DNA from: Deltaproteobacteria bacterium
GTDB taxonomy: Bacteria > Myxococcota_A > UBA796 > JAFGLY01
Direction of reading: 5' to 3'
DNA length: 53,219 nt
Assembly: GCA_016927815.1 (NCBI GenBank)
Contig: JAFGLY010000164.1
Coordinates: 1 to 53,219 of the forward strand
The notes beneath the pieces are model-generated. The model did no database searches and was not told the origin of the DNA. It saw only the letters and a program-made list of their open reading frames with translations. The translations under genes and the position numbers were made by a program. Below, piece after piece: positions 1 through 53,219 of this stretch; positions within the stretch are counted from its first letter, which is position 1, and the number at the start of each line of letters is the position of its first letter.

Positions 1-170
1 AGCCAGCCGTACTGCCAGAGGTGCAGCGAGGCATCGACGTGAGCTCGGCCCCCGGGCGAGACGATGGACGTGGTCCACACCGGGAACAGCCGGGCGTAGG
101 AGACAAGGACGAAGCCCCCCAGGAACAGGGAGGCAAGCACGGTCTCTGCCAGGGAGGGGTTGCGCTGCAT
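1..170 (-). CDS. Partial membrane protein, N-terminus only
   Basis: An ATG at 170-168 opens a reading frame that runs off the left edge of the window. The 56 visible residues start MQRNPSLAETVLASLFLGG and contain one clear hydrophobic segment (about residues 9-28). A periplasmic-looking stretch follows, with a HLWQYGW motif at the window edge. A first membrane helix followed by a His/Trp-rich loop recalls polytopic glycosyltransferase-like or O-antigen-type membrane proteins, but too little is visible to name a family. The upstream GC-rich sequence shows no clear ribosome binding site. Confidence 0.5.
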   Translation of the reverse strand, partial: MQRNPSLAETVLASLFLGGFVLVSYARLFPVWTTSIVSPGGRAHVDASLHLWQYGW

Positions 171-254
171 CGCGGCGGGGAACGTAAAGCCTCGGGGCCG
201 TCCTGCCGTCACGCCGTCGTCGTCGAGGTTCCCCGCTTCATCGAGTCGTTCCTC

Positions 255-269
255 CGCAAGCGGCTTGCG
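255..269. repeat. 15-bp perfect palindrome in the 231-bp gap
   Basis: CGCAAGC-G-GCTTGCG is a perfect inverted repeat with a single central base. It lies between the 3' end of the methyltransferase gene and the start of the membrane protein gene, both on the minus strand. The loop is too short for a normal RNA hairpin, so a protein-binding site or chance palindrome is more likely than a terminator. Apart from this site I see nothing in 171-401. Confidence 0.3.
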
Positions 270-401
270 ACATGCAGGAGTTGGATCCCGATGACGGTAG
301 CCCCGCCCACGTCCGCATCTCGAGCCTCGGCACCGCCGCGGGGAGCGACCGCGTGGGGATCGGCGAGAACGGGTCCGGTCCTGCGAGGCGATACCGGACG
401 A

Positions 402-1007
402 TCAGGTCTGGACGACGACGAGGACTCCGAAGCCTCTCGTCTGGACGCGCGAGATGCCAAGACCCGCCGTTTCGGCGAGACCTGTGAGGCCTCTGTCCTT
501 CATGTAGACCTTGAAATTGCGGTAGTGGTCGCCAGAGGCCAGGCACTCGATGCCCCAGGCGACCATCGCAGCCGGGCCGGGAGGCATCGGACAGGCGTAG
601 TCGGCGACGATCACCCTCCGGGCGATCCGCTTCATCTCGGACAGGACCTTGACCGCTTCGGCCCGGTCGAACGGGTGCATGGCCATGGACGTGACGGCGA
701 CGTCGAACCTGCCGCTGGGATGAACCGAGAGGTCCGTGACGTCGTGCACCTCGAAGGAGGTGTTGTCCAACTTCCTTCTTTCCGCCTTTCGCCTGGCTGT
801 CCTGACCATGTCTTCCGACAGGTCGAGGCCTGTCACGTGGCCTGCGTGACGGGCCAGGGTGAGCGAGAGGGCGCCCGTACCGCACGCGATGTCGATGACG
901 CTCTCTCCGGGGCCGACCAGGGAGGCCACCTCCTTCCGGATGCCGGCAAGCAGCGGATCAATGAAGAGGGTGTAGAACGTGCCGTTGACCGAGAAGGCAT
1001 TCAGCAT
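402..1007 (-). CDS. Class I SAM-dependent methyltransferase
   Basis: A 201-residue soluble protein with the Rossmann-type methyltransferase fold. Motif I is clear (VIDIACGTGALSLTLA, about residues 37-52). It is followed by an acidic residue after strand beta-2 (VTGLDLSEDMV) and a motif-IV-like stretch (FDVAVTSMAMH). This arrangement is typical of the small UbiE/Methyltransf_11-type enzymes that methylate small molecules or lipids. The substrate cannot be read from the sequence. An AGGAAG sequence sits a suitable distance upstream of the ATG at 1007. The gene stands alone; the next gene downstream on the same strand starts 232 bp away. Confidence 0.85.
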   Translation of the reverse strand: MLNAFSVNGTFYTLFIDPLLAGIRKEVASLVGPGESVIDIACGTGALSLTLARHAGHVTGLDLSEDMVRTARRKAERRKLDNTSFEVHDVTDLSVHPSGRFDVAVTSMAMHPFDRAEAVKVLSEMKRIARRVIVADYACPMPPGPAAMVAWGIECLASGDHYRNFKVYMKDRGLTGLAETAGLGISRVQTRGFGVLVVVQT

Positions 1008-1219
1008 GGGCCATCTTCCTAGGTTTTCTCGGATGAGAGAAGGGGCGAGGGGAGTGTAGCACCCGTCCGAGATCGGAGTCGAGGATCTCCGCCACCGTCG
1101 GGAGGACCGGATTGGTTTCGCCCCTCGGATCGCAGTTCACCCGAGCCCTTGGACCCTCGCGATGCACGGCACAGGGCAATGGACCGTTCTCCCCTCTCCC
1201 ACCGGAACCCGGAGCTGCC

Positions 1220-1480
1220 ATGACCCGCGCATCCCTCCCGATCGCCCCGCTCTTCGCTGGAGCCCGGTCGCTCGCGGCCGTCGGATGCAATGACGAGGAC
1301 ACCGGCGAGACCGACGAGGCCGACACCGACACCATCTCGATCTCCGGCTACGCCTGGCACATGCCCGACCTCGACCCCGTCGTCACCAGCGGCACCGCGT
1401 GCTTCGTCGCGGCGTCGGGCGGCGAGACCTGCGACGACTTCGGCAAGACGGGGGAGTTCGAGGTCGTCGTCGTGCCCGTG
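1220..1480 (+). pseudogene. Truncated lipoprotein N-terminus (gene remnant)
   Basis: An ATG at 1220 with GGAG five bases upstream opens a lipoprotein-like sequence. It has a short hydrophobic segment, a lipobox-like LAAVGC, an Asp/Glu/Thr-rich linker, and then a region (ISGYAWHMPDLD ... GETCDDFGKTGEFEVVVVP) that looks like the first strands of a carboxypeptidase-regulatory-like beta domain. From about 1480 the frame stays open to 2014, but the sequence turns into Pro/Arg-rich shadow-type composition and the domain is not completed. I read it as the 5' part of a lipoprotein gene whose remainder has been lost. Confidence 0.4.
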
Positions 1481-1499
1481 ATGACGTCCACGCCTCGGC

Positions 1500-1805
1500 C
1501 TGCTCCTTCAGCCGTCCCGAGCCTGGCGAGCGGACCCCTCGAGGGCGATCCGGACCCTGTGGCAGGAACTCGCCCGCGAGGAGAACACCGGCCTGCGAGC
1601 CCGGGTGCGGGTCGTGCTCTTCCCCGCAGCCGGTCCGGTGCTCCTGCGGGAGCGCTTCGAGAGCCGCACGGACACCAAGCCCTTCGACCGGGTGTTCACC
1701 CTCGGCCACACGACCGGGCTCATCGTCACCTTCGCCGGGATGCCGCTCGTGCTGGGATCTTTGTGGTCCTCCCTTCCGATGGCGTTCATGACCGCCATGC
1801 CGTAG
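1500..1805 (+). pseudogene. Fragment of a membrane methyltransferase-like (ICMT-type) gene
   Basis: In a different frame from the preceding lipoprotein fragment, this stretch encodes TLWQELAREENTGLRARVRV, a hydrophobic segment, the motif RTDTKPFDRVF, and a second hydrophobic segment GLIVTFAGMPLVLGSLW, then stops at 1805. The order of motifs resembles bacterial isoprenylcysteine carboxyl methyltransferase-like membrane proteins. It has no start of its own, and the catalytic C-terminal part is missing. The junction at about 1480-1500 joins it directly to the lipoprotein remnant. The family call comes from general pattern memory and is uncertain. From 1806 to 2014 I recognise no gene. Confidence 0.35.
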
Positions 1806-2015
1806 GACGGAGGGGCTTCGGCGCCGAGGAGGTCGGGCAGGCCCGACCCGGCCCAGAGGGCCGGGTGGACGGCGAGATCGTGAAGGCGGTGTCGTCGGTG
1901 ATGGGTCGGTCCAGCCGGGCGGTGGCGCTGGCCGATGGCTGCTGGCGGATCGCCTCGCGCGCCGCGGGGATGACCCCGGCCACGGTCCGGGCGAGCGGCC
2001 GTCTAAAGAAATAAT

Positions 2016-2043
2016 ACACTGTGTAAGCGTCTCTACACAGTGT
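2016..2043. promoter_or_regulatory. Probable operator upstream of the hydrogenase operon
   Basis: A perfect 10-bp inverted repeat, ACACTGTGTA ... TACACAGTGT, separated by 8 bp. Each arm is itself an ACAC-N-GTGT palindrome, so the site looks like two adjacent half-operators for a dimeric regulator. It lies in a short A/T-rich patch (about 2002-2045), which stands out in this GC-rich DNA, about 90 bp before the first gene of the operon. A TATACT hexamer at 2080-2085 could be a -10 box with a start site near 2092. The best -35-like hexamer (TTGACG, 2052-2057) is 22 bp from it, too far for a standard sigma-70 promoter. Confidence 0.55.
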
Positions 2044-2134
2044 GTTCCGTCTTGACGCGGTCGAGCGCGTCGGCACGCGTATACTTCCCCATCCGGAGGC
2101 GCCCCGGTGGGGCCGTCCGGACACCGGAGGCCCC

Positions 2135-3940
2135 GTGAGAACAGCCGTCTTCTTCTGCCAGGTGGGCGACACGAGTCCGCTCAACGTCGACTCCGTCGCG
2201 AAGTACGCCTCCAACCTCCCCGGCGTGGAGCACGTGGAGGTCCTCGGCGTGCGGCCGCCCCTCGACCCGCCGCGGATTGCGGAGCGGATCCGGACCGTCC
2301 GGATCGACCGGATCATCATCGCGGGCGACCAGCCCGGCTTCTTCAAGCCGGCCTTCACCCGGGCCATGGACCTCGCCACCCGTTCTCCCCAGGAGGTCTT
2401 CCTCGCCCCCTTCGAGGCATGGGGGGCGCCCGGCGAGGACGCCGAAGAGAGGGCCAAGGCCATCGTGGCGTGCGCATGCCGGGGCGTGCCCTTCACGCTC
2501 GCGGCCATCCCCGCCAAGACCCCGGTCCACCCCGCCACCCTGGTCATCGGAGGCGGCGTGGCGGGGATTCAGGCCGCCCTCGAGATCGCCGACGCCGGCA
2601 AGCAGGTGCATCTGGTCGAGCGCACCGCCACGCTCGGCGGCCACATGGCGATGTTCGACAAGACCTTCCCCACGCTCGACTGCGCGGCCTGCATCCTGAC
2701 GCCGAAGATGGTGTCGGTGGGCCAGCACCCGATGATCGACCTCATCACCTACGCCGAGGTGGAGGAGGTGTCCGGATCCCCCGGTGCCTACAAGGTGCGC
2801 ATCCGGCGCAGGGCCCGGCGCGTGGACGTCTCGGCCTGCGTGGCCTGCGGGATCTGCGCCGAGGTCTGCCCGGTCAGGGTCCCGAGCGAGTTCGACGCCG
2901 GCATCGCCACCCGCAAGGCCGTCTACGTCCCCTTCCCCCAGGCGGTCCCCAACGCCTACGTCGTGGACGGCGACGCCTGCACCTGGGTCCAGACCAACGG
3001 CCAGAAGTGCGGTGCCTGCGCGCGCAAGTGCCCCAAGGCGTGCATCGACCTCGGCGAGCAGGACCGCGTGGAGGAACTGGAGGTCGGGAGCATCATCGTG
3101 TCCACTGGCTACGAGGTCTTCGACGCGAAGCGGATCGACCGGTACGGCTACGGCGTCCTGCCCAACGTGCTGACGGCCCTCGAGTTCGAGCGCCTCACCA
3201 ACGCCTCCGGGCCCACCGGCGGCCGGATCGTCACGCGCACGAAGCAGTACGACAAGCGCACCAAGCAGGACGTATGGGTGTTCCAGCCCGACGGGCCGTC
3301 TCCGCGGAGCGTGGCGATCATCCACTGCGTGGGATCGCGCGACAGCGCCTACAACCCGTACTGCTCCCGCGTCTGCTGCATGTACTCCCTCAAGTTCGCC
3401 CACTTGGTCCGGGAGAAACTGCCGGAGGCCGCCTGCTTCGAGTTCTACATCGACATGCGGGCCTTCGGGAAGGGGTACGAGGAGTTCGCCGAGCGCATCA
3501 AGGCGGAGGGGACCCACGTGGTCCGAGGCCGCACCGCCTCGGTCCAGATGGTCGGGGAGGAGATGGTGGTCCGCGGGGAGGACATCCTCCAGGACCGCCT
3601 TCTCGAGTTCCCCGTGGACATGGTCATCCTGGCGGTGGGGCTCGTGCCGGCCACCGGCACCGAAGAACTGGCCCACAGACTCGGAATCCAGCGCGACCCG
3701 GACGGGTGGTACGCCGAGTTCGACTACGACGGGAACCCCACCGAGACCCAGCGCGGGGGCGTGTACGTGGCCGGGATGTGCCAGGGCCCGAAGGACATCC
3801 CCGACACCGTGGCCCAGGCGTCCGCCGTCGCGGCGGGCGTGCTCCGGTCCATTTCCTCCGGGCGGGGGAGCGGCCACCTGGCCAGCCTCACGCTCTCGCA
3901 GATCGAAGCCCGGGCCAAGACCCTTTCGCGGCCCACCTGA
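2135..3940 (+). CDS. HdrA/QmoA-type FAD iron-sulfur protein 1
   Basis: A 601-residue flavoprotein of the heterodisulfide reductase A family. The Rossmann FAD motif VIGGGVAGIQAALEIADAG starts near residue 136. It is followed by the HdrA-typical FPTLDCAACILTPKMV. An inserted ferredoxin domain carries CVACGICAEVCP (Cys235, 238, 241) and a second cluster motif CGACARKCPKAC. A second nucleotide-binding half ends in the conserved KDIPDTVAQA. The N-terminal region keeps the fold (VFFCQVGDTSPLNV) but has lost the CxCG cluster cysteines of classic HdrA, and there is no C-terminal ferredoxin domain. The GTG at 2135 is chosen because GGAGG lies just upstream and homology begins there; an open GTG at 2042 overlaps the operator. 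It probably passes electrons between hydrogenase, ferredoxin and the membrane subunit encoded next. Confidence 0.85.
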   Translation: MRTAVFFCQVGDTSPLNVDSVAKYASNLPGVEHVEVLGVRPPLDPPRIAERIRTVRIDRIIIAGDQPGFFKPAFTRAMDLATRSPQEVFLAPFEAWGAPGEDAEERAKAIVACACRGVPFTLAAIPAKTPVHPATLVIGGGVAGIQAALEIADAGKQVHLVERTATLGGHMAMFDKTFPTLDCAACILTPKMVSVGQHPMIDLITYAEVEEVSGSPGAYKVRIRRRARRVDVSACVACGICAEVCPVRVPSEFDAGIATRKAVYVPFPQAVPNAYVVDGDACTWVQTNGQKCGACARKCPKACIDLGEQDRVEELEVGSIIVSTGYEVFDAKRIDRYGYGVLPNVLTALEFERLTNASGPTGGRIVTRTKQYDKRTKQDVWVFQPDGPSPRSVAIIHCVGSRDSAYNPYCSRVCCMYSLKFAHLVREKLPEAACFEFYIDMRAFGKGYEEFAERIKAEGTHVVRGRTASVQMVGEEMVVRGEDILQDRLLEFPVDMVILAVGLVPATGTEELAHRLGIQRDPDGWYAEFDYDGNPTETQRGGVYVAGMCQGPKDIPDTVAQASAVAAGVLRSISSGRGSGHLASLTLSQIEARAKTLSRPT

Positions 3941-3947
3941 GGTACCC

Positions 3948-5099
3948 ATGGCCATCCGCGTCAATCCCCTGCTCATCGACGACCTCGAGCGGTACGGCGC
4001 AGAGGACGTCCAGAAGTGCTACCACTGCGGCAACTGCTCGGCGGTCTGCCCCCACACGGACGAGACCTTCGTCTTCCCGCGGCGCTCCATGCGCCTCCTG
4101 CAGATGGGGCTCGAGCGCAAGATCGAGGGCTCGCTGGAGCCCTGGCTCTGCTACTACTGCGGCCAGTGCTCCACCCAGTGCCCGCGCGACGCAGAGCCTG
4201 GCGAGACCATGATGAGCCTCCGGCGCTGGCTCACGTCCCGGTACGACTTCACCGGCATCTCCAGGCTCTTCTACCGCTCCCCGAAAGCAGAGGTCCTGGC
4301 CATGGTCGCCCTCGGCCTCGTGGTGGGCGTCGGGCTCGTGGCCTGGGGACTCGGGAACGGTGGAGATATCCGGGTCTACGACGGCGAGAGGGCGTTCCTG
4401 AAGAGCCACCACGTCCACGTCTTCGATTGGGGCATGGCCGCCGTGCTCGTGGGCCTGCTCGGCACCAACGCCGCCCGGATGTGGTGGTTCATCATGTACA
4501 GGGACAAGGAGTCCCGCGTGCCCTGGTGGCTCTACGTGAAGCACGTGCTCCTGCTCCCGTACCATTTCTTCACCCAGAAGCGGTACGCGGAGTGCGGCGA
4601 GCGCAAGCCCTGGCTGCTCCACCTGGCCCTGATGCTCTCCTACGTCACGATGCTCGTGCTCATCATGTTCTTCCTGGGCCACATGCAGAGCGACACGTGG
4701 CACTGGCAGGCCCACCTCCCTGGCTACCTCGCCACGCTCGGCCTCCTGGGTGCCACGGCCTGGATGATGCGGGGACGTTTGAAGAAGATCACACCGCTCC
4801 ACCGCCACTCCCACGAGTCCGACTGGGTGTTCCTCGTCCAGTTGTTCGTGGTGGCGTTCACGGGCATCCTCCAGCACGTCCTCCACCGCACCGGCCAGCC
4901 TCTCGCCGGGAACGTCGTCTACGTCGTGCACATGATGGCCGCGGTACCGATGCTGGTCCTGGAGGTCCCGTTCAGCAAGTGGGCCCACCTCGTCTACCGG
5001 CCGCTCGCCATGTACTTCGCCGCCATGCGCCGCGAGGTGCTCCGGGCGAAGGTCCCTGCCCCCCTCCCTGCCGGCGCCCGCCGCGTGCAGGCCGCCTGA
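3948..5099 (+). CDS. QmoC-like subunit: HdrC ferredoxin fused to heme-b membrane domain
   Basis: A 383-residue two-part protein. The N-terminal part is HdrC-like with two four-cysteine motifs, CYHCGNCSAVCP (Cys24, 27, 30, 34) and CYYCGQCSTQCP (Cys68, 71, 74, 78), for two [4Fe-4S] clusters. From about residue 110 it has five to six hydrophobic segments with embedded histidines, as in NarI-type diheme cytochrome b membrane anchors. This HdrC-plus-NarI layout is that of QmoC, the quinone-interacting subunit of the Qmo complex of sulfate reducers. It begins 7 bp after hdrA-1 and lies 11 bp before hdrA-2. It is expected to pass electrons to or from menaquinone in the cytoplasmic membrane. Heme ligands were not assigned individually. 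Confidence 0.8.
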   Translation: MAIRVNPLLIDDLERYGAEDVQKCYHCGNCSAVCPHTDETFVFPRRSMRLLQMGLERKIEGSLEPWLCYYCGQCSTQCPRDAEPGETMMSLRRWLTSRYDFTGISRLFYRSPKAEVLAMVALGLVVGVGLVAWGLGNGGDIRVYDGERAFLKSHHVHVFDWGMAAVLVGLLGTNAARMWWFIMYRDKESRVPWWLYVKHVLLLPYHFFTQKRYAECGERKPWLLHLALMLSYVTMLVLIMFFLGHMQSDTWHWQAHLPGYLATLGLLGATAWMMRGRLKKITPLHRHSHESDWVFLVQLFVVAFTGILQHVLHRTGQPLAGNVVYVVHMMAAVPMLVLEVPFSKWAHLVYRPLAMYFAAMRREVLRAKVPAPLPAGARRVQAA

Positions 5100-5110
5100 C
5101 AGGAGATCCC

Positions 5111-6835
5111 ATGCAGCCCTGCAAGATCGGCGTCTACGTCTGCCAGTGCGGTACCAACATCGCCAAGGTGGTCGACTGCGAGGACGTGGTGGCGTTCGCC
5201 GCCACCCTGCCCCACGTCGTCCTGTCCAAGACCTACAAGTACATGTGCTCCAACCCAGGCCAGGACATGATCGTCCAGGACATCCAGTCGCACGGCCTGG
5301 ACCGGGTGGTGGTGGCGGCCTGCAGCCCCCGCATGCACGAGCGTACGTTCCGCAACGCGCTCCAGGTCGCGGGCCTGAACCCCTACTTCTTCGAGATGGC
5401 CAACATCCGCGAGCACTGCTCCTGGGTCCACGAGGACCACGTCGCGGCCACCGAGAAGGCCAAGGCCCTCGTCCGAGGTGCCGTGTTCCGGGTCGCCCGG
5501 CACGAGGCGCTCGAGCGGAAGACCGTGGACATGTGTCCGGAGGTCCTCGTCCTCGGGGGCGGGGTCTCGGGCCTCACCGCCGCCCTCGACATCGCGGAGG
5601 CGGGGTACCGCGTGCGCCTCGTCGAGCGGCAGGGCGCGCTCGGCGGGAACCTCGCGCGGATCGACCTCACCGCCCCGTACCTCAACGCGGCGCGGGACCT
5701 CCTCACCGAGCGGATCACGCGGGTCACGGAGAACGAGCGGATCGACGTGCTGCTCCACTCCCGGCTCGTGAACCTCGAGGGGTTCATTGGTAACTACCGG
5801 GCCACGGTGGAGACGCGGGACGCGGACAACCCACCTCGCAAGACCGAGTTCCTCGTCGGCAACGTCATCGTGGCCACCGGCTACCAGGAGTTCGACGCGG
5901 GCCGGATCACCCACTACGGCTACGGCAAGCTCCCGAACGTGGTGACCTCGTTCGAGTTCGAGCAGATGCTCAGGCAAGGCCGGGTCCAGATGGACGACGG
6001 CCGCCTGCCCCGGTTCGTGAGCATCGTCCACTGCGTGGGCAGCCGCAGCCAGGAGTTCCACGGCTACTGCTCCCGCGTCTGCTGCATGACGGCGTTGAAG
6101 TACGCCCACGAGGTCCGCAGCGCGATCCCGGGCTGCCGAGTCTCGGACATCTACATCGACATGCACGCCTTCGGGAAGGGGCACGAGGACTTCTACCGTC
6201 GCTCGTCGGAGGTGAAGACGCTGTTCCTCATGTACCGGAAGGGAGACCGGCCGGTCATCCGCAAGGCACAGCCGTCCGACGGGTGCGACATGCTCATCGA
6301 GGTGAACGAGCAACTGTCGGGCGAGACCATCGAGATCCCGTCCGACCTCGTGGTCCTCATGGTGGGCATGGAGGCCCGCTCGGACGCCCACGAAGTGGCC
6401 CGCCTCGTGAACATCAGCCAGGACAAAGAGGGCTGGTTCATCGAGAGCCACCCGAAACTGGACCCGGTCGCCACCACCACGGACGGCATCTACATCGCCG
6501 GCACCTGCGCGGCGCCCAAGGACATCCCCGACACCGTGGCCCAAGCCCGCGCCTCGGCGGCCCGCATCCTGGCCAAGGTGGCCCGCGGGAAGATCGAGGT
6601 GGACGCCGTCTACGCGGAGGTCGACGAGGCCCGCTGCTCGGGCTGCCGTATCTGCAACGACCTCTGCCCGTACAGCGCCATCGAGTTTGACCTGGAGAAG
6701 AAGGTCAGCCGCGTGATCAGCGCGGTCTGCAAGGCGTGCGGGGCCTGCGGATCGGCCTGCCCCTCCGGCGCCATCAAGGCACGCCACTTCACCGATGCCC
6801 AGATCTTCGCCCAGATCGAGGGGGTGCTCCGATGA
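5111..6835 (+). CDS. HdrA/QmoB-type FAD iron-sulfur protein 2
   Basis: A second HdrA-family flavoprotein of 574 residues, clearly different from the first. It keeps the N-terminal HdrA cluster domain (VYVCQCGTNIAKVVD, a Cys in KYMCSNPGQ, and CSPRMHE). It has an FAD motif, VLVLGGGVSGLTAALDIAEAG, and a C-terminal two-cluster ferredoxin domain from about residue 505 (CSGCRICNDLCP and CKACGACGSACP). It lacks the inserted ferredoxin domain and the LDC-ACIL segment that protein 1 has. The two proteins therefore carry complementary parts of a canonical HdrA. AGGAG lies 5 bp before the ATG. The stop overlaps the next start (ATGA), pointing to translational coupling with MvhD. Confidence 0.85.
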   Translation: MQPCKIGVYVCQCGTNIAKVVDCEDVVAFAATLPHVVLSKTYKYMCSNPGQDMIVQDIQSHGLDRVVVAACSPRMHERTFRNALQVAGLNPYFFEMANIREHCSWVHEDHVAATEKAKALVRGAVFRVARHEALERKTVDMCPEVLVLGGGVSGLTAALDIAEAGYRVRLVERQGALGGNLARIDLTAPYLNAARDLLTERITRVTENERIDVLLHSRLVNLEGFIGNYRATVETRDADNPPRKTEFLVGNVIVATGYQEFDAGRITHYGYGKLPNVVTSFEFEQMLRQGRVQMDDGRLPRFVSIVHCVGSRSQEFHGYCSRVCCMTALKYAHEVRSAIPGCRVSDIYIDMHAFGKGHEDFYRRSSEVKTLFLMYRKGDRPVIRKAQPSDGCDMLIEVNEQLSGETIEIPSDLVVLMVGMEARSDAHEVARLVNISQDKEGWFIESHPKLDPVATTTDGIYIAGTCAAPKDIPDTVAQARASAARILAKVARGKIEVDAVYAEVDEARCSGCRICNDLCPYSAIEFDLEKKVSRVISAVCKACGACGSACPSGAIKARHFTDAQIFAQIEGVLR

Positions 6836-7266
6836 GCTTCGAGCCCAGGATCGTCGGCTTCCTCTGCAACTGGTGCTCGTACACCGGAGCGGACCTGGCC
6901 GGCACGAGCCGCATCCACTACCCCGCGAACATCCACATCATCCGGGTGATGTGCTCGGCGCGCATCGACCCGACGTTCGTGCTCTGGGCGCTCGCCGAGG
7001 GGGCCGACGGCGTGCTCGTCTGCGGCTGTCACCCTGGCGACTGCCACTACACGGACGGCAACTACAAGACCATGCGCCGCTTCCCCCTGCTGAAGCGGCT
7101 GCTGCACGCGTACGGCGTGGAGGACGAGCGCGTCCGCCTCGAGTGGGTGAGCGCGAGCGAGGGGCAGCGGTTCGCCGACGTCGTGACCGACATGACCGAG
7201 CGGATCCGGCCGCTGGGACCGTGCCGGATCCGGCCCGGCCTCCAGGCCGACATGGCGGAGAGGTGA
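6832..7266 (+). CDS. mvhD: MvhD-type [2Fe-2S] electron-transfer subunit
   Basis: A 144-residue protein of the MvhD/FlpD family, which links the hydrogenase to HdrA in methanogen and bacterial Hdr-Mvh complexes. The cysteines expected to hold the [2Fe-2S] cluster are visible in FLCNWCSYTGAD near the N-terminus, IRVMCSARID, and VCGCHPGDCHY. The family's conserved AEGADGV precedes the last group. The ATG overlaps the stop of the upstream HdrA gene (ATGA). In QmoB this domain is usually fused to the flavoprotein; here it is a separate gene, as in Mvh operons. Confidence 0.9.
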   Translation: MSFEPRIVGFLCNWCSYTGADLAGTSRIHYPANIHIIRVMCSARIDPTFVLWALAEGADGVLVCGCHPGDCHYTDGNYKTMRRFPLLKRLLHAYGVEDERVRLEWVSASEGQRFADVVTDMTERIRPLGPCRIRPGLQADMAER

Positions 7267-7269
7267 GGC

Positions 7270-8238
7270 ATGAGCGAGAAGAAAAAGCTGCAGATCGCCC
7301 TGTACTGGGGCGCCGCCTGCGGGGGCTGCGACGTGGCGGTCCTCGACACGGACGCATTCATCCTCGACGTGGCCGCGCTGGCCGACATCCGCCTGTGGCC
7401 CATCGCCGTAGACGGCAAGTACGCCGACGTGGAGGCCCTCGCCGACGGCGAACTCGACGCCGCGTTCTTCAACGGCGCGGTGCGGAACAGCGAGAACGAG
7501 CACATCGCCCGTCTGCTGCGCCAGAAGAGCAAGGTCCTGGTCGCGTTCGGGTCGTGCGCCCACCTGGGCGGCATCCCCGGGCTCGCGAACTTCGTCACCC
7601 GCGACGACATCTTCCGGACGGCCTACCTCGACAACCCCTCCATCGAGCCCGGCAACCGCACGGTGCCCGTCCCGTCCACGCCGGTGAACGGCCACGTGCT
7701 CGAGATTCCGAAGTTCTACCAGCGCGTCTACGCGCTCGATGCCGTCGTCCCGGTGGACTACTACCTGCCTGGATGCCCGCCTGCGCCAAACCAGGTCAAG
7801 GCAGCGATCCTCGCCATCGCGACAGGCAACCTCCCACCCCGAGGATCCGTGGTGGGGGCCTCCGATCGCGCGGTCTGCGAGGACTGCAAGCGCGAGAAGA
7901 GCGAGAAGAAGATCTCGCGCTTCTACCGCCCCTGGGAGATCATCCAGGACCCCACGAAGTGCCTCCTCGAGCAGGGCATCGTGTGCCTGGGACCCGCCAC
8001 CCGCTCGGGCTGCGGGGTCCGCTGCCCGGACACGGGCCAGGGCTGCCGCGGCTGCTACGGGCCCCTTCCGGGCGTGGTGGACCAGGGCGCCAAGGTGGTC
8101 TCCTCGCTGGCCTCTGTCATCGATAGCAGGGATCCCGAGGAGATCGAGCGCATCCTCGACGCCATCCCCGACTTCACGGCCATCGCCTACCGCTTCGGCC
8201 TTCCCGCCTCGCTGCTCCAGAGGAGGATTCGGGCATGA
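7270..8238 (+). CDS. mvhG: [NiFe] hydrogenase small subunit, MvhG type
   Basis: A 322-residue small subunit of a group 3 (cytoplasmic, probably 3c) [NiFe] hydrogenase. Proximal cluster ligands are visible as WGAACGGCD (Cys17 and Cys20), FGSCAHLGG, and YLPGCPPAP. The C-terminal half contains two ferredoxin-like cysteine groups (AVCEDCKRE; CGVRCPDTGQGCRGCYGP) for medial and distal clusters. There is no Tat signal peptide, so the enzyme should be cytoplasmic. The start lies 3 bp after mvhD, and the stop overlaps the mvhA start (ATGA). It carries electrons from the active site to MvhD and the HdrA proteins. Confidence 0.92.
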   Translation: MSEKKKLQIALYWGAACGGCDVAVLDTDAFILDVAALADIRLWPIAVDGKYADVEALADGELDAAFFNGAVRNSENEHIARLLRQKSKVLVAFGSCAHLGGIPGLANFVTRDDIFRTAYLDNPSIEPGNRTVPVPSTPVNGHVLEIPKFYQRVYALDAVVPVDYYLPGCPPAPNQVKAAILAIATGNLPPRGSVVGASDRAVCEDCKREKSEKKISRFYRPWEIIQDPTKCLLEQGIVCLGPATRSGCGVRCPDTGQGCRGCYGPLPGVVDQGAKVVSSLASVIDSRDPEEIERILDAIPDFTAIAYRFGLPASLLQRRIRA

Positions 8239-9701
8239 CCCGGACCATCAGCATCGACCCGATCACACGCCTCGAAGGGCACGGCAAGATCGAGATCTTC
8301 CTCGACGACGAGGGAGCGGTCCAGGACTGCTACTTCCAGATCCCGGAACTGCGTGGCTTCGAGCGGTTCGTGGTCGGACGCCCCCTCGAGGAACTCCCGC
8401 GGATCGTCACCCGGATCTGCGGCGTGTGCCCGGCGAGCCACCACATGGCCAGCGCCAAGGCCGTGGACAGCTGCTTCGGCGACGAGTGCCCCCCCGTGGC
8501 CCACAAGCTGCGGGACATGTACTACCACGCCCACTACATCCACAGTCACATCGCCCACTTCTACGCGCTCGCCGCCCCCGACTTCGTGTGCGGGCCGGAT
8601 GCCGACCCCGCCATCCGCAACATCCTCGGCGTGGTCGCGAAGGTGGGTCTCGAGATCGGCGGGCGGGTAATCCAGGCGAGGTCGCTCGCCCAGCGGATCC
8701 AGTCCGTCATCGGCGAGCGCACCACGCACCTCGTGTGGTGCCTGCCGGGAGGCGTGGCCAAGGGCCTCACGAAGGAGAACCTCGAGGAGATCAAGCCCAT
8801 GGTGAAGGAGTTGCGCTCCTTCGCGGACTTCTCCCTCGACCTCTTCCGGCAGGTGGTGCTCGGCAACGCACAGTACGTGGACCTCATTCTGAACGGCCCC
8901 TACACACTCGACGTGCACAACATGGGCCTCGTGGACGCGGACCTCGCCGTCAACTTCTACGACGGTGACGTCCGGGTGGTGGACTACCGGGGTCAGGAGA
9001 TCTGCCGCTACGAGCCCAAGGCATACGCCGAGTGCGTGGCCGAGCACGTGGAGCCCTGGTCCTACCTCAAGTTCCCCTACCTGAAGAAGCGCGGATGGAA
9101 GGGGTTCACCGAGGGCATCGATTCCAGCCTCTACTGCGCCACGCCTCTCTCGCGTCTCAACGTGGCCGAGCGCATGGCCACGCCGCGTGCCCAGGAGGCG
9201 CGTGAGGAGATGTACGCCACGGTCGGCGGGCGGCCCTGTCGCGCGCTCCTGGCGAACCACTGGGCCCGCCTCGTGGAGATCATGCAGAACGCGGAGATGC
9301 TCGAGCGGTACTGCGCCGATCCCGAGATCACGAGCGACCGGTTCCGGGTGGTGCCCAGCCGTATCACAGGCGAGGGCGTGGGGATCGTGGAGGCCATGCG
9401 TGGCACGCTGACCCACCACTACACCTGTGACGAGAACGGGATCTGCACGAGCGCCAACCTCATCGTCGGGACCACCAACAACAACGGCCCGATCCACATG
9501 GTGACCAAGAAGGTGGCCCAGGCGATGATCAAGCCCGGGAAGGACCCGGACCCCGCGATCCTGAACATGATCGAGATGGCCTTCCGCGCCTTCGACCCCT
9601 GCTTCTCGTGCGCGACACACAGCCTGCCCGGCCAGATGCCGCTGGAGGTGACGGTCCGCAAGGGCGACGTGGTCACCTGGCACACGAAGAGAGGCGCGTA
9701 G
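8235..9701 (+). CDS. mvhA: [NiFe] hydrogenase large subunit, MvhA type
   Basis: A 488-residue catalytic subunit. Both Ni ligand pairs are present: RICGVCPASHH near the N-terminus (Cys62 and Cys65) and DPCFSCATH near the C-terminus (Cys456 and Cys459). The start, ITRLEGHGKIEI, is typical of the family. About 27 residues follow the ATH, so the precursor should be trimmed by a maturation endopeptidase, which is encoded directly downstream. The motif spelling fits group 3 enzymes of the Mvh/Vhu type (3c), which donate electrons from H2 to HdrA. No other hydrogenase assembly (hyp) genes are in the window. Confidence 0.93.
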   Translation: MTRTISIDPITRLEGHGKIEIFLDDEGAVQDCYFQIPELRGFERFVVGRPLEELPRIVTRICGVCPASHHMASAKAVDSCFGDECPPVAHKLRDMYYHAHYIHSHIAHFYALAAPDFVCGPDADPAIRNILGVVAKVGLEIGGRVIQARSLAQRIQSVIGERTTHLVWCLPGGVAKGLTKENLEEIKPMVKELRSFADFSLDLFRQVVLGNAQYVDLILNGPYTLDVHNMGLVDADLAVNFYDGDVRVVDYRGQEICRYEPKAYAECVAEHVEPWSYLKFPYLKKRGWKGFTEGIDSSLYCATPLSRLNVAERMATPRAQEAREEMYATVGGRPCRALLANHWARLVEIMQNAEMLERYCADPEITSDRFRVVPSRITGEGVGIVEAMRGTLTHHYTCDENGICTSANLIVGTTNNNGPIHMVTKKVAQAMIKPGKDPDPAILNMIEMAFRAFDPCFSCATHSLPGQMPLEVTVRKGDVVTWHTKRGA

Positions 9702-9706
9702 GCGCC

Positions 9707-10255
9707 ATGGAGCGCGCGGGCCCTCCGCGCACACTCGTCCTGGGTATGGGCAACCCCATCCTCGCCGACGACGCGGTGGGCGTGCGCCTCGCCCGGGCGG
9801 CGGGAGGGGCGTTCGGGGGCCGTCCCGACCTCACCGTGGTCGAGGAGTGCTCGGTGGGCGGGCTCGAGGTGCTCGAGGTCCTCCAGGGGTACGACCGCGT
9901 GGTGGTGCTCGACGCGATCCGCACCCGGGGCGGGACCCCGGGCGACTGGTACCGGTTCACCGCCGAGGCACTCAAGGAGACGAGCAACCTGCGCAACGTC
10001 CACGACGTCAACCTGGCAACGGCGCTCGCGCTGGGGCGCACCCTCGGCATGCCCGTGCCGCCCGACTGCGAGATCCACGTCTTCGCCGTGGAGATCCTGG
10101 ACGACCTCACCTTCTCGGAGCGCATGACCGACGCCCTCGAGGCGGCGTGGCCCCGGTTCTCGGCTGAGATACTCGCTGAAGTGCAGGGCTTGGTGGAGTC
10201 CGAGATCCCCCTCCCCGTTCAGGTGCGTCGTGGCCCATGGGCTCCTGGTCGATGA
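9707..10255 (+). CDS. Hydrogenase maturation endopeptidase (HycI/HyaD family)
   Basis: A 182-residue nickel-dependent protease family member. The family hallmark LVLGMGNPILADDAVGVR is near the N-terminus, with Asp in the ADD as a likely Ni-sensing ligand. VVVLDAI and a conserved His in NVHDVNL follow. The enzyme cuts the C-terminal tail of the large subunit after nickel insertion; the adjacent mvhA is the obvious substrate. The ATG at 9707 is 5 bp after the mvhA stop. The last codons overlap a response-regulator remnant in another frame. The Pro/Arg-rich end (VQVRRGPWAPGR) may therefore be a non-native tail produced by that junction. Confidence 0.85.
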   Translation: MERAGPPRTLVLGMGNPILADDAVGVRLARAAGGAFGGRPDLTVVEECSVGGLEVLEVLQGYDRVVVLDAIRTRGGTPGDWYRFTAEALKETSNLRNVHDVNLATALALGRTLGMPVPPDCEIHVFAVEILDDLTFSERMTDALEAAWPRFSAEILAEVQGLVESEIPLPVQVRRGPWAPGR

Positions 10256-10400
10256 CGACGCGGACCTCGTGACCGCGAACGAGGGGGTCCTCGAGGCCCT
10301 CGGCCACCCCGTCAGCACCGCAGGCAGCGGCCAGGAAACCTGGGACCGGCCGGCTGCGCTCGCGCCCGACGTGCTCGTGGCCGACCTCGGGCCGCCCGTC
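10230..10400 (+). pseudogene. Response-regulator receiver domain remnant
   Basis: A GTG at 10230, overlapping the protease 3' end, opens a frame that starts exactly like a receiver domain. It shows LLVDDDADLVTANEGVLEALGH, then VSTAGSGQE, then the phosphoacceptor region DVLVADLGPPVP. The similarity stops at about 10400, before the second half of the domain, where the convergent sulfur-operon gene begins. The open frame continues to 10685 only as an antisense shadow of that gene. I read this as the leftover first half of a regulator gene that once followed the protease. Confidence 0.5.
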
Positions 10401-10408
10401 CCGGCCCG

Positions 10409-11692
10409 TCAGCAGCCTTCGCGCTTCTTCTTCTTCTTCACCGGCGCGGCCGTCGGGATCGGGGCTGCGGGCGGGGCCACCCCCGCGGGCGGGGACATCG
10501 CCGCGGGCAGAGGCACCGCCACGGGCGCTCCGGCCGCCGCCTCCACCCGGGGGCTCCCCCCGAACCTGAGAGCGAGGGCCCGCCGCCGCTCCACCTCGGC
10601 GGCCTGGTCCGGCGGGGGCTCGGCGGGGAGTTCGGGGAAGAGGATGCGGTCGTTCCACTCGTCCATGCCGCCCAGCAGGCTGTAGGTGTTCCGCATGCCG
10701 CGGGCCCGGAGCAGCATCCAGGCCTGGGCCGCGTGGGTCTGGCCCTGGGAGAAGAGCACCACCCGCTCGCCGGGCTCGATCTCGGCCGCGGGCAGGTCCG
10801 CGAGCGGGACGTTCTCGGCGCCGGGGATGGTGCCGGCGGCGTAGGCCGCGGGATGGCGGAGGTCGATGAGGCGGACCTCCATCCGGCCCTCCACGATCCA
10901 CGTGGCGAGGTCGTCCACCGTGACGTGATCGGCCTCCTTTTGGATCAGGAGGGCGAGTTCCCGCTCGTCGATCACGACCCGCGGGCCCCGATAGGGATCG
11001 CCGCCGGCCATGCCGAGGAGCGCAAGCCCCGCCAGCGAGGCCAGCAGCACGCGGGGTGCGTTGCGGGCCCGCCATCCGGCACCGAGGAGGGGCTGGGCGG
11101 CACGATCCACACCGCCGAACCGGACCTCGGCCCACTCGGCCGCGACGAAGGCGCCGGCGGCCATGAGCACCACCGCCAGGACCACGAGCCCGTAGGGCAC
11201 GCCGAGCAGGCCGGGCAGCGTGATCTGCCCCATCTCGCCAGCCTCGGAGATGCCCGCGAAGAGGGGCCACGCCTCCCCGACCAGGAACTGGGAGGCGAGG
11301 ACGCCCATCACGAAGAGGAACGCGTCGATCCGGCCCGTGGCCACCGAGACGACCGAGGTGCCCGGGCAGAGCCCTCCGATGATGAACCCGACCCCGAGGA
11401 GCAGGCCACCCACGACGTTCGCCCACAGCACCGTGGGCTGGAGGTACATGAGCGAGAGATCCACCCAGCCGAGCTGGGCAGCGAGGAAGAGACCCACCAT
11501 CGCGGTCACGATGGCGGTGAACATGACCTTGAGGACGGCCAGGTCGCGAAAGTAGAACTGCTTCGCCAGCTTGGTGGCGCTCCCGAACCCGGCCCGCTCC
11601 AGGAACCAGCCCATCCCCAGCCCGATCGCGAACGCCACGCCCAGGGCGGCGGTGTCCCCGAAGACGTCGAACTTGTAGAAAGGCGCGTTCAT
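10409..11692 (-). CDS. YeeE/YedE sulfur transporter half fused to a rhodanese-like domain
   Basis: A 427-residue protein. The first ~230 residues hold multiple membrane helices with the YeeE/YedE (sulfur transport) signature GGLCPGTS. A linker leads to a rhodanese-like domain (VTVDDLATWIVEG, VRLIDLRHPAAYAAGTIPGAENVP). A Pro/Ala-rich tail ends in a run of lysines. In active rhodaneses the loop after VVL(Y/F) holds the catalytic cysteine; here it reads VVLFSQGQTHAAQAW, so the cysteine is absent and persulfide transfer by this loop is unlikely. The domain may bind rather than transfer sulfur. Its start overlaps the stop of the partner transporter gene (ATGA). It is the last gene of the Psr-like operon and converges on the hydrogenase operon. 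Confidence 0.8.
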   Translation of the reverse strand: MNAPFYKFDVFGDTAALGVAFAIGLGMGWFLERAGFGSATKLAKQFYFRDLAVLKVMFTAIVTAMVGLFLAAQLGWVDLSLMYLQPTVLWANVVGGLLLGVGFIIGGLCPGTSVVSVATGRIDAFLFVMGVLASQFLVGEAWPLFAGISEAGEMGQITLPGLLGVPYGLVVLAVVLMAAGAFVAAEWAEVRFGGVDRAAQPLLGAGWRARNAPRVLLASLAGLALLGMAGGDPYRGPRVVIDERELALLIQKEADHVTVDDLATWIVEGRMEVRLIDLRHPAAYAAGTIPGAENVPLADLPAAEIEPGERVVLFSQGQTHAAQAWMLLRARGMRNTYSLLGGMDEWNDRILFPELPAEPPPDQAAEVERRRALALRFGGSPRVEAAAGAPVAVPLPAAMSPPAGVAPPAAPIPTAAPVKKKKKREGC

Positions 11693-12204
11693 GTCCACTC
11701 CTTCCGGAGCAGCCACGCGAGGGCATAGGCGCCACCGAAGATGCAGATCATGGTCACCCAGGAGCCCACGTTGAGGAGCGCGCCGCCGGTGAGGGCCTGC
11801 CCGCTCGTGCAGCCGCCCGCGATCTTGGCGCCCACGCCCATGAACAGGCCGCCCAGGAAGGCGAGGACGAGCCGGACGGGCACGCCCACCCGCGGCCCCC
11901 GCTCCACGGCCGGCCTCACCCGGTTGCCGAGGAGGCCCGAGACGAGGCCGCCGACGAAGACGCCGGCCACCTCCCAGACCAGCCACTCCTCCAGGCCCCC
12001 GCCGGGCCCGAGGTAGCGACTGAAGAAGGGGTTGGCGGCGGCGTGCCCGGGCGAGATCCACTCCACGATCACCGCGGCCAGCGCGGAGAACGCGGCGGAC
12101 GCGCCCAGACCCCGTCCCATCAGGACGAACGCGGCCAGCAGCACGAGACCGAGCCCGAAGCCGGCAAGGTACGGGTTGGCGTACGGACGGGGCGAACCCT
12201 GCAT
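11689..12204 (-). CDS. YeeE/YedE-family sulfur transporter, second half
   Basis: A 171-residue polytopic membrane protein with the other conserved sulfur-transport signature, GAKIAGGCTSGQALTGGA, whose cysteine lies in the thiosulfate path of TsuA/YeeE-type transporters. Four to five hydrophobic helices are visible. The family often occurs as two small adjacent genes, each carrying half the transporter, as here. The ATG at 12204 has GGAG 8 bp upstream and lies 11 bp after the NrfD-type gene. An upstream in-frame ATG at 12216 overlaps that stop and lacks a ribosome binding site. It probably moves thiosulfate or another sulfur species for the reductase encoded upstream. Confidence 0.82.
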   Translation of the reverse strand: MQGSPRPYANPYLAGFGLGLVLLAAFVLMGRGLGASAAFSALAAVIVEWISPGHAAANPFFSRYLGPGGGLEEWLVWEVAGVFVGGLVSGLLGNRVRPAVERGPRVGVPVRLVLAFLGGLFMGVGAKIAGGCTSGQALTGGALLNVGSWVTMICIFGGAYALAWLLRKEWT

Positions 12205-12215
12205 GGGCAACTCCA

Positions 12216-13250
12216 TCAGGTCCAGGAGGAGACCTGGCCCGCCTGGACCAGGACCCAACGGAGGAGGAAGGCCCCGGCGATCACGAGGAGGGCGGGGACG
12301 ACGGTGTGCCGGATCCGACCGGCGAGCTCGAGGGACTGCAGGACCAGGGGCACGAGGATGCCCGTCCCCAGGATCAGGCACCAGAACACGGGGGCGTAGG
12401 CACCGGTCAGGAGCAGCTGCAGCGCCTGCTGCTGGACCTCCGTGGACGCGGCGAGCCCGATGACGAACAGGGCGATGAGCGCCCCCTCGACGCTCAGGAA
12501 TGCTGCGTCGGCCCGGACCATGGCCTCGCCGGCGGTGGAGGGGTCACGACCCGGGGGCTTCAGGAGCTGGAACAAGCCGTGGAGCAGGAGGTCCGCGTAG
12601 GTGGAGTCCACGAGCCCGTGGGTGCGCACCAGGGTCAGCACGTGCATCAGTGCCGCGGCCGAGGACAGGCCGGAGAACAGGAAGAGCGGGCCCAGGATCG
12701 CACTGTTCCAGAGGGGCCGGGCGACCATCGTGCCGAGGAGGATGCCGGTGTAGAGCCCGAGCGCGATCCCCCCCACGAGGTTGGACAGGGCGATGGCCTG
12801 CACGAGGCGGGGCCGTGCCCACATCCACTCGGACCCGCGCCGGATCACGGCCAGGAGGCCCGCCCCGAAGGGAACACGCTCGGGCGGATGGAGCAGGGCG
12901 GCGGCGAAGAGGGCCGGGTAGACCAGGATCAGGATCCAGGAGCCCCAGGACATCGGGGACGCGGGCTCGAAGGTCAGGTAGACGCGCCAGACGTACCAGG
13001 GGTGATCGAGGTCCAGGAAGAGCGCGCCCATGCCCAGGGTGAGCAGGACAACCCCCAGCATGGGGGCCTGGGGCCAGGCGCCCCGCTCGGACGCCGTGCG
13101 GCTCCGGAGGAGATAGAAGCCCGACAGGGCCAGGAGGCCGGCGACGAGGCCGCCGAGGAAGAGGTAGACGGGGATCTCCCAACCCCACACCTGCAGGACG
13201 GGATCCACCAGGGGGTTGGCGCGGGTGGTGCTGATCTCCACGTGCTGCAT
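12216..13250 (-). CDS. NrfD/PsrC-type quinol-interacting membrane subunit
   Basis: A 344-residue membrane protein of the NrfD/PsrC family with about eight transmembrane helices. Characteristic stretches are WGWEIPVYLFLGGLVAGLL near the start and FLDLDHPWYVWRVYLTF. It anchors a periplasmic molybdo-enzyme and exchanges electrons with the quinone pool. It starts 14 bp after the ferredoxin gene. The order catalytic subunit - ferredoxin - NrfD matches psrABC and phsABC operons. Confidence 0.88.
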   Translation of the reverse strand: MQHVEISTTRANPLVDPVLQVWGWEIPVYLFLGGLVAGLLALSGFYLLRSRTASERGAWPQAPMLGVVLLTLGMGALFLDLDHPWYVWRVYLTFEPASPMSWGSWILILVYPALFAAALLHPPERVPFGAGLLAVIRRGSEWMWARPRLVQAIALSNLVGGIALGLYTGILLGTMVARPLWNSAILGPLFLFSGLSSAAALMHVLTLVRTHGLVDSTYADLLLHGLFQLLKPPGRDPSTAGEAMVRADAAFLSVEGALIALFVIGLAASTEVQQQALQLLLTGAYAPVFWCLILGTGILVPLVLQSLELAGRIRHTVVPALLVIAGAFLLRWVLVQAGQVSSWT

Positions 13251-13264
13251 GGCCGGGTCCAGCC

Positions 13265-13804
13265 TCAGGTCAGGTAGAAGATGCACGGCTCCGTGCCGGC
13301 CTCCGGCAGCAGCGCGTGGTGCGGCCGGGAGTCGAGGAGGCGCCGGACGGGGCCGAGTGGATCGTCGAGGTCGCCAAAGGTCATGCAGTGCGTGGGGCAG
13401 ACCGCCACACAGGCCGGGTCGAGCCCCTTCTCCACCCGGTGGAGGCAGAAGGTGCACTTGTCGGCGTAGCCGTCGGGATGGATGAAGCGCGCCCCATAGG
13501 GGCACGCGGCGAGACAGGCCTTGCACCCGATGCACTTGGAGGCGGTGACCAGCACCACGCCGCCGTAGTCGTGGATGTGGCTGGCCCCGGTGGGGCAGCA
13601 GTAGACGCAGGGCGGGTCGGCACAGTGGTGGCAGCGTTCCGATCGGATCTCGAGGGTGGGACCGGGGCACCGGCCCCGGATCTCCTCCACGATCCAGTCC
13701 CTGTCGTGACCGAGGGGGACGTCGTTCTCGACCTTGCAGGCCACCACGCAGTCGCCACATCCCACGCAGCGGCGGGTGTCGATCACCATGGCGAGGCGCG
13801 GCAT
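13265..13804 (-). CDS. Four-cluster ferredoxin subunit (PsrB/DmsB type)
   Basis: A 179-residue protein with four [4Fe-4S] cysteine groups in the usual paired order: CVGCGDCVVACK, CHHCADPPCVYCCP, CIGCKACLAACPYG, and CTFCLHRVEKGLDPACVAVCP. This is the electron-wire subunit of PsrABC/DmsABC-type enzymes, placed between the molybdopterin subunit and the membrane anchor. It has no signal peptide, as expected if it is exported with the Tat-targeted catalytic subunit. The ATG is 2 bp past the stop of that subunit's gene. Confidence 0.92.
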   Translation of the reverse strand: MPRLAMVIDTRRCVGCGDCVVACKVENDVPLGHDRDWIVEEIRGRCPGPTLEIRSERCHHCADPPCVYCCPTGASHIHDYGGVVLVTASKCIGCKACLAACPYGARFIHPDGYADKCTFCLHRVEKGLDPACVAVCPTHCMTFGDLDDPLGPVRRLLDSRPHHALLPEAGTEPCIFYLT

Positions 13805-13806
13805 GG

Positions 13807-15990
13807 TCAGGCCTCCACCGGCAGGATCGTGACGAAGTTCATGCCCAGGCCCGTGCCGCCCATGAGCGGATCCGTGCGGTACCGGCTCAGGAGCAGCGCG
13901 TCGTTGATGCCCCGGCCGAGGGCGCGCCGGAGGCCTCGGGCGGTGTGCCCGAATCCGTGCACGAGGTACACGCAGTCGGGGCGGATCCGGCAGGTGGCCT
14001 TGACCGCCACCGGCCCGCTCTCCACGCCGTCCTGGTTGCGGAGGCGCACCCGATCGCCCGAGCGGAGGCCCAGCCGGTGGGCCACCTCCGAGTGGACCCA
14101 CACCGCGTTCTCCGGCATGATGTCGTGCAGCAGGGGATTGGTCTGGGTGCGGCTGAAGGAGTGGACCGGCGCGCGGCCGTACAGGAGCCGGAAGAACCCG
14201 GGCGGGACCGGATCGGGCGGGGTGTAGCGGGGCACCGGGTCGAACCCCTTCTCCTGGAGCTGGTTGGACCAGAACTCGATCTTGCCCGAGGGCGTGTCGA
14301 ATTCGGGCGCCACGCCCTCCTCGTAGGTGAGCGGGGTCCGCGGCCCCAGGATCAGTCCGCGGGAGGTGAGGGTCTCCCAGGAGAGGCCCGCGGCCTCCAC
14401 GCGCCAGCGCAGGTACTCCTCGACGTCCCGCCACGGGAACCAGGCCCCGAGACCGAGCTTGAGGCCCAGCTCCCGGGCGATCCAGGCGTTGGACTTCTGG
14501 TCGTCGGGCGGGTCGACGACCGGCTGGCGCAGGGCCACGAAGGGCTGCCGGAACAGCTCCACGTTGAGCTCGTCGTACCGCTCGAGGTAGACGGCCTCGG
14601 GCAGCACCACGTCGGCCCAGCCGGCGATCTCGCTGGGCACGACGTCGATGACCACGAGCAGGTCCAGGGCGCGGACCGCGGCGATGGTCTCGTCAACGTT
14701 GGGCAGCGCGTAGAGGGGGTTCGTGGCGTACACGAACCAACCCTTCAAGGGGTAGGGTTTCCCGGTGAGCGTGGCCTCGCGGAGGCCCGTGGTGAGCGTC
14801 TCGAGGGCGAAGGGGTAGCGCTGGTCGGGATTGTCGGCCTTGCCTCGGTGGGGCGGGTAGGGGGGGTAGGGCCACGCGGGCACGTCCATGCTGGCGGGCT
14901 GGTAGAAGCCACCCTTCCGGCCCCAGGATCCGAGCATGGCGTTGAGCAGGGCCACGGCTCGGCTGCGCTGGGCGTCGTCGCCGTACCAGGTCACGTGACG
15001 GCCAGGGTGGACCAGGGTGGCCGGTCGGTGGTGCCCCATCTCGCCGGCGGTCTCCCGGATGACGTCCGGGGCGATCCCGGTCTCGGTCCACGCCCACTCC
15101 GGGGTGTACGGAGCGAGGGAGGCGGCGAAGGCATCGAATCCGTAGCCGTGGGCGTCCACGTAGGCGCGGTCCCAGGCACCCTCCTCGATGAGGACGTGCA
15201 TCCAGGCGAGGAGGAGAGCGAGGTCGGTCCCCGGCCGGATGGGCAGGTAGTACTTCGCCTTGGAGGCGGCGACCGAGAAGCGCGGATCCGCGACGATGAG
15301 GGTGGTGCCCCGGCCCACGGCCTCGGCGAACTCCTGGACCTGGGTATTGTGCATGTTCTCGCCCAGGTGGCAGCCCAGGAGCACGAGGCAGCGGGCATGC
15401 TCGATGTCCGTGCGCTCGGGGGACCCGACCTCCTCTCCGAAGGTGAGGTGGAAGCCGACGTCGCGCGGGCCCCGGCACTGGGCGAAGGACGGCGCGGCGA
15501 TGTTGGGCGAGCCCCAGGCCCGGAAGAGGTGCTTCAAGAAGGTGCCGCCGATGCCGTGGCTGAACAACGCCATGGCCTCGGGACCGTGTGCGGCGCGGAT
15601 GGCCTGCATGCGCTCCGCGACGAACCCCAGGGCCTCGTCCCAGGACACTTCGTGCCAGGTCTCAGCGCCCCGCTCCCCCTTCCTCAGGAGCGGGCGCCGC
15701 AGGCGATCCGGATCGTAGTGGGCGCCGACGCCGCCGGTGCCGCGGGGACAGAGACGGCCGCGGGAGAGGGGGTCTTGCGGGTTGCCCTCGATCTTCCAGA
15801 GGCGACCTCCCCGCGTGGTGGCGAGCGCGTTGCACCTCCAGAAGCAGACGTCGCAGAAGGTGGGGATGACCCGTTCCTCGCCGGTCGGCTTGGGGGGTGT
15901 GCTCCCCGCGCGGGCTCGCACGCCCGGGCCCAGGAGGCAGGCGCCTGCGACTGCCCCAGAACCCAGCTTCAAGAAGGTGCGTCGGTGCAT
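13807..15990 (-). CDS. Molybdopterin oxidoreductase, PsrA/PhsA-type catalytic subunit
   Basis: A 727-residue DMSO-reductase-superfamily enzyme. It begins with a Tat signal (RRTFLK at residues 3-8, then a hydrophobic stretch to about 28), so it acts in the periplasm. A proximal [4Fe-4S] site is formed by CDVCFWRC (Cys46, 49, 53) and Cys81. The likely molybdenum ligand is Cys172 in SFAQCRGPRDVGF. A molydop-binding C-terminal domain follows. The Cys ligand, length and psrABC-like gene order point to polysulfide, thiosulfate or tetrathionate reductase; adjacent sulfur transporter genes support a sulfur substrate. GAGG precedes the ATG. The gene is divergent from mobA-moeA across a 72-bp gap that must hold both promoters. 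Confidence 0.85.
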   Translation of the reverse strand: MHRRTFLKLGSGAVAGACLLGPGVRARAGSTPPKPTGEERVIPTFCDVCFWRCNALATTRGGRLWKIEGNPQDPLSRGRLCPRGTGGVGAHYDPDRLRRPLLRKGERGAETWHEVSWDEALGFVAERMQAIRAAHGPEAMALFSHGIGGTFLKHLFRAWGSPNIAAPSFAQCRGPRDVGFHLTFGEEVGSPERTDIEHARCLVLLGCHLGENMHNTQVQEFAEAVGRGTTLIVADPRFSVAASKAKYYLPIRPGTDLALLLAWMHVLIEEGAWDRAYVDAHGYGFDAFAASLAPYTPEWAWTETGIAPDVIRETAGEMGHHRPATLVHPGRHVTWYGDDAQRSRAVALLNAMLGSWGRKGGFYQPASMDVPAWPYPPYPPHRGKADNPDQRYPFALETLTTGLREATLTGKPYPLKGWFVYATNPLYALPNVDETIAAVRALDLLVVIDVVPSEIAGWADVVLPEAVYLERYDELNVELFRQPFVALRQPVVDPPDDQKSNAWIARELGLKLGLGAWFPWRDVEEYLRWRVEAAGLSWETLTSRGLILGPRTPLTYEEGVAPEFDTPSGKIEFWSNQLQEKGFDPVPRYTPPDPVPPGFFRLLYGRAPVHSFSRTQTNPLLHDIMPENAVWVHSEVAHRLGLRSGDRVRLRNQDGVESGPVAVKATCRIRPDCVYLVHGFGHTARGLRRALGRGINDALLLSRYRTDPLMGGTGLGMNFVTILPVEA

Positions 15991-16062
15991 GGAGTGCCTC
16001 GTGCTCCGGTACGCCGCCGCCGGGTCGGGCGAAAAGCGGTGACGATACGCCAGGGGGCGGGA

Positions 16063-17910
16063 GTGTTACGCGGCCGCGTGCTCCCGCTACCGTCGTCCAC
16101 CGCCGCCCGCCACCCCGTCGAGGCGACCGCCCTGGTCCTGGCCGGCGGCGACTCCCGCCGGATGGGCCGCGACAAGGCGCTTCTGCGCCTGGGGGGCCGG
16201 ACCCTCCTCGAGCGCGTGGTCGAGCGGATCCGCCCCCACGTCCGCGAGGTCCTCGTATCGGCGCGGGATCCGTCCCGGTACGCCTTTCTCGGTCTGCCGG
16301 GCATCGCGGACTCGGTGGCCGATGCGGGCCCGCTCGTGGGCATCCGGGACGGCCTCCGGGTCGCGGCCTGGCCCCGGTTGCTGGTCCTGGCCTGCGACGT
16401 CCCCACGCCCGACGTGCCCTTCCTGCTCTCGCTCCTCGACGACCTCGACGACGCCGACGCCGCGGTGCCCCAGGCCCCCCCCCACGTGCTGCAGCCCACG
16501 ACGGCGGCCTATGCCCGCTCGTTCCTGCCCCACGCGGACCGGGTCCTGGACGCCGGCGGGCGCTCCGTGCTCGACGCGCTCGCCACCGCCCGGGTCCGCG
16601 TGCGGCCCCTGCCGGCCTCCGGCGCGTTGTGGAACCTCAACACGCCCGAGGACGTGGCGGCGTTCGTCGCCGGGGGCCTCGCGGGCGACGACGTCCGGCT
16701 TCCCCTGCCCGAGGCCGCGGCGCTCGTGCGCGCTCGCCTGCAGCCTTTGCCCCCCGAGCCGGTGGGCCTGTCCGACGCAGCCGGCCGGGTGCCGGTCACC
16801 GACCTCTGTGCCGACCTCGACGTGCCCCCCCACGACTGCGCCGGGCGCGACGGGTGGGCGGTGCGGAGCGCGGACCTGGTGTGCGCCACCCGGGATCGCC
16901 CCGTGGTCCTGCCCGTCGCCGGCACGATCGCCGCCGGGGAGGTCCCCGCCTCGCTCGCTCCGGGGACCGCGGTCCGGATCCTCACCGGCGCGCTCTTGCC
17001 GCCCGGCGCGGATGCCGTGGTGGCCGGGGAGGAGGCCGTCGGATCCGGAGCGTCCGGTCCGGTGGCATTCGGGGCCCCCGTGGCGCCGGGCCAGCACGTG
17101 GAGACCCGCGGTGGGGAGATCCGGGCGGGCACGGTGGCGTGGCCCGGGGGATGCCCGATCCCAGCCGCGGCCATCGGGCTGCTCGCGGCCTGCGGGCACG
17201 CCCGGATCGAGGTGCGCCGCCGGCCCACGGTGCGGATCCTGGCCGTGGGCGACGAGCTGGTCGCGGCCGGGGACGTCCCCGGACCCGGGCGGATTCGCTC
17301 CTCCAACGCCCTCCTCCTCACCGCCCTCGCCCGGGCGGACGGTGCGCGTGCCGAGGCGCCCCCGCCCGTACCCGACCGCGACGAGGCCTTGGCCGACGCG
17401 ATCCAGGGGGCGCTGGCCGGCTGCGACCTCCTCGTCACCGTGGGGGGCACGGGCGCCGGGGACCGGGATCGGGTGGGGCCGGTGCTCGCGCGCTTGGGCC
17501 GGACGTGGTTCCGAGGCGTGGCCCTCCACCCGGGCGGCGGTGCCGCGTTCTTCGAGGTGGATGGCACGCCCTGCCTCGCCCTCCCTGGGGGTCCCGGCGG
17601 TGCCCTCGCGGCCTGGGTCGCCCTGGGGCGCCCCGCCCTCGACCGCCTGCTCGGCCTGCCCGCCGTGGCGCCGCTCCGGGTGCGCCTGGCCAGCGCGGTG
17701 GAGGCACGCCGGGCGGATCGGGACACCCTCCGGCCGGCCCGTCTCATCCGGGGCCCCGAGGGCGACCTGGCGGCGGATCCGCTGCCCCGCGGAGCGCCGA
17801 TGGCCACGGCGGCCTGGGCCCACGTCCTGATCCACCTGGCGGCCGGCGTGGCACGTTTGGCCGCGGGCGTACCGGCCGACTGCCTCCCCCTCGTGCGTCC
17901 ACCCCCCTGA
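16063..17910 (+). CDS. MobA-MoeA fusion for molybdenum cofactor synthesis
   Basis: A 615-residue two-domain protein. Residues ~20-200 are MobA-like (molybdenum cofactor guanylyltransferase) with LVLAGGDSRRMGRDKALL, then LVLACDVPTPD. Residues ~210-610 are MoeA-like (molybdenum insertion) with the domain-III signature AGRDGWAVRS, RILTGALLPPGADAVV, ILAVGDELV and SNALLLTAL. The MoeA nucleotide loop, normally TTGGVSVGD, reads TVGGTGAGDRD, a variant. A GTG at 16063 behind a GGGCGGGA stretch is taken as start; another GTG at 16078 is possible. The divergent psrA needs bis-MGD cofactor, which explains the location. Confidence 0.85.
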   Translation: MLRGRVLPLPSSTAARHPVEATALVLAGGDSRRMGRDKALLRLGGRTLLERVVERIRPHVREVLVSARDPSRYAFLGLPGIADSVADAGPLVGIRDGLRVAAWPRLLVLACDVPTPDVPFLLSLLDDLDDADAAVPQAPPHVLQPTTAAYARSFLPHADRVLDAGGRSVLDALATARVRVRPLPASGALWNLNTPEDVAAFVAGGLAGDDVRLPLPEAAALVRARLQPLPPEPVGLSDAAGRVPVTDLCADLDVPPHDCAGRDGWAVRSADLVCATRDRPVVLPVAGTIAAGEVPASLAPGTAVRILTGALLPPGADAVVAGEEAVGSGASGPVAFGAPVAPGQHVETRGGEIRAGTVAWPGGCPIPAAAIGLLAACGHARIEVRRRPTVRILAVGDELVAAGDVPGPGRIRSSNALLLTALARADGARAEAPPPVPDRDEALADAIQGALAGCDLLVTVGGTGAGDRDRVGPVLARLGRTWFRGVALHPGGGAAFFEVDGTPCLALPGGPGGALAAWVALGRPALDRLLGLPAVAPLRVRLASAVEARRADRDTLRPARLIRGPEGDLAADPLPRGAPMATAAWAHVLIHLAAGVARLAAGVPADCLPLVRPPP

Positions 17911-17924
17911 CCCGGAGGTCCTCG

Positions 17925-18443
17925 ATGCCCCCAAGGGCTCTGTCCGTTGTCGCCAGGTCCGGCACGGGAAAGACCACCCTCCTCGAGCGTCTCGTGCCCG
18001 AGCTGGGCCGCCGGGGCGTGCGCGTGGCGGTGGTGAAGCACGACGCGCACCGCTTCGACATCGATCACCCCGGCAAGGACTCCCATCGCCTGTTCGCGGC
18101 GGGGGCGGAGGCAATCCTGCTCCTCTCGCCCGAGAAGATCGCCCTGGTGAAGCGGGTGCCCGCCACTCCTGACATCCGGACCGCCATCGCGACCTGGCTG
18201 TCGGACGTGGACCTGGTTCTGACCGAGGGGTTCAAGCGGGGACCGCTGCCCAAGATCGAACTCCACCGCCAGGCCCGGAGCGATACCCTTCTCTGCCGGG
18301 GCGCGGAGCGCGACCCCACCCTGGTGGCCGTAGCGAGCGATCACCCGCTGGAGCTGGACGTGCCGGTCCTGCCCCTCGACGACGTCGCCACCATCGCGGA
18401 CTTCGTCCAGCGGTGGATGGCGTCCGGTGACGGCGATCCGTGA
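17925..18443 (+). CDS. mobB: MobB, molybdopterin-guanine dinucleotide synthesis adapter
   Basis: A 172-residue P-loop protein. SGTGKTTLLERLVPEL is near the N-terminus, followed by VAVVKHDAH and the MobB-typical VDLVLTEGFKRGPLPKIELHR. MobB binds GTP and assists MobA in attaching the guanine nucleotide. It starts 14 bp after the MobA-MoeA gene with GGAGG upstream, so the two form an operon serving the divergent molybdo-enzyme. The stop codon lies inside a long hairpin that may end transcription. Confidence 0.9.
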   Translation: MPPRALSVVARSGTGKTTLLERLVPELGRRGVRVAVVKHDAHRFDIDHPGKDSHRLFAAGAEAILLLSPEKIALVKRVPATPDIRTAIATWLSDVDLVLTEGFKRGPLPKIELHRQARSDTLLCRGAERDPTLVAVASDHPLELDVPVLPLDDVATIADFVQRWMASGDGDP

Positions 18444-18469
18444 GGGTGGTTCGCCTCCCACGCGGGATC
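18435..18469 (+). terminator. Hairpin with TTCG loop overlapping the mobB stop
   Basis: GATCC (18435-18439) pairs with GGATC (18465-18469). The inner GGG and GG pair with CC and CCC around a TTCG tetraloop, giving a long, slightly bulged stem. No T-run follows, so it is either a GC-rich terminator of the kind common in such genomes or an RNA-stabilising hairpin at the end of the mob transcript. Confidence 0.4.
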
Positions 18470-18603
18470 ACACCACGGCCACGACCCGGAACGTGATCCG
18501 GCCAGCACCCTTGGCGGGCTCCGGCGGACCGCCCCCACCCGTGACCCAAAACGCCCGAATACCGTTTAGGAACCTTGGCTGAGAGCGTAATCTCGGGATC
18601 ACC

Positions 18604-18632
18604 TTGACATCCACCGGAGGTACGGCTAAACC
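18604..18632 (+). promoter_or_regulatory. Sigma-70-type promoter of the glucan locus, likely leaderless
   Basis: A perfect -35 TTGACA (18604-18609) and a -10-like TAAACC (18627-18632) are spaced by exactly 17 bp. The expected start site, about 7 bp past the -10, falls on or next to the ATG of the ROK gene at 18640, which suggests a leaderless mRNA. The only GGAGG (18616-18620) lies between the promoter boxes and would not be transcribed. Confidence 0.55.
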
Positions 18633-18639
18633 TCGATCC

Positions 18640-19946
18640 ATGTTAATTCGTTCGACGAAGAAACTAATCGGATGCCGCCCACAGCGGTTGGATGCCACGC
18701 AGGTCCACGCCCACAACACCTCGGTGATCCTCCACCTCGCCTGGGAAGCCGGCGAGATCTCCAGGGCGAACCTGGCTCGGGAGTCGGGACTCGCACCGTC
18801 CACGATCTCGGCCATCGTCGCCGAACTGCTCGACATGGAGCTGCTGTCCGAGTCGCACATCGCCCGGTCCAATGGCGGGCGGCCGCCCATCGTGCTCCGT
18901 TTCGACGACGACCGGTTCCAGATCCTCGGGGTGGACCTCGGCGCCACCCACGTGTCGGTGGCTCTGACCAACCTCCGCGGGTGCACTCTGGCCTGGCGCA
19001 GCCGCGACCATGCGGTGCGGGCCGACCCCCACGGGACGCTCGCCCTGGTAGTGGATCTGGTGCGCGAGGTGCTTGCCGAGGTTGGGGCGGACCTCGGGCG
19101 GGTGGTCGGCCTGGGTCTGGGGGTTCCCTCCCCGGTCGAGATCGACGATCCGGACCACCTCTCCGAACTCATCCTCCCGGCCTGGAACGGAGTGCGACCC
19201 GGTGAGTGGCTGGCTTCGCGCCTGGACCTGCCGGTGTTCCTGGAGAACGACGCCAACCTCTGCGCCCTGGCCGAAGCCTGGCACGGCGCGGGGCGGGGCC
19301 TCGACACCCTGGCCTACATCAAGGTGGGCACCGGCGTCGGCGCCGGTCTCGTGGTGGGCGGCGAGGTGTTCCGCGGCGCCCACGGATTCGCCGGCGAGAT
19401 CGGCCACACCGCCATCGACTCTTCCGGACCCCCCTGCGCCTGCGGGCTGCGGGGCTGCCTCCAGGCCATGGTGGGATCGCAGGCCATCGTCGAGCGCATC
19501 CAGCAGAGTCTGGACACCGCGCCCTCCAGCCTCCTGAACGGGCTCGAGCCCCTCACGCTCGTCGCGCTCTCCCGGGCGGCGCACGCCGGGGACCCCCTCG
19601 CGGTGGAGGCGGTGGCCGAGGCCGGACGTTACCTCGGCATCGCGGTGGCCAACCTCTTCAACCTCGTCAACCCCTCCCGGGTGCTCCTGGGCGGGGGACT
19701 CACCGCGGCCGGGGACCTGCTCCTCGAACCGCTCCGCGCTGCCCTACGCGAGCGAGCGCTCTGGGCGTCCATCGCCCAGGCCGACGTGCGCCTGGGCGAG
19801 CTGGGGGACCGTGCCGCGGCCCTCGGCGCAGCAACCCTCGTCCTCCGGGCGGCCATGGCCGACCCGGTCATGTTCACCACCCGGCTTCGCGCCCACGGCG
19901 CGAGGCCCCATTCCCAACCGCGCCTCGCGCAAACACAGGAGACACC

Positions 19947-19950
<4 letters not shown>
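18640..19950 (+). CDS. ROK-family transcriptional regulator
   Basis: A 436-residue protein with an N-terminal winged helix-turn-helix (ISRANLARESGLAPSTISAIVAELL, about residues 40-64) and a C-terminal ROK/sugar-kinase fold. ROK features include VDLGATHVSVALTN, LGLGVPSPVE, LENDANLCALAEA, GTGVGAGLVVGGEVF, GFAGEIGHT, and the zinc site CACGLRGC, followed by Q where many members have E. Regulators of this NagC/XylR type bind a sugar or sugar phosphate and release their operator. It heads the glucan operon and overlaps the next gene (ATGA), so it probably controls the locus and its own expression. The ATG at 18640 is preferred because a TTG at 18604 is the first T of the -35 box. Confidence 0.88.
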
Positions 19951-20639
<689 letters not shown>

Positions 20640-20795
20640 TCCCCGAGCAGGCCCTCGTCCCGACCTGATCCGCGCCGTGGTGCAGGCCGCGTTGGAGTAC
20701 TGGCGGTGAAGGACGACCCGGACAGGGAGTGCTGGGACGGCAACGGCGCGGTGGACTGCGACGACCCGACGTTCTTCGAGGTGACGGAGCGGTAG
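20640..20795 (+). pseudogene. Short coding remnants between lipoprotein and hydrolase genes
   Basis: The 193-bp gap is not a normal intergenic spacer. One frame encodes DLIRAVVQAALEYWR then stops at 20709. A shifted frame starting with GTG at 20706 encodes VKDDPDRECWDGNGAVDCDD then PTFFEVTER and stops at 20795. Both have coding-like composition and join end to end through a frame shift. They look like the C-terminal remnant of a lost gene. I cannot name the family. Confidence 0.3.
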
Positions 20796-20832
20796 CCCGC
20801 TCCGACCCACCACCCACATCCTGGGAGACACC

Positions 20833-23800
20833 ATGAACAAGATCGCCCTGGCATGGGTGGGGTGCGCGCTGGCGCTGCCGGCGTGGGCCGCGCCCAACCA
20901 CGTGACCGTGCGCGGGGACGACGCCGGCTTCCAACTCCTCCTCGACGGCGAGCCCTACTTCGTGAAGGGCATGAACTGGAGCTACCAGCCCATCGGCGAG
21001 AACTACCGCTACGTCTTCTGGGAGCAGCCCGACGCGTTCATCGAGGCGGCCCTGCGCCGGGAGATGACCCTGCTCACGGACGGAGGGGCCAACTCCATCC
21101 GCCAGTACCCCGACATCCCGCCGCGGTGGGTGGAGTGGATCTACGACAACTACGGCGTCAGCACCATGATCAACCCGCTGGTGGGGCGCTACGGAGCCGA
21201 GATCGGCGGCCGGTTGGTGGCCGAGACCGACTACTCCGACCCCGCCACGCGGACCGCCCTCAAGGCGCAGACCCTCGAGGCGGTGGAGCGGTACAAGGAC
21301 ACCCGCGGCGTGCTGTTCTGGCTTCTCGGAAACGAGAACAACTACGGGCTGACCTGGTCGGGCTTCGAAATTCAGAACCTCCCCGAGGGCGAGCGCGACG
21401 CGGCCAAGGCGCGCTACCTGTACAGCCTCATGGGCGAGATCGTGGACGCCATCCACGAGGTGGACCCGCACCACCCGGTGGCCATCGCCAACGGCGAGGT
21501 CCAGTACGTCGGTCTCATCAAGGAGGAGTGCCCCCACCTCGACATCATGGGCGCCAACGTCTACCGGGGCATGACCGCCCGCGACCTGTACCAGGTGGTC
21601 GAGGACACCCTGAACCTGCCCTTCGTCTACACGGAGTTCGGCGCCGATGCCTACGATGCCAAGGCAGGGACCGAGGACCACGTCACCCAGGCCCGTTACA
21701 TCGTCAGCCAGTGGGAGGACGTCTACGAGAACGCCTATGGCCGGGGCGTGGGCAACGCCATCGGCGGCTATGTCTTCCAGTGGGCCGATGGGTGGTGGAA
21801 GTACAAGCAGGAGGAGAACCTCGACATCCACGACACCAACGCCTCGTGGGCCACCGGGGCCTTCGCCGAGGACTACGTCGAAGGCCGGTTCAACATGAAC
21901 GAGGAGTGGTTCGGCATCAACGCCGTGGGTCGCCCCGATGTGGACGGCCACTTCGATCTGTTCCCCCGGGCCGCCTACTACGCCCTGGCCGAGGCCTGGA
22001 AGCTCGATCCCTACGATCCCAAGACCACCCCCGAGGTCGTCGACGCCCACTTCGGCGCGATCCACCCTGGGCACTACGATCAGGCCTACCGCACCGCCCT
22101 GGCCGTCGGACAGGTGGACCAACTCTCCAGGGCCTTCGTCTCCAACGTGCGCGTGGAGATGTCCACATTTGCCACCACCTCGGACCGGGCCCGCGGCATG
22201 GGCAAGGAGCGCTTCTCCTTCGACCACCTCGAGTCCTTCTACGTGAAGACCGAGGCCCACCCGTCGGACGCCTTCCGGGCCGAGCTCTCCATCAACGCCC
22301 TGGGCCACGTGCCCACCAACCGCATCGATGCCATCTTCTACGAGAGCCGAGGCCGCGACCTGGTGGGTGTCGACCCCGACGGCGCAGACGTGGACCTCTC
22401 CGACCTGGAGCGGATCAAGATCTACCGCGCCGCCTTCACCTGGGAGCACGACCAGTTCACCCTCGAGGGCTTCTTCCGCAAGCCCCACTTCCACTGGGGC
22501 TACGAGGGCGACTTCTTCGGCCTGTACCGCGAGGCCAACTACGGTCCCAACGTGGACATATACAACGGCGACGTGCCCATCGGCGTGGAGCTCACCGGCA
22601 AGCGGAGCCTCGAGGGACTGCGGGTCGCCTACGGTCCCGAGGTGTACTGGGGGGCCAACCCCGCGGTCTTCGCCATGTACGGCCGCCAGGTCAAGGGCAT
22701 GCACCTCGCCCTCATCCACCAGGAGGACCTGGCCCCCAAGGGGACGGTCGAGACCACCTTCGCCGTGCCCGAGCAGGTCACTCGCAAGACCGCCCTCTCC
22801 GCCGAGTTCAAGCTCGGCCCCGCCAACGTGGAGCTCGGCGGGATCATGGCCGGCACCGACCGGGTGGGCGAGAGCTTCACCCGGGTGGTCGAGGCCACGG
22901 GCGACGATGGCTACGAGGGCAGCGGCGACCACGTGCTCAGCGACGAGATCGCCTTCGCCGACACCCTGGGCACCCGCGCCCGGGTGGACCTGCCCCTGGG
23001 GCCGGTGCGCTTCCTGGCCGACGGCGCCTACAAGGGCCTGGTGGCCGACGGCGGCGTGGACGGCACCCAGCACTTCACCGGCTGGACCCTGCGCCAGTCC
23101 CAGCGCGGCAACCAGGTGGGCGGCAGCGCGGGCCTGGGCATCAACCTGGGCACCCTGCAGGTGGCCCCCAACTTCCTGTGGCAGAAGCCCCTGGTGGGGC
23201 CGCTCCCCAACGTCGACGACCGCTGGGACGGCGACACGGGCTGGTACTACCCCGGGGTCACGCCCCGCAACGTCCTCGACGACCCCTTCGCCGTGCTCGA
23301 GAACCGCGAGACCACGGGCTTCGAGTTCCTCCTCGCCTACGACCCCACCCCGGGCACCTGGATGTGGGCCTGGGACAACGAGATGCGCGAGGACGCGTCC
23401 TTTGCCGCGAGCCTCGACCTCACCTACCGCATCCAGCCCACCTCGCGGGACTCCAACTTCGGCTTCCTCGAGGACGGCACGCTGTTCTCCTTCGACGCGG
23501 CACCTCCCGCCCAGGACGTGTGGGATGCCAGGGCCAAGGCCATCCTCAACCCGCGGGGTGACCTCAGGCTCATCCTCGGCGCCTACGCGGGCACGGCCCA
23601 GGCCAAGGGATCGGACGAGCGACTGATCACCCGGGGCGGTGGCGACGTGAAGGTCCGCTACAAGTCCATGGCCTGGGACAACTGGGTCAAGCTCCACGAC
23701 TGGGGCCCCTACGACTACCACCAGGACTACAACAACACCTACCCGCTCCAGGTCATCAGCGACCTGTCGGGGGGCCTGACCGCACCGCGCCTGGGCACCC

Positions 23801-23937
23801 GGTCCACGCGCCTGGGCCTGGCCGCCAAGTACCGGATTCTCGACGAGTTCTCCGAGGACTTCGCGACCCGGCCCGGCGACCCCGACGCTCTCGGCTACGA
23901 GTTCGAGATCGGCACCTACGTCTTCGTGAGCCTGTGA
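20833..23937 (+). CDS. Secreted TIM-barrel glycoside hydrolase fused to a large beta-rich domain
   Basis: A 1034-residue exported protein (signal peptide MNKIALAWVGCALALPAWAA). Residues ~20-395 form a GH2/GH5-like TIM barrel: FVKGMNWSYQPIGENY, an acid/base candidate Glu168 in LLGNENNYG, and a nucleophile candidate Glu268 in VYTEFGADAYD. The remaining ~600 residues alternate polar and hydrophobic positions, with many aromatic and Gly/Asp turns (DFFGLYREANYGPNVDIYN; VGGSAGLGINLGTLQVAP). They end in YEFEIGTYVFVSL, which looks like an outer-membrane beta-barrel or porin-like domain. The protein could cleave glucan at the surface and pass products inward; this is inference. The catalytic specificity cannot be read, but the neighbours favour beta-1,3-glucan. 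Confidence 0.75.
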   Translation: MNKIALAWVGCALALPAWAAPNHVTVRGDDAGFQLLLDGEPYFVKGMNWSYQPIGENYRYVFWEQPDAFIEAALRREMTLLTDGGANSIRQYPDIPPRWVEWIYDNYGVSTMINPLVGRYGAEIGGRLVAETDYSDPATRTALKAQTLEAVERYKDTRGVLFWLLGNENNYGLTWSGFEIQNLPEGERDAAKARYLYSLMGEIVDAIHEVDPHHPVAIANGEVQYVGLIKEECPHLDIMGANVYRGMTARDLYQVVEDTLNLPFVYTEFGADAYDAKAGTEDHVTQARYIVSQWEDVYENAYGRGVGNAIGGYVFQWADGWWKYKQEENLDIHDTNASWATGAFAEDYVEGRFNMNEEWFGINAVGRPDVDGHFDLFPRAAYYALAEAWKLDPYDPKTTPEVVDAHFGAIHPGHYDQAYRTALAVGQVDQLSRAFVSNVRVEMSTFATTSDRARGMGKERFSFDHLESFYVKTEAHPSDAFRAELSINALGHVPTNRIDAIFYESRGRDLVGVDPDGADVDLSDLERIKIYRAAFTWEHDQFTLEGFFRKPHFHWGYEGDFFGLYREANYGPNVDIYNGDVPIGVELTGKRSLEGLRVAYGPEVYWGANPAVFAMYGRQVKGMHLALIHQEDLAPKGTVETTFAVPEQVTRKTALSAEFKLGPANVELGGIMAGTDRVGESFTRVVEATGDDGYEGSGDHVLSDEIAFADTLGTRARVDLPLGPVRFLADGAYKGLVADGGVDGTQHFTGWTLRQSQRGNQVGGSAGLGINLGTLQVAPNFLWQKPLVGPLPNVDDRWDGDTGWYYPGVTPRNVLDDPFAVLENRETTGFEFLLAYDPTPGTWMWAWDNEMREDASFAASLDLTYRIQPTSRDSNFGFLEDGTLFSFDAAPPAQDVWDARAKAILNPRGDLRLILGAYAGTAQAKGSDERLITRGGGDVKVRYKSMAWDNWVKLHDWGPYDYHQDYNNTYPLQVISDLSGGLTAPRLGTRSTRLGLAAKYRILDEFSEDFATRPGDPDALGYEFEIGTYVFVSL

Positions 23938-23945
23938 GGTCTGCC

Positions 23946-24485
23946 ATGAGAAACGCGCTCTTCCTCCTCCTCCTCGTCGGCTGTGCCGAGCCCGCGGCCT
24001 ACCAGTACGGGCTCGACCTCACCGAGCTGGAGTTCGTGCCCTACAGCCCGGACGAGGGGGTGTACCCCGACGAGTCCGTGCTCGTGGACCCCAACAACCC
24101 CTTCGCCGGCGGCATCGGCGACCAGGCCAAGTGGGACGTGTTCGCCTCGGGCCCGGTGCACGGCTTCTACGCCATGGCGCAGTCCCTGGTGCAGATCCCC
24201 ACCGGAGAGCACCAGTTCTACACGGCCTACGCGGCCCACGGCATCTACGCCTACGAGCTCGCCGAGCCCGAGGACCTGTACATGGTCTACGACATCGCCG
24301 TGCGCGGCTACCGCACCGTGCTCGAGGAGTTCATCGACGACGTCACCTATGACCCGAGCGGCACCTATGCCTGGTACGTCGCCCCCCTGGCCTACCTGGG
24401 GCTGGAGGAGCTCGGCGGCGACACCTCGGGCTACGCCCTCATCACCGCAGACGACGGCACCCTCACGGTCGTCGAAGTCCCCTAG
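23946..24485 (+). CDS. Small lipoprotein, function unknown
   Basis: A 179-residue protein with a very short lipoprotein signal (MRNALFLLLLVGC, Cys13). The mature part is acidic and rich in Tyr, Gly and Ala. It has repeated helical-looking stretches (VHGFYAMAQSLVQIPTGEHQ, AYAAHGIYAYELAEPEDLYM). No family is recognised. It starts 9 bp after the TIM-barrel/beta-domain gene and 10 bp before another lipoprotein, so it is part of the glucan operon. It is a candidate partner of the preceding outer-membrane-type protein. Confidence 0.8.
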   Translation: MRNALFLLLLVGCAEPAAYQYGLDLTELEFVPYSPDEGVYPDESVLVDPNNPFAGGIGDQAKWDVFASGPVHGFYAMAQSLVQIPTGEHQFYTAYAAHGIYAYELAEPEDLYMVYDIAVRGYRTVLEEFIDDVTYDPSGTYAWYVAPLAYLGLEELGGDTSGYALITADDGTLTVVEVP

Positions 24486-24494
24486 GAGGCCCCC

Positions 24495-25100
24495 ATGCTC
24501 TGGCTCTTCGTGGCACTGCTCGCCTGCCGGCCCGACCCCGGCGACCCCGAGTACCCCGAACCCGGCCCGTGGGGAGACACCGGCGGGGACTTCCTGCCCG
24601 GCCCCGACCCCTACGAGGACGGCGACGCCCGCCTCTCCCTCGGCTTCTTCTACGAGGGCGGCTACTCCGACTTCGATCCTCCCGAACACCTCTACATCTA
24701 CGAGAACAGCTTCACCACGGACGTCTCCGGCGACCGGGTGGAGGGGCTGACCTCGGACGTGTGGATCCACGGCGGTGGCGCCTGGTGGGGTGGAGGCATC
24801 CACTACGACGCGGCGCGCGACTTCTCGGCCTGGACCACCCTGTACATCAGCCTCATGGCCCCGGCAGAGGGCGGCTTCCCCACCGTGGACGTGGCCATGG
24901 AGGGCGGCTCCCAGGCGCGCCTGGACGCCGGGACCTACGGCTTCGCCCAGGACGGGGAGTGGCACCACCTGGCCATCCCCCTGGCGGCCTTCGCCTCGGC
25001 CGGGGCCGACCTGTCCGGGGTGACGGTGCCGCTGATCCTCGTGGACGAGGGGGGCAACGCCGGCGACCGGCTGTTCATCGACAACCTCTACCTGGAGTAA
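24495..25100 (+). CDS. Lipoprotein with carbohydrate-binding-like beta sandwich
   Basis: A 201-residue lipoprotein (MLWLFVALLAC, Cys11) with a Pro/Asp-rich linker. The ~155-residue domain begins LSLGFFYEGGYSDFDP and ends GDRLFIDNLYLE. The FIDNLYLE ending and the WHHLAIPLAAFAS stretch are typical of galactose-binding-like or CBM-type beta sandwiches attached to glucanases. No catalytic residues are evident. AGGAGG lies just upstream of the ATG. The following GH16 gene starts 3 bp after its stop. I infer surface glucan binding. Confidence 0.78.
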   Translation: MLWLFVALLACRPDPGDPEYPEPGPWGDTGGDFLPGPDPYEDGDARLSLGFFYEGGYSDFDPPEHLYIYENSFTTDVSGDRVEGLTSDVWIHGGGAWWGGGIHYDAARDFSAWTTLYISLMAPAEGGFPTVDVAMEGGSQARLDAGTYGFAQDGEWHHLAIPLAAFASAGADLSGVTVPLILVDEGGNAGDRLFIDNLYLE

Positions 25101-25103
25101 GCC

Positions 25104-25946
25104 ATGCTCGCGCTGCTGATCCTGCTTGGCTGCACCGATCCCAACCCCACCGACGGCGAGTGGTCCGTGGTGTGGGAGGACGACTTCGAGGGCTCCGCTG
25201 GCGAGGCCCCGAACCCGGACTACTGGGCCTACGACGTGGGCGGTGACGGCTGGGGCAACAGCCAGCTCGAGTACGACACCGACCGCACCGACAACGCCTC
25301 CCTGGACGGCTCGGGCAACCTGCGCATCGTCGCCCTCGAGGAGGAGTACGAGGGCAACGCCTACACCTCCGCCCGCCTCAACACCCTCGGCCTCTTCGAA
25401 CACGGCTACGGGCGCTACGAGGCCCGCATCAAGCTCCCCGCGGGGGGCAAGGGCATCTGGCCCGCCTTCTGGCTCCTGGGCAACAACTTCCCCGAGGTGG
25501 GCTGGCCCTGGTGCGGCGAGGTGGACATCATGGAGTTCCGGGGCTCCGAGCCGGAGACCGTGACCGGAACCCTCCACGGCCCCGGGTACTCGGGCGCCCT
25601 GGGCATCGGGAGCGAGACCACCCTGGACGAGGGTGACTTCACCGAGGACTTCCACGACTTCGCCGTGGAGATCGACCCCGGCCACATCGCCTGGACCGTG
25701 GATGGCGAGCAGGTCCAGCGCATCTCCAGGGCCGACCTGCCCGAGAACGCCACCTGGGTCTTCGACATGATCGAGCTGGAGAACGACGAGGACGGCTTCT
25801 TCATCATCCTGAACCTGGCCGTGGGCGGGCACTACGACGGCGATCCCGACGAGACCACCGAGTTCCCGGCCGAGATGCTCGTGGACTGGGTGCGGGTGAG
25901 CGAGCGGGGCTACACCCGGGCGGTCGACGAGGACGACGACTGGTGA
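25104..25946 (+). CDS. GH16 endo-beta-1,3-glucanase lipoprotein (laminarinase type)
   Basis: A 280-residue lipoprotein (MLALLILLGC, Cys10) made almost wholly of a GH16 catalytic domain. The catalytic signature GEVDIMEF is present, with Glu139 as nucleophile, Asp141, and Glu144 as acid/base. Other family stretches are WVVWEDDFEG-like at the start, GYGRYEARIKLP, GIWPAFWLLGNN, FHDFAVEID and FIILNLAVGG. The E-x-D-x-x-E spacing and motifs fit the laminarinase subgroup (GH16_3). It is likely anchored at the cell surface and cuts beta-1,3-glucan chains into oligosaccharides for import. Its stop overlaps the transporter start (GTGA). Confidence 0.9.
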   Translation: MLALLILLGCTDPNPTDGEWSVVWEDDFEGSAGEAPNPDYWAYDVGGDGWGNSQLEYDTDRTDNASLDGSGNLRIVALEEEYEGNAYTSARLNTLGLFEHGYGRYEARIKLPAGGKGIWPAFWLLGNNFPEVGWPWCGEVDIMEFRGSEPETVTGTLHGPGYSGALGIGSETTLDEGDFTEDFHDFAVEIDPGHIAWTVDGEQVQRISRADLPENATWVFDMIELENDEDGFFIILNLAVGGHYDGDPDETTEFPAEMLVDWVRVSERGYTRAVDEDDDW

Positions 25947-27310
25947 GCGCCTCGGGCCGGGGGAGGCTGAGCCTCCGGGAGAAGCTCGGCTACGGGGTCG
26001 GGGACACCGCGTCCCACTTCGTGTGGGACATGGTGGGCTTCTGGCTCCTGGTGTTCTACACCGACACCCTGGGCATCTCCGCGGCCGCGGCGGGCACGAT
26101 CCTGCTCATCGCCCGGATCTGGGACATGGTCACCGACCCGGTCATGGGGGTCATCGCCGACCGCACCCGTACCCGGTGGGGCAAGTTCCGACCGTACGTC
26201 CTGTACATGGCCCTGCCCTACGGGGCCCTGGCCGTGGCCGCGTTCACCGTCCCGGACCTCGGACCCACCGGCAAGGTGGTGTGGGCAGGCGCCACCTACA
26301 TGCTGCTCATGACGGCGTACACCGCTATCAACCTTCCCTATTCCTCCCTTGCCGGGGTGATGACCGCCGACTCGACCGAGCGCACCGGCCTCAACCAGTA
26401 CCGCTTCGTGTTCGCCTTCGGCGGGCAGCTCCTGGTCTCGGGCACGGCCCTGTACCTGGTGAGCTGGCTGGGAGGGGACGACTCGGCCGCCGGCTACCAG
26501 CGCACCATCCTCATCTTCGCCGCCGTGGCCGTGGCCTTGTTCGTGGTCACCTTCGCCACCACCCGGGAGCGAGTGGAGCCCCCGCCCGCCCAGAAGAGCG
26601 ACCTCCTCGCAGACGTGCGCAACCTGGTGAGCACCCGGCCCTGGCTGGTCCTGTTCGGGGTCGGGGTGCTGTCCTTCACCCTGTTCGCCATGCAGAGCGC
26701 GGTCACCGCGTTCTACTTCAAGTACTTCATCGGCGACGCCGAGGGGGCCCAGCCGTTCAACGTGGTGGGCACCCTGGCGCTCATCGCCGCCATCCCCCTG
26801 GCGCGGCCCCTGGCCAAGCGCTTCGGCAACCGGACCGTGTTCATCGCCTGCTCGGCGGCCACGGGCGCCCTGTACCTGCTCATGTCCCTGGCCCGACCGG
26901 ACCAGCTCGTCCTGATCTACGGCCTGAACGTGGCGAGCAAGGTCGCCTACGCCCCCACCGTGCCGCTCCTGTGGACGATGATCGCCGACACCGCGGACTA
27001 CTCGGAGTGGAGGACCGGGCGCCGGGCCACCGGCCTGTTCTTCTCGGCCGCCACGCTGTCCATGAAGCTGGGGTGGGGCATCGGTGGCGGCCTGGCCGGC
27101 TTCCTCCTCGGAGCCTTCGGCTACGTGGCCAACGCCGAGCAGAACGCCACCGCCATCACCGGCATCGTGCTCATGATGACCGCTTTCCCAGGGGTGCTCT
27201 ACCTGGCTGCCGGGGCCCTCTTCTTCCTCTACGACCTCGACCGCGACACCGCGACGCGCATGGCCGCCGAGCTGGAGGCACGGCGGGCGGCCCAGGGGAG
27301 CGAGACGTGA
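25943..27310 (+). CDS. GPH-family sugar:cation symporter 1
   Basis: A 455-residue, 12-helix transporter of the glycoside-pentoside-hexuronide (GPH/MFS_2) family. The family signature is visible: KLGYGVGDTASHFVWDMV near the start, RIWDMVTDPVMGVIADRTRTRWGKFRPY after helix 2, and NLPYSSLAGVMTAD. Such proteins import glycosides with H+ or Na+. It starts with a GTG overlapping the GH16 stop and ends overlapping the phosphorylase start. This points to co-translation with the enzymes that use its substrate, probably short beta-1,3-gluco-oligosaccharides. Confidence 0.9.
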   Translation: MSASGRGRLSLREKLGYGVGDTASHFVWDMVGFWLLVFYTDTLGISAAAAGTILLIARIWDMVTDPVMGVIADRTRTRWGKFRPYVLYMALPYGALAVAAFTVPDLGPTGKVVWAGATYMLLMTAYTAINLPYSSLAGVMTADSTERTGLNQYRFVFAFGGQLLVSGTALYLVSWLGGDDSAAGYQRTILIFAAVAVALFVVTFATTRERVEPPPAQKSDLLADVRNLVSTRPWLVLFGVGVLSFTLFAMQSAVTAFYFKYFIGDAEGAQPFNVVGTLALIAAIPLARPLAKRFGNRTVFIACSAATGALYLLMSLARPDQLVLIYGLNVASKVAYAPTVPLLWTMIADTADYSEWRTGRRATGLFFSAATLSMKLGWGIGGGLAGFLLGAFGYVANAEQNATAITGIVLMMTAFPGVLYLAAGALFFLYDLDRDTATRMAAELEARRAAQGSET

Positions 27311-30300
27311 CCGACCCGATGCTGTTCCATGCCGACCCGACCGGGGCGGGCTGGCTCCGGATCCCCGACGTGGACCGGCTCCGCCCGTTCCTGGTGAGCG
27401 TAGCGAGCCCTTCGGACCTCTGGCTGTACGCCTCCTCCGCGGGAGGTCTCACCGCGGGACGGGTGGGCCCCGATGGGGCGCTCTTCCCCTACCAGACCGA
27501 CGACCGCCTGCACCGAGCCCACCACGACGTGGGGCCGTGGACGGCGCTGCGGGTGGAGGGCGAAGGGACCTGGGAGCCGTTCCGCCCCCGCTGCCATGCG
27601 GGCATCCGCCGCCACCTGTGCAAGTCGGTGGCCGGGGACCAGCTCGTCTTCGAGGAGGAGCACCTGGGCCTCGGGCTGGTGTTCTCCTACCGCTGGGCCT
27701 TCTCCGAGCGCTTCGGCCTGGTGCGCACCGCCACCCTGCGCGCCCGGGAGCGTGCCGGGCCGGCGGTGGTCCGGGTGGTGGACGGGCTGCAGGGCCTGCT
27801 CCCCGCGGGCGCCTCCGCGGGGCTGGTGGCGACCTCCAGCTGCCTCGTGGACGCCTACACCCGCGCCGAGTGGGATCCGGAGGGCGATCTGGCCCTGGTG
27901 AGCCTGGAGGCCCTGCCCTCGGATCGCGCCGAGCCGGCCGAGTCCCTGGTGGCCACCGTGGCTTGGTGTGCGGGCCTGGACGTGGAGGCGGTGCTCCTGT
28001 CCCGGGAGCAGCTCGACGATGTGGCCCGAGGCGTGGCCCCTCGCCACGAGGCCCTGGTCACCGGGCGCCCGGGCGCCTTCCTGGTGGCCTCCACCCTGCG
28101 CCTCGAGCCCGGGGCATCCCACACCTGGCACATCGTGGCCGATGTGGGGCGCTCGCACCTGGAGGTGGCGGCCCTGCGCAGGCGCGGGAGGGACCGGCTG
28201 GCCGAGGCCCTGGAGGCCGAGGTGCGCGCCAGCACCGCAGCCCTGGAGGGGGTCCTCGCCGATGTGGACGGCCTCCAGCGCACCGCCGACCCCGTCATCG
28301 ATGCCCACCACCGGGCCAACGCCCTGTACAACGCCATGCGGGGCGGAGCCCCGGTGGACGGTCATCGCGTCCCCGCCCGTGCCTTCCGTGCCCACGTGGC
28401 CGCCCGGAACCAGCCCTGCGCGCGGCGGTGTGCCGACGCGCTCGCCACCCTGGGCGATGGGAGCCTGGAGGTGGGCGATCTGCTCGCCTGGGCCCGGGAG
28501 CGAGGGGACCCCGACCTGGAGCGCCTGGCCCTGGAGATGCTCCCCCTGTGGTTCGGGCGCCGCCACGGCGACCCGAGCCGCCCCTGGAACCGCTTCTCCA
28601 TCCGGGTGCGCGACGCCGAGGGGCGGCGGCGGGTGGCCTGGGAGGGCAACTGGCGCGACGTGCTCCAGAACTGGGAGGCCCTGCTCCTGGCGGTCCCGGA
28701 GCTGGTGGAGAGTACCATCGCGGTGTTCGTGAACGCCTCCACCCGCGACGGGCACAACCCCTACCGCATCACCTCGGAGGGGGTGGACTGGGAGGTGCCG
28801 GAGCCGCATAATCCATGGTCGAACCTCGGGTACTGGGGGGATCACCAGGTCTCCTACCTCACGCGCCTCCTGGAGGCGTCCCGATGCCTCCACCCGGGGC
28901 GGCTCGAGTCCATGCTCCGGCGGGAGGTCTTTTCCTACGCCGACGTGCCCTACCGGATCCGCCCGTACGCCGACCTGGTCCGGGACCCGCGCTGCACCGT
29001 CGACTTCGACGAGGTCGCCCAGGAGGCGGCGATGTCCCGAGTGGAGGAGTTGGGCGGCGACGGCCGCCTGGTCCACGAGCAGGGGAGGGTGCTCCACGTG
29101 AGCCTGGCCGAGAAGCTTCTGGTGCCGGTGCTCGCCAAGCTCTCCAGCCTGGTGCCCGGCGCCGGGCTGTGGCTCCACACCCAGCGCCCGGAGTGGAACG
29201 ACGCCAACAACGCCCTGGCCGGCTTCGGGGTCTCGGTGGTCACCGCCGGCTACCTGCGCCGGCACCTGGTCGTGCTCGCGGACCTCCTGGGAGCCCTGGA
29301 GGGAGACGTGCGCCTCGCCGCCCCGGTGGCCGTCTGGCTCGACGCGGTGCGGCGGGTGCTCGGCGAGGAGCGGGGGCTGCTGGCCGCGGGGGAGCCCGAC
29401 GACCAAGACCGGCGCCGGATCCTCGACGCCCTCGGCGAGGCGGCAGCCGCCTACCGGGCCGAGGTGGTCCCGGGCCGCGTCGCGCGCGGAGAGAGCCGGG
29501 ATGCGGCCGACCTGGCGGACCTCTGCTCCCTGGGCACCGCGTGGCTCGACCACGCCCTGGGGCTGGCGCGGCGTCCGGACGGCCTCTACCACGGCTACTA
29601 CCTGGTGCGCTTCGGGCCCGGCACCGCCTCGGTGCACCCCCTCTACCTCATGCTCGAGGGGCAGGTGGCGATCCTCTCCTCCGGGGTGCTGACCCCCGAC
29701 CAGGCCGCCGACCTGGTGGACCGCCTGTACGCCAGCGACCTGTACCGGGCCGACGTGGACAGCTTCCTCCTCTACCCGGATCGCGCGCTGCCCTCCTTCC
29801 TGGACCGGAACCGGGTCCCGGAGGAGGCCGCCCTCGCCATCCCCCTGGTGCGCTCTATGCTTTCGAGGGGGGACCGCTCGGTGGTCGCCCGCGACGCGGA
29901 GGGGGCCCTGCGCTTCGCGGCGGGGCTACGCCATGCCGGCGACCTGGATGCGGCGCTGCGGTCCCTGGACGAGCCCGCCGCGGCGCGGGCCGCGGTCCTC
30001 GACCTGTGGGAGGCCACCTTCCACCACCACGCCTTCACCGGGCGGTCGGGCACCATGCACGCCTACGAGGGGCTGGGCAGCGTGTACTGGCACATGGTGG
30101 GCAAGCTGCTGGTGGCGGTGCAGGAGTGCTGGGCCCACGCCGCACGTCGGGGCGCGGATCCCGGGGTGGTGGAGCGCCTGGCCCGGGCCTACCACCGGGT
30201 GCGGGGCGGCCTCGGCTACCACCGCAGCCCGGAGGAGTTCGGGGCCATTCCCACCGATCCCTACTCCCACACCCCCGCGGGGCGGGGCGCACAGCAGCCC

Positions 30301-30687
30301 GGCATGACCGGCCTGGTGAAGGAGGAGCTGGTGGCCCGCCGCGGTGAGCTGGGGGTGGTGGCAGAGGGAGGCTGCCTGGCCTTCGATCCGGCGCTCCTCG
30401 ACCCTTCCGAGCTGGTGGAGGAGGCCGTTACCTGGCGCATCCCCGCCGGATCGGGCCCCGAGCGCGAGGTAGAGGTACCCGCCGGGGGACTCGGCTTCCT
30501 GCTGTGCGGGGTGCCGGTGGTGTACCGGCGGGCCGAGGCGGCCCGGATCGTGGTCCACCTCACTGGGGAGGTCCGGAACTTCGAGGGGATCCGCCTGGAC
30601 GCGGACACCTCCCAGCGGATCTTCCGTCGCGACCCCGCGGTGCGTCTGGTGGTGGCCTCGCTGCCCCTGCCCGGAGGGGACCCGTGA
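27307..30687 (+). CDS. GH149-like beta-1,3-oligoglucan phosphorylase
   Basis: A 1126-residue cytoplasmic protein without a signal peptide. Its size and motifs fit GH149, a beta-1,3-glucan phosphorylase family related to GH94 and GH161. Notable stretches are WEGNWRDVLQNWEALLLAVP (from residue 445), FVNASTRDGHNPYRI, PWSNLGYWGDHQVSYL, RPEWNDANNALAGFG (acid candidate Asp) and GRSGTMHAYEGLGSVYWH (near residue 915). Phosphorolysis yields glucose 1-phosphate and a shortened oligoglucan, which saves ATP compared with hydrolysis. The GTG start overlaps the transporter stop, and its own stop overlaps the GH1 start. The family assignment rests on motif memory and length; GH94 or GH161 is the alternative. 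Confidence 0.78.
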   Translation: MTDPMLFHADPTGAGWLRIPDVDRLRPFLVSVASPSDLWLYASSAGGLTAGRVGPDGALFPYQTDDRLHRAHHDVGPWTALRVEGEGTWEPFRPRCHAGIRRHLCKSVAGDQLVFEEEHLGLGLVFSYRWAFSERFGLVRTATLRARERAGPAVVRVVDGLQGLLPAGASAGLVATSSCLVDAYTRAEWDPEGDLALVSLEALPSDRAEPAESLVATVAWCAGLDVEAVLLSREQLDDVARGVAPRHEALVTGRPGAFLVASTLRLEPGASHTWHIVADVGRSHLEVAALRRRGRDRLAEALEAEVRASTAALEGVLADVDGLQRTADPVIDAHHRANALYNAMRGGAPVDGHRVPARAFRAHVAARNQPCARRCADALATLGDGSLEVGDLLAWARERGDPDLERLALEMLPLWFGRRHGDPSRPWNRFSIRVRDAEGRRRVAWEGNWRDVLQNWEALLLAVPELVESTIAVFVNASTRDGHNPYRITSEGVDWEVPEPHNPWSNLGYWGDHQVSYLTRLLEASRCLHPGRLESMLRREVFSYADVPYRIRPYADLVRDPRCTVDFDEVAQEAAMSRVEELGGDGRLVHEQGRVLHVSLAEKLLVPVLAKLSSLVPGAGLWLHTQRPEWNDANNALAGFGVSVVTAGYLRRHLVVLADLLGALEGDVRLAAPVAVWLDAVRRVLGEERGLLAAGEPDDQDRRRILDALGEAAAAYRAEVVPGRVARGESRDAADLADLCSLGTAWLDHALGLARRPDGLYHGYYLVRFGPGTASVHPLYLMLEGQVAILSSGVLTPDQAADLVDRLYASDLYRADVDSFLLYPDRALPSFLDRNRVPEEAALAIPLVRSMLSRGDRSVVARDAEGALRFAAGLRHAGDLDAALRSLDEPAAARAAVLDLWEATFHHHAFTGRSGTMHAYEGLGSVYWHMVGKLLVAVQECWAHAARRGADPGVVERLARAYHRVRGGLGYHRSPEEFGAIPTDPYSHTPAGRGAQQPGMTGLVKEELVARRGELGVVAEGGCLAFDPALLDPSELVEEAVTWRIPAGSGPEREVEVPAGGLGFLLCGVPVVYRRAEAARIVVHLTGEVRNFEGIRLDADTSQRIFRRDPAVRLVVASLPLPGGDP

Positions 30688-32048
30688 CGAGCACGCTTCC
30701 GGAGAGCCTCGTCCTCGGAGTGGCCACCTCGGCGTACCAGGTCGAGGGGGCGGTGGGCGAGGGGGGCCGGGGCGAGTCCATCTGGGACCGATTCGCTCAC
30801 ACCCCGGGCAAGGTGGAGGGGGGCGACACCGGCGACGTGGCCTGCGACCACTACCACCGCTGGCGCGAGGACCTCGACCTCCTGGCCTGGCTCGGCGTGG
30901 ATGCCTACCGCTTCTCCGTCGCCTGGCCGAGGGTGTTTCCCGCCGGGACCGAGAGGATGCCCAACGCGTCGGGCCTCGACTTCTACGATCGCCTGGTGGA
31001 CGGGCTCCTGGCCCGCGGCATCGAGCCGTGGGTCACCCTGTACCACTGGGACCTGCCCCAGGCCCTCCAGGATCGGGGCGGCTGGACGAGCCGAGAGACG
31101 GTGCGCGCCTTCGAGCGCTTCGCCGCGGCAGTGGCGGCGCGCCTGGGCGACCGGGTGCGCCACTGGAACACCATCAACGAGCCCTGGTGCGCCGCGGTGC
31201 TCGGCCACGAGACCGGCCAGCACGCGCCCGGGCTCTGCGATCGCGCTGCCGCCCTGGCCGCGGCCCACCATCTCCTCCTCGCCCACGGCCGCAGCGTGCC
31301 GCTGCTGAGGGACCTCGCACCCGGGTGCCGGGTGGGCCTGGTGAACAACCTGGTGCCCGCCTACCCGGCCTCCCGCTCCGAGGCGGACCACCTCGCCGCC
31401 GAGCGGCTTCACGCCTGGTTCAACCGATGGTACCTCGATCCGTTGTACGGGCTCGGCTACCCGGAACGCATCGTCCGCGAGGAGGAGGAGGCTGGGCGCT
31501 GGCCGCCCGGGGGGCCCGAGTGGCTGCGGGCGGGTGACCTCGAAACCATGGCGGTCCCCACCGACTTTCTCGGGATCAACTACTACTCCCGGGCAATCCT
31601 GCGCGGCAGCGAGGAGGGCAACGCCCCCCGGGAGGTGTTCGAGCCCCCCGCGGAGGAACGCACCGACATGGGCTGGGAGGTGTACCCCGACGGGCTGGTG
31701 GACATCCTCCAGCGTGTGCAGCGGGACTACGCGCCGCCCTCCCTGGCCGTCACCGAGTGCGGCGCGGCCTACCCGGAGGGTCCCGGCGAGGAGTCCGAGG
31801 TCCGCGATGCGCGGCGGGTGACCTACCTCGAGGGTCACCTGGCCGCGGCCACGCGGGCCATGGCGGCGGGCATACCCCTCGAGGCCTTCTTCGTGTGGAC
31901 CCTCGTGGACAACTTCGAGTGGAACCATGGATTCTCCAAGCGTTTCGGGCTGGTGTGGCTGGACCGTACCACCCAGGAGCGCGTGGTGAAGCAGAGCGGA
32001 CACTGGCTTCGGCGGCAGATGGCCGGACAAAAAGGGAGGACGTCGTGA
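30684..32048 (+). CDS. GH1 beta-glucosidase
   Basis: A 454-residue cytoplasmic enzyme of normal GH1 length. The N-terminal LGVATSAYQVEGA, the acid/base motif HWNTINEPW (Glu166), GINYYSR, and the nucleophile motif AVTECGAAY (Glu358) are all present, followed by FVWTLVDNFEW. In most GH1 enzymes the nucleophile motif is TENG; here it is TECG, a conservative but unusual change next to the catalytic Glu. It would release glucose from short beta-glucans left by the phosphorylase. GTG start overlaps the previous stop, and the stop overlaps the next transporter start. Confidence 0.92.
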   Translation: MTSTLPESLVLGVATSAYQVEGAVGEGGRGESIWDRFAHTPGKVEGGDTGDVACDHYHRWREDLDLLAWLGVDAYRFSVAWPRVFPAGTERMPNASGLDFYDRLVDGLLARGIEPWVTLYHWDLPQALQDRGGWTSRETVRAFERFAAAVAARLGDRVRHWNTINEPWCAAVLGHETGQHAPGLCDRAAALAAAHHLLLAHGRSVPLLRDLAPGCRVGLVNNLVPAYPASRSEADHLAAERLHAWFNRWYLDPLYGLGYPERIVREEEEAGRWPPGGPEWLRAGDLETMAVPTDFLGINYYSRAILRGSEEGNAPREVFEPPAEERTDMGWEVYPDGLVDILQRVQRDYAPPSLAVTECGAAYPEGPGEESEVRDARRVTYLEGHLAAATRAMAAGIPLEAFFVWTLVDNFEWNHGFSKRFGLVWLDRTTQERVVKQSGHWLRRQMAGQKGRTS

Positions 32049-33523
32049 GAGAACGACACAGGACCGCTCCCGAGGACCGCATCCCCTTCTTGAAGATGGC
32101 CGCGTACGGATTGGGTGCATTCGTCAACAACCTCCTGGCGGCGGCCATCGGGGGCATGGTCATCGTGCTCAACCTCGGCCTGGGCATGAACCCCGCACTG
32201 GTGGGGCTGCTCGGCGCCCTCCCGCGCATCAGCGACGCGATCACCGATCCCCTGGCGGGGTACCTCTCCGACCACACGCGGTCGCGGTGGGGGCGGCGCC
32301 GGCCCTGGATCTTCGTGGGGGCCATCGCGGTGGGCATCGTCTACGCCCTGCTGTGGCAGCTTCCCGGGGGGCGCAGCGAGTCGTTCTACTTCTGGTACTT
32401 CCTCGTCGGCTCCTTCGTCTTCTACCTGGCGTACACGGTGTTCGCGACGCCCTGGGTGGCGCTGGGCTACGAGCTCACCCCCGACTTCCACGAGCGCACC
32501 CGCCTCATGGGGGTGCAGAACTTCCTTGGCCAGCTCGCCTACGTGGTCTCGCCCTGGTTCCTATGGATCATGACCCACGAGGCCTGGTTCGACGACCAGC
32601 TCTCGGGCGCCGCGGGGCTGGCGATCCTCATCGGGGTGGTGGCGGCGGGCCTGGGGGTGCTCCCCGCCATCTTCCTGCGCGAGCGCTACGTGCACACCCA
32701 TAAGGAGGCCGGGTCCTCGCCGCGGCCGAGCCTCATGGACTCGGTGCGCGACTTCGGCAAGGGCCTGCTGGGCACGGTCTCCTCGCGCCCCTTCCTCAAG
32801 CTGTGCGCCGCCACCTTCCTGGTGTTCAACGGCTTCATCCTCATCGCCTCGTTCCAGTTCTACGTGATCATCTACTACGTGTTCGGGGGCGACCAGGCGC
32901 TCGGTGCCGAGTACGCCGGCTACGCCGGCACCCTGGGTGCTGTCTCCACCTTCGCCATCATCCCCCTGGTCACCTGGCTGGGCACCCGGATCGGCAAGCG
33001 CCGCGCCTTCTTCGTCTCCACCGGCGTCTCCATGCTCGGCTACGGGCTCAAGTTCTTCACCTACAGCCCGGACCACCCCCTGCTCGTCCTCCTCCCGGCG
33101 CCGCTCATGGCCTTCGGCCTCGGGGGACTGTTCACCCTCATGGGCTCGATGATCGCCGACGTGGTGGACGTCGACGAGCTCAAGACCCACGAGCGCCGCG
33201 AGGGCATGTTCGGCTCCCTCTACTGGTGGGTGGTGAAGCTCGGGATGGCCGCGGCGCTCGCCGGTGGAGGCTTCCTGCTCAATGCCACCGGCTTCGACGT
33301 GGATCTGGGTGGCTCCCAGGCCGAGCGCACCATCTTGCTCATGCGCCTCTGCGACGCCTTCATCCCCACCATCGCCTCGGGCATCGCCATCTGGGCCGTC
33401 TGGTCCTACCCCATCACCGAGGAGACCGCCCGGAAGGTGCGCGCGCAACTCGAGGCGCGTCGGGGAACGGGGGCAGGTGCCCCGGCACCGGACCGCACGA
33501 CCCGCGGAATGGAGGCAACATGA
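32045..33523 (+). CDS. GPH-family sugar:cation symporter 2
   Basis: A 492-residue, 12-helix member of the same GPH/MFS_2 family as the first transporter but clearly divergent. It shows LPRISDAITDPLAGYLSDHTRSRWGRRRPW after helix 2, a typical family signature, and TPWVALGYELTPDFHERTRL. It has insertions relative to transporter 1. Two GPH carriers in one operon suggest uptake of different products (for example disaccharide and longer oligosaccharide), or one may serve as exporter or sensor. GTG start overlaps the GH1 stop. The stop overlaps the solute-binding protein start (ATGA, with GGAGG upstream). Confidence 0.88.
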   Translation: MRERHRTAPEDRIPFLKMAAYGLGAFVNNLLAAAIGGMVIVLNLGLGMNPALVGLLGALPRISDAITDPLAGYLSDHTRSRWGRRRPWIFVGAIAVGIVYALLWQLPGGRSESFYFWYFLVGSFVFYLAYTVFATPWVALGYELTPDFHERTRLMGVQNFLGQLAYVVSPWFLWIMTHEAWFDDQLSGAAGLAILIGVVAAGLGVLPAIFLRERYVHTHKEAGSSPRPSLMDSVRDFGKGLLGTVSSRPFLKLCAATFLVFNGFILIASFQFYVIIYYVFGGDQALGAEYAGYAGTLGAVSTFAIIPLVTWLGTRIGKRRAFFVSTGVSMLGYGLKFFTYSPDHPLLVLLPAPLMAFGLGGLFTLMGSMIADVVDVDELKTHERREGMFGSLYWWVVKLGMAAALAGGGFLLNATGFDVDLGGSQAERTILLMRLCDAFIPTIASGIAIWAVWSYPITEETARKVRAQLEARRGTGAGAPAPDRTTRGMEAT

Positions 33524-34869
33524 AGCGCAAGCTCCTGTTCTCGGCCTTCGGGCCGGTCACGACGGTCCTCGCTTCGGTGGTCCTGGGGACCTCGCCGAGC
33601 CTGGTCGCCGCGTCCGCCTCGGCGGAGGGGGGCGCGACCCGGATCGTCTTCGCCTCCGGGTCCGACGGTTCGGGGACCGTCCAGCGCAGCATCGAGGAGT
33701 TCAACGCCAGCCACGCCGGCCGGATCCAGGTGACCTGGCGGCAGATGGATCCGAGCAACGACGTCCATCACCGGCAGCTCCTCGCCGACCTCGCCGCCGG
33801 GGAGGTGCCCCAGGTCATCGCCAGCGACGTGGTCTGGACCGCGGAGCTGGCCAGGCACGGCTGGGTCGAGGACCTGACCCGGCGGTTCTACGGAGCCTAC
33901 GACCGGGACGCGTTCCTCGGCCCGGCGCTCCAGTCGGCGACCTGGCGGCTGCGGATCTGGGGGGTGCCCTGGTACACCGACGCCGGGGTCCTCTTCTACC
34001 GCAGGGACCTCCTCGCCCAGAGCGGTTTCGAGGCCCCGCCGCGCACCTGGGACGAACTCGCCCGGGTGGCGCGCCAGGTCCAGGGGGACTCCGGGATCCG
34101 CCACGGGTTCGTCTTCCAGGGTGCCGAGTACGAGGGGGGGACCGTGAACGCCGCCGAGTACATCTGGGGCGCGGGAGGGGAGATCATGAGGGGCGAGCTG
34201 CGGATCACCAGCCCCCTGCGTGGCACCGTCGTCGAGACCGACGCGATCACCATCGACAGCGAGGAGGCCGCCCAGGGCCTCGACATGGCGCGGCGGATGA
34301 TCGTCGAGGGCATCACCCCGGCCGAGGTGGCCACCTTCCGGGAGCAGGAGGCCCTCGACGTGTTCCTGTCGGGCAACGCCGTCTTCCTGCGGAGCTGGCC
34401 CTACGTCCATGCGCTCCTGGAGGGAGCCGCCCTTCCCGAGGCGGCGGTGGGGGTGGCTCCGCTGCCCGCCCTGTCGGCGGAGCGCGCGGGGACCAGCTGC
34501 CTGGGCGGCTGGAACCTGATGGTGAGCGCACGCGCCGATGACGAGGAGCAGGACGCGGCCTGGGAGCTCATCCGCTACCTGACGTCAGCGGAACAGCAGA
34601 AGCGCCGCGCGCTGGAGGCCGGGCTCCTGCCCGTCCTCGTGACGCTCTACGAGGATCCCGAGGTCCTGGCCCGAGCTCCGGTGGTGGCCCTGGCCAGGGA
34701 GACCATGTCGGCACGGGTCCGCGTTCGCCCCATGTCCCCGTTCTACCCCGAGATGTCCTCGAGGATCGCCAGCGCCTTCCACGCCGTCCTGGAGGGTGAT
34801 CTCACGGGAAGCCAGGCGGTGGAGCGGCTCGACGTGGAGTTGCGCGACATCGCCGTGCGCAATCGCTGA
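33520..34869 (+). CDS. ABC-type sugar solute-binding protein, orphan
   Basis: A 449-residue exported protein of the extracellular solute-binding family 1. After a signal sequence (MKRKLLFSAFGPVTTVLAS ...) come RIVFASGSDGSGTVQRSIEEFN, GVPWYTDAGVLFYRRDLL, and the family motif GTSCLGGWNLMVS. Such proteins deliver sugars to ABC permeases, but no permease or ATPase gene is in this operon or elsewhere in the window. It could pair with a distant permease or act as a sugar-sensing or scavenging protein. It ends the plus-strand operon, 14 bp before the convergent GH17 gene. Confidence 0.87.
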   Translation: MKRKLLFSAFGPVTTVLASVVLGTSPSLVAASASAEGGATRIVFASGSDGSGTVQRSIEEFNASHAGRIQVTWRQMDPSNDVHHRQLLADLAAGEVPQVIASDVVWTAELARHGWVEDLTRRFYGAYDRDAFLGPALQSATWRLRIWGVPWYTDAGVLFYRRDLLAQSGFEAPPRTWDELARVARQVQGDSGIRHGFVFQGAEYEGGTVNAAEYIWGAGGEIMRGELRITSPLRGTVVETDAITIDSEEAAQGLDMARRMIVEGITPAEVATFREQEALDVFLSGNAVFLRSWPYVHALLEGAALPEAAVGVAPLPALSAERAGTSCLGGWNLMVSARADDEEQDAAWELIRYLTSAEQQKRRALEAGLLPVLVTLYEDPEVLARAPVVALARETMSARVRVRPMSPFYPEMSSRIASAFHAVLEGDLTGSQAVERLDVELRDIAVRNR

Positions 34870-34883
34870 TGCCACGAGGCCTC

Positions 34884-35798
34884 CTACAGGTCCGGGTACA
34901 GCTCGCGCATCGCCAGCTTGGGTCTCCGGTCCAAGGTGAACAGGCCCCAGTGCTTCTCCGGCTCGTCCGGATCCGGGGAACCCTTCCACGGCTCGTCGAA
35001 GGCCTCGAACACGAAGGTCAGGACCCGGTGCTCCTCGCTCCAGCGAGAGAGCTCCCGGTAGTACCGGGCCTGGAGGAGTGGGCTGGCGTTGCGCGGGTCG
35101 ATGCCCCTCCCGCTGGAGCGCGTGGTCCAGCCCGCCTCGGTGATCACCACCGGCTTGCCGGGGTAGCGCTCCGCGACCCTCCGCCAGTCGCCGTCGGTGG
35201 TGCCGATGGCCTCGTCGATGGAGCGGTACTCCCACACCGGGTAGGTGTGCACCGACAGGAAGTCCAACTCTGCCGCCAGGGGGGCGAGCTTGCCCAGCCA
35301 GGGCACGTGGTTCTCGCAGAAGGTCACCGGCTGGGTGACGGCGGCCCGGATGCGGCCCGCGTGGTGGATGACCCGGTCCACGGGGACCAGGTGGTCCGTC
35401 CAATCGACGGTGGCTTCGTTTCCTGCGGACACCGAGGCCACGATGCCGGGGTATCGGCGAGCCAGGGCGATCGCACGGTCCACTTCCTCTTCGTTGGCGG
35501 CCGCGTTGGCCGCGAGTCGCGCCGGGCTGTGCACGCCGCCCCACGGGCAGGCCGGATTGCTCACCTCGGCGGCGAGGTACGCACCGAGCATCACCCGCAG
35601 CGGCAGGCCCAGGCGCTCGATGGCCGAGAGCACCAGTTCGGCATGGGGCCCGGCGTCGTAGAGTCGAAGCAGGCGCCAGTGCCGGACGAGGATCCATAGG
35701 TCCTCCTCGACCTGGGCGGGAGAGGGGAAGATCCCCTCCTCGGGGCTCTGGCCCTCCCGGTAGCCCGAGTAGCAGATCCCCTGGAACTCACTCGGCAA
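34884..35798 (-). CDS. GH17-family beta-1,3-glucanase or transglycosylase 1
   Basis: A 304-residue TIM-barrel protein of GH17. The acid/base Glu128 lies in VSAGNEATVDW and the nucleophile Glu221 in VVITEAGWTTR. Family stretches GICYSGYREGQ, LLRLYDAGPHAELVL and FVFEAFDEPWKG are present. It has no signal peptide, so it appears cytoplasmic. The start is a TTG at 35798, inside the end of the upstream GH17 gene, with GGAG upstream; the overlap suggests coupled translation. It is closely similar in motif order to the lipoprotein GH17 at 36753, pointing to duplication. GH17 enzymes either hydrolyse or transglycosylate beta-1,3-glucans. Confidence 0.85.
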   Translation of the reverse strand: MPSEFQGICYSGYREGQSPEEGIFPSPAQVEEDLWILVRHWRLLRLYDAGPHAELVLSAIERLGLPLRVMLGAYLAAEVSNPACPWGGVHSPARLAANAAANEEEVDRAIALARRYPGIVASVSAGNEATVDWTDHLVPVDRVIHHAGRIRAAVTQPVTFCENHVPWLGKLAPLAAELDFLSVHTYPVWEYRSIDEAIGTTDGDWRRVAERYPGKPVVITEAGWTTRSSGRGIDPRNASPLLQARYYRELSRWSEEHRVLTFVFEAFDEPWKGSPDPDEPEKHWGLFTLDRRPKLAMRELYPDL

Positions 35799-36705
35799 TC
35801 TTCAGGCTCCCGCGGGAGTCCCACAGGCCCCAGTACGCGCCGCAGTCCCCCTCCGGGCCGAACTTCCAGGCCTCGTCGAAGGCGGAGAACCAGAACATGT
35901 CCATCTCGAGCCGGTCGGCCCAGGTGATGAGGTTCAGGGCGTAGAGTGCCATGTTCCGCAGCGAGGGCACCGCGTCGCCCACCGGGCTCCCAGCGCTGGG
36001 CCACCCGGTCTCGGCGATGAGGATGGGCCGGCCCGCCGACACGGCCTGCACCCGGCGCACCATCTCCTCCGCATAGGCGGGCGACCGCTCCAGGGGGACC
36101 TTCTCCCAGAACGGGTAGCAGTTGATGGGCAGGAAGTCGCAAGCGTCCACCAGGGCCGGGTGCTGGGGGAACAGGAAGTAGGCGTCCACGGTGGCCACGG
36201 GTACCCCGGGTAGGGCCGCCTTCACCTGGTGGAGCAGACCCACGAGCTCCTCCTCGGACATCTCCCCCCGGAGCAGTACCTCGTTGCCCACCGCGACCCG
36301 GTCGGCGTGGCCGGCCCGGGCGACCTCGACGACGGCGGCGATCTCCGCGGCGTTCTTCTCCCGGTCCTCGCCGATCCATGCCCCCACGAGGGTGCGGAGG
36401 CCCCACTCCCGGGCGAGGCGGGGGGCATGCTCGTTGCCCTCGATGCACGAGAAGGTACGGATCCACCGGGTATAGGGAGCAATGCGCGCCAGACGGGCGC
36501 GCACCTGATCCTCGGAGAGCACGGACTGGAGCTCGGGCCCCTGGCCCTCCTGGTAGGCGCTGAAGCACAGGCCGTGCAGCTTGAGGTCGAGCAGCTTGCG
36601 GAGGCGGGCGAGGAGCTCGGCAGTGGGGAGATCCTGGAACGACAGGGTGCTGTCGGCCCGGAAGCCGGCCATCCACTCGGCGCCCTGGATGTGGAGCACG
36701 CCCAT
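35788..36705 (-). CDS. GH17-like glucanase or transglycosylase 2
   Basis: A 305-residue protein with GH17 features but more divergent than its two neighbours. It shows LHGLCFSAYQEGQGP, RVAVGNEVLLRGEMS (acid/base Glu), INCYPFWEKVP, PILIAETGWPSAGSPVG (nucleophile Glu) and FWFSAFDEAWK. No signal peptide is present. AGGAAGG lies upstream of the ATG. The motif set with WPSAG after the nucleophile is closer to fungal/plant-type GH17 spelling than the other two copies. It overlaps the downstream GH17 by 11 bp. Confidence 0.83.
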   Translation of the reverse strand: MGVLHIQGAEWMAGFRADSTLSFQDLPTAELLARLRKLLDLKLHGLCFSAYQEGQGPELQSVLSEDQVRARLARIAPYTRWIRTFSCIEGNEHAPRLAREWGLRTLVGAWIGEDREKNAAEIAAVVEVARAGHADRVAVGNEVLLRGEMSEEELVGLLHQVKAALPGVPVATVDAYFLFPQHPALVDACDFLPINCYPFWEKVPLERSPAYAEEMVRRVQAVSAGRPILIAETGWPSAGSPVGDAVPSLRNMALYALNLITWADRLEMDMFWFSAFDEAWKFGPEGDCGAYWGLWDSRGSLKIAE

Positions 36706-36752
36706 GGTTCCTTCCTGGGATCGGATCGCGGTTCCCTAACGCTCGGGTCCGC

Positions 36753-37793
36753 CTACCGCGCGAGACCCGGGTACAGCTCGCGCACGACCCGCTTGGGCTT
36801 CCGATCGACCGTGAACAGGCCCCAGTGCTTCTCGGCGCCCAGGGGGTCGTCGGGATTGCCCTTCCAGTCCTCGTCGAAGGCCTCGAACCAGAAGGTGGTC
36901 GTGTTCGTCTGCGCGGCCCAGGCGGTGAGCTCGCGGTAGTAGCGGGCCTGGCTCTCCTCGCTGGCGCGCTCGCCGAACTCCGAGGCGACCGTGGCCCAGC
37001 CCGCCTCGCCGATGGCCAGGGGAACCCCGGGGAGCGCAGCCCGGACCGCGGCCAGGTTCTCCAAGGTGTAGGGCATGGCCTGGTCCACGTCGCGGCCCTC
37101 CCAGGCCGGATAGGTGTGGACCAGGGCCAGATCGACCACCGGTCCCAGGGCATCGGCGTGCTCCACCCAGGCCGCGTAGTTGTCCGCGGTGGTCACCGGA
37201 ACATCGACCGCCTCCTTCACCTGCCGGAGGTAGCCTGCCATGGTGCCGATGGGGACCAGGTGGTCGTTCCAGGTGACCAGGGCCTCGTTGCCCACGTTCA
37301 CCGCCACCACCACCTGGGAGTGGGCCCGGGCCAGGGCGACGACCCGCGTCACCTCCGCGCGGTTGCGCGCGGCCTGGGCGGACAGCACCTCGGGGGGCAC
37401 GGGCTCGATGACCCACTCGCAACCCTCGTGGTTGCTCACCTCGCCTTCGAGCCACGCCCCGAGCATCACCTTCACCGGCAGCCCGCCCTCCGCGATGACT
37501 TCGAGGACGTCGGCCGAGTGGGGCCCGGCGTCGTACAGGCGGATGAGCCCGAAGTTGCCGTCCCGGGTGAGCAGGTCCAGGTCCTCGCGGATCTGGTCCC
37601 GCGTGGGATAGGCGCCGCCATCGCCCCGGTCGGGGTGCTGGCCGGACCGGTAGCCCGAGTAGGCGAGCCCGAGGGAGAAGCCCGCGAGGCGGGCCTCGAG
37701 CGGCTGGACGACGGGGGAGGGCCCGGGCTTGGCGGCGGGCGACGCGCCGGGTGGCCCACAGGCGACGAGGAACGCGAGGAAGGGGATGGACAT
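36753..37793 (-). CDS. GH17-family glucanase lipoprotein 3
   Basis: A 346-residue lipoprotein (MSIPFLAFLVAC, Cys12) with a Pro/Ala-rich linker and a GH17 domain. Visible stretches are GLAYSGYRSGQHP, LIRLYDAGPHSADVL, VAVNVGNEALVTW (acid/base Glu), VPLAIGEAGWATV (nucleophile Glu), and FWFEAFDEDWKG. It is the membrane-anchored first gene of the three-gene GH17 set. The frame stays open upstream to 37994, through a likely transposase remnant. The ATG at 37793 is chosen because the signal peptide starts there; no good ribosome binding site precedes it. A weak TATCCT lies 6 bp before the ATG. Confidence 0.82.
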   Translation of the reverse strand: MSIPFLAFLVACGPPGASPAAKPGPSPVVQPLEARLAGFSLGLAYSGYRSGQHPDRGDGGAYPTRDQIREDLDLLTRDGNFGLIRLYDAGPHSADVLEVIAEGGLPVKVMLGAWLEGEVSNHEGCEWVIEPVPPEVLSAQAARNRAEVTRVVALARAHSQVVVAVNVGNEALVTWNDHLVPIGTMAGYLRQVKEAVDVPVTTADNYAAWVEHADALGPVVDLALVHTYPAWEGRDVDQAMPYTLENLAAVRAALPGVPLAIGEAGWATVASEFGERASEESQARYYRELTAWAAQTNTTTFWFEAFDEDWKGNPDDPLGAEKHWGLFTVDRKPKRVVRELYPGLAR

Positions 37794-37837
37794 GCGACAG
37801 GATAGCACGGCGAGGACGCTGCCTCCGCGCTGGGGCA

Positions 37838-37958
37838 TAGGCACGATGAAGGAAGGGTCGAGGGCCACGCGTCGCCGGACGGCGAGGCGCCGCGCATCGC
37901 CCGGGAACAGGGGGGTGCGCTCCTCGGAGGCGAGTGTGAGGTGGTGCCACGCGGTCAT
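37838..37958 (-). pseudogene. Probable RAYT (REP-associated Y1 transposase) N-terminal remnant
   Basis: An ATG at 37958 encodes MTAWHHLTLASEERTPLFPG and then DARRLAVRRRVA, with about 85 % G/C at third positions, so it looks truly coding. The WHHLTLA and LFPGDARR elements resemble the N-terminus of REP-associated tyrosine transposases of the IS200-like Y1 class. The DDH-H catalytic motif and the tyrosine are missing, as the sequence runs in frame straight into the GH17 lipoprotein. It is preceded, on its 5' side, by the palindromic repeats at 37971-38118, as expected for a RAYT with its REP sequences. The family call is tentative. Confidence 0.4.
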
Positions 37959-37970
37959 GGGAACTCCAGC

Positions 37971-38118
37971 GGAAGAAACTCGGGAGGTAAGCACTTACCC
38001 ACGGTGTTGTTTCCTCTCTGGAGGTAGTAACTCGTCGGGTAGAGCCTTACCCCTGGAATTACTTCCTCTACAGAGGAAGGAACGATTGGGGTAACCGACT
38101 ACCCCCGGACTTGCTTCC
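37971..38118. repeat. Three tandem 52-bp units with nested inverted repeats
   Basis: Units begin near 37971, 38022 and 38074. Each has an outer pair of arms and an inner pair of arms. Unit A: GGAAGAAAC/GTTGTTTCC outside (7 of 9 paired) and GGTAAG/CTTACC inside (37986-37991, 37994-37999). Unit B: AGGTAGTAA/TTACTTCCT and GGGTA/TACCC (38037-38041, 38048-38052). Unit C: GGAAGGAA/TTGCTTCC and GGGGTA/TACCCC (38088-38093, 38100-38105). The inner arms differ between units but stay complementary, which supports selection for a stem. The joint between B and C is also palindromic (TTCCTCT/AGAGGAA). Next to a RAYT-like remnant, these are best read as REP/REPIN-like elements. Confidence 0.75.
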
Positions 38119-38145
38119 GCGGCGCTCCACTCCGGGACGCGCCGC
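38119..38145 (-). terminator. Perfect 7-bp hairpin at the end of the TrmH-type gene
   Basis: GCGGCGC (38119-38125) pairs with GCGCCGC (38139-38145) across a 13-base loop, starting at the stop codon of the methyltransferase gene on the minus strand. No T-run follows. It may end the methyltransferase transcript, or be a further hairpin of the adjacent repeat array, since on the minus strand it is directly preceded by GTAG. Confidence 0.4.
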
Positions 38146-38966
38146 TACACCCGGCCCCTCCGTCCCGCCTCCTGGCGGACCTTCTCGAAGATCAGGACCC
38201 CTGCGGCCACCGAGAGGTTGAGCGACTCGAGATCGCCCGCGAGCGGGATGCCGGCGAGTGCGTCGCAGCGCTTGCGCAATGGTGGGGTGAGCCCCTTGTC
38301 CTCGCCGCCGAGCACGAGCGCCAGCGGGCCGGTGAGATCCAGGCTCCAGGGCGGCGCACCGTCCGAATCGGCGCCCACGATCCGCACCCCCCGGCGGCGG
38401 AGCGTGGCGAGGCAGGAGGAGATCCCCTCCCGGACCACGGGAACCGCCTCCGCCGCGCCCATGGCCACGCGCTGGACCACGGCCGTGACGCCCTTGCCGC
38501 GCACGGTGGGCACCACCACGCCGTGCACGCCTCCACCCAGCGCGCTGCGCAGCACGGCGCCCAGGTTGTGCTCGTACTGGGGCTCGTCTATGAGCACCAG
38601 GAAGGGATCCTCCCCTTGGCACTCGATTTGGTCGAGGAGGTCCCGGAAGGTGAGGTCCGGCAGGGGTTCGGCCCACGCGATCACGCCGTTGTGCACGCCC
38701 GTCACGCTCGCCCGATCGAGGGACGGCCGGGGCACCGATTCGACGGGTGCGCCGCTCCTGGCGGCCAGGTCGAGGATTTCCGCCACCTTGTCCTCGCGCC
38801 GGGCATGGTCGTCCAGGTGGATCCGGACCACCCGTCGCCGGGCACGCCGAAGGCACTCCAGGACCGGGTTGCGTCCCTCGAGGACGTCGAGGCCCGGGGG
38901 AGTCCGGAGCGTGGGCTGCCCCGGAGAAGGGCCGTGGGGTCGGCTCCAGGGGCGACCAGGCTTCAT
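38145..38966 (-). CDS. TrmH/SpoU-family RNA 2'-O-methyltransferase (RlmB-like)
   Basis: A 273-residue SPOUT-class enzyme. An N-terminal substrate-binding domain ([15 protein letters not shown]) is followed by a knotted catalytic domain with [21 protein letters not shown] (motif 1, with Glu-His instead of the more usual Asp-Pro-x-N), [20 protein letters not shown] (motif 2) and [20 protein letters not shown] (motif 3). It methylates 2'-OH of a guanosine in rRNA or tRNA; RlmB-type 23S rRNA modification is the most likely role. The ATG at 38966 has GGGAGG upstream and overlaps the stop of the YgiQ gene (ATGA). Confidence 0.85.
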
Positions 38967-40852
38967 CGGTCCTCCCGATCGTGCCCGCCACGGCGGGACC
39001 GTTCCTCGGGCCGGGGCCGCCAGGCAGCCCGGATCGACCCGGGGGGGACGAGGCATCCTGGGCCGTAACCGATGAGGTCTGGGCGGCCGAAGGCCCGGAG
39101 GGCCTCCCGGACCTCGGGCCACGCCTCTCGCTTCCAGGCGTAGAGAAGCGCCCGCTGCCGGGCGCGGTCCCGCGGGTCGCGGGCCACGGGCACCGGCTCG
39201 CCGGTGAGCGGATCCCGCCCGGTCACGTACATGGCGGTGGCGAGCGTGGAGGGTGTGGGCACGAAGAGCTGGGCCTGCCGGGGCTGGAGGCCCGCGTCCT
39301 TCAACGCCAGGGCCAGCGCCACGGCTTCCTCCGGCCCGGCGCCCGGGTGCGCGGCGATCAGGTAGACCACGAGCGCCCCGTGCAGTCTGCCAGAGCCCTC
39401 GTCGAACAGGCGACGAAAGGCCAGGAAGGTGTCCCAGGGGGGCTTGCGCATGGCCCGGAGCACCGCCGGAGCTGCATGCTCCGGGGCCACGGTCAGTCGC
39501 CCCGAGGTGTGGTAGGCGGCCAGGTCCCGGACGAAGCCGGGGTCGCGGATCGCGAGGTCATGGCGGATGCCCGACCCCACGAAGACGTGCTTCACGCCCG
39601 GCAGGGCGGCGAGTCGGGCCAGGAGCGCCCGGTAGGGACCGTGGTCCGTTCGGAGGTGTGGGCAGATCGCGGGGTGGAGGCAGGAGGCTCGGCGGCAGGT
39701 GGCCTCGGTGGCCGGATCCTGGCAGCCCATGCCATAGAGGTTGGCCGTGGGGCCGCCCACATCGGCAATCGTGCCGCGCCACCCGGGAGCGGCGGCCAGC
39801 GATCGAACCTCGGCCTCGACAGAAGCGGGCGTGCGGCTCGTGACGTGGCGTCCCTGGTGCAGCGTGATGGCGCAGAAGGCGCAGCCGCCCGCGCAGCCAC
39901 GGGTGACGGTGATCGAGCCACGGACCGCCTCGAAGGCCGGGATCGGCTCGGTGTAGGACGGGTGGGGCGCGCGGGCGTAGGGCAGCGTGTGGACCCGATC
40001 CAGTTCTTCGGGAGAGAGGGGCTCGGCCGGAGGGAGGCACACCACCGATCGACGGCCGTAGCGCTGCACGAGCGTGCGGCCCCGTGACGGGTGCGCCTCC
40101 TCGTACAGCGCGCGGGTGAGGTCCGCGAGGCGTCCGGAGTCGGCCTCCAGAGCCTCCCAAGCAGAGACCTCCCGGCCGTCGGGCACGGATTCGCGCTCGC
40201 CCGCCACCCAGGCCGTCCCCGGGATGTCCCGACACGCTGCGAGCGGGAAACCGGCAGCGAGGCGCCGGGCGATCTCGAAAACCGCACGCTCGCCCATGCC
40301 GTGCACGAGCAGGTCGGCCTTGGCGTCCACGAGGATGGACCTGCGGATCCGTGCCGTGGCGAAGTCCCAGTGCGCGAGGCGCCGCAGGCTCGCCTCCACC
40401 CCGCCGAGCACCACGGGCACCCCGGAGAACGCCTCGTGGCAGCGGGCCGTGTACGCGATGGTCGCACGTTCGGGGCGCAGGCCCGGACGCCCGCCCGGGG
40501 AGTAGGCGTCGTCGTTGCGCACCTTGCCCGCTGCGGTGCGGGCGTTCACCACCGAGTCCAGGTTGCCGGCCGTGACCCCGAAGAAGAGCCGCGGGCGGCC
40601 GAGTGCGCGGAAGGCCTCGGGCCCGTCCCACCGGGGCTGGGCGATCACGCCCACCGTGAACCCGTGGGCTTCCAGCCAGCGACCCACCACCGCCACCCCG
40701 AACGAGGGGTCGTCCACGTAGGCGTCGCCGGTGACGAGCACCACGTCGGGGGGAATACCCCCGGCCTCGGCCAGCGTGGTCGGGAGGAATCGGGGGACGG
40801 GGGTCGATGCGGGCACGCCGCCATCCTGCCCGATCCGACCTTTCCGCGCCAT
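38963..40852 (-). CDS. YgiQ-family radical SAM protein
   Basis: A 629-residue protein of the YgiQ (UPF0313) family. An N-terminal B12-binding-like or YgiQ-specific domain contains [20 protein letters not shown] and [19 protein letters not shown]. The radical-SAM cluster motif follows as [12 protein letters not shown] (CxxxCxxC). Then come [21 protein letters not shown] and a basic tail. The biochemical role of YgiQ proteins is unknown. It is translationally coupled to the downstream TrmH-type gene. The start at 40852 (MARKGRIGQ) is the first ATG that includes the conserved N-terminus; a slightly later start cannot be excluded. Confidence 0.85.
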
Positions 40853-40871
40853 GCCGGGAGCGGTCGCCTCC

Positions 40872-42614
40872 CTACTCCGGGTGCGCGGCCTTCCAGAGGG
40901 GATCGGCCTCCTGGAGGGTACGGCGCAGCACCTTGCCCACCAGGCTCTTGGGCAGTTCGTCCCGGAACTCGATCCAGGAGGGCACCTTGTACTTGGTCAT
41001 GTTGGCCCGGCACCACTCCAGGAGGGCCTCCTCGGTGAGCTTGCCCTTCCACTCCGGACGGAGCACCACCCAGGCCTTGATCCGCTCGCCGGCCTCCACG
41101 TCCGGCAGGCCGGCCACGGCCACCTCCAGCACGCCCTCGTGCGTGCCCACGTATTCCTCGACCTCCTTGGGGTAGACCGAAAACCCCTTGTGCTTGATGA
41201 GCTGCTTCAGCCGGTCCGAGATCGTGACGCGGCCCTGCTCGTCCATCCAGCCGATGTCGCCCGTGCGCAGCCAGCGCTTGCCGTCCATCTCCACGATGGT
41301 CTCGGCCGTGGCCTCGGGCTGGTCGAGGTAGCCCACCATCACCTGGGGCCCGGCCACCAGCAGCTCTCCCGGATGCTCGGGGCCGGGTGGGAGGGTCCTG
41401 GTGGGATCGGTCGGATCCGCGATCCGCCACTCCGTTCCCGGGAAGGGGAGGCCGATCGTGCCGATCTTGCGGTTGCCCCAGAACGGCCCGGCGCACACCA
41501 CCGGGGTGGCCTCGGTGAGGCCGTACCCCTCGGAGAGCTTGCCGCCGGTATTCCTCTCGAACGCCTCCTGCACGGGCCGGTGGAGGGGCCCGGCACCCGA
41601 GACGCACAGCGTGAGCCGGGAGAGGTCGCGGTTCTCGATGCCCGGGAACTCGGCGAGCTTCTGGAAGAGGATCTCGGCGCCCGGGTAGAGCGCGCCCTCG
41701 GGCGGGGCCAGCGTCTCGATCCGGCGGATGAGCTCGTCGGTGGGCGGTGGCTTGGGGAAGAGCATCATCCAGCACCCGCAGGCGATGCTGATGTTCATCA
41801 CGCAGGTGTGCGCGAACGAGTGGAAGAGCGGGAGCACGCCGACGTCGCACGCCCCGGGCTGGGCCTTGTAGAGCCAGGCTGCGCTCTGCAGGGCGTTGGA
41901 CACGCAGTTGAAGTGCGACAGCACCGCGGCCTTGGGGACGCCGGTGGTGCCGCCGGTCATGATGTAGGTGGCCGGATGCGTGCGGACGTCGATCTCCACC
42001 TTGGGCACGTCGGGCGGCGTGCGGCACAGGTCCTTGAACCGGAGCGCATCCGGAGGCACCGGGCCGGTCGGAATCTTCTTCAGGAGGCGTCCGAGGAAGC
42101 GTTTCAACGGGCTGAGCGCGAGATCCGCGATGTTGGAGGCGATCACCAGCCGGAAGGGCGCCTGCTCGCGGATGGGGGCCACCGAGGGCTCGTACAGGGC
42201 ATCGAGCACGATGAGGACCTTGGCGTGGACGGTCTCGAGCTGGTGGAGGATCTCGCCCGGCTTGTAGGTGGGGTTCACGCCCGAGAGGATCGCGCCCAGG
42301 CGCGCGCAGGCGTAGTACGCCACCACGTACTGGATGGAGTTGGGCAGGAGTGCGGCCACCACGTCGCCCTTCTGCACCCCGGCCCTGTGGAGGCCGGTCG
42401 CGAAGCGGTCCACGAGGTCGTCGAGTTCGCGGTAGGTCACCCAGGTGTCGAGGAACCAGATGGCGGGCTGGTCCGGCCACTTCACGACGGATTCCTTCAG
42501 GAACTCGCCCAGCGTCTTCTCCGGGAACTCCATGTTCTTGGGCACCTCGTCGGGCCAACCGGCCTCGGAGGTGAACCAGGGGCGGCTCTCGTCCACGTGA
42601 AAGGGGTTCGGCAT
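40872..42614 (-). CDS. Acyl-CoA synthetase (AMP-forming), long/medium chain
   Basis: A 580-residue adenylate-forming enzyme. The P-loop-like motif [18 protein letters not shown], the A5 motif [13 protein letters not shown], the A7 stretch [20 protein letters not shown], and the catalytic lysine region SLVGKVLRR near the C-terminus are all present. It activates a fatty or other carboxylic acid to its CoA thioester through an acyl-AMP; the exact chain length is not readable. The ATG at 42614 has GGAGG upstream. An in-frame ATG further up would add a non-conserved leader. It follows the YgiQ gene's operon direction with a 19-bp gap. Confidence 0.9.
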
Positions 42615-42647
42615 GTCGGCCTCCTGCGGCCTGGCGGGGGGTCCACC

Positions 42648-42659
42648 GCGGCATGCCGC
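42648..42659. promoter_or_regulatory. 12-bp palindrome upstream of the acyl-CoA synthetase
   Basis: GCGGCATGCCGC is a perfect palindrome 34 bp upstream of the acyl-CoA synthetase start, in the 174-bp gap that separates it from phoH. A TACGAT hexamer on the minus strand (42665-42660) sits directly before it and could be a -10 box. A repressor site is a reasonable reading. The rest of 42615-42788 shows nothing I can name. Confidence 0.3.
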
Positions 42660-42788
42660 ATCGTAGAAGCCCACGGAGGGGGAGGGAAGGCCCCCCCGCT
42701 TGACGCGGCCGGTTCACCTCGTGACCGACGGGCTTCCGGCCGGACGTGTCGCCCTGGCGGTCGCGGTGTCCGCGGCGCGCGGTCCGCT

Positions 42789-44150
42789 CTACAGCAGCTG
42801 GGCTGCGAGCTCGGCGAGCTCGCTGCGCTCCCCCTTCCGGAGCGTGACGTGGCCGGCCAGCGCAGACTCCTTGAAGCGCTCGGTCACGAACGTGAGTCCG
42901 TTGGAGGTGGCGTCCACGTAGGGATTGTCGATCTGGTAGGGGTCACCGGTGAGCACCACCTTGGTGCCCTCGCCCGCCCGGGTGACCACGGTCTTGACCT
43001 CGTGCGGCGTGAGGTTCTGCGCCTCGTCGATCACCAGGAACTGGCGCGGGATCGAGCGGCCCCGGATGTAGGTCAGGGGTTCGACCTCGATGATCTTCTG
43101 GTCGAGGAGGGCCTGGTAGGAGGGCGCGCCCCGGCTTCGGGACGGCCCGGCCGCTCCCTCGCCATCGGTCCCGCCGATCAGCAGCTCGAGGTTGTCGAAG
43201 ATGGGCTTCATCCAGGGATTCAGCTTCTCGTTCACATCCCCGGGCAGAAAGCCGATGTCCTTGCCGAGCGGGAAGATGGGGCGCGCGACCACGAGGCGGT
43301 GGTAGGCCCCCTCGTCCGCGACCTTGGCCAGACCGCAGGCCATGGCGAGCAGCGTCTTGCCCGTGCCCGCGATCCCGGCCAGCGTGACGAGGCGGATCGT
43401 GTCGTCGAGCAGGAGGTCCACCGCGAAGATCTGCTCCTTGTTCCGCGGAAAGATCCCCCACACGGCCTCCTTGGTGCGGGTCACGCGGCGCAGGCGCTGC
43501 TGGCGTGCGTCGTACCGGACCATGGCCGTGGTGGACTCGGTCTCCTCCGATCGGAGCACCGCGAACTGGTTGGGGAAGAGGCCCGCTTCCTCCCAGGGTA
43601 CCCACCCCCGCTGGTAGAGGTCGAGGATCACCTTCTCAGGCAGCACCTTCTCCACCACCCCCGCGTAGTGCTCGTCCACCTCGATGTGGGCTTCGGCGAA
43701 GTCCTCGGCCTGCACTCCGAGCGCGTCCGCCTTGAGTCGCATGTTGACGTCGCGGGTGACGAACGTGACCCGATCGGCTCCGTGCTCGCGCGACAGCCGT
43801 GCCACCGTGGCCAGGATCCGGTTGTCGTTGCTGGGTTCGGCGAAGGCTGCGGGCAGGATGGCGTCGTGGTTGCCGAGGTCTACCGTCAGCCGTCCCCCGC
43901 CGGGCAGGGGCACGCCTCGGGCCAGGGATCCTCCGGCCCGGAGCTGGTCCAGCGTGCGGGAGATCGTTCGGGCGTTGCGGCCGGTCTCGTTGAGATCCCT
44001 CTTGAACTTGTCGATCTCCTCGATGACCGTGATGGGGAGCACCACGTCGTTCTTCCCGAAGCCATGGATCGCCGTGGCGTCGTAGAGCAGGACGTTGGTG
44101 TCCAGGACGTACAGGCGCTGGCCGGTGGTCCGGCGGTGGGTTGCAGCCAC
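42789..44150 (-). CDS. PIN-PhoH family ATPase/ribonuclease-like protein
   Basis: A 453-residue two-domain protein. The N-terminal PIN nuclease domain starts RLYVLDTNVLLYD and carries conserved acidic residues (EEIDKFKRDLNETGRNAR, VTFVTRDVNMRLKA). The C-terminal PhoH ATPase domain has the P-loop GIAGTGKTLLAMACGL and the Walker-B-like FLVIDEAQNLTPHEVKTVVTRAG. Such PhoH2/YlaK-type proteins are linked to RNA processing. It begins with a GTG 14 bp after the preceding gene's stop, and ends a long co-oriented cluster that begins with rluA. Confidence 0.88.
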   Translation of the reverse strand: MAATHRRTTGQRLYVLDTNVLLYDATAIHGFGKNDVVLPITVIEEIDKFKRDLNETGRNARTISRTLDQLRAGGSLARGVPLPGGGRLTVDLGNHDAILPAAFAEPSNDNRILATVARLSREHGADRVTFVTRDVNMRLKADALGVQAEDFAEAHIEVDEHYAGVVEKVLPEKVILDLYQRGWVPWEEAGLFPNQFAVLRSEETESTTAMVRYDARQQRLRRVTRTKEAVWGIFPRNKEQIFAVDLLLDDTIRLVTLAGIAGTGKTLLAMACGLAKVADEGAYHRLVVARPIFPLGKDIGFLPGDVNEKLNPWMKPIFDNLELLIGGTDGEGAAGPSRSRGAPSYQALLDQKIIEVEPLTYIRGRSIPRQFLVIDEAQNLTPHEVKTVVTRAGEGTKVVLTGDPYQIDNPYVDATSNGLTFVTERFKESALAGHVTLRKGERSELAELAAQLL

Positions 44151-44164
44151 GAGGGAGTCCGGGC

Positions 44165-44728
44165 CTACTCGGCCTGGAGGGTCCAGGTGCGCGTGGAACC
44201 CTGCGGGTCGTCGGTGGACTTGCGGCCGAAGATCACGATCGGGCGGTCCATCTTGACGGTGCCCTTCAGGTTGGTCCCCTCGCCCAGGTAGACGTTCAGG
44301 ACCCCACCTCCGGGGGTGCCGGGCAGCGCGGTGATGGTGATCTCGTTGTCCCCGGGGCGGAGCCATGGAGCGACGTCGAGGATCACCTGGGGATCTCCGG
44401 ACCGGATCCTGCGCGTGAACACGCCGTTCACGTAGACTTCGACCACGCTGCCCGTGGACTCGTGGTCGTCGGTCACCAGCCAGTACCGGTTGAGGTTGAC
44501 GAGGACGGCACCGGCGGGCGGGGCGGGGGCGTCCTCGGTGGCCTTGGGCGGGACCACCTTCACGGAGTAGTAGGGGGCGTCGATCCAGACGTTCCCCTCC
44601 TTGTCGATGCGGACCTTGCAGTCCGTGAACTGCTGATCGCGGAGATCGTCGGCGATGACGCCGTTGACGTAGACCGCCCCCGCGTGGAGGGGGGCGAGGA
44701 GGGCGAGGAGGAACGGAAGGCTCGTCAT
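44165..44728 (-). CDS. Exported protein with PEGA-like beta domain, unknown role
   Basis: A 187-residue protein with a short signal peptide (MTSLPFLLALLAPLHAGA). The mature part is beta-rich, including AVYVNGVIADDLRDQQF, PAGAVLVNLNRYWLVTDDHE, VVEVYVNGVFTRRI and WLRPGDNEITITALPG, suggesting two small immunoglobulin- or PEGA-like modules. No catalytic motif is visible. The start overlaps the stop of the HU-type gene (ATGA), so its expression is tied to the dnaE-lipB cluster. The family is not recognised with confidence. Confidence 0.75.
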   Translation of the reverse strand: MTSLPFLLALLAPLHAGAVYVNGVIADDLRDQQFTDCKVRIDKEGNVWIDAPYYSVKVVPPKATEDAPAPPAGAVLVNLNRYWLVTDDHESTGSVVEVYVNGVFTRRIRSGDPQVILDVAPWLRPGDNEITITALPGTPGGGVLNVYLGEGTNLKGTVKMDRPIVIFGRKSTDDPQGSTRTWTLQAE

Positions 44729-45009
44729 GGGGCACCTGTTTGGATTCGGGCGCGAAGGGCCTTGCCCGCGTGGAAGTGGGGGTGGCGGCGAGAGGGGACC
44801 GCCACGGGTACGCCGGTCCGGGGATCGGAGCCCACGCGGGCTGCACGTCGACGTACCTCGAAGACGCCGAACCCCCGGAGCTCCACCCGTCGTCCCTCTC
44901 GGAGCGCGCTCGCCATCCGGTCGAACACCACGCGCACGGCCCGGTCCGCGAGGGCCCGAGGCACGCCGCAGCGCTCGGCCACGGTGCGGATGAGGTCGGA
45001 TCGCGTCAC
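44725..45009 (-). CDS. HU/IHF-family DNA-binding protein
   Basis: A 94-residue protein with the standard HU/IHF fold order. An N-terminal helical dimerisation part (MTRSDLIRTVAERCGVPRAL) is followed by the beta arm with RVELRGFGVFEVRRRAARVG, DPRTGVPVAV and the conserved proline (VAVPSRRHPHFHAGKALR). The arm is Arg/His-rich, and the GFGxFxxxxR signature is intact. It bends DNA; IHF-like function is possible but not proven. It begins with GTG behind GGAAGG. Confidence 0.9.
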   Translation of the reverse strand: MTRSDLIRTVAERCGVPRALADRAVRVVFDRMASALREGRRVELRGFGVFEVRRRAARVGSDPRTGVPVAVPSRRHPHFHAGKALRARIQTGAP

Positions 45010-45043
45010 GCAACCTTCCGGTCAGGACGTGGTGGAGCGCCCC

Positions 45044-45724
45044 TTATGGGACGGAGAGCGGACGGGCAAGCGGGGGATCGGGACATGGGACGCGCAACAG
45101 TACGCGGATCACGGACGCGGCCACGGCCGGGGCTGCGTCGCGTGGAGTCGGCGCGGACGCTCCCAGGAGGCGTTCGAGGCTGGTGACCCCGCCGTCGGTG
45201 ATGCCGCAGGGCACGATGTAGCCGAAGGGCGCGAGGTCCACCGTGCAGTTGAGGGCGAAGCCATGCATGGAGACACCCATGCGAAAGTTCAGCCCCAAAG
45301 CGGCGATCTTTTCGCGTCCGATCCAGACGCCCGGGTATCCGGGCCTCCGCCCCGCCTGGAGGCGTTGCTGTGCGAGGTAGGCGATCAAGGCGTCTTCCAG
45401 GGCCGACACCGTGCCCTTCACGGTGAGACCGAAGTCGTCGATGGGGCAGATCAGGTAGCCCACGAGCTGACCGGGGCCGTGGTAGGTGGCCAGCCCGCCG
45501 CGTTCGGTGGACACGTGGTCGATGCCGAGCCGAGCGAGGGCCTCCGGCGACAGACCGCCCGAGGCCGGCCGCCGCCCCTCGGTGACCACGGGGTCGTGCT
45601 CCAGCAGCCAGAGCACGGGCGGGGTGGTCCGTGCGATCACGGCCTCCCGGCGGGCGCGCTGGGCCTCGAGCGCCTCGCGGTACGGCACCCGGCCGAGCCA
45701 GGCCCACTCCAGCGGGGGAGGCAC
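45044..45724 (-). CDS. lipB: Octanoyltransferase LipB
   Basis: A 226-residue lipoate-biosynthesis enzyme. It transfers octanoate from acyl carrier protein to a lipoyl-domain lysine. The signature RGGLATYHGPGQLVGYLI is present, with GVWIGREKIAALG holding the catalytic Lys, and PCGITDGGVTSL holding the catalytic Cys173. The GTG start lies 2 bp past the stop of the AI-2E gene. The C-terminal end is Ala/Pro-rich and less conserved. A matching lipA is not in the window. Confidence 0.92.
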   Translation of the reverse strand: MPPPLEWAWLGRVPYREALEAQRARREAVIARTTPPVLWLLEHDPVVTEGRRPASGGLSPEALARLGIDHVSTERGGLATYHGPGQLVGYLICPIDDFGLTVKGTVSALEDALIAYLAQQRLQAGRRPGYPGVWIGREKIAALGLNFRMGVSMHGFALNCTVDLAPFGYIVPCGITDGGVTSLERLLGASAPTPRDAAPAVAASVIRVLLRVPCPDPPLARPLSVP

Positions 45725-45726
45725 GG

Positions 45727-46788
45727 CTACCGCTCGCGGAAGAACTGGCTGCCCGAGTACTGGACCACGATGGCTCTCAGGATCACGGAGAGCGATGCGG
45801 CCACGGGGATGGCGACGAGCATGCCCCAGATCCCGAGCAGGCTGCCACCCGCCACCAGGGCCACGATCACGACCAGGGGGGAGAGCCCCACGTTGTTGCC
45901 CACGATCCGGGGCGTGATGACGTACCCCTCGAGGGCCTGGGCGACCCCGAACGTGCCCCATACCCCGAGCAGGTGCCAGTCGAGCCCGAACTTGAGGAGG
46001 GCGAGCGCCGTGCCCAGCACGATCCCGAAGGCCGTGCCCAGGTAGGGGACCAGGAACAGCAAGCCCGCCAGGCCACCGACCAGGAAGGGAAGATCGATGC
46101 GGGCTACGAGCCAGAGCCCCAGGCTGTACATCACGGCGAGGAGCAGACAGACGGTGATCTGGCCGCGGATGAACCCGGACAGGCGGGCGTCGATCTCCCG
46201 TGCGATGGGCTCGACGAGGGGACGATGCCGGGGAGGAATCCAGGTGGTCACGCGGGCGATGATGCGGTCCCAGTCCCGGAGGAGGTAGAACACGAAGATG
46301 GGCAGGAGGGCGAGGTTGAACACGTTGAGGACCAGGCCCCACCCACCGGAGAGCACCTTCAGCGCATAGTCCTTGAGCGTGGCCTGGGTGGCCGGGGAGA
46401 TCGAGCGGACCAGGTCGGGGACCTGGGCCTGCAACTCCTCGGTGTTCCACGGAATGTCGACGTTGAAGGTGGTCTGCAACCACTCTCGGGCCGGGCGCAG
46501 ATCCGCGGCCGCAGTGGCGAGGTAGCCGGGGATGTTGCCCGCCAGGGTGGCCACCTGGGAGGTCAGGGCGGGGATCACCAGCGCGAGGAGCCCGCCCAGC
46601 AGCACCAGTCCCACCAGGAAGATCACCACGATGGCGATCTCCCGGGACCGACCCCGGCGCTCGAAGCGGTCCACGAGCGGGTCGAGCACGTAGGCGATGG
46701 CCGTGGCTGCGATGAGCATGGAGGCGACCGGCCACAGGAGCCACGTGAGGAGCCCGAGCACCACGACGATGATCACGCCCCAGCGCAT
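45727..46788 (-). CDS. AI-2E family transporter / PerM-like permease
   Basis: A 353-residue polytopic membrane protein of the AI-2E transporter family (YdiK/PerM/TqsA). The central conserved stretch LPIFVFYLLRDWDRI and the C-terminal LVPYLGTAFGIVLG and EGYVITPRIVGNNVGLSPL are clear, with about seven to eight helices. The ATG at 46788 is preferred over one at 46881. GGAG lies 7 bp upstream, and the extra 31 codons have only about 55 % G/C at third positions, unlike coding DNA here. Substrates of this family are mixed, so none is assigned. Confidence 0.85.
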   Translation of the reverse strand: MRWGVIIVVVLGLLTWLLWPVASMLIAATAIAYVLDPLVDRFERRGRSREIAIVVIFLVGLVLLGGLLALVIPALTSQVATLAGNIPGYLATAAADLRPAREWLQTTFNVDIPWNTEELQAQVPDLVRSISPATQATLKDYALKVLSGGWGLVLNVFNLALLPIFVFYLLRDWDRIIARVTTWIPPRHRPLVEPIAREIDARLSGFIRGQITVCLLLAVMYSLGLWLVARIDLPFLVGGLAGLLFLVPYLGTAFGIVLGTALALLKFGLDWHLLGVWGTFGVAQALEGYVITPRIVGNNVGLSPLVVIVALVAGGSLLGIWGMLVAIPVAASLSVILRAIVVQYSGSQFFRER

Positions 46789-46877
46789 GCGATTGCTCCA
46801 TGTGAGCGATCGAACGGGCCGACGGGCAAGAGGGCGGCCGCGAGGCGCACCCGTGAGAGAGGAGGGACGACGTGGCA

Positions 46878-47696
46878 TCATGAGGGGGGGTCCAGGACCA
46901 GAACCACGCGTGCCTCTAACAGGAGCCGGGTGCCTGCGGTGAGGGACACCAGGCGGGCCGCGTCGTCTGGGGCGATCACCAGGTCCACGCGATCGCGGAC
47001 CCCGGTCGCACGGACCACGAGGGGACGGGTGCCGGCCCGCTGCACGGCGCGGGGATCGGCGGGGTCCACGACGTACTGGACGGGCGTGCGGACCCGAGCG
47101 GTGGGGATGTCCAGTCGATCGGCGTCGTAGAGGACGTGTCCCTCGGCGTCGAGCAGTCGGGGAGCCAGGGCCCCGGCCGCGGGCAGGTCCCGGGCATCCA
47201 CGAGGATGCCGGTGAACTCGGTGGTGGACGTGGGGGCGGGGGGTCGGACCTGGGCACGAGCCACGACCCAGGGCCGCAGCCATGCGCCCAGGTCGAATTC
47301 GCCCTCCATCTCGACCTTCCCTGAGGCGTAGTAGCGCGTCTCCACCACCCGCCAGGCCGAGGGCGTGTCGCCGTCGAGGCGGCGGGCCAGGGGCGATCCG
47401 GAGACCAGCAGGCCACCGGCGGTGGTCTCCCGGTCCAGGCGGGCAGCGGCGGCACCGTCGAGGAGGCGGGGTCCGAGCTGGCGGATCGCCTGGTCCTCCG
47501 CCACGAGACGGCCTCCGGGCACCGCCGGGGACGCCGACCGGGCGCGCACCAGGGTGGCGCTCCAGTCGATGTCCGCCGGGCCGGCTGTCTCCGTCACGCC
47601 CGGAAAGGCCGGCAGGGCGGGGGCGGCCGCCCGAGTCGGCGCGGCCTTGAGGAGCGCACCGAGCAGGAGGAGGGGCAACGCCGAGTACCGGATCAC
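46878..47696 (-). CDS. Exported protein of unknown function
   Basis: A 272-residue protein with a signal peptide (MIRYSALPLLLLGALLKAAPTRA). The mature part contains WSATLVRARSASPAVPGGRL, a long helical region with AIRQLGPRLLDG, then VDARDLPAAGALAPRLLDAEG and HVLYDADRLDIPT, and a C-terminal RLLLEARVVLVLDPP. The pattern of VxAR(D/G)L with PxLLDAxGxxLY recalls LPP20/flagellar-assembly-like periplasmic proteins, but I would not name it. Its start overlaps the dnaE stop (ATGA). Confidence 0.75.
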   Translation of the reverse strand: MIRYSALPLLLLGALLKAAPTRAAAPALPAFPGVTETAGPADIDWSATLVRARSASPAVPGGRLVAEDQAIRQLGPRLLDGAAAARLDRETTAGGLLVSGSPLARRLDGDTPSAWRVVETRYYASGKVEMEGEFDLGAWLRPWVVARAQVRPPAPTSTTEFTGILVDARDLPAAGALAPRLLDAEGHVLYDADRLDIPTARVRTPVQYVVDPADPRAVQRAGTRPLVVRATGVRDRVDLVIAPDDAARLVSLTAGTRLLLEARVVLVLDPPS

Positions 47697-50600
47697 AGGA
47701 ACCTCACCACGTCGGGCCGGCCGAAGAGCGTCTCGAGGTCATTTCTCAGGGCGTCGTCGGCGCTGGCTCTCCGGTCGGACAGCTCCAGGAGGGCGAGCGC
47801 CCGGCCGCCCACCCGGACCTGGACCTTCACCGGGCAGGGGCCCGGGAACCGTGCGAAGAGGGCGGCGAGCGCCTGGATCCGATCGTCCACGAGGTCGACC
47901 TCCTCGAGGCAGACGCGGATCTCCCGGGTGCACCGCCCGATGACCTCGGAAAGGATCTCGGCGTTCTCGGCCAGGAATCGAGCCTCGCCATCGCCCCGGC
48001 GCTGGACCTTCCCGCGTACCCGTACGGGGACCTGCGACTCGAGAACCGACCGGGACGCCTGCCATCGCTCGGCGAAGAACGTGAACTCCACGCTGGCCTG
48101 GGCGTCCTCGAGCGTGACGAAGGCCATGCGATCGCCCCGACGGGTGACCACCGTGTGCAGGCCCGTGACCATTCCGGCAAGGGTGACCTCGCGACCGTCG
48201 GGCAACTCCAGGGCTGCGCCGATCGTACAGGTGACGTGGCGGGCGAGGTCGTCACCCCAGGCGTCGAGCGGGTGCCCGGAGATGAAGAACCCGAGGGCCT
48301 CGCGCTCGTGGCGGAGCCGCTCCATGGTGGGCCACTCCGGGGCGTCGGCCAGGCGCCAGGGAGCCCGGGCTCTGGACCCGAAGAGGCCGACCTGAGGGCT
48401 CGCCTGCTCGGCGACCGCCTGCTGCGCGGCCCTGATCGCACCGTCGAGCCCCTGGTGGAGCGCCGCCCGGGTGGACCCCAGCGTGTCGAAGGCGCCGCAG
48501 AAGATGAGGTTCTCGACGACCTTCCGGTTGATCGCGCCCGAGTCCACGTGTTCGAGGAAGTGGACCAGGTCCGTGAACCGGCCCCCCACCTGCTGACGGG
48601 CCGCCAAGATGGCCTTGACCGCGCCGCTTCCGACGCCCTTCACGCCCTCGAGGCCGAACCGGATGCTGCGACGATCGCCGCGGGGCACGTCGAACCCGGC
48701 CTCGCTCGAGTTGACGTCCGGGGGCAGGATCTGCAGGCCCGCCCTGCGGCAGTCGTTGAGGTAACAGAACACCTTGTCGGTGTTGCCGGCCTCGATGGAC
48801 AGGAGGGCGGCCATGAACTCGGCGCGGTGGTGGGCCTTGAGCCACGCGGTCTGGTAGGCGATGAGGCCGTAGGCTGCGCTGTGGCTCTTGTTGAACCCGT
48901 AGCCCGCGAACTTCTCCAGCGTGTCGAAGACCTCGACCGCGAGATCCTCGGGCACCGCCCGTGCCCGGGCACCCTCGAGGAACCTCGACTTCTGAGCCGC
49001 CATCTCTGCGACCTGCTTCTTGCCCATGGCCCGGCGCAACAGGTCCGCTTCGGCCAGCGAGTAGCCCGCGAGCACCTGGGCCACCCGCATGACCTGCTCC
49101 TGGTACAGGACCACGCCGTAGGTATCGGACAGGATGGGCTCGAGATCGGGATGCGGGTACGCCACCCGGGCGCGCCCGTGCTTGCGGTCCACGTAGTCAT
49201 CGACCATGCCCGCCTTCATGGGGCCGGGCCGGTGGAGCGCGACCAGCGCGATGACCTCGTCGATGCTGCCGGGCTTCAGGCGGACGAGCAGATCGCGCAT
49301 GCCCGCGGACTCCACCTGGAAGACCCCGAGCGTGTCTCCCTGCTGGAGCAGCCGGTAGGTGGCGGCATCGTCGAGTGGGATGCGGGCGATGTCGATGGCC
49401 TGGCCCGTGTTGCGCTCCACCGTGCGTACGGCGTCGCGGATCTGGTCGAGCGTCTTCAGGCCGAGGAAGTCGAACTTGACGAGCCCGATGGTTTCCACGG
49501 ACTTCATGTCGAACTGGATGACCGGGCCGCCGTCCGGGCCGTCCCGGTACAACGGCGCGTACCGGACGAGCGGGTGGTCCGCGATCACCACGCCGGCGGC
49601 GTGGACACCGGTCTGCCGGGCCGTGCCCTCGACGCGGCGCGCCAACGCCGCGACCCTGCGGATCCGGGGATCTCCCTCCAGGGCGACCCGGAAAGACGGA
49701 TCCTCCAGGGCCTTTGCGAGGGTGATGTTGAGCTCGTCGGGCACCATCTTGGCGATCTGGTCGGCGTCCTTGAAGGTGAGGCTGAGCACGCGGGCGACAT
49801 CCCGGATGGCCAGCTTGGCCTGGAGCTTTCCATACGTGATGATCTGGGAGACCAGGTCCGCACCGTATCGATCTCGAACGTGGGCGATGACCTCCTCTCT
49901 GCGATCCTGGCAGAAGTCCACGTCGATGTCGGGCATGGACACGCGCTCGGGGTTGAGGAAACGCTCGAAGAGGAGGGAGAACCGGATCGGATCGATGTCG
50001 GTGATCCGCATGGCCCACGCGGCGAGCGACCCCGCGGCGCTGCCCCGACCCGGACCCACGGGGATGTCGTGGTCCTTGGCCCAGTTGATGAACTCGGCAA
50101 CGATGAGCAGGTACGCTGGAAAGCCCATTCGGACGATCGTCTCGATCTCCTCCCCGAGCCGCTGCCGGTAGAGTTCGTGCTGCGGAGCCGGGATGTCGGG
50201 GAGGCGGAGCGCGAGGCCCTGCTCGGCGTACCAGCGGAAGTACCCTCCGAGGGTGCCACTGCCGGGAGGGGGATCGAGGAGGCTCCCCTCGGGGCTGGGG
50301 AGCCCGAAGGCGCGTGGAGGCGGGAACGCCTTGTAGAAGTACTCGAAGTTGGCGTGGGTTTCGGCGTCGGGATCGGGGGGCACCGCGGCCGGGAAGTGGT
50401 ACTGTCCGAACACGAAGCCGAACCGGCACCGATCGGCGATCTCCACGGTGCGGTCGATAGCCTCGGCGTCGTCCGGGAACAGTTCCCGCATCTCGCCCTC
50501 GGACTTGAGGTCGAGCTGATCCGTAGGCATCGGGGGCCGGTCGGGATCGTCCAGGGCCTCGGCTCGTCCGACGGCGTGGAGCACGTCCTGGGTGACGGCG

Positions 50601-51247
50601 TCCTCGGGCACGAGGTAGTGAACCGCGTTGGTGACCACCGTGGCAATGCCGAGATCGGCGGCCAGGGTGCGCGCCAGGGCGTTCATCTCGGGCTGGCCGG
50701 CCAGTCCGTGGTCCTGGAGTTCGAGGAAGAGGTGCTCGTGGCCCAGGATCTCGAGGAGCGACGCCACGGCGAGGCGTGCCTCCTCGGTCCGCCCGCGCTG
50801 CACCGCCCGGCCCACCGGTCCGCCCAGGCCACTGGTGAGTGCGATGAGGCCCTCGCGGTGGCGACTCAAGAGGTCGAGGTCGATGCGGGGCTGGTAGTGG
50901 ACGCCGTCGAAGATGGCTCGGGTCACGAGCTGACAGAGGTTGCGGTAGCCCTCCGCGTTCTCCACCAGCAGCACGATCGACCAGCCGCCCCGGGTGCCCA
51001 GGGGGTCCTGGAAGGCGATACCCTCGGGCTGTACGGGCACCTCGCATCCGAGCACGGGCCGGATCCCGGGGTCCTTGAGCGCCCCCGCGGCCTTGAAGAA
51101 CTCCACCGCACCGAACAGGTTGCAGCGATCGGTGAGCGCGAGGGCTGGCTGGCCCAGCTCCCGAGCCCGGGCCAGCAGCGCCCCGGGCGAGGCCGTGCCG
51201 TCGAGCAGCGTGTACTGGCTGTGGACGTGGAGGTGGACGAACGCCAT
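47693..51247 (-). CDS. dnaE: DNA polymerase III subunit alpha
   Basis: A 1184-residue replicative DNA polymerase of normal DnaE length. The N-terminal PHP domain starts FVHLHVHSQYTLLDGTAS. The polymerase active site motifs are visible as GPGRGSAAGSLAAWAM and PDIDVDFCQDRREEVI with its metal-binding aspartates. The finger-domain KSHSAAYGLIAYQTAWLK and the C-terminal OB-fold (VTLAGMVTGLHTVVTRRGDRMAF) follow. The ATG at 51247 matches the conserved N-terminus; the frame stays open upstream only as a shadow of rluA. It is the central gene of a tight minus-strand cluster and overlaps its downstream neighbour. Confidence 0.95.
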   Translation of the reverse strand: MAFVHLHVHSQYTLLDGTASPGALLARARELGQPALALTDRCNLFGAVEFFKAAGALKDPGIRPVLGCEVPVQPEGIAFQDPLGTRGGWSIVLLVENAEGYRNLCQLVTRAIFDGVHYQPRIDLDLLSRHREGLIALTSGLGGPVGRAVQRGRTEEARLAVASLLEILGHEHLFLELQDHGLAGQPEMNALARTLAADLGIATVVTNAVHYLVPEDAVTQDVLHAVGRAEALDDPDRPPMPTDQLDLKSEGEMRELFPDDAEAIDRTVEIADRCRFGFVFGQYHFPAAVPPDPDAETHANFEYFYKAFPPPRAFGLPSPEGSLLDPPPGSGTLGGYFRWYAEQGLALRLPDIPAPQHELYRQRLGEEIETIVRMGFPAYLLIVAEFINWAKDHDIPVGPGRGSAAGSLAAWAMRITDIDPIRFSLLFERFLNPERVSMPDIDVDFCQDRREEVIAHVRDRYGADLVSQIITYGKLQAKLAIRDVARVLSLTFKDADQIAKMVPDELNITLAKALEDPSFRVALEGDPRIRRVAALARRVEGTARQTGVHAAGVVIADHPLVRYAPLYRDGPDGGPVIQFDMKSVETIGLVKFDFLGLKTLDQIRDAVRTVERNTGQAIDIARIPLDDAATYRLLQQGDTLGVFQVESAGMRDLLVRLKPGSIDEVIALVALHRPGPMKAGMVDDYVDRKHGRARVAYPHPDLEPILSDTYGVVLYQEQVMRVAQVLAGYSLAEADLLRRAMGKKQVAEMAAQKSRFLEGARARAVPEDLAVEVFDTLEKFAGYGFNKSHSAAYGLIAYQTAWLKAHHRAEFMAALLSIEAGNTDKVFCYLNDCRRAGLQILPPDVNSSEAGFDVPRGDRRSIRFGLEGVKGVGSGAVKAILAARQQVGGRFTDLVHFLEHVDSGAINRKVVENLIFCGAFDTLGSTRAALHQGLDGAIRAAQQAVAEQASPQVGLFGSRARAPWRLADAPEWPTMERLRHEREALGFFISGHPLDAWGDDLARHVTCTIGAALELPDGREVTLAGMVTGLHTVVTRRGDRMAFVTLEDAQASVEFTFFAERWQASRSVLESQVPVRVRGKVQRRGDGEARFLAENAEILSEVIGRCTREIRVCLEEVDLVDDRIQALAALFARFPGPCPVKVQVRVGGRALALLELSDRRASADDALRNDLETLFGRPDVVRFL

Positions 51248-51276
51248 GACTGCGGGTGCAACCCTGTTCCGGGCAC

Positions 51277-52050
51277 CTAGCCCGCCCACCCCCGACCGGC
51301 CCCTGGCCCCTGGTCCGAAACCGTCCGTCCGGGCGGATCGGCCGTGCTGCGGGTCGTCTCGCCGTTCCGCTCCAGGGACCTGAGGACGGCCTGAAGATCC
51401 CCGGCGAGAGGAGCCGTTACGACCACGCGCGTTCCAGAGGTCGGATCCGGAAAGGAGAGGACCGCTGCGTGCAGAGGTGTGCGGATGAGCGGGAGGCAGG
51501 GGGTTCGTGGCCCGTACAGGGGATCCAGCGCGAGCGGAAGGCCGAGCCAGCGCAGGTGGACCCGAACCTGGTGGGTTCGACCGGTCCGGGGGTGCGCCTC
51601 GACCAGGCACACGGTCCCCTCGGGCCGATTCCAACTGCACAGCACGCGCCAGGCCGTCGAAGCCGCCCGAGATCCGGGCTCGCCGGCCTCGGCCGGACGC
51701 ACCTTGCCCTTCCGTGCCGCGTGCAGGGGGACGTCCACCACGCCGCTGGAGGAGGGCGGTGTGCCCTGGCAGATCGCCAGGTACGTCTTCTCCACCGCGC
51801 CTGCTTCGAAAGCCATGGAGAGGGCGCGGTGGGCCTCGGCGGTTCGGGCCAGGAGGAGAACGCCCGAGGTGCCGCGATCGAGGCGGTGCACCACCCACAG
51901 GGGCTCACAGCGCAAGACCTCCAGCGCCCGCCGCACGCTGACCCGATCCTCCCGCTGGCGGCCGGCGACCACGGGGAGGCCCGGTGGCTTGTCGACGGCG
52001 ATCCAGGCGCGTTCCTCGCGGAGCACGGGGAGGGGGGGGTAGGCGTCCAC
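51277..52050 (-). CDS. RluA-family RNA pseudouridine synthase
   Basis: A 257-residue enzyme that converts uridine to pseudouridine in rRNA or tRNA. The catalytic motif VVHRLDRGTSGVLLLA carries the nucleophilic Asp. The conserved ARTAEAHRALSMAF, KTYLAICQG, and EAHPRTGRTHQVRVHLRWLG follow. There is no S4 domain. The Arg/Thr-rich end (TRSTADPPGRTVS...) is poorly conserved. It starts divergent from the outer-membrane protein gene 96 bp away and lies 29 bp upstream of dnaE, so it may be the first gene of that cluster. Confidence 0.9.
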   Translation of the reverse strand: MDAYPPLPVLREERAWIAVDKPPGLPVVAGRQREDRVSVRRALEVLRCEPLWVVHRLDRGTSGVLLLARTAEAHRALSMAFEAGAVEKTYLAICQGTPPSSSGVVDVPLHAARKGKVRPAEAGEPGSRAASTAWRVLCSWNRPEGTVCLVEAHPRTGRTHQVRVHLRWLGLPLALDPLYGPRTPCLPLIRTPLHAAVLSFPDPTSGTRVVVTAPLAGDLQAVLRSLERNGETTRSTADPPGRTVSDQGPGAGRGWAG

Positions 52051-52146
52051 GTGGGCTCGCTAACCCGACCTCGACCGCGGGGGGCGAATGGAGTCGGCTC
52101 GTCGTGCGTCCATCGGGTGTCACGTTCCGTACCTCGAGAGGACACC

Positions 52147-53049
52147 ATGGACCGCGCGACCGTCTTCACCGCCCTCGCCCTCGTCCTCCTGGCCCTGCCC
52201 GCCACCGCGCTCGCGGGCGACCGGACCCCGGGTGCGCGCCACGATGCCTCCGAGAGCCGCTCGTCCGACCGGTCCGACTCGCGGGATGCCCGCGACGCGC
52301 ACGACCGGCGCGACGACGACCGGCACGACGCGCACGACCGGCACGACAACGGCCGGCGCGGCCACGACACTCGGCAGCCGCGGGACGAGCGTGGCCACCA
52401 CGTGGCCTACCCGGGCTCCGGACCGCACCGACCCCCGCACGGGCCTCCTCCTCCCCGGTATCGCCATCCACCGCGCGTCTACCACGTCTACCACCCGGCG
52501 CCTCCGCCGGTGGTCGTGGCGCACCCGGCCCCGGCGCCCCGGCCGGCCCCGCAGTTTTCCCGCGCTGGAGACGTGTCGGTCGGCCTGAACGCGGGCAGCC
52601 TCCTGTCCGGGTACCAGGGCGGCCCGGCCTGGACCGACGGGGGCCTGGGCCTCGAGGCCCGCTACCGCCTGACCGACGGGTTCGGCCTGGCCATGGGCCT
52701 GGCCTCGTTCGGGTCGGCGTCCGGGGAGCGCGTCACCACCCCCTTCGGGCTCGACGCACAGTTCTTCGGGTTCTCGAACGGACCCGTGAACCCCTTCTTC
52801 GAGCTTGGATTCGCCGTCACCTCCCGCGACTGGGAGGACGCCTTCCACGGCCTGGAGTCCTCGACCTACACGGCCGACGACACGAGCCTCGGTGCCCACG
52901 CGGGTCTGGGCCTCGAGATCGCCCTGGGCCGTCACGCCGCCCTCGACCTCGAGGTGGGCCTGCTGGGGATCCCCGCGGCGGCCGGCCCCGAGGATCCGGC
53001 CTTCTCCACGGCCTTCCAGAGCGGCATCGGCTTGCAGTGGTATTTCTGA
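52147..53049 (+). CDS. Outer-membrane beta-barrel protein with Asp/His/Arg-rich segment
   Basis: A 300-residue exported protein (signal MDRATVFTALALVLLALPATALA). Residues ~25-85 are an extremely charged low-complexity stretch built of Asp, His, Arg and Ser (for example RDAHDRRDDDRHDAHDRHDN). A Pro/His/Tyr-rich linker follows. From about residue 138 a beta-barrel with amphipathic strands (DVSVGLNAGSLLSGYQGG, FGLAMGLASFGSASG, PFFELGFAVTSRDWED) ends in QWYF, a typical outer-membrane C-terminal Phe. The charged segment could bind metal ions or cell-surface polymers. The ATG has GAGAGGA upstream. Confidence 0.8.
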   Translation: MDRATVFTALALVLLALPATALAGDRTPGARHDASESRSSDRSDSRDARDAHDRRDDDRHDAHDRHDNGRRGHDTRQPRDERGHHVAYPGSGPHRPPHGPPPPRYRHPPRVYHVYHPAPPPVVVAHPAPAPRPAPQFSRAGDVSVGLNAGSLLSGYQGGPAWTDGGLGLEARYRLTDGFGLAMGLASFGSASGERVTTPFGLDAQFFGFSNGPVNPFFELGFAVTSRDWEDAFHGLESSTYTADDTSLGAHAGLGLEIALGRHAALDLEVGLLGIPAAAGPEDPAFSTAFQSGIGLQWYF

Positions 53050-53132
53050 GCCGCACGCTCGTCGGGCCTGACCTCGCTGCGCCACGCTCCCCTACGCGAA
53101 ACCGGCCACGCGCCCCCCGCCGCCGATCCATC

Positions 53133-53219
53133 GGTGGGGCAGCAGGTCCCCCCGAGTTGAGACAGGTGGGGCAGCAGGTCCCCCCGAGTTGAGACAGGTG
53201 GGGCAGCAGGTCCCCCCGA
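53133..53219. repeat. Perfect 32-bp tandem repeat at the right edge
   Basis: A 32-bp unit beginning GGTGGGGCAGCAGGTCCCCC starts at 53133, 53165 and 53197. Two copies are complete and identical and the third is cut by the window end after 23 bp. Within each unit GGGG and CCCC can pair. There are no unique spacers between units, so it is not a CRISPR array. It may be a minisatellite, the repeated end of a mobile element, or an assembly-edge artefact. The 83 bp between it and the outer-membrane protein gene show nothing I can name. Confidence 0.8.

Follow-up and report, generated by a model that had tools for sequence, protein, structure and literature searches.

A three-hairpin array beside a RAYT pseudogene in a Deltaproteobacteria genome, probably a decayed copy of a REPtron-like element

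Introduction

RAYTs and REP sequences serve as a model both for a transposase becoming a resident gene and for the origin of genomic repeats. The locus described here raises the question of whether three regularly spaced hairpins lying beside a RAYT-like reading frame belong to such a system, and whether their insertion contributed to the GH17 lipoprotein gene that follows on the same strand. A first-pass annotation had proposed both, suggesting a new REP/REPIN family that might have supplied the 5' region of the GH17 operon. In the following, the window denotes the whole stretch of DNA analyzed, 53,219 nucleotides in length; its relevant features are collected in Table 1.

Results

Structure of the hairpin array

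The three 52-bp units with nested inverted repeats described in the first-pass annotation are present as 44-nt hairpins at positions 37971-38118. Read directly from the sequence, their starts are exactly 52 bp apart in head-to-tail orientation, and each unit forms a two-tier structure with an outer stem of about 10 pairs and an inner stem of 5-6 pairs that is offset by about 3 bases and has inner arms of the GGGTA(A/G)/TTACCC type. On the minus strand a short GCGGCG...CGCCGC hairpin precedes the three 44-nt hairpins, which a short linker separates from the ATG at 37958. The complete element, consisting of left end, short left hairpin, three-hairpin array, RAYT 5' remnant and RAYT 3' coding fragment, is larger than the span of 37838-38118 originally noted, and its detectable borders differ from it at both ends (Table 1).

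Table 1. Positions of the element, its parts and related features in the window
Feature	Position	Strand	Basis
GH17 lipoprotein gene, outside the element	36753-37838	-	Pfam Glyco_hydro_17 1.9e-7; homologue starts
Whole detectable element	37857-38148 (about)	-	blastn with intact C35 element; three-copy alignment
RAYT pseudogene, a 3' fragment fused in frame behind about 25 N-terminal codons	37857-37958	-	tblastn, blastn, junction read
Hairpin unit 3 (adjoining RAYT start), 44 nt	37971-38014	-	sequence
Hairpin unit 2, 44 nt	38023-38066	-	sequence
Hairpin unit 1 (farthest from RAYT start), 44 nt	38075-38118	-	sequence
Left end of element with short GCGGCG...CGCCGC hairpin	38120-38148	-	three-copy alignment; sequence
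Second RAYT fragment, internally deleted	1800-1872	-	HPALWAGSGLPDLLGAEAPPSYG; 96% over 53 nt versus intact RAYT, plus 31 nt of its 3' part

The RNA folding check on the 161-nt array (37965-38125) bore out its structure, with a fold of -78.6 kcal/mol compared to a mean of -51.0 kcal/mol for dinucleotide shuffles (z -6.6; 0 of 200 shuffles as good), while folding with DNA parameters gave a z of -3.5. Units 1 and 3 are able to pair with each other, so that the whole array constitutes a single long imperfect palindrome and its opposite strand is consequently also matched by the intact copy described below (68%). The inner arms are clearly complementary, 83% of the cells being paired across the window units and the genome copies compared to 25-54% when the alignment was slid. 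The earlier observation that they vary together found only slight support: the score for three units in three copies was reached by 26 of 500 shuffles as well as by some slid controls, and structural proof from within-genome covariation is weak. There were no Rfam matches around the array at E values up to 5, and a direct-repeat finder called no repeat family in the region because the units are too divergent.

RAYT remnants in the window

The minus-strand frame adjoining the array, which had been reported to start as a RAYT-like N-terminus, is indeed a deleted RAYT gene. Residues 1-32 counted from the ATG at 37958-37956 were 84% identical in tblastn to the N-terminus of the full-length RAYT-like protein on contig C35 of the same genome, and the 3' fragment reads LAVRRRVALD. 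About 650 bp are missing internally, with the junction at a 7-bp microhomology, CCTCGCC (37887-37881). As CCTCGCC is found at both sides of the joint in the intact gene, the gap probably represents a deletion between short repeats. The second RAYT fragment in the window (1800-1872) has no array beside it.

Copies of the element in the same genome

The search for further copies covered the genome's 4.0 Mb in 216 contigs and yielded two additional ungapped full-length copies of the 161-bp array, one on C111 (87%) and one on C35 (83%). With three loci the array is thus of low copy number in this genome, although such array counts, here and below, are lower bounds in fragmented assemblies. The three-copy alignment placed the left border at the same point in all copies, and from there similarity runs via the array to the RAYT start codon. 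On C111 just the first bases of the RAYT ORF are recognizable, while on C35 an intact 277-aa ORF (MTAWHHLTLASEERAPLFPGDARRL...) with HUH and tyrosine motifs starts a few bases past the array; this is a full-length RAYT gene beside an array, as the first-pass annotation had proposed searching for. In blastn, the intact C35 element matched the window at 38151-37862 (85%) and 37887-37857 (97%). The C35 locus showed neither a downstream array nor a right-end hairpin or TnpB gene.

At the left border, GTAG is present in two of the three copies (window 38145-38148; C35, L003:1478-1481) and AGAG in the third. In these two copies the upstream gene, a SpoU methylase in the window and a POR-family gene on C35, ends with the TAG of this border as its stop codon. 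The GTAG could reflect a target preference or chance.

The genome also carries a second intact RAYT of the family at G000:C95:4439-5420 (L028, L123; 50% identity). This gene has its own three-unit array (L028), unrelated in sequence to the window array, and there are partial array copies on C167 and, right at the contig end, on C164, which makes copy numbers lower bounds.

The RAYT protein family

The 277-aa C35 protein alone had no significant Pfam, NCBIfam or PDB match. Members of its family were detected in 21 of 58 related genomes, with up to 15 matches each, frequently with stops or truncations, and in 27 of the 284 genomes of the phylum, mostly of the same order; its named relatives are uncultured Deltaproteobacteria/Myxococcota MAGs. 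RAYT copies within a genome are 40-50% identical. In the family alignment D46, H48 and H50 (D-x-H-x-H) are invariant, Q103 is near-invariant and so is Y99 (at least 90% conserved), the latter within a Y-x3-Q-x2-[HK]H motif. The RAYT-type Y-x3-NP motif is absent from the alignment, as is a conserved W immediately preceding the tyrosine (the W94/Q95 guide-recognition region).

Eight of the 24 members matched Pfam Y1_Tnp (PF01797) below an E value of 1 (best 2.5e-5), and HTH_23 was matched by eight of 24, the HTH being C-terminal. The PF01797 profile reached some members of the family and found nothing at 1e-3 in the window's own genome, a null result that taken alone would have led to the RAYT identity being wrongly dismissed. 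Searched against PDB sequences, the family profile matched IS200/IS605 TnpA chains of the IS608/ISDra2 type (best E 0.007). An AlphaFold model of a relative (pLDDT 96, pTM 0.92) had its best Foldseek match in the PDB, and the sole one below 1e-3, in 4ER8 (E 5e-4, probability 1.00), the structure of E. coli RAYT (TnpA-REP) in complex with a REP hairpin. Aligned to E. coli RayT by hhalign, the family was colinear (HUH on HUH, tyrosine on tyrosine, followed by a W/S stretch) with E values of 0.017-0.026, compared to 0.45 and a short C-terminal alignment for an unrelated protein. The hhalign probability of 2-3% was low, so that the link to RAYTs rests on motifs and fold. By these, the full protein belongs to a divergent Y1 HUH family of RAYT type with a C-terminal HTH.

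Arrays upstream of RAYT genes in relatives

The fold test included 39 distinct members with enough upstream DNA. Their 220 nt upstream had a mean fold z of -2.7. The mean was -0.01 for distant windows from the same contigs (Mann-Whitney p 8e-11), -0.7 for the DNA downstream and -0.2 within the gene. At least two long hairpins were present upstream of 19 of the 39 members (49%) versus 18% of the distant windows, leaving about half of the members without a detectable pair; some members have no array. The geometry of the arrays is often kept despite differing sequence, with spans of about 42-48 nt and periods of about 49-52 bp (e.g. L034, L033, L051, L055, L028 and L038). A DNA search with the 161-bp window array found no match in 57 relatives, and the arrays are thus genome-specific. 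Overall, array similarity did not correlate with RAYT similarity (Mantel rho -0.05), while in a post hoc test near-unit-length array matches were higher among closely related RAYTs (2 of 5000 permutations). The bases preceding the hairpins in 13 array types contain no common GTAG. In many relatives a promoter-like TTGCC...TACCCT motif recurs between array and start codon (e.g. L018, L013, L035 and L036).

Dispersed arrays

Genome G044 has eight loci with tandems of the L034-type unit, 3 to 11 units each, the L034 array itself comprising 11, and seven of these eight loci had no RAYT match in the DNA examined. Genome G058 contains about 15 triplets, nearly all intact, with an extra short left hairpin like that of the window copy. 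Many of them share long flanks carrying pieces of another gene (LDCPCCGRHRKW, WAKQLKDAIWDREP; L099, L104, L106, L107 and L108). These fragments had no Pfam match and look like debris of a different transposase. Since the triplets adjoin them, hitchhiking may account for part of the spread in G058. Covariation was present but modest in a set of 14 G058 triplets: 17 of 500 shuffles reached the score, and 90% of the cells were paired, compared to 20-45% after sliding the alignment. Similarity ends at or near the array or element borders both in G044 and in the genome of the window.

The GH17 gene downstream of the element

The minus-strand frame is open from 37994 to 36753, which places the RAYT remnant in frame with the GH17 gene. 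The GH17 homologues L125 and L126 (62-63% identity) begin at a lipoprotein signal peptide and have an in-frame stop 2-3 codons upstream, and the probable start of the window gene is the ATG at 37838. These homologue starts together with the suitable ATG speak against a coding fusion of GH17 and RAYT. The suggestion that the 5' coding sequence of GH17 came with the insertion is therefore not supported, and the in-frame run is best read as a coincidence helped by the coding ancestry of the remnant. No comparable SpoU methylase-GH17 junction, be it by synteny or as an empty site, was present among the GH17 homologues examined. The window contains three GH17-type genes in tandem on this strand (34887-37838).

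Discussion

Origin and spread of the array

The window feature is probably a decayed, non-autonomous copy of a REPtron-like element whose arrays would be spread by the RAYT. In E. coli, TnpA-REP acts on single-stranded REP hairpins by cutting and rejoining them (PMC8266576). In a comparable manner, the RAYT of this family may recognize the single-stranded hairpins of its own array and nick and join them when the DNA is single-stranded, which would spread copies of the array. The window copy would have lost its RAYT by the deletion between short repeats, and the array left behind would be without an enzyme gene of its own. Neither an empty site nor a target duplication nor a polymorphism marking an insertion was caught.

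The main rival explanation sees in the array a leader or operator that regulates the RAYT gene, either because the HTH binds the repeats in double-stranded form or because the hairpins control the mRNA; the dispersed arrays would then be leftovers of lost genes. The location of the arrays 5' of the gene together with the weak folding downstream, the C-terminal HTH of the protein, the spacing of 51-52 bp, which would correspond to about five helical turns, and the RAYT gene start kept in both other copies in the same genome are all consistent with it. The seven G044 array loci without a detectable RAYT remnant in the DNA examined, the 11 units of L034, which exceed the needs of an operator, and the separate promoter-like stretch, read by eye, between array and start codon in many relatives argue against it, and we regard it as unlikely; it is compatible with a role of the array as RAYT substrate, the two not being exclusive. 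Spread of the array by segmental duplication or on other transposons, with no part played by the RAYT, has a somewhat better chance while still being improbable: it would explain the common long flanks with fragments of another gene around the G058 triplets and the resemblance of the window RAYT fragments to recombination debris, but not why similarity ends at or close to the borders of array and element, as it does both in the genome of the window and in G044.

An ordinary IS200/IS605-type insertion sequence with end hairpins repeated by chance is less probable than either of these. Such an origin would account for the Y1 HUH core, the profile matches to IS608/ISDra2-type TnpA, the RAYT fragments scattered across the genome and the Q after the catalytic tyrosine, as in IS200 TnpA (YxENQ, PMC6006769). 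The top fold match is nevertheless TnpA-REP and not an IS TnpA, the protein has about 275 aa with a C-terminal HTH instead of about 150 aa, the C35 locus lacks a visible right-end hairpin or TnpB gene, and RAYT copies within a genome are far from the near-identity of IS copies. Hairpins between two genes are common, and a chance cluster or a transcription terminator might be considered for the window alone. This reading is already refuted by the two further 161-bp copies, next to the folding z of -6.6 and the same geometry in relatives, and has almost no probability left. The preferred reading remains a REPtron-like element with RAYT-mediated spread of its arrays.

The element belongs to a little-described branch of REP/RAYT repeat systems in uncultured myxobacteria-like bacteria. 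More speculatively, the family might form a separate Y1 HUH subclass that standard profiles miss and that occurs largely in uncultured Myxococcota-like bacteria. What spreads in it would be a set of 44-nt two-tier hairpins, either a fixed triplet or a longer tandem, and its RAYT gene would also have moved within genomes, in contrast to the RAYTs known so far, which are domesticated and stationary; we consider this combination possible and somewhat doubtful. The family unites features that have been reported separately, namely a C-terminal HTH, the Y-x3-Q-x2-HH signature and regular hairpin arrays. Its fixed spacing and low copy number make it a simple system for asking what the enzyme recognizes and if the array acts as a substrate for transposition or as a control site.

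Comparison with known systems

The papers searched contain no description of this RAYT family. TnpA-REP/RAYT proteins and REPtrons (E. coli rayT, 4ER8; subclasses 2.2, 2.4, 2.5, 2.7 and 2.8 of PMC6006769) share with it the Y1 HUH core and fold and the hairpin repeats adjacent to the gene; in both, every gene has a repeat type of its own, repeats are dispersed in the absence of the gene as well, and there are several divergent genes per genome. They differ in having Y-x3-NP where this family has Y-x3-Q-x2-HH and an extra C-terminal HTH; here, moreover, there is no conserved GTAG foot, copies are few, and the hairpins are arranged head-to-tail in threes or more, upstream only. Like REP sequences, the palindromic unit adjoins a RAYT gene (C35 and relatives), whereas the 13 array types have no common GT[AG]G at the hairpin foot, and compared to REPs, which are extragenic and often exceed 100 copies per genome, the lower bounds obtained here are 3 loci, about 15 in G058 and 8 in G044. 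A REPtron RAYT has REPs on both sides, while downstream folding is near background in this family. REPINs (PMC3116915) are likewise palindromic units whose dispersal is attributed to a RAYT, but REPINs and BIMEs form inverted pairs instead of direct tandem triplets with a fixed 51-52-bp period. The notion of a new REP/REPIN family therefore stands as far as a RAYT-type gene and palindromic repeats are concerned and does not hold in the strict sense, with hairpins head-to-tail, no GTAG foot and three loci.

Among the other TnpAY1 classes, subclass 2.1 (TIRYT; PMC6006769, PMC3733652) has a similar C-terminal HTH of the HTH_23/HTH_28 kind and has been reported in delta-proteobacteria; it was described without nearby REP-like sequences and has a Y-I-E-L-N-P type motif, in contrast to the different motif and the upstream arrays in many members here. 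Subclass 1.2 (PMC6006769) has the Y-x3-Q-x2-HH signature, but comprises proteins of about 148 aa from Cyanobacteria and Bacteroidetes for which no typical hairpins were reported. Atypical hairpins have been reported with TnpAY1 classes 2.6 and 3 (PMC6006769). Class 3 resembles the present family in the Q after the catalytic tyrosine, and in having atypical hairpins, which lie near the gene and in many copies in its genome, and differs in its 178-aa size, CnGA foot, occurrence mainly in Planctomycetes and Acidobacteria and published Y-x4-Q spacing. IS200/IS605 insertion sequences have hairpins at the left and right ends and transpose precisely; the three copies of the present element define a common left end and no right end. 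Taken together, the element works like a RAYT/REP system, presumably including mobilization by the RAYT, while departing from REPs and REPINs in its lack of a GTAG foot, inverted pairs, two-sided flanking and high copy number.
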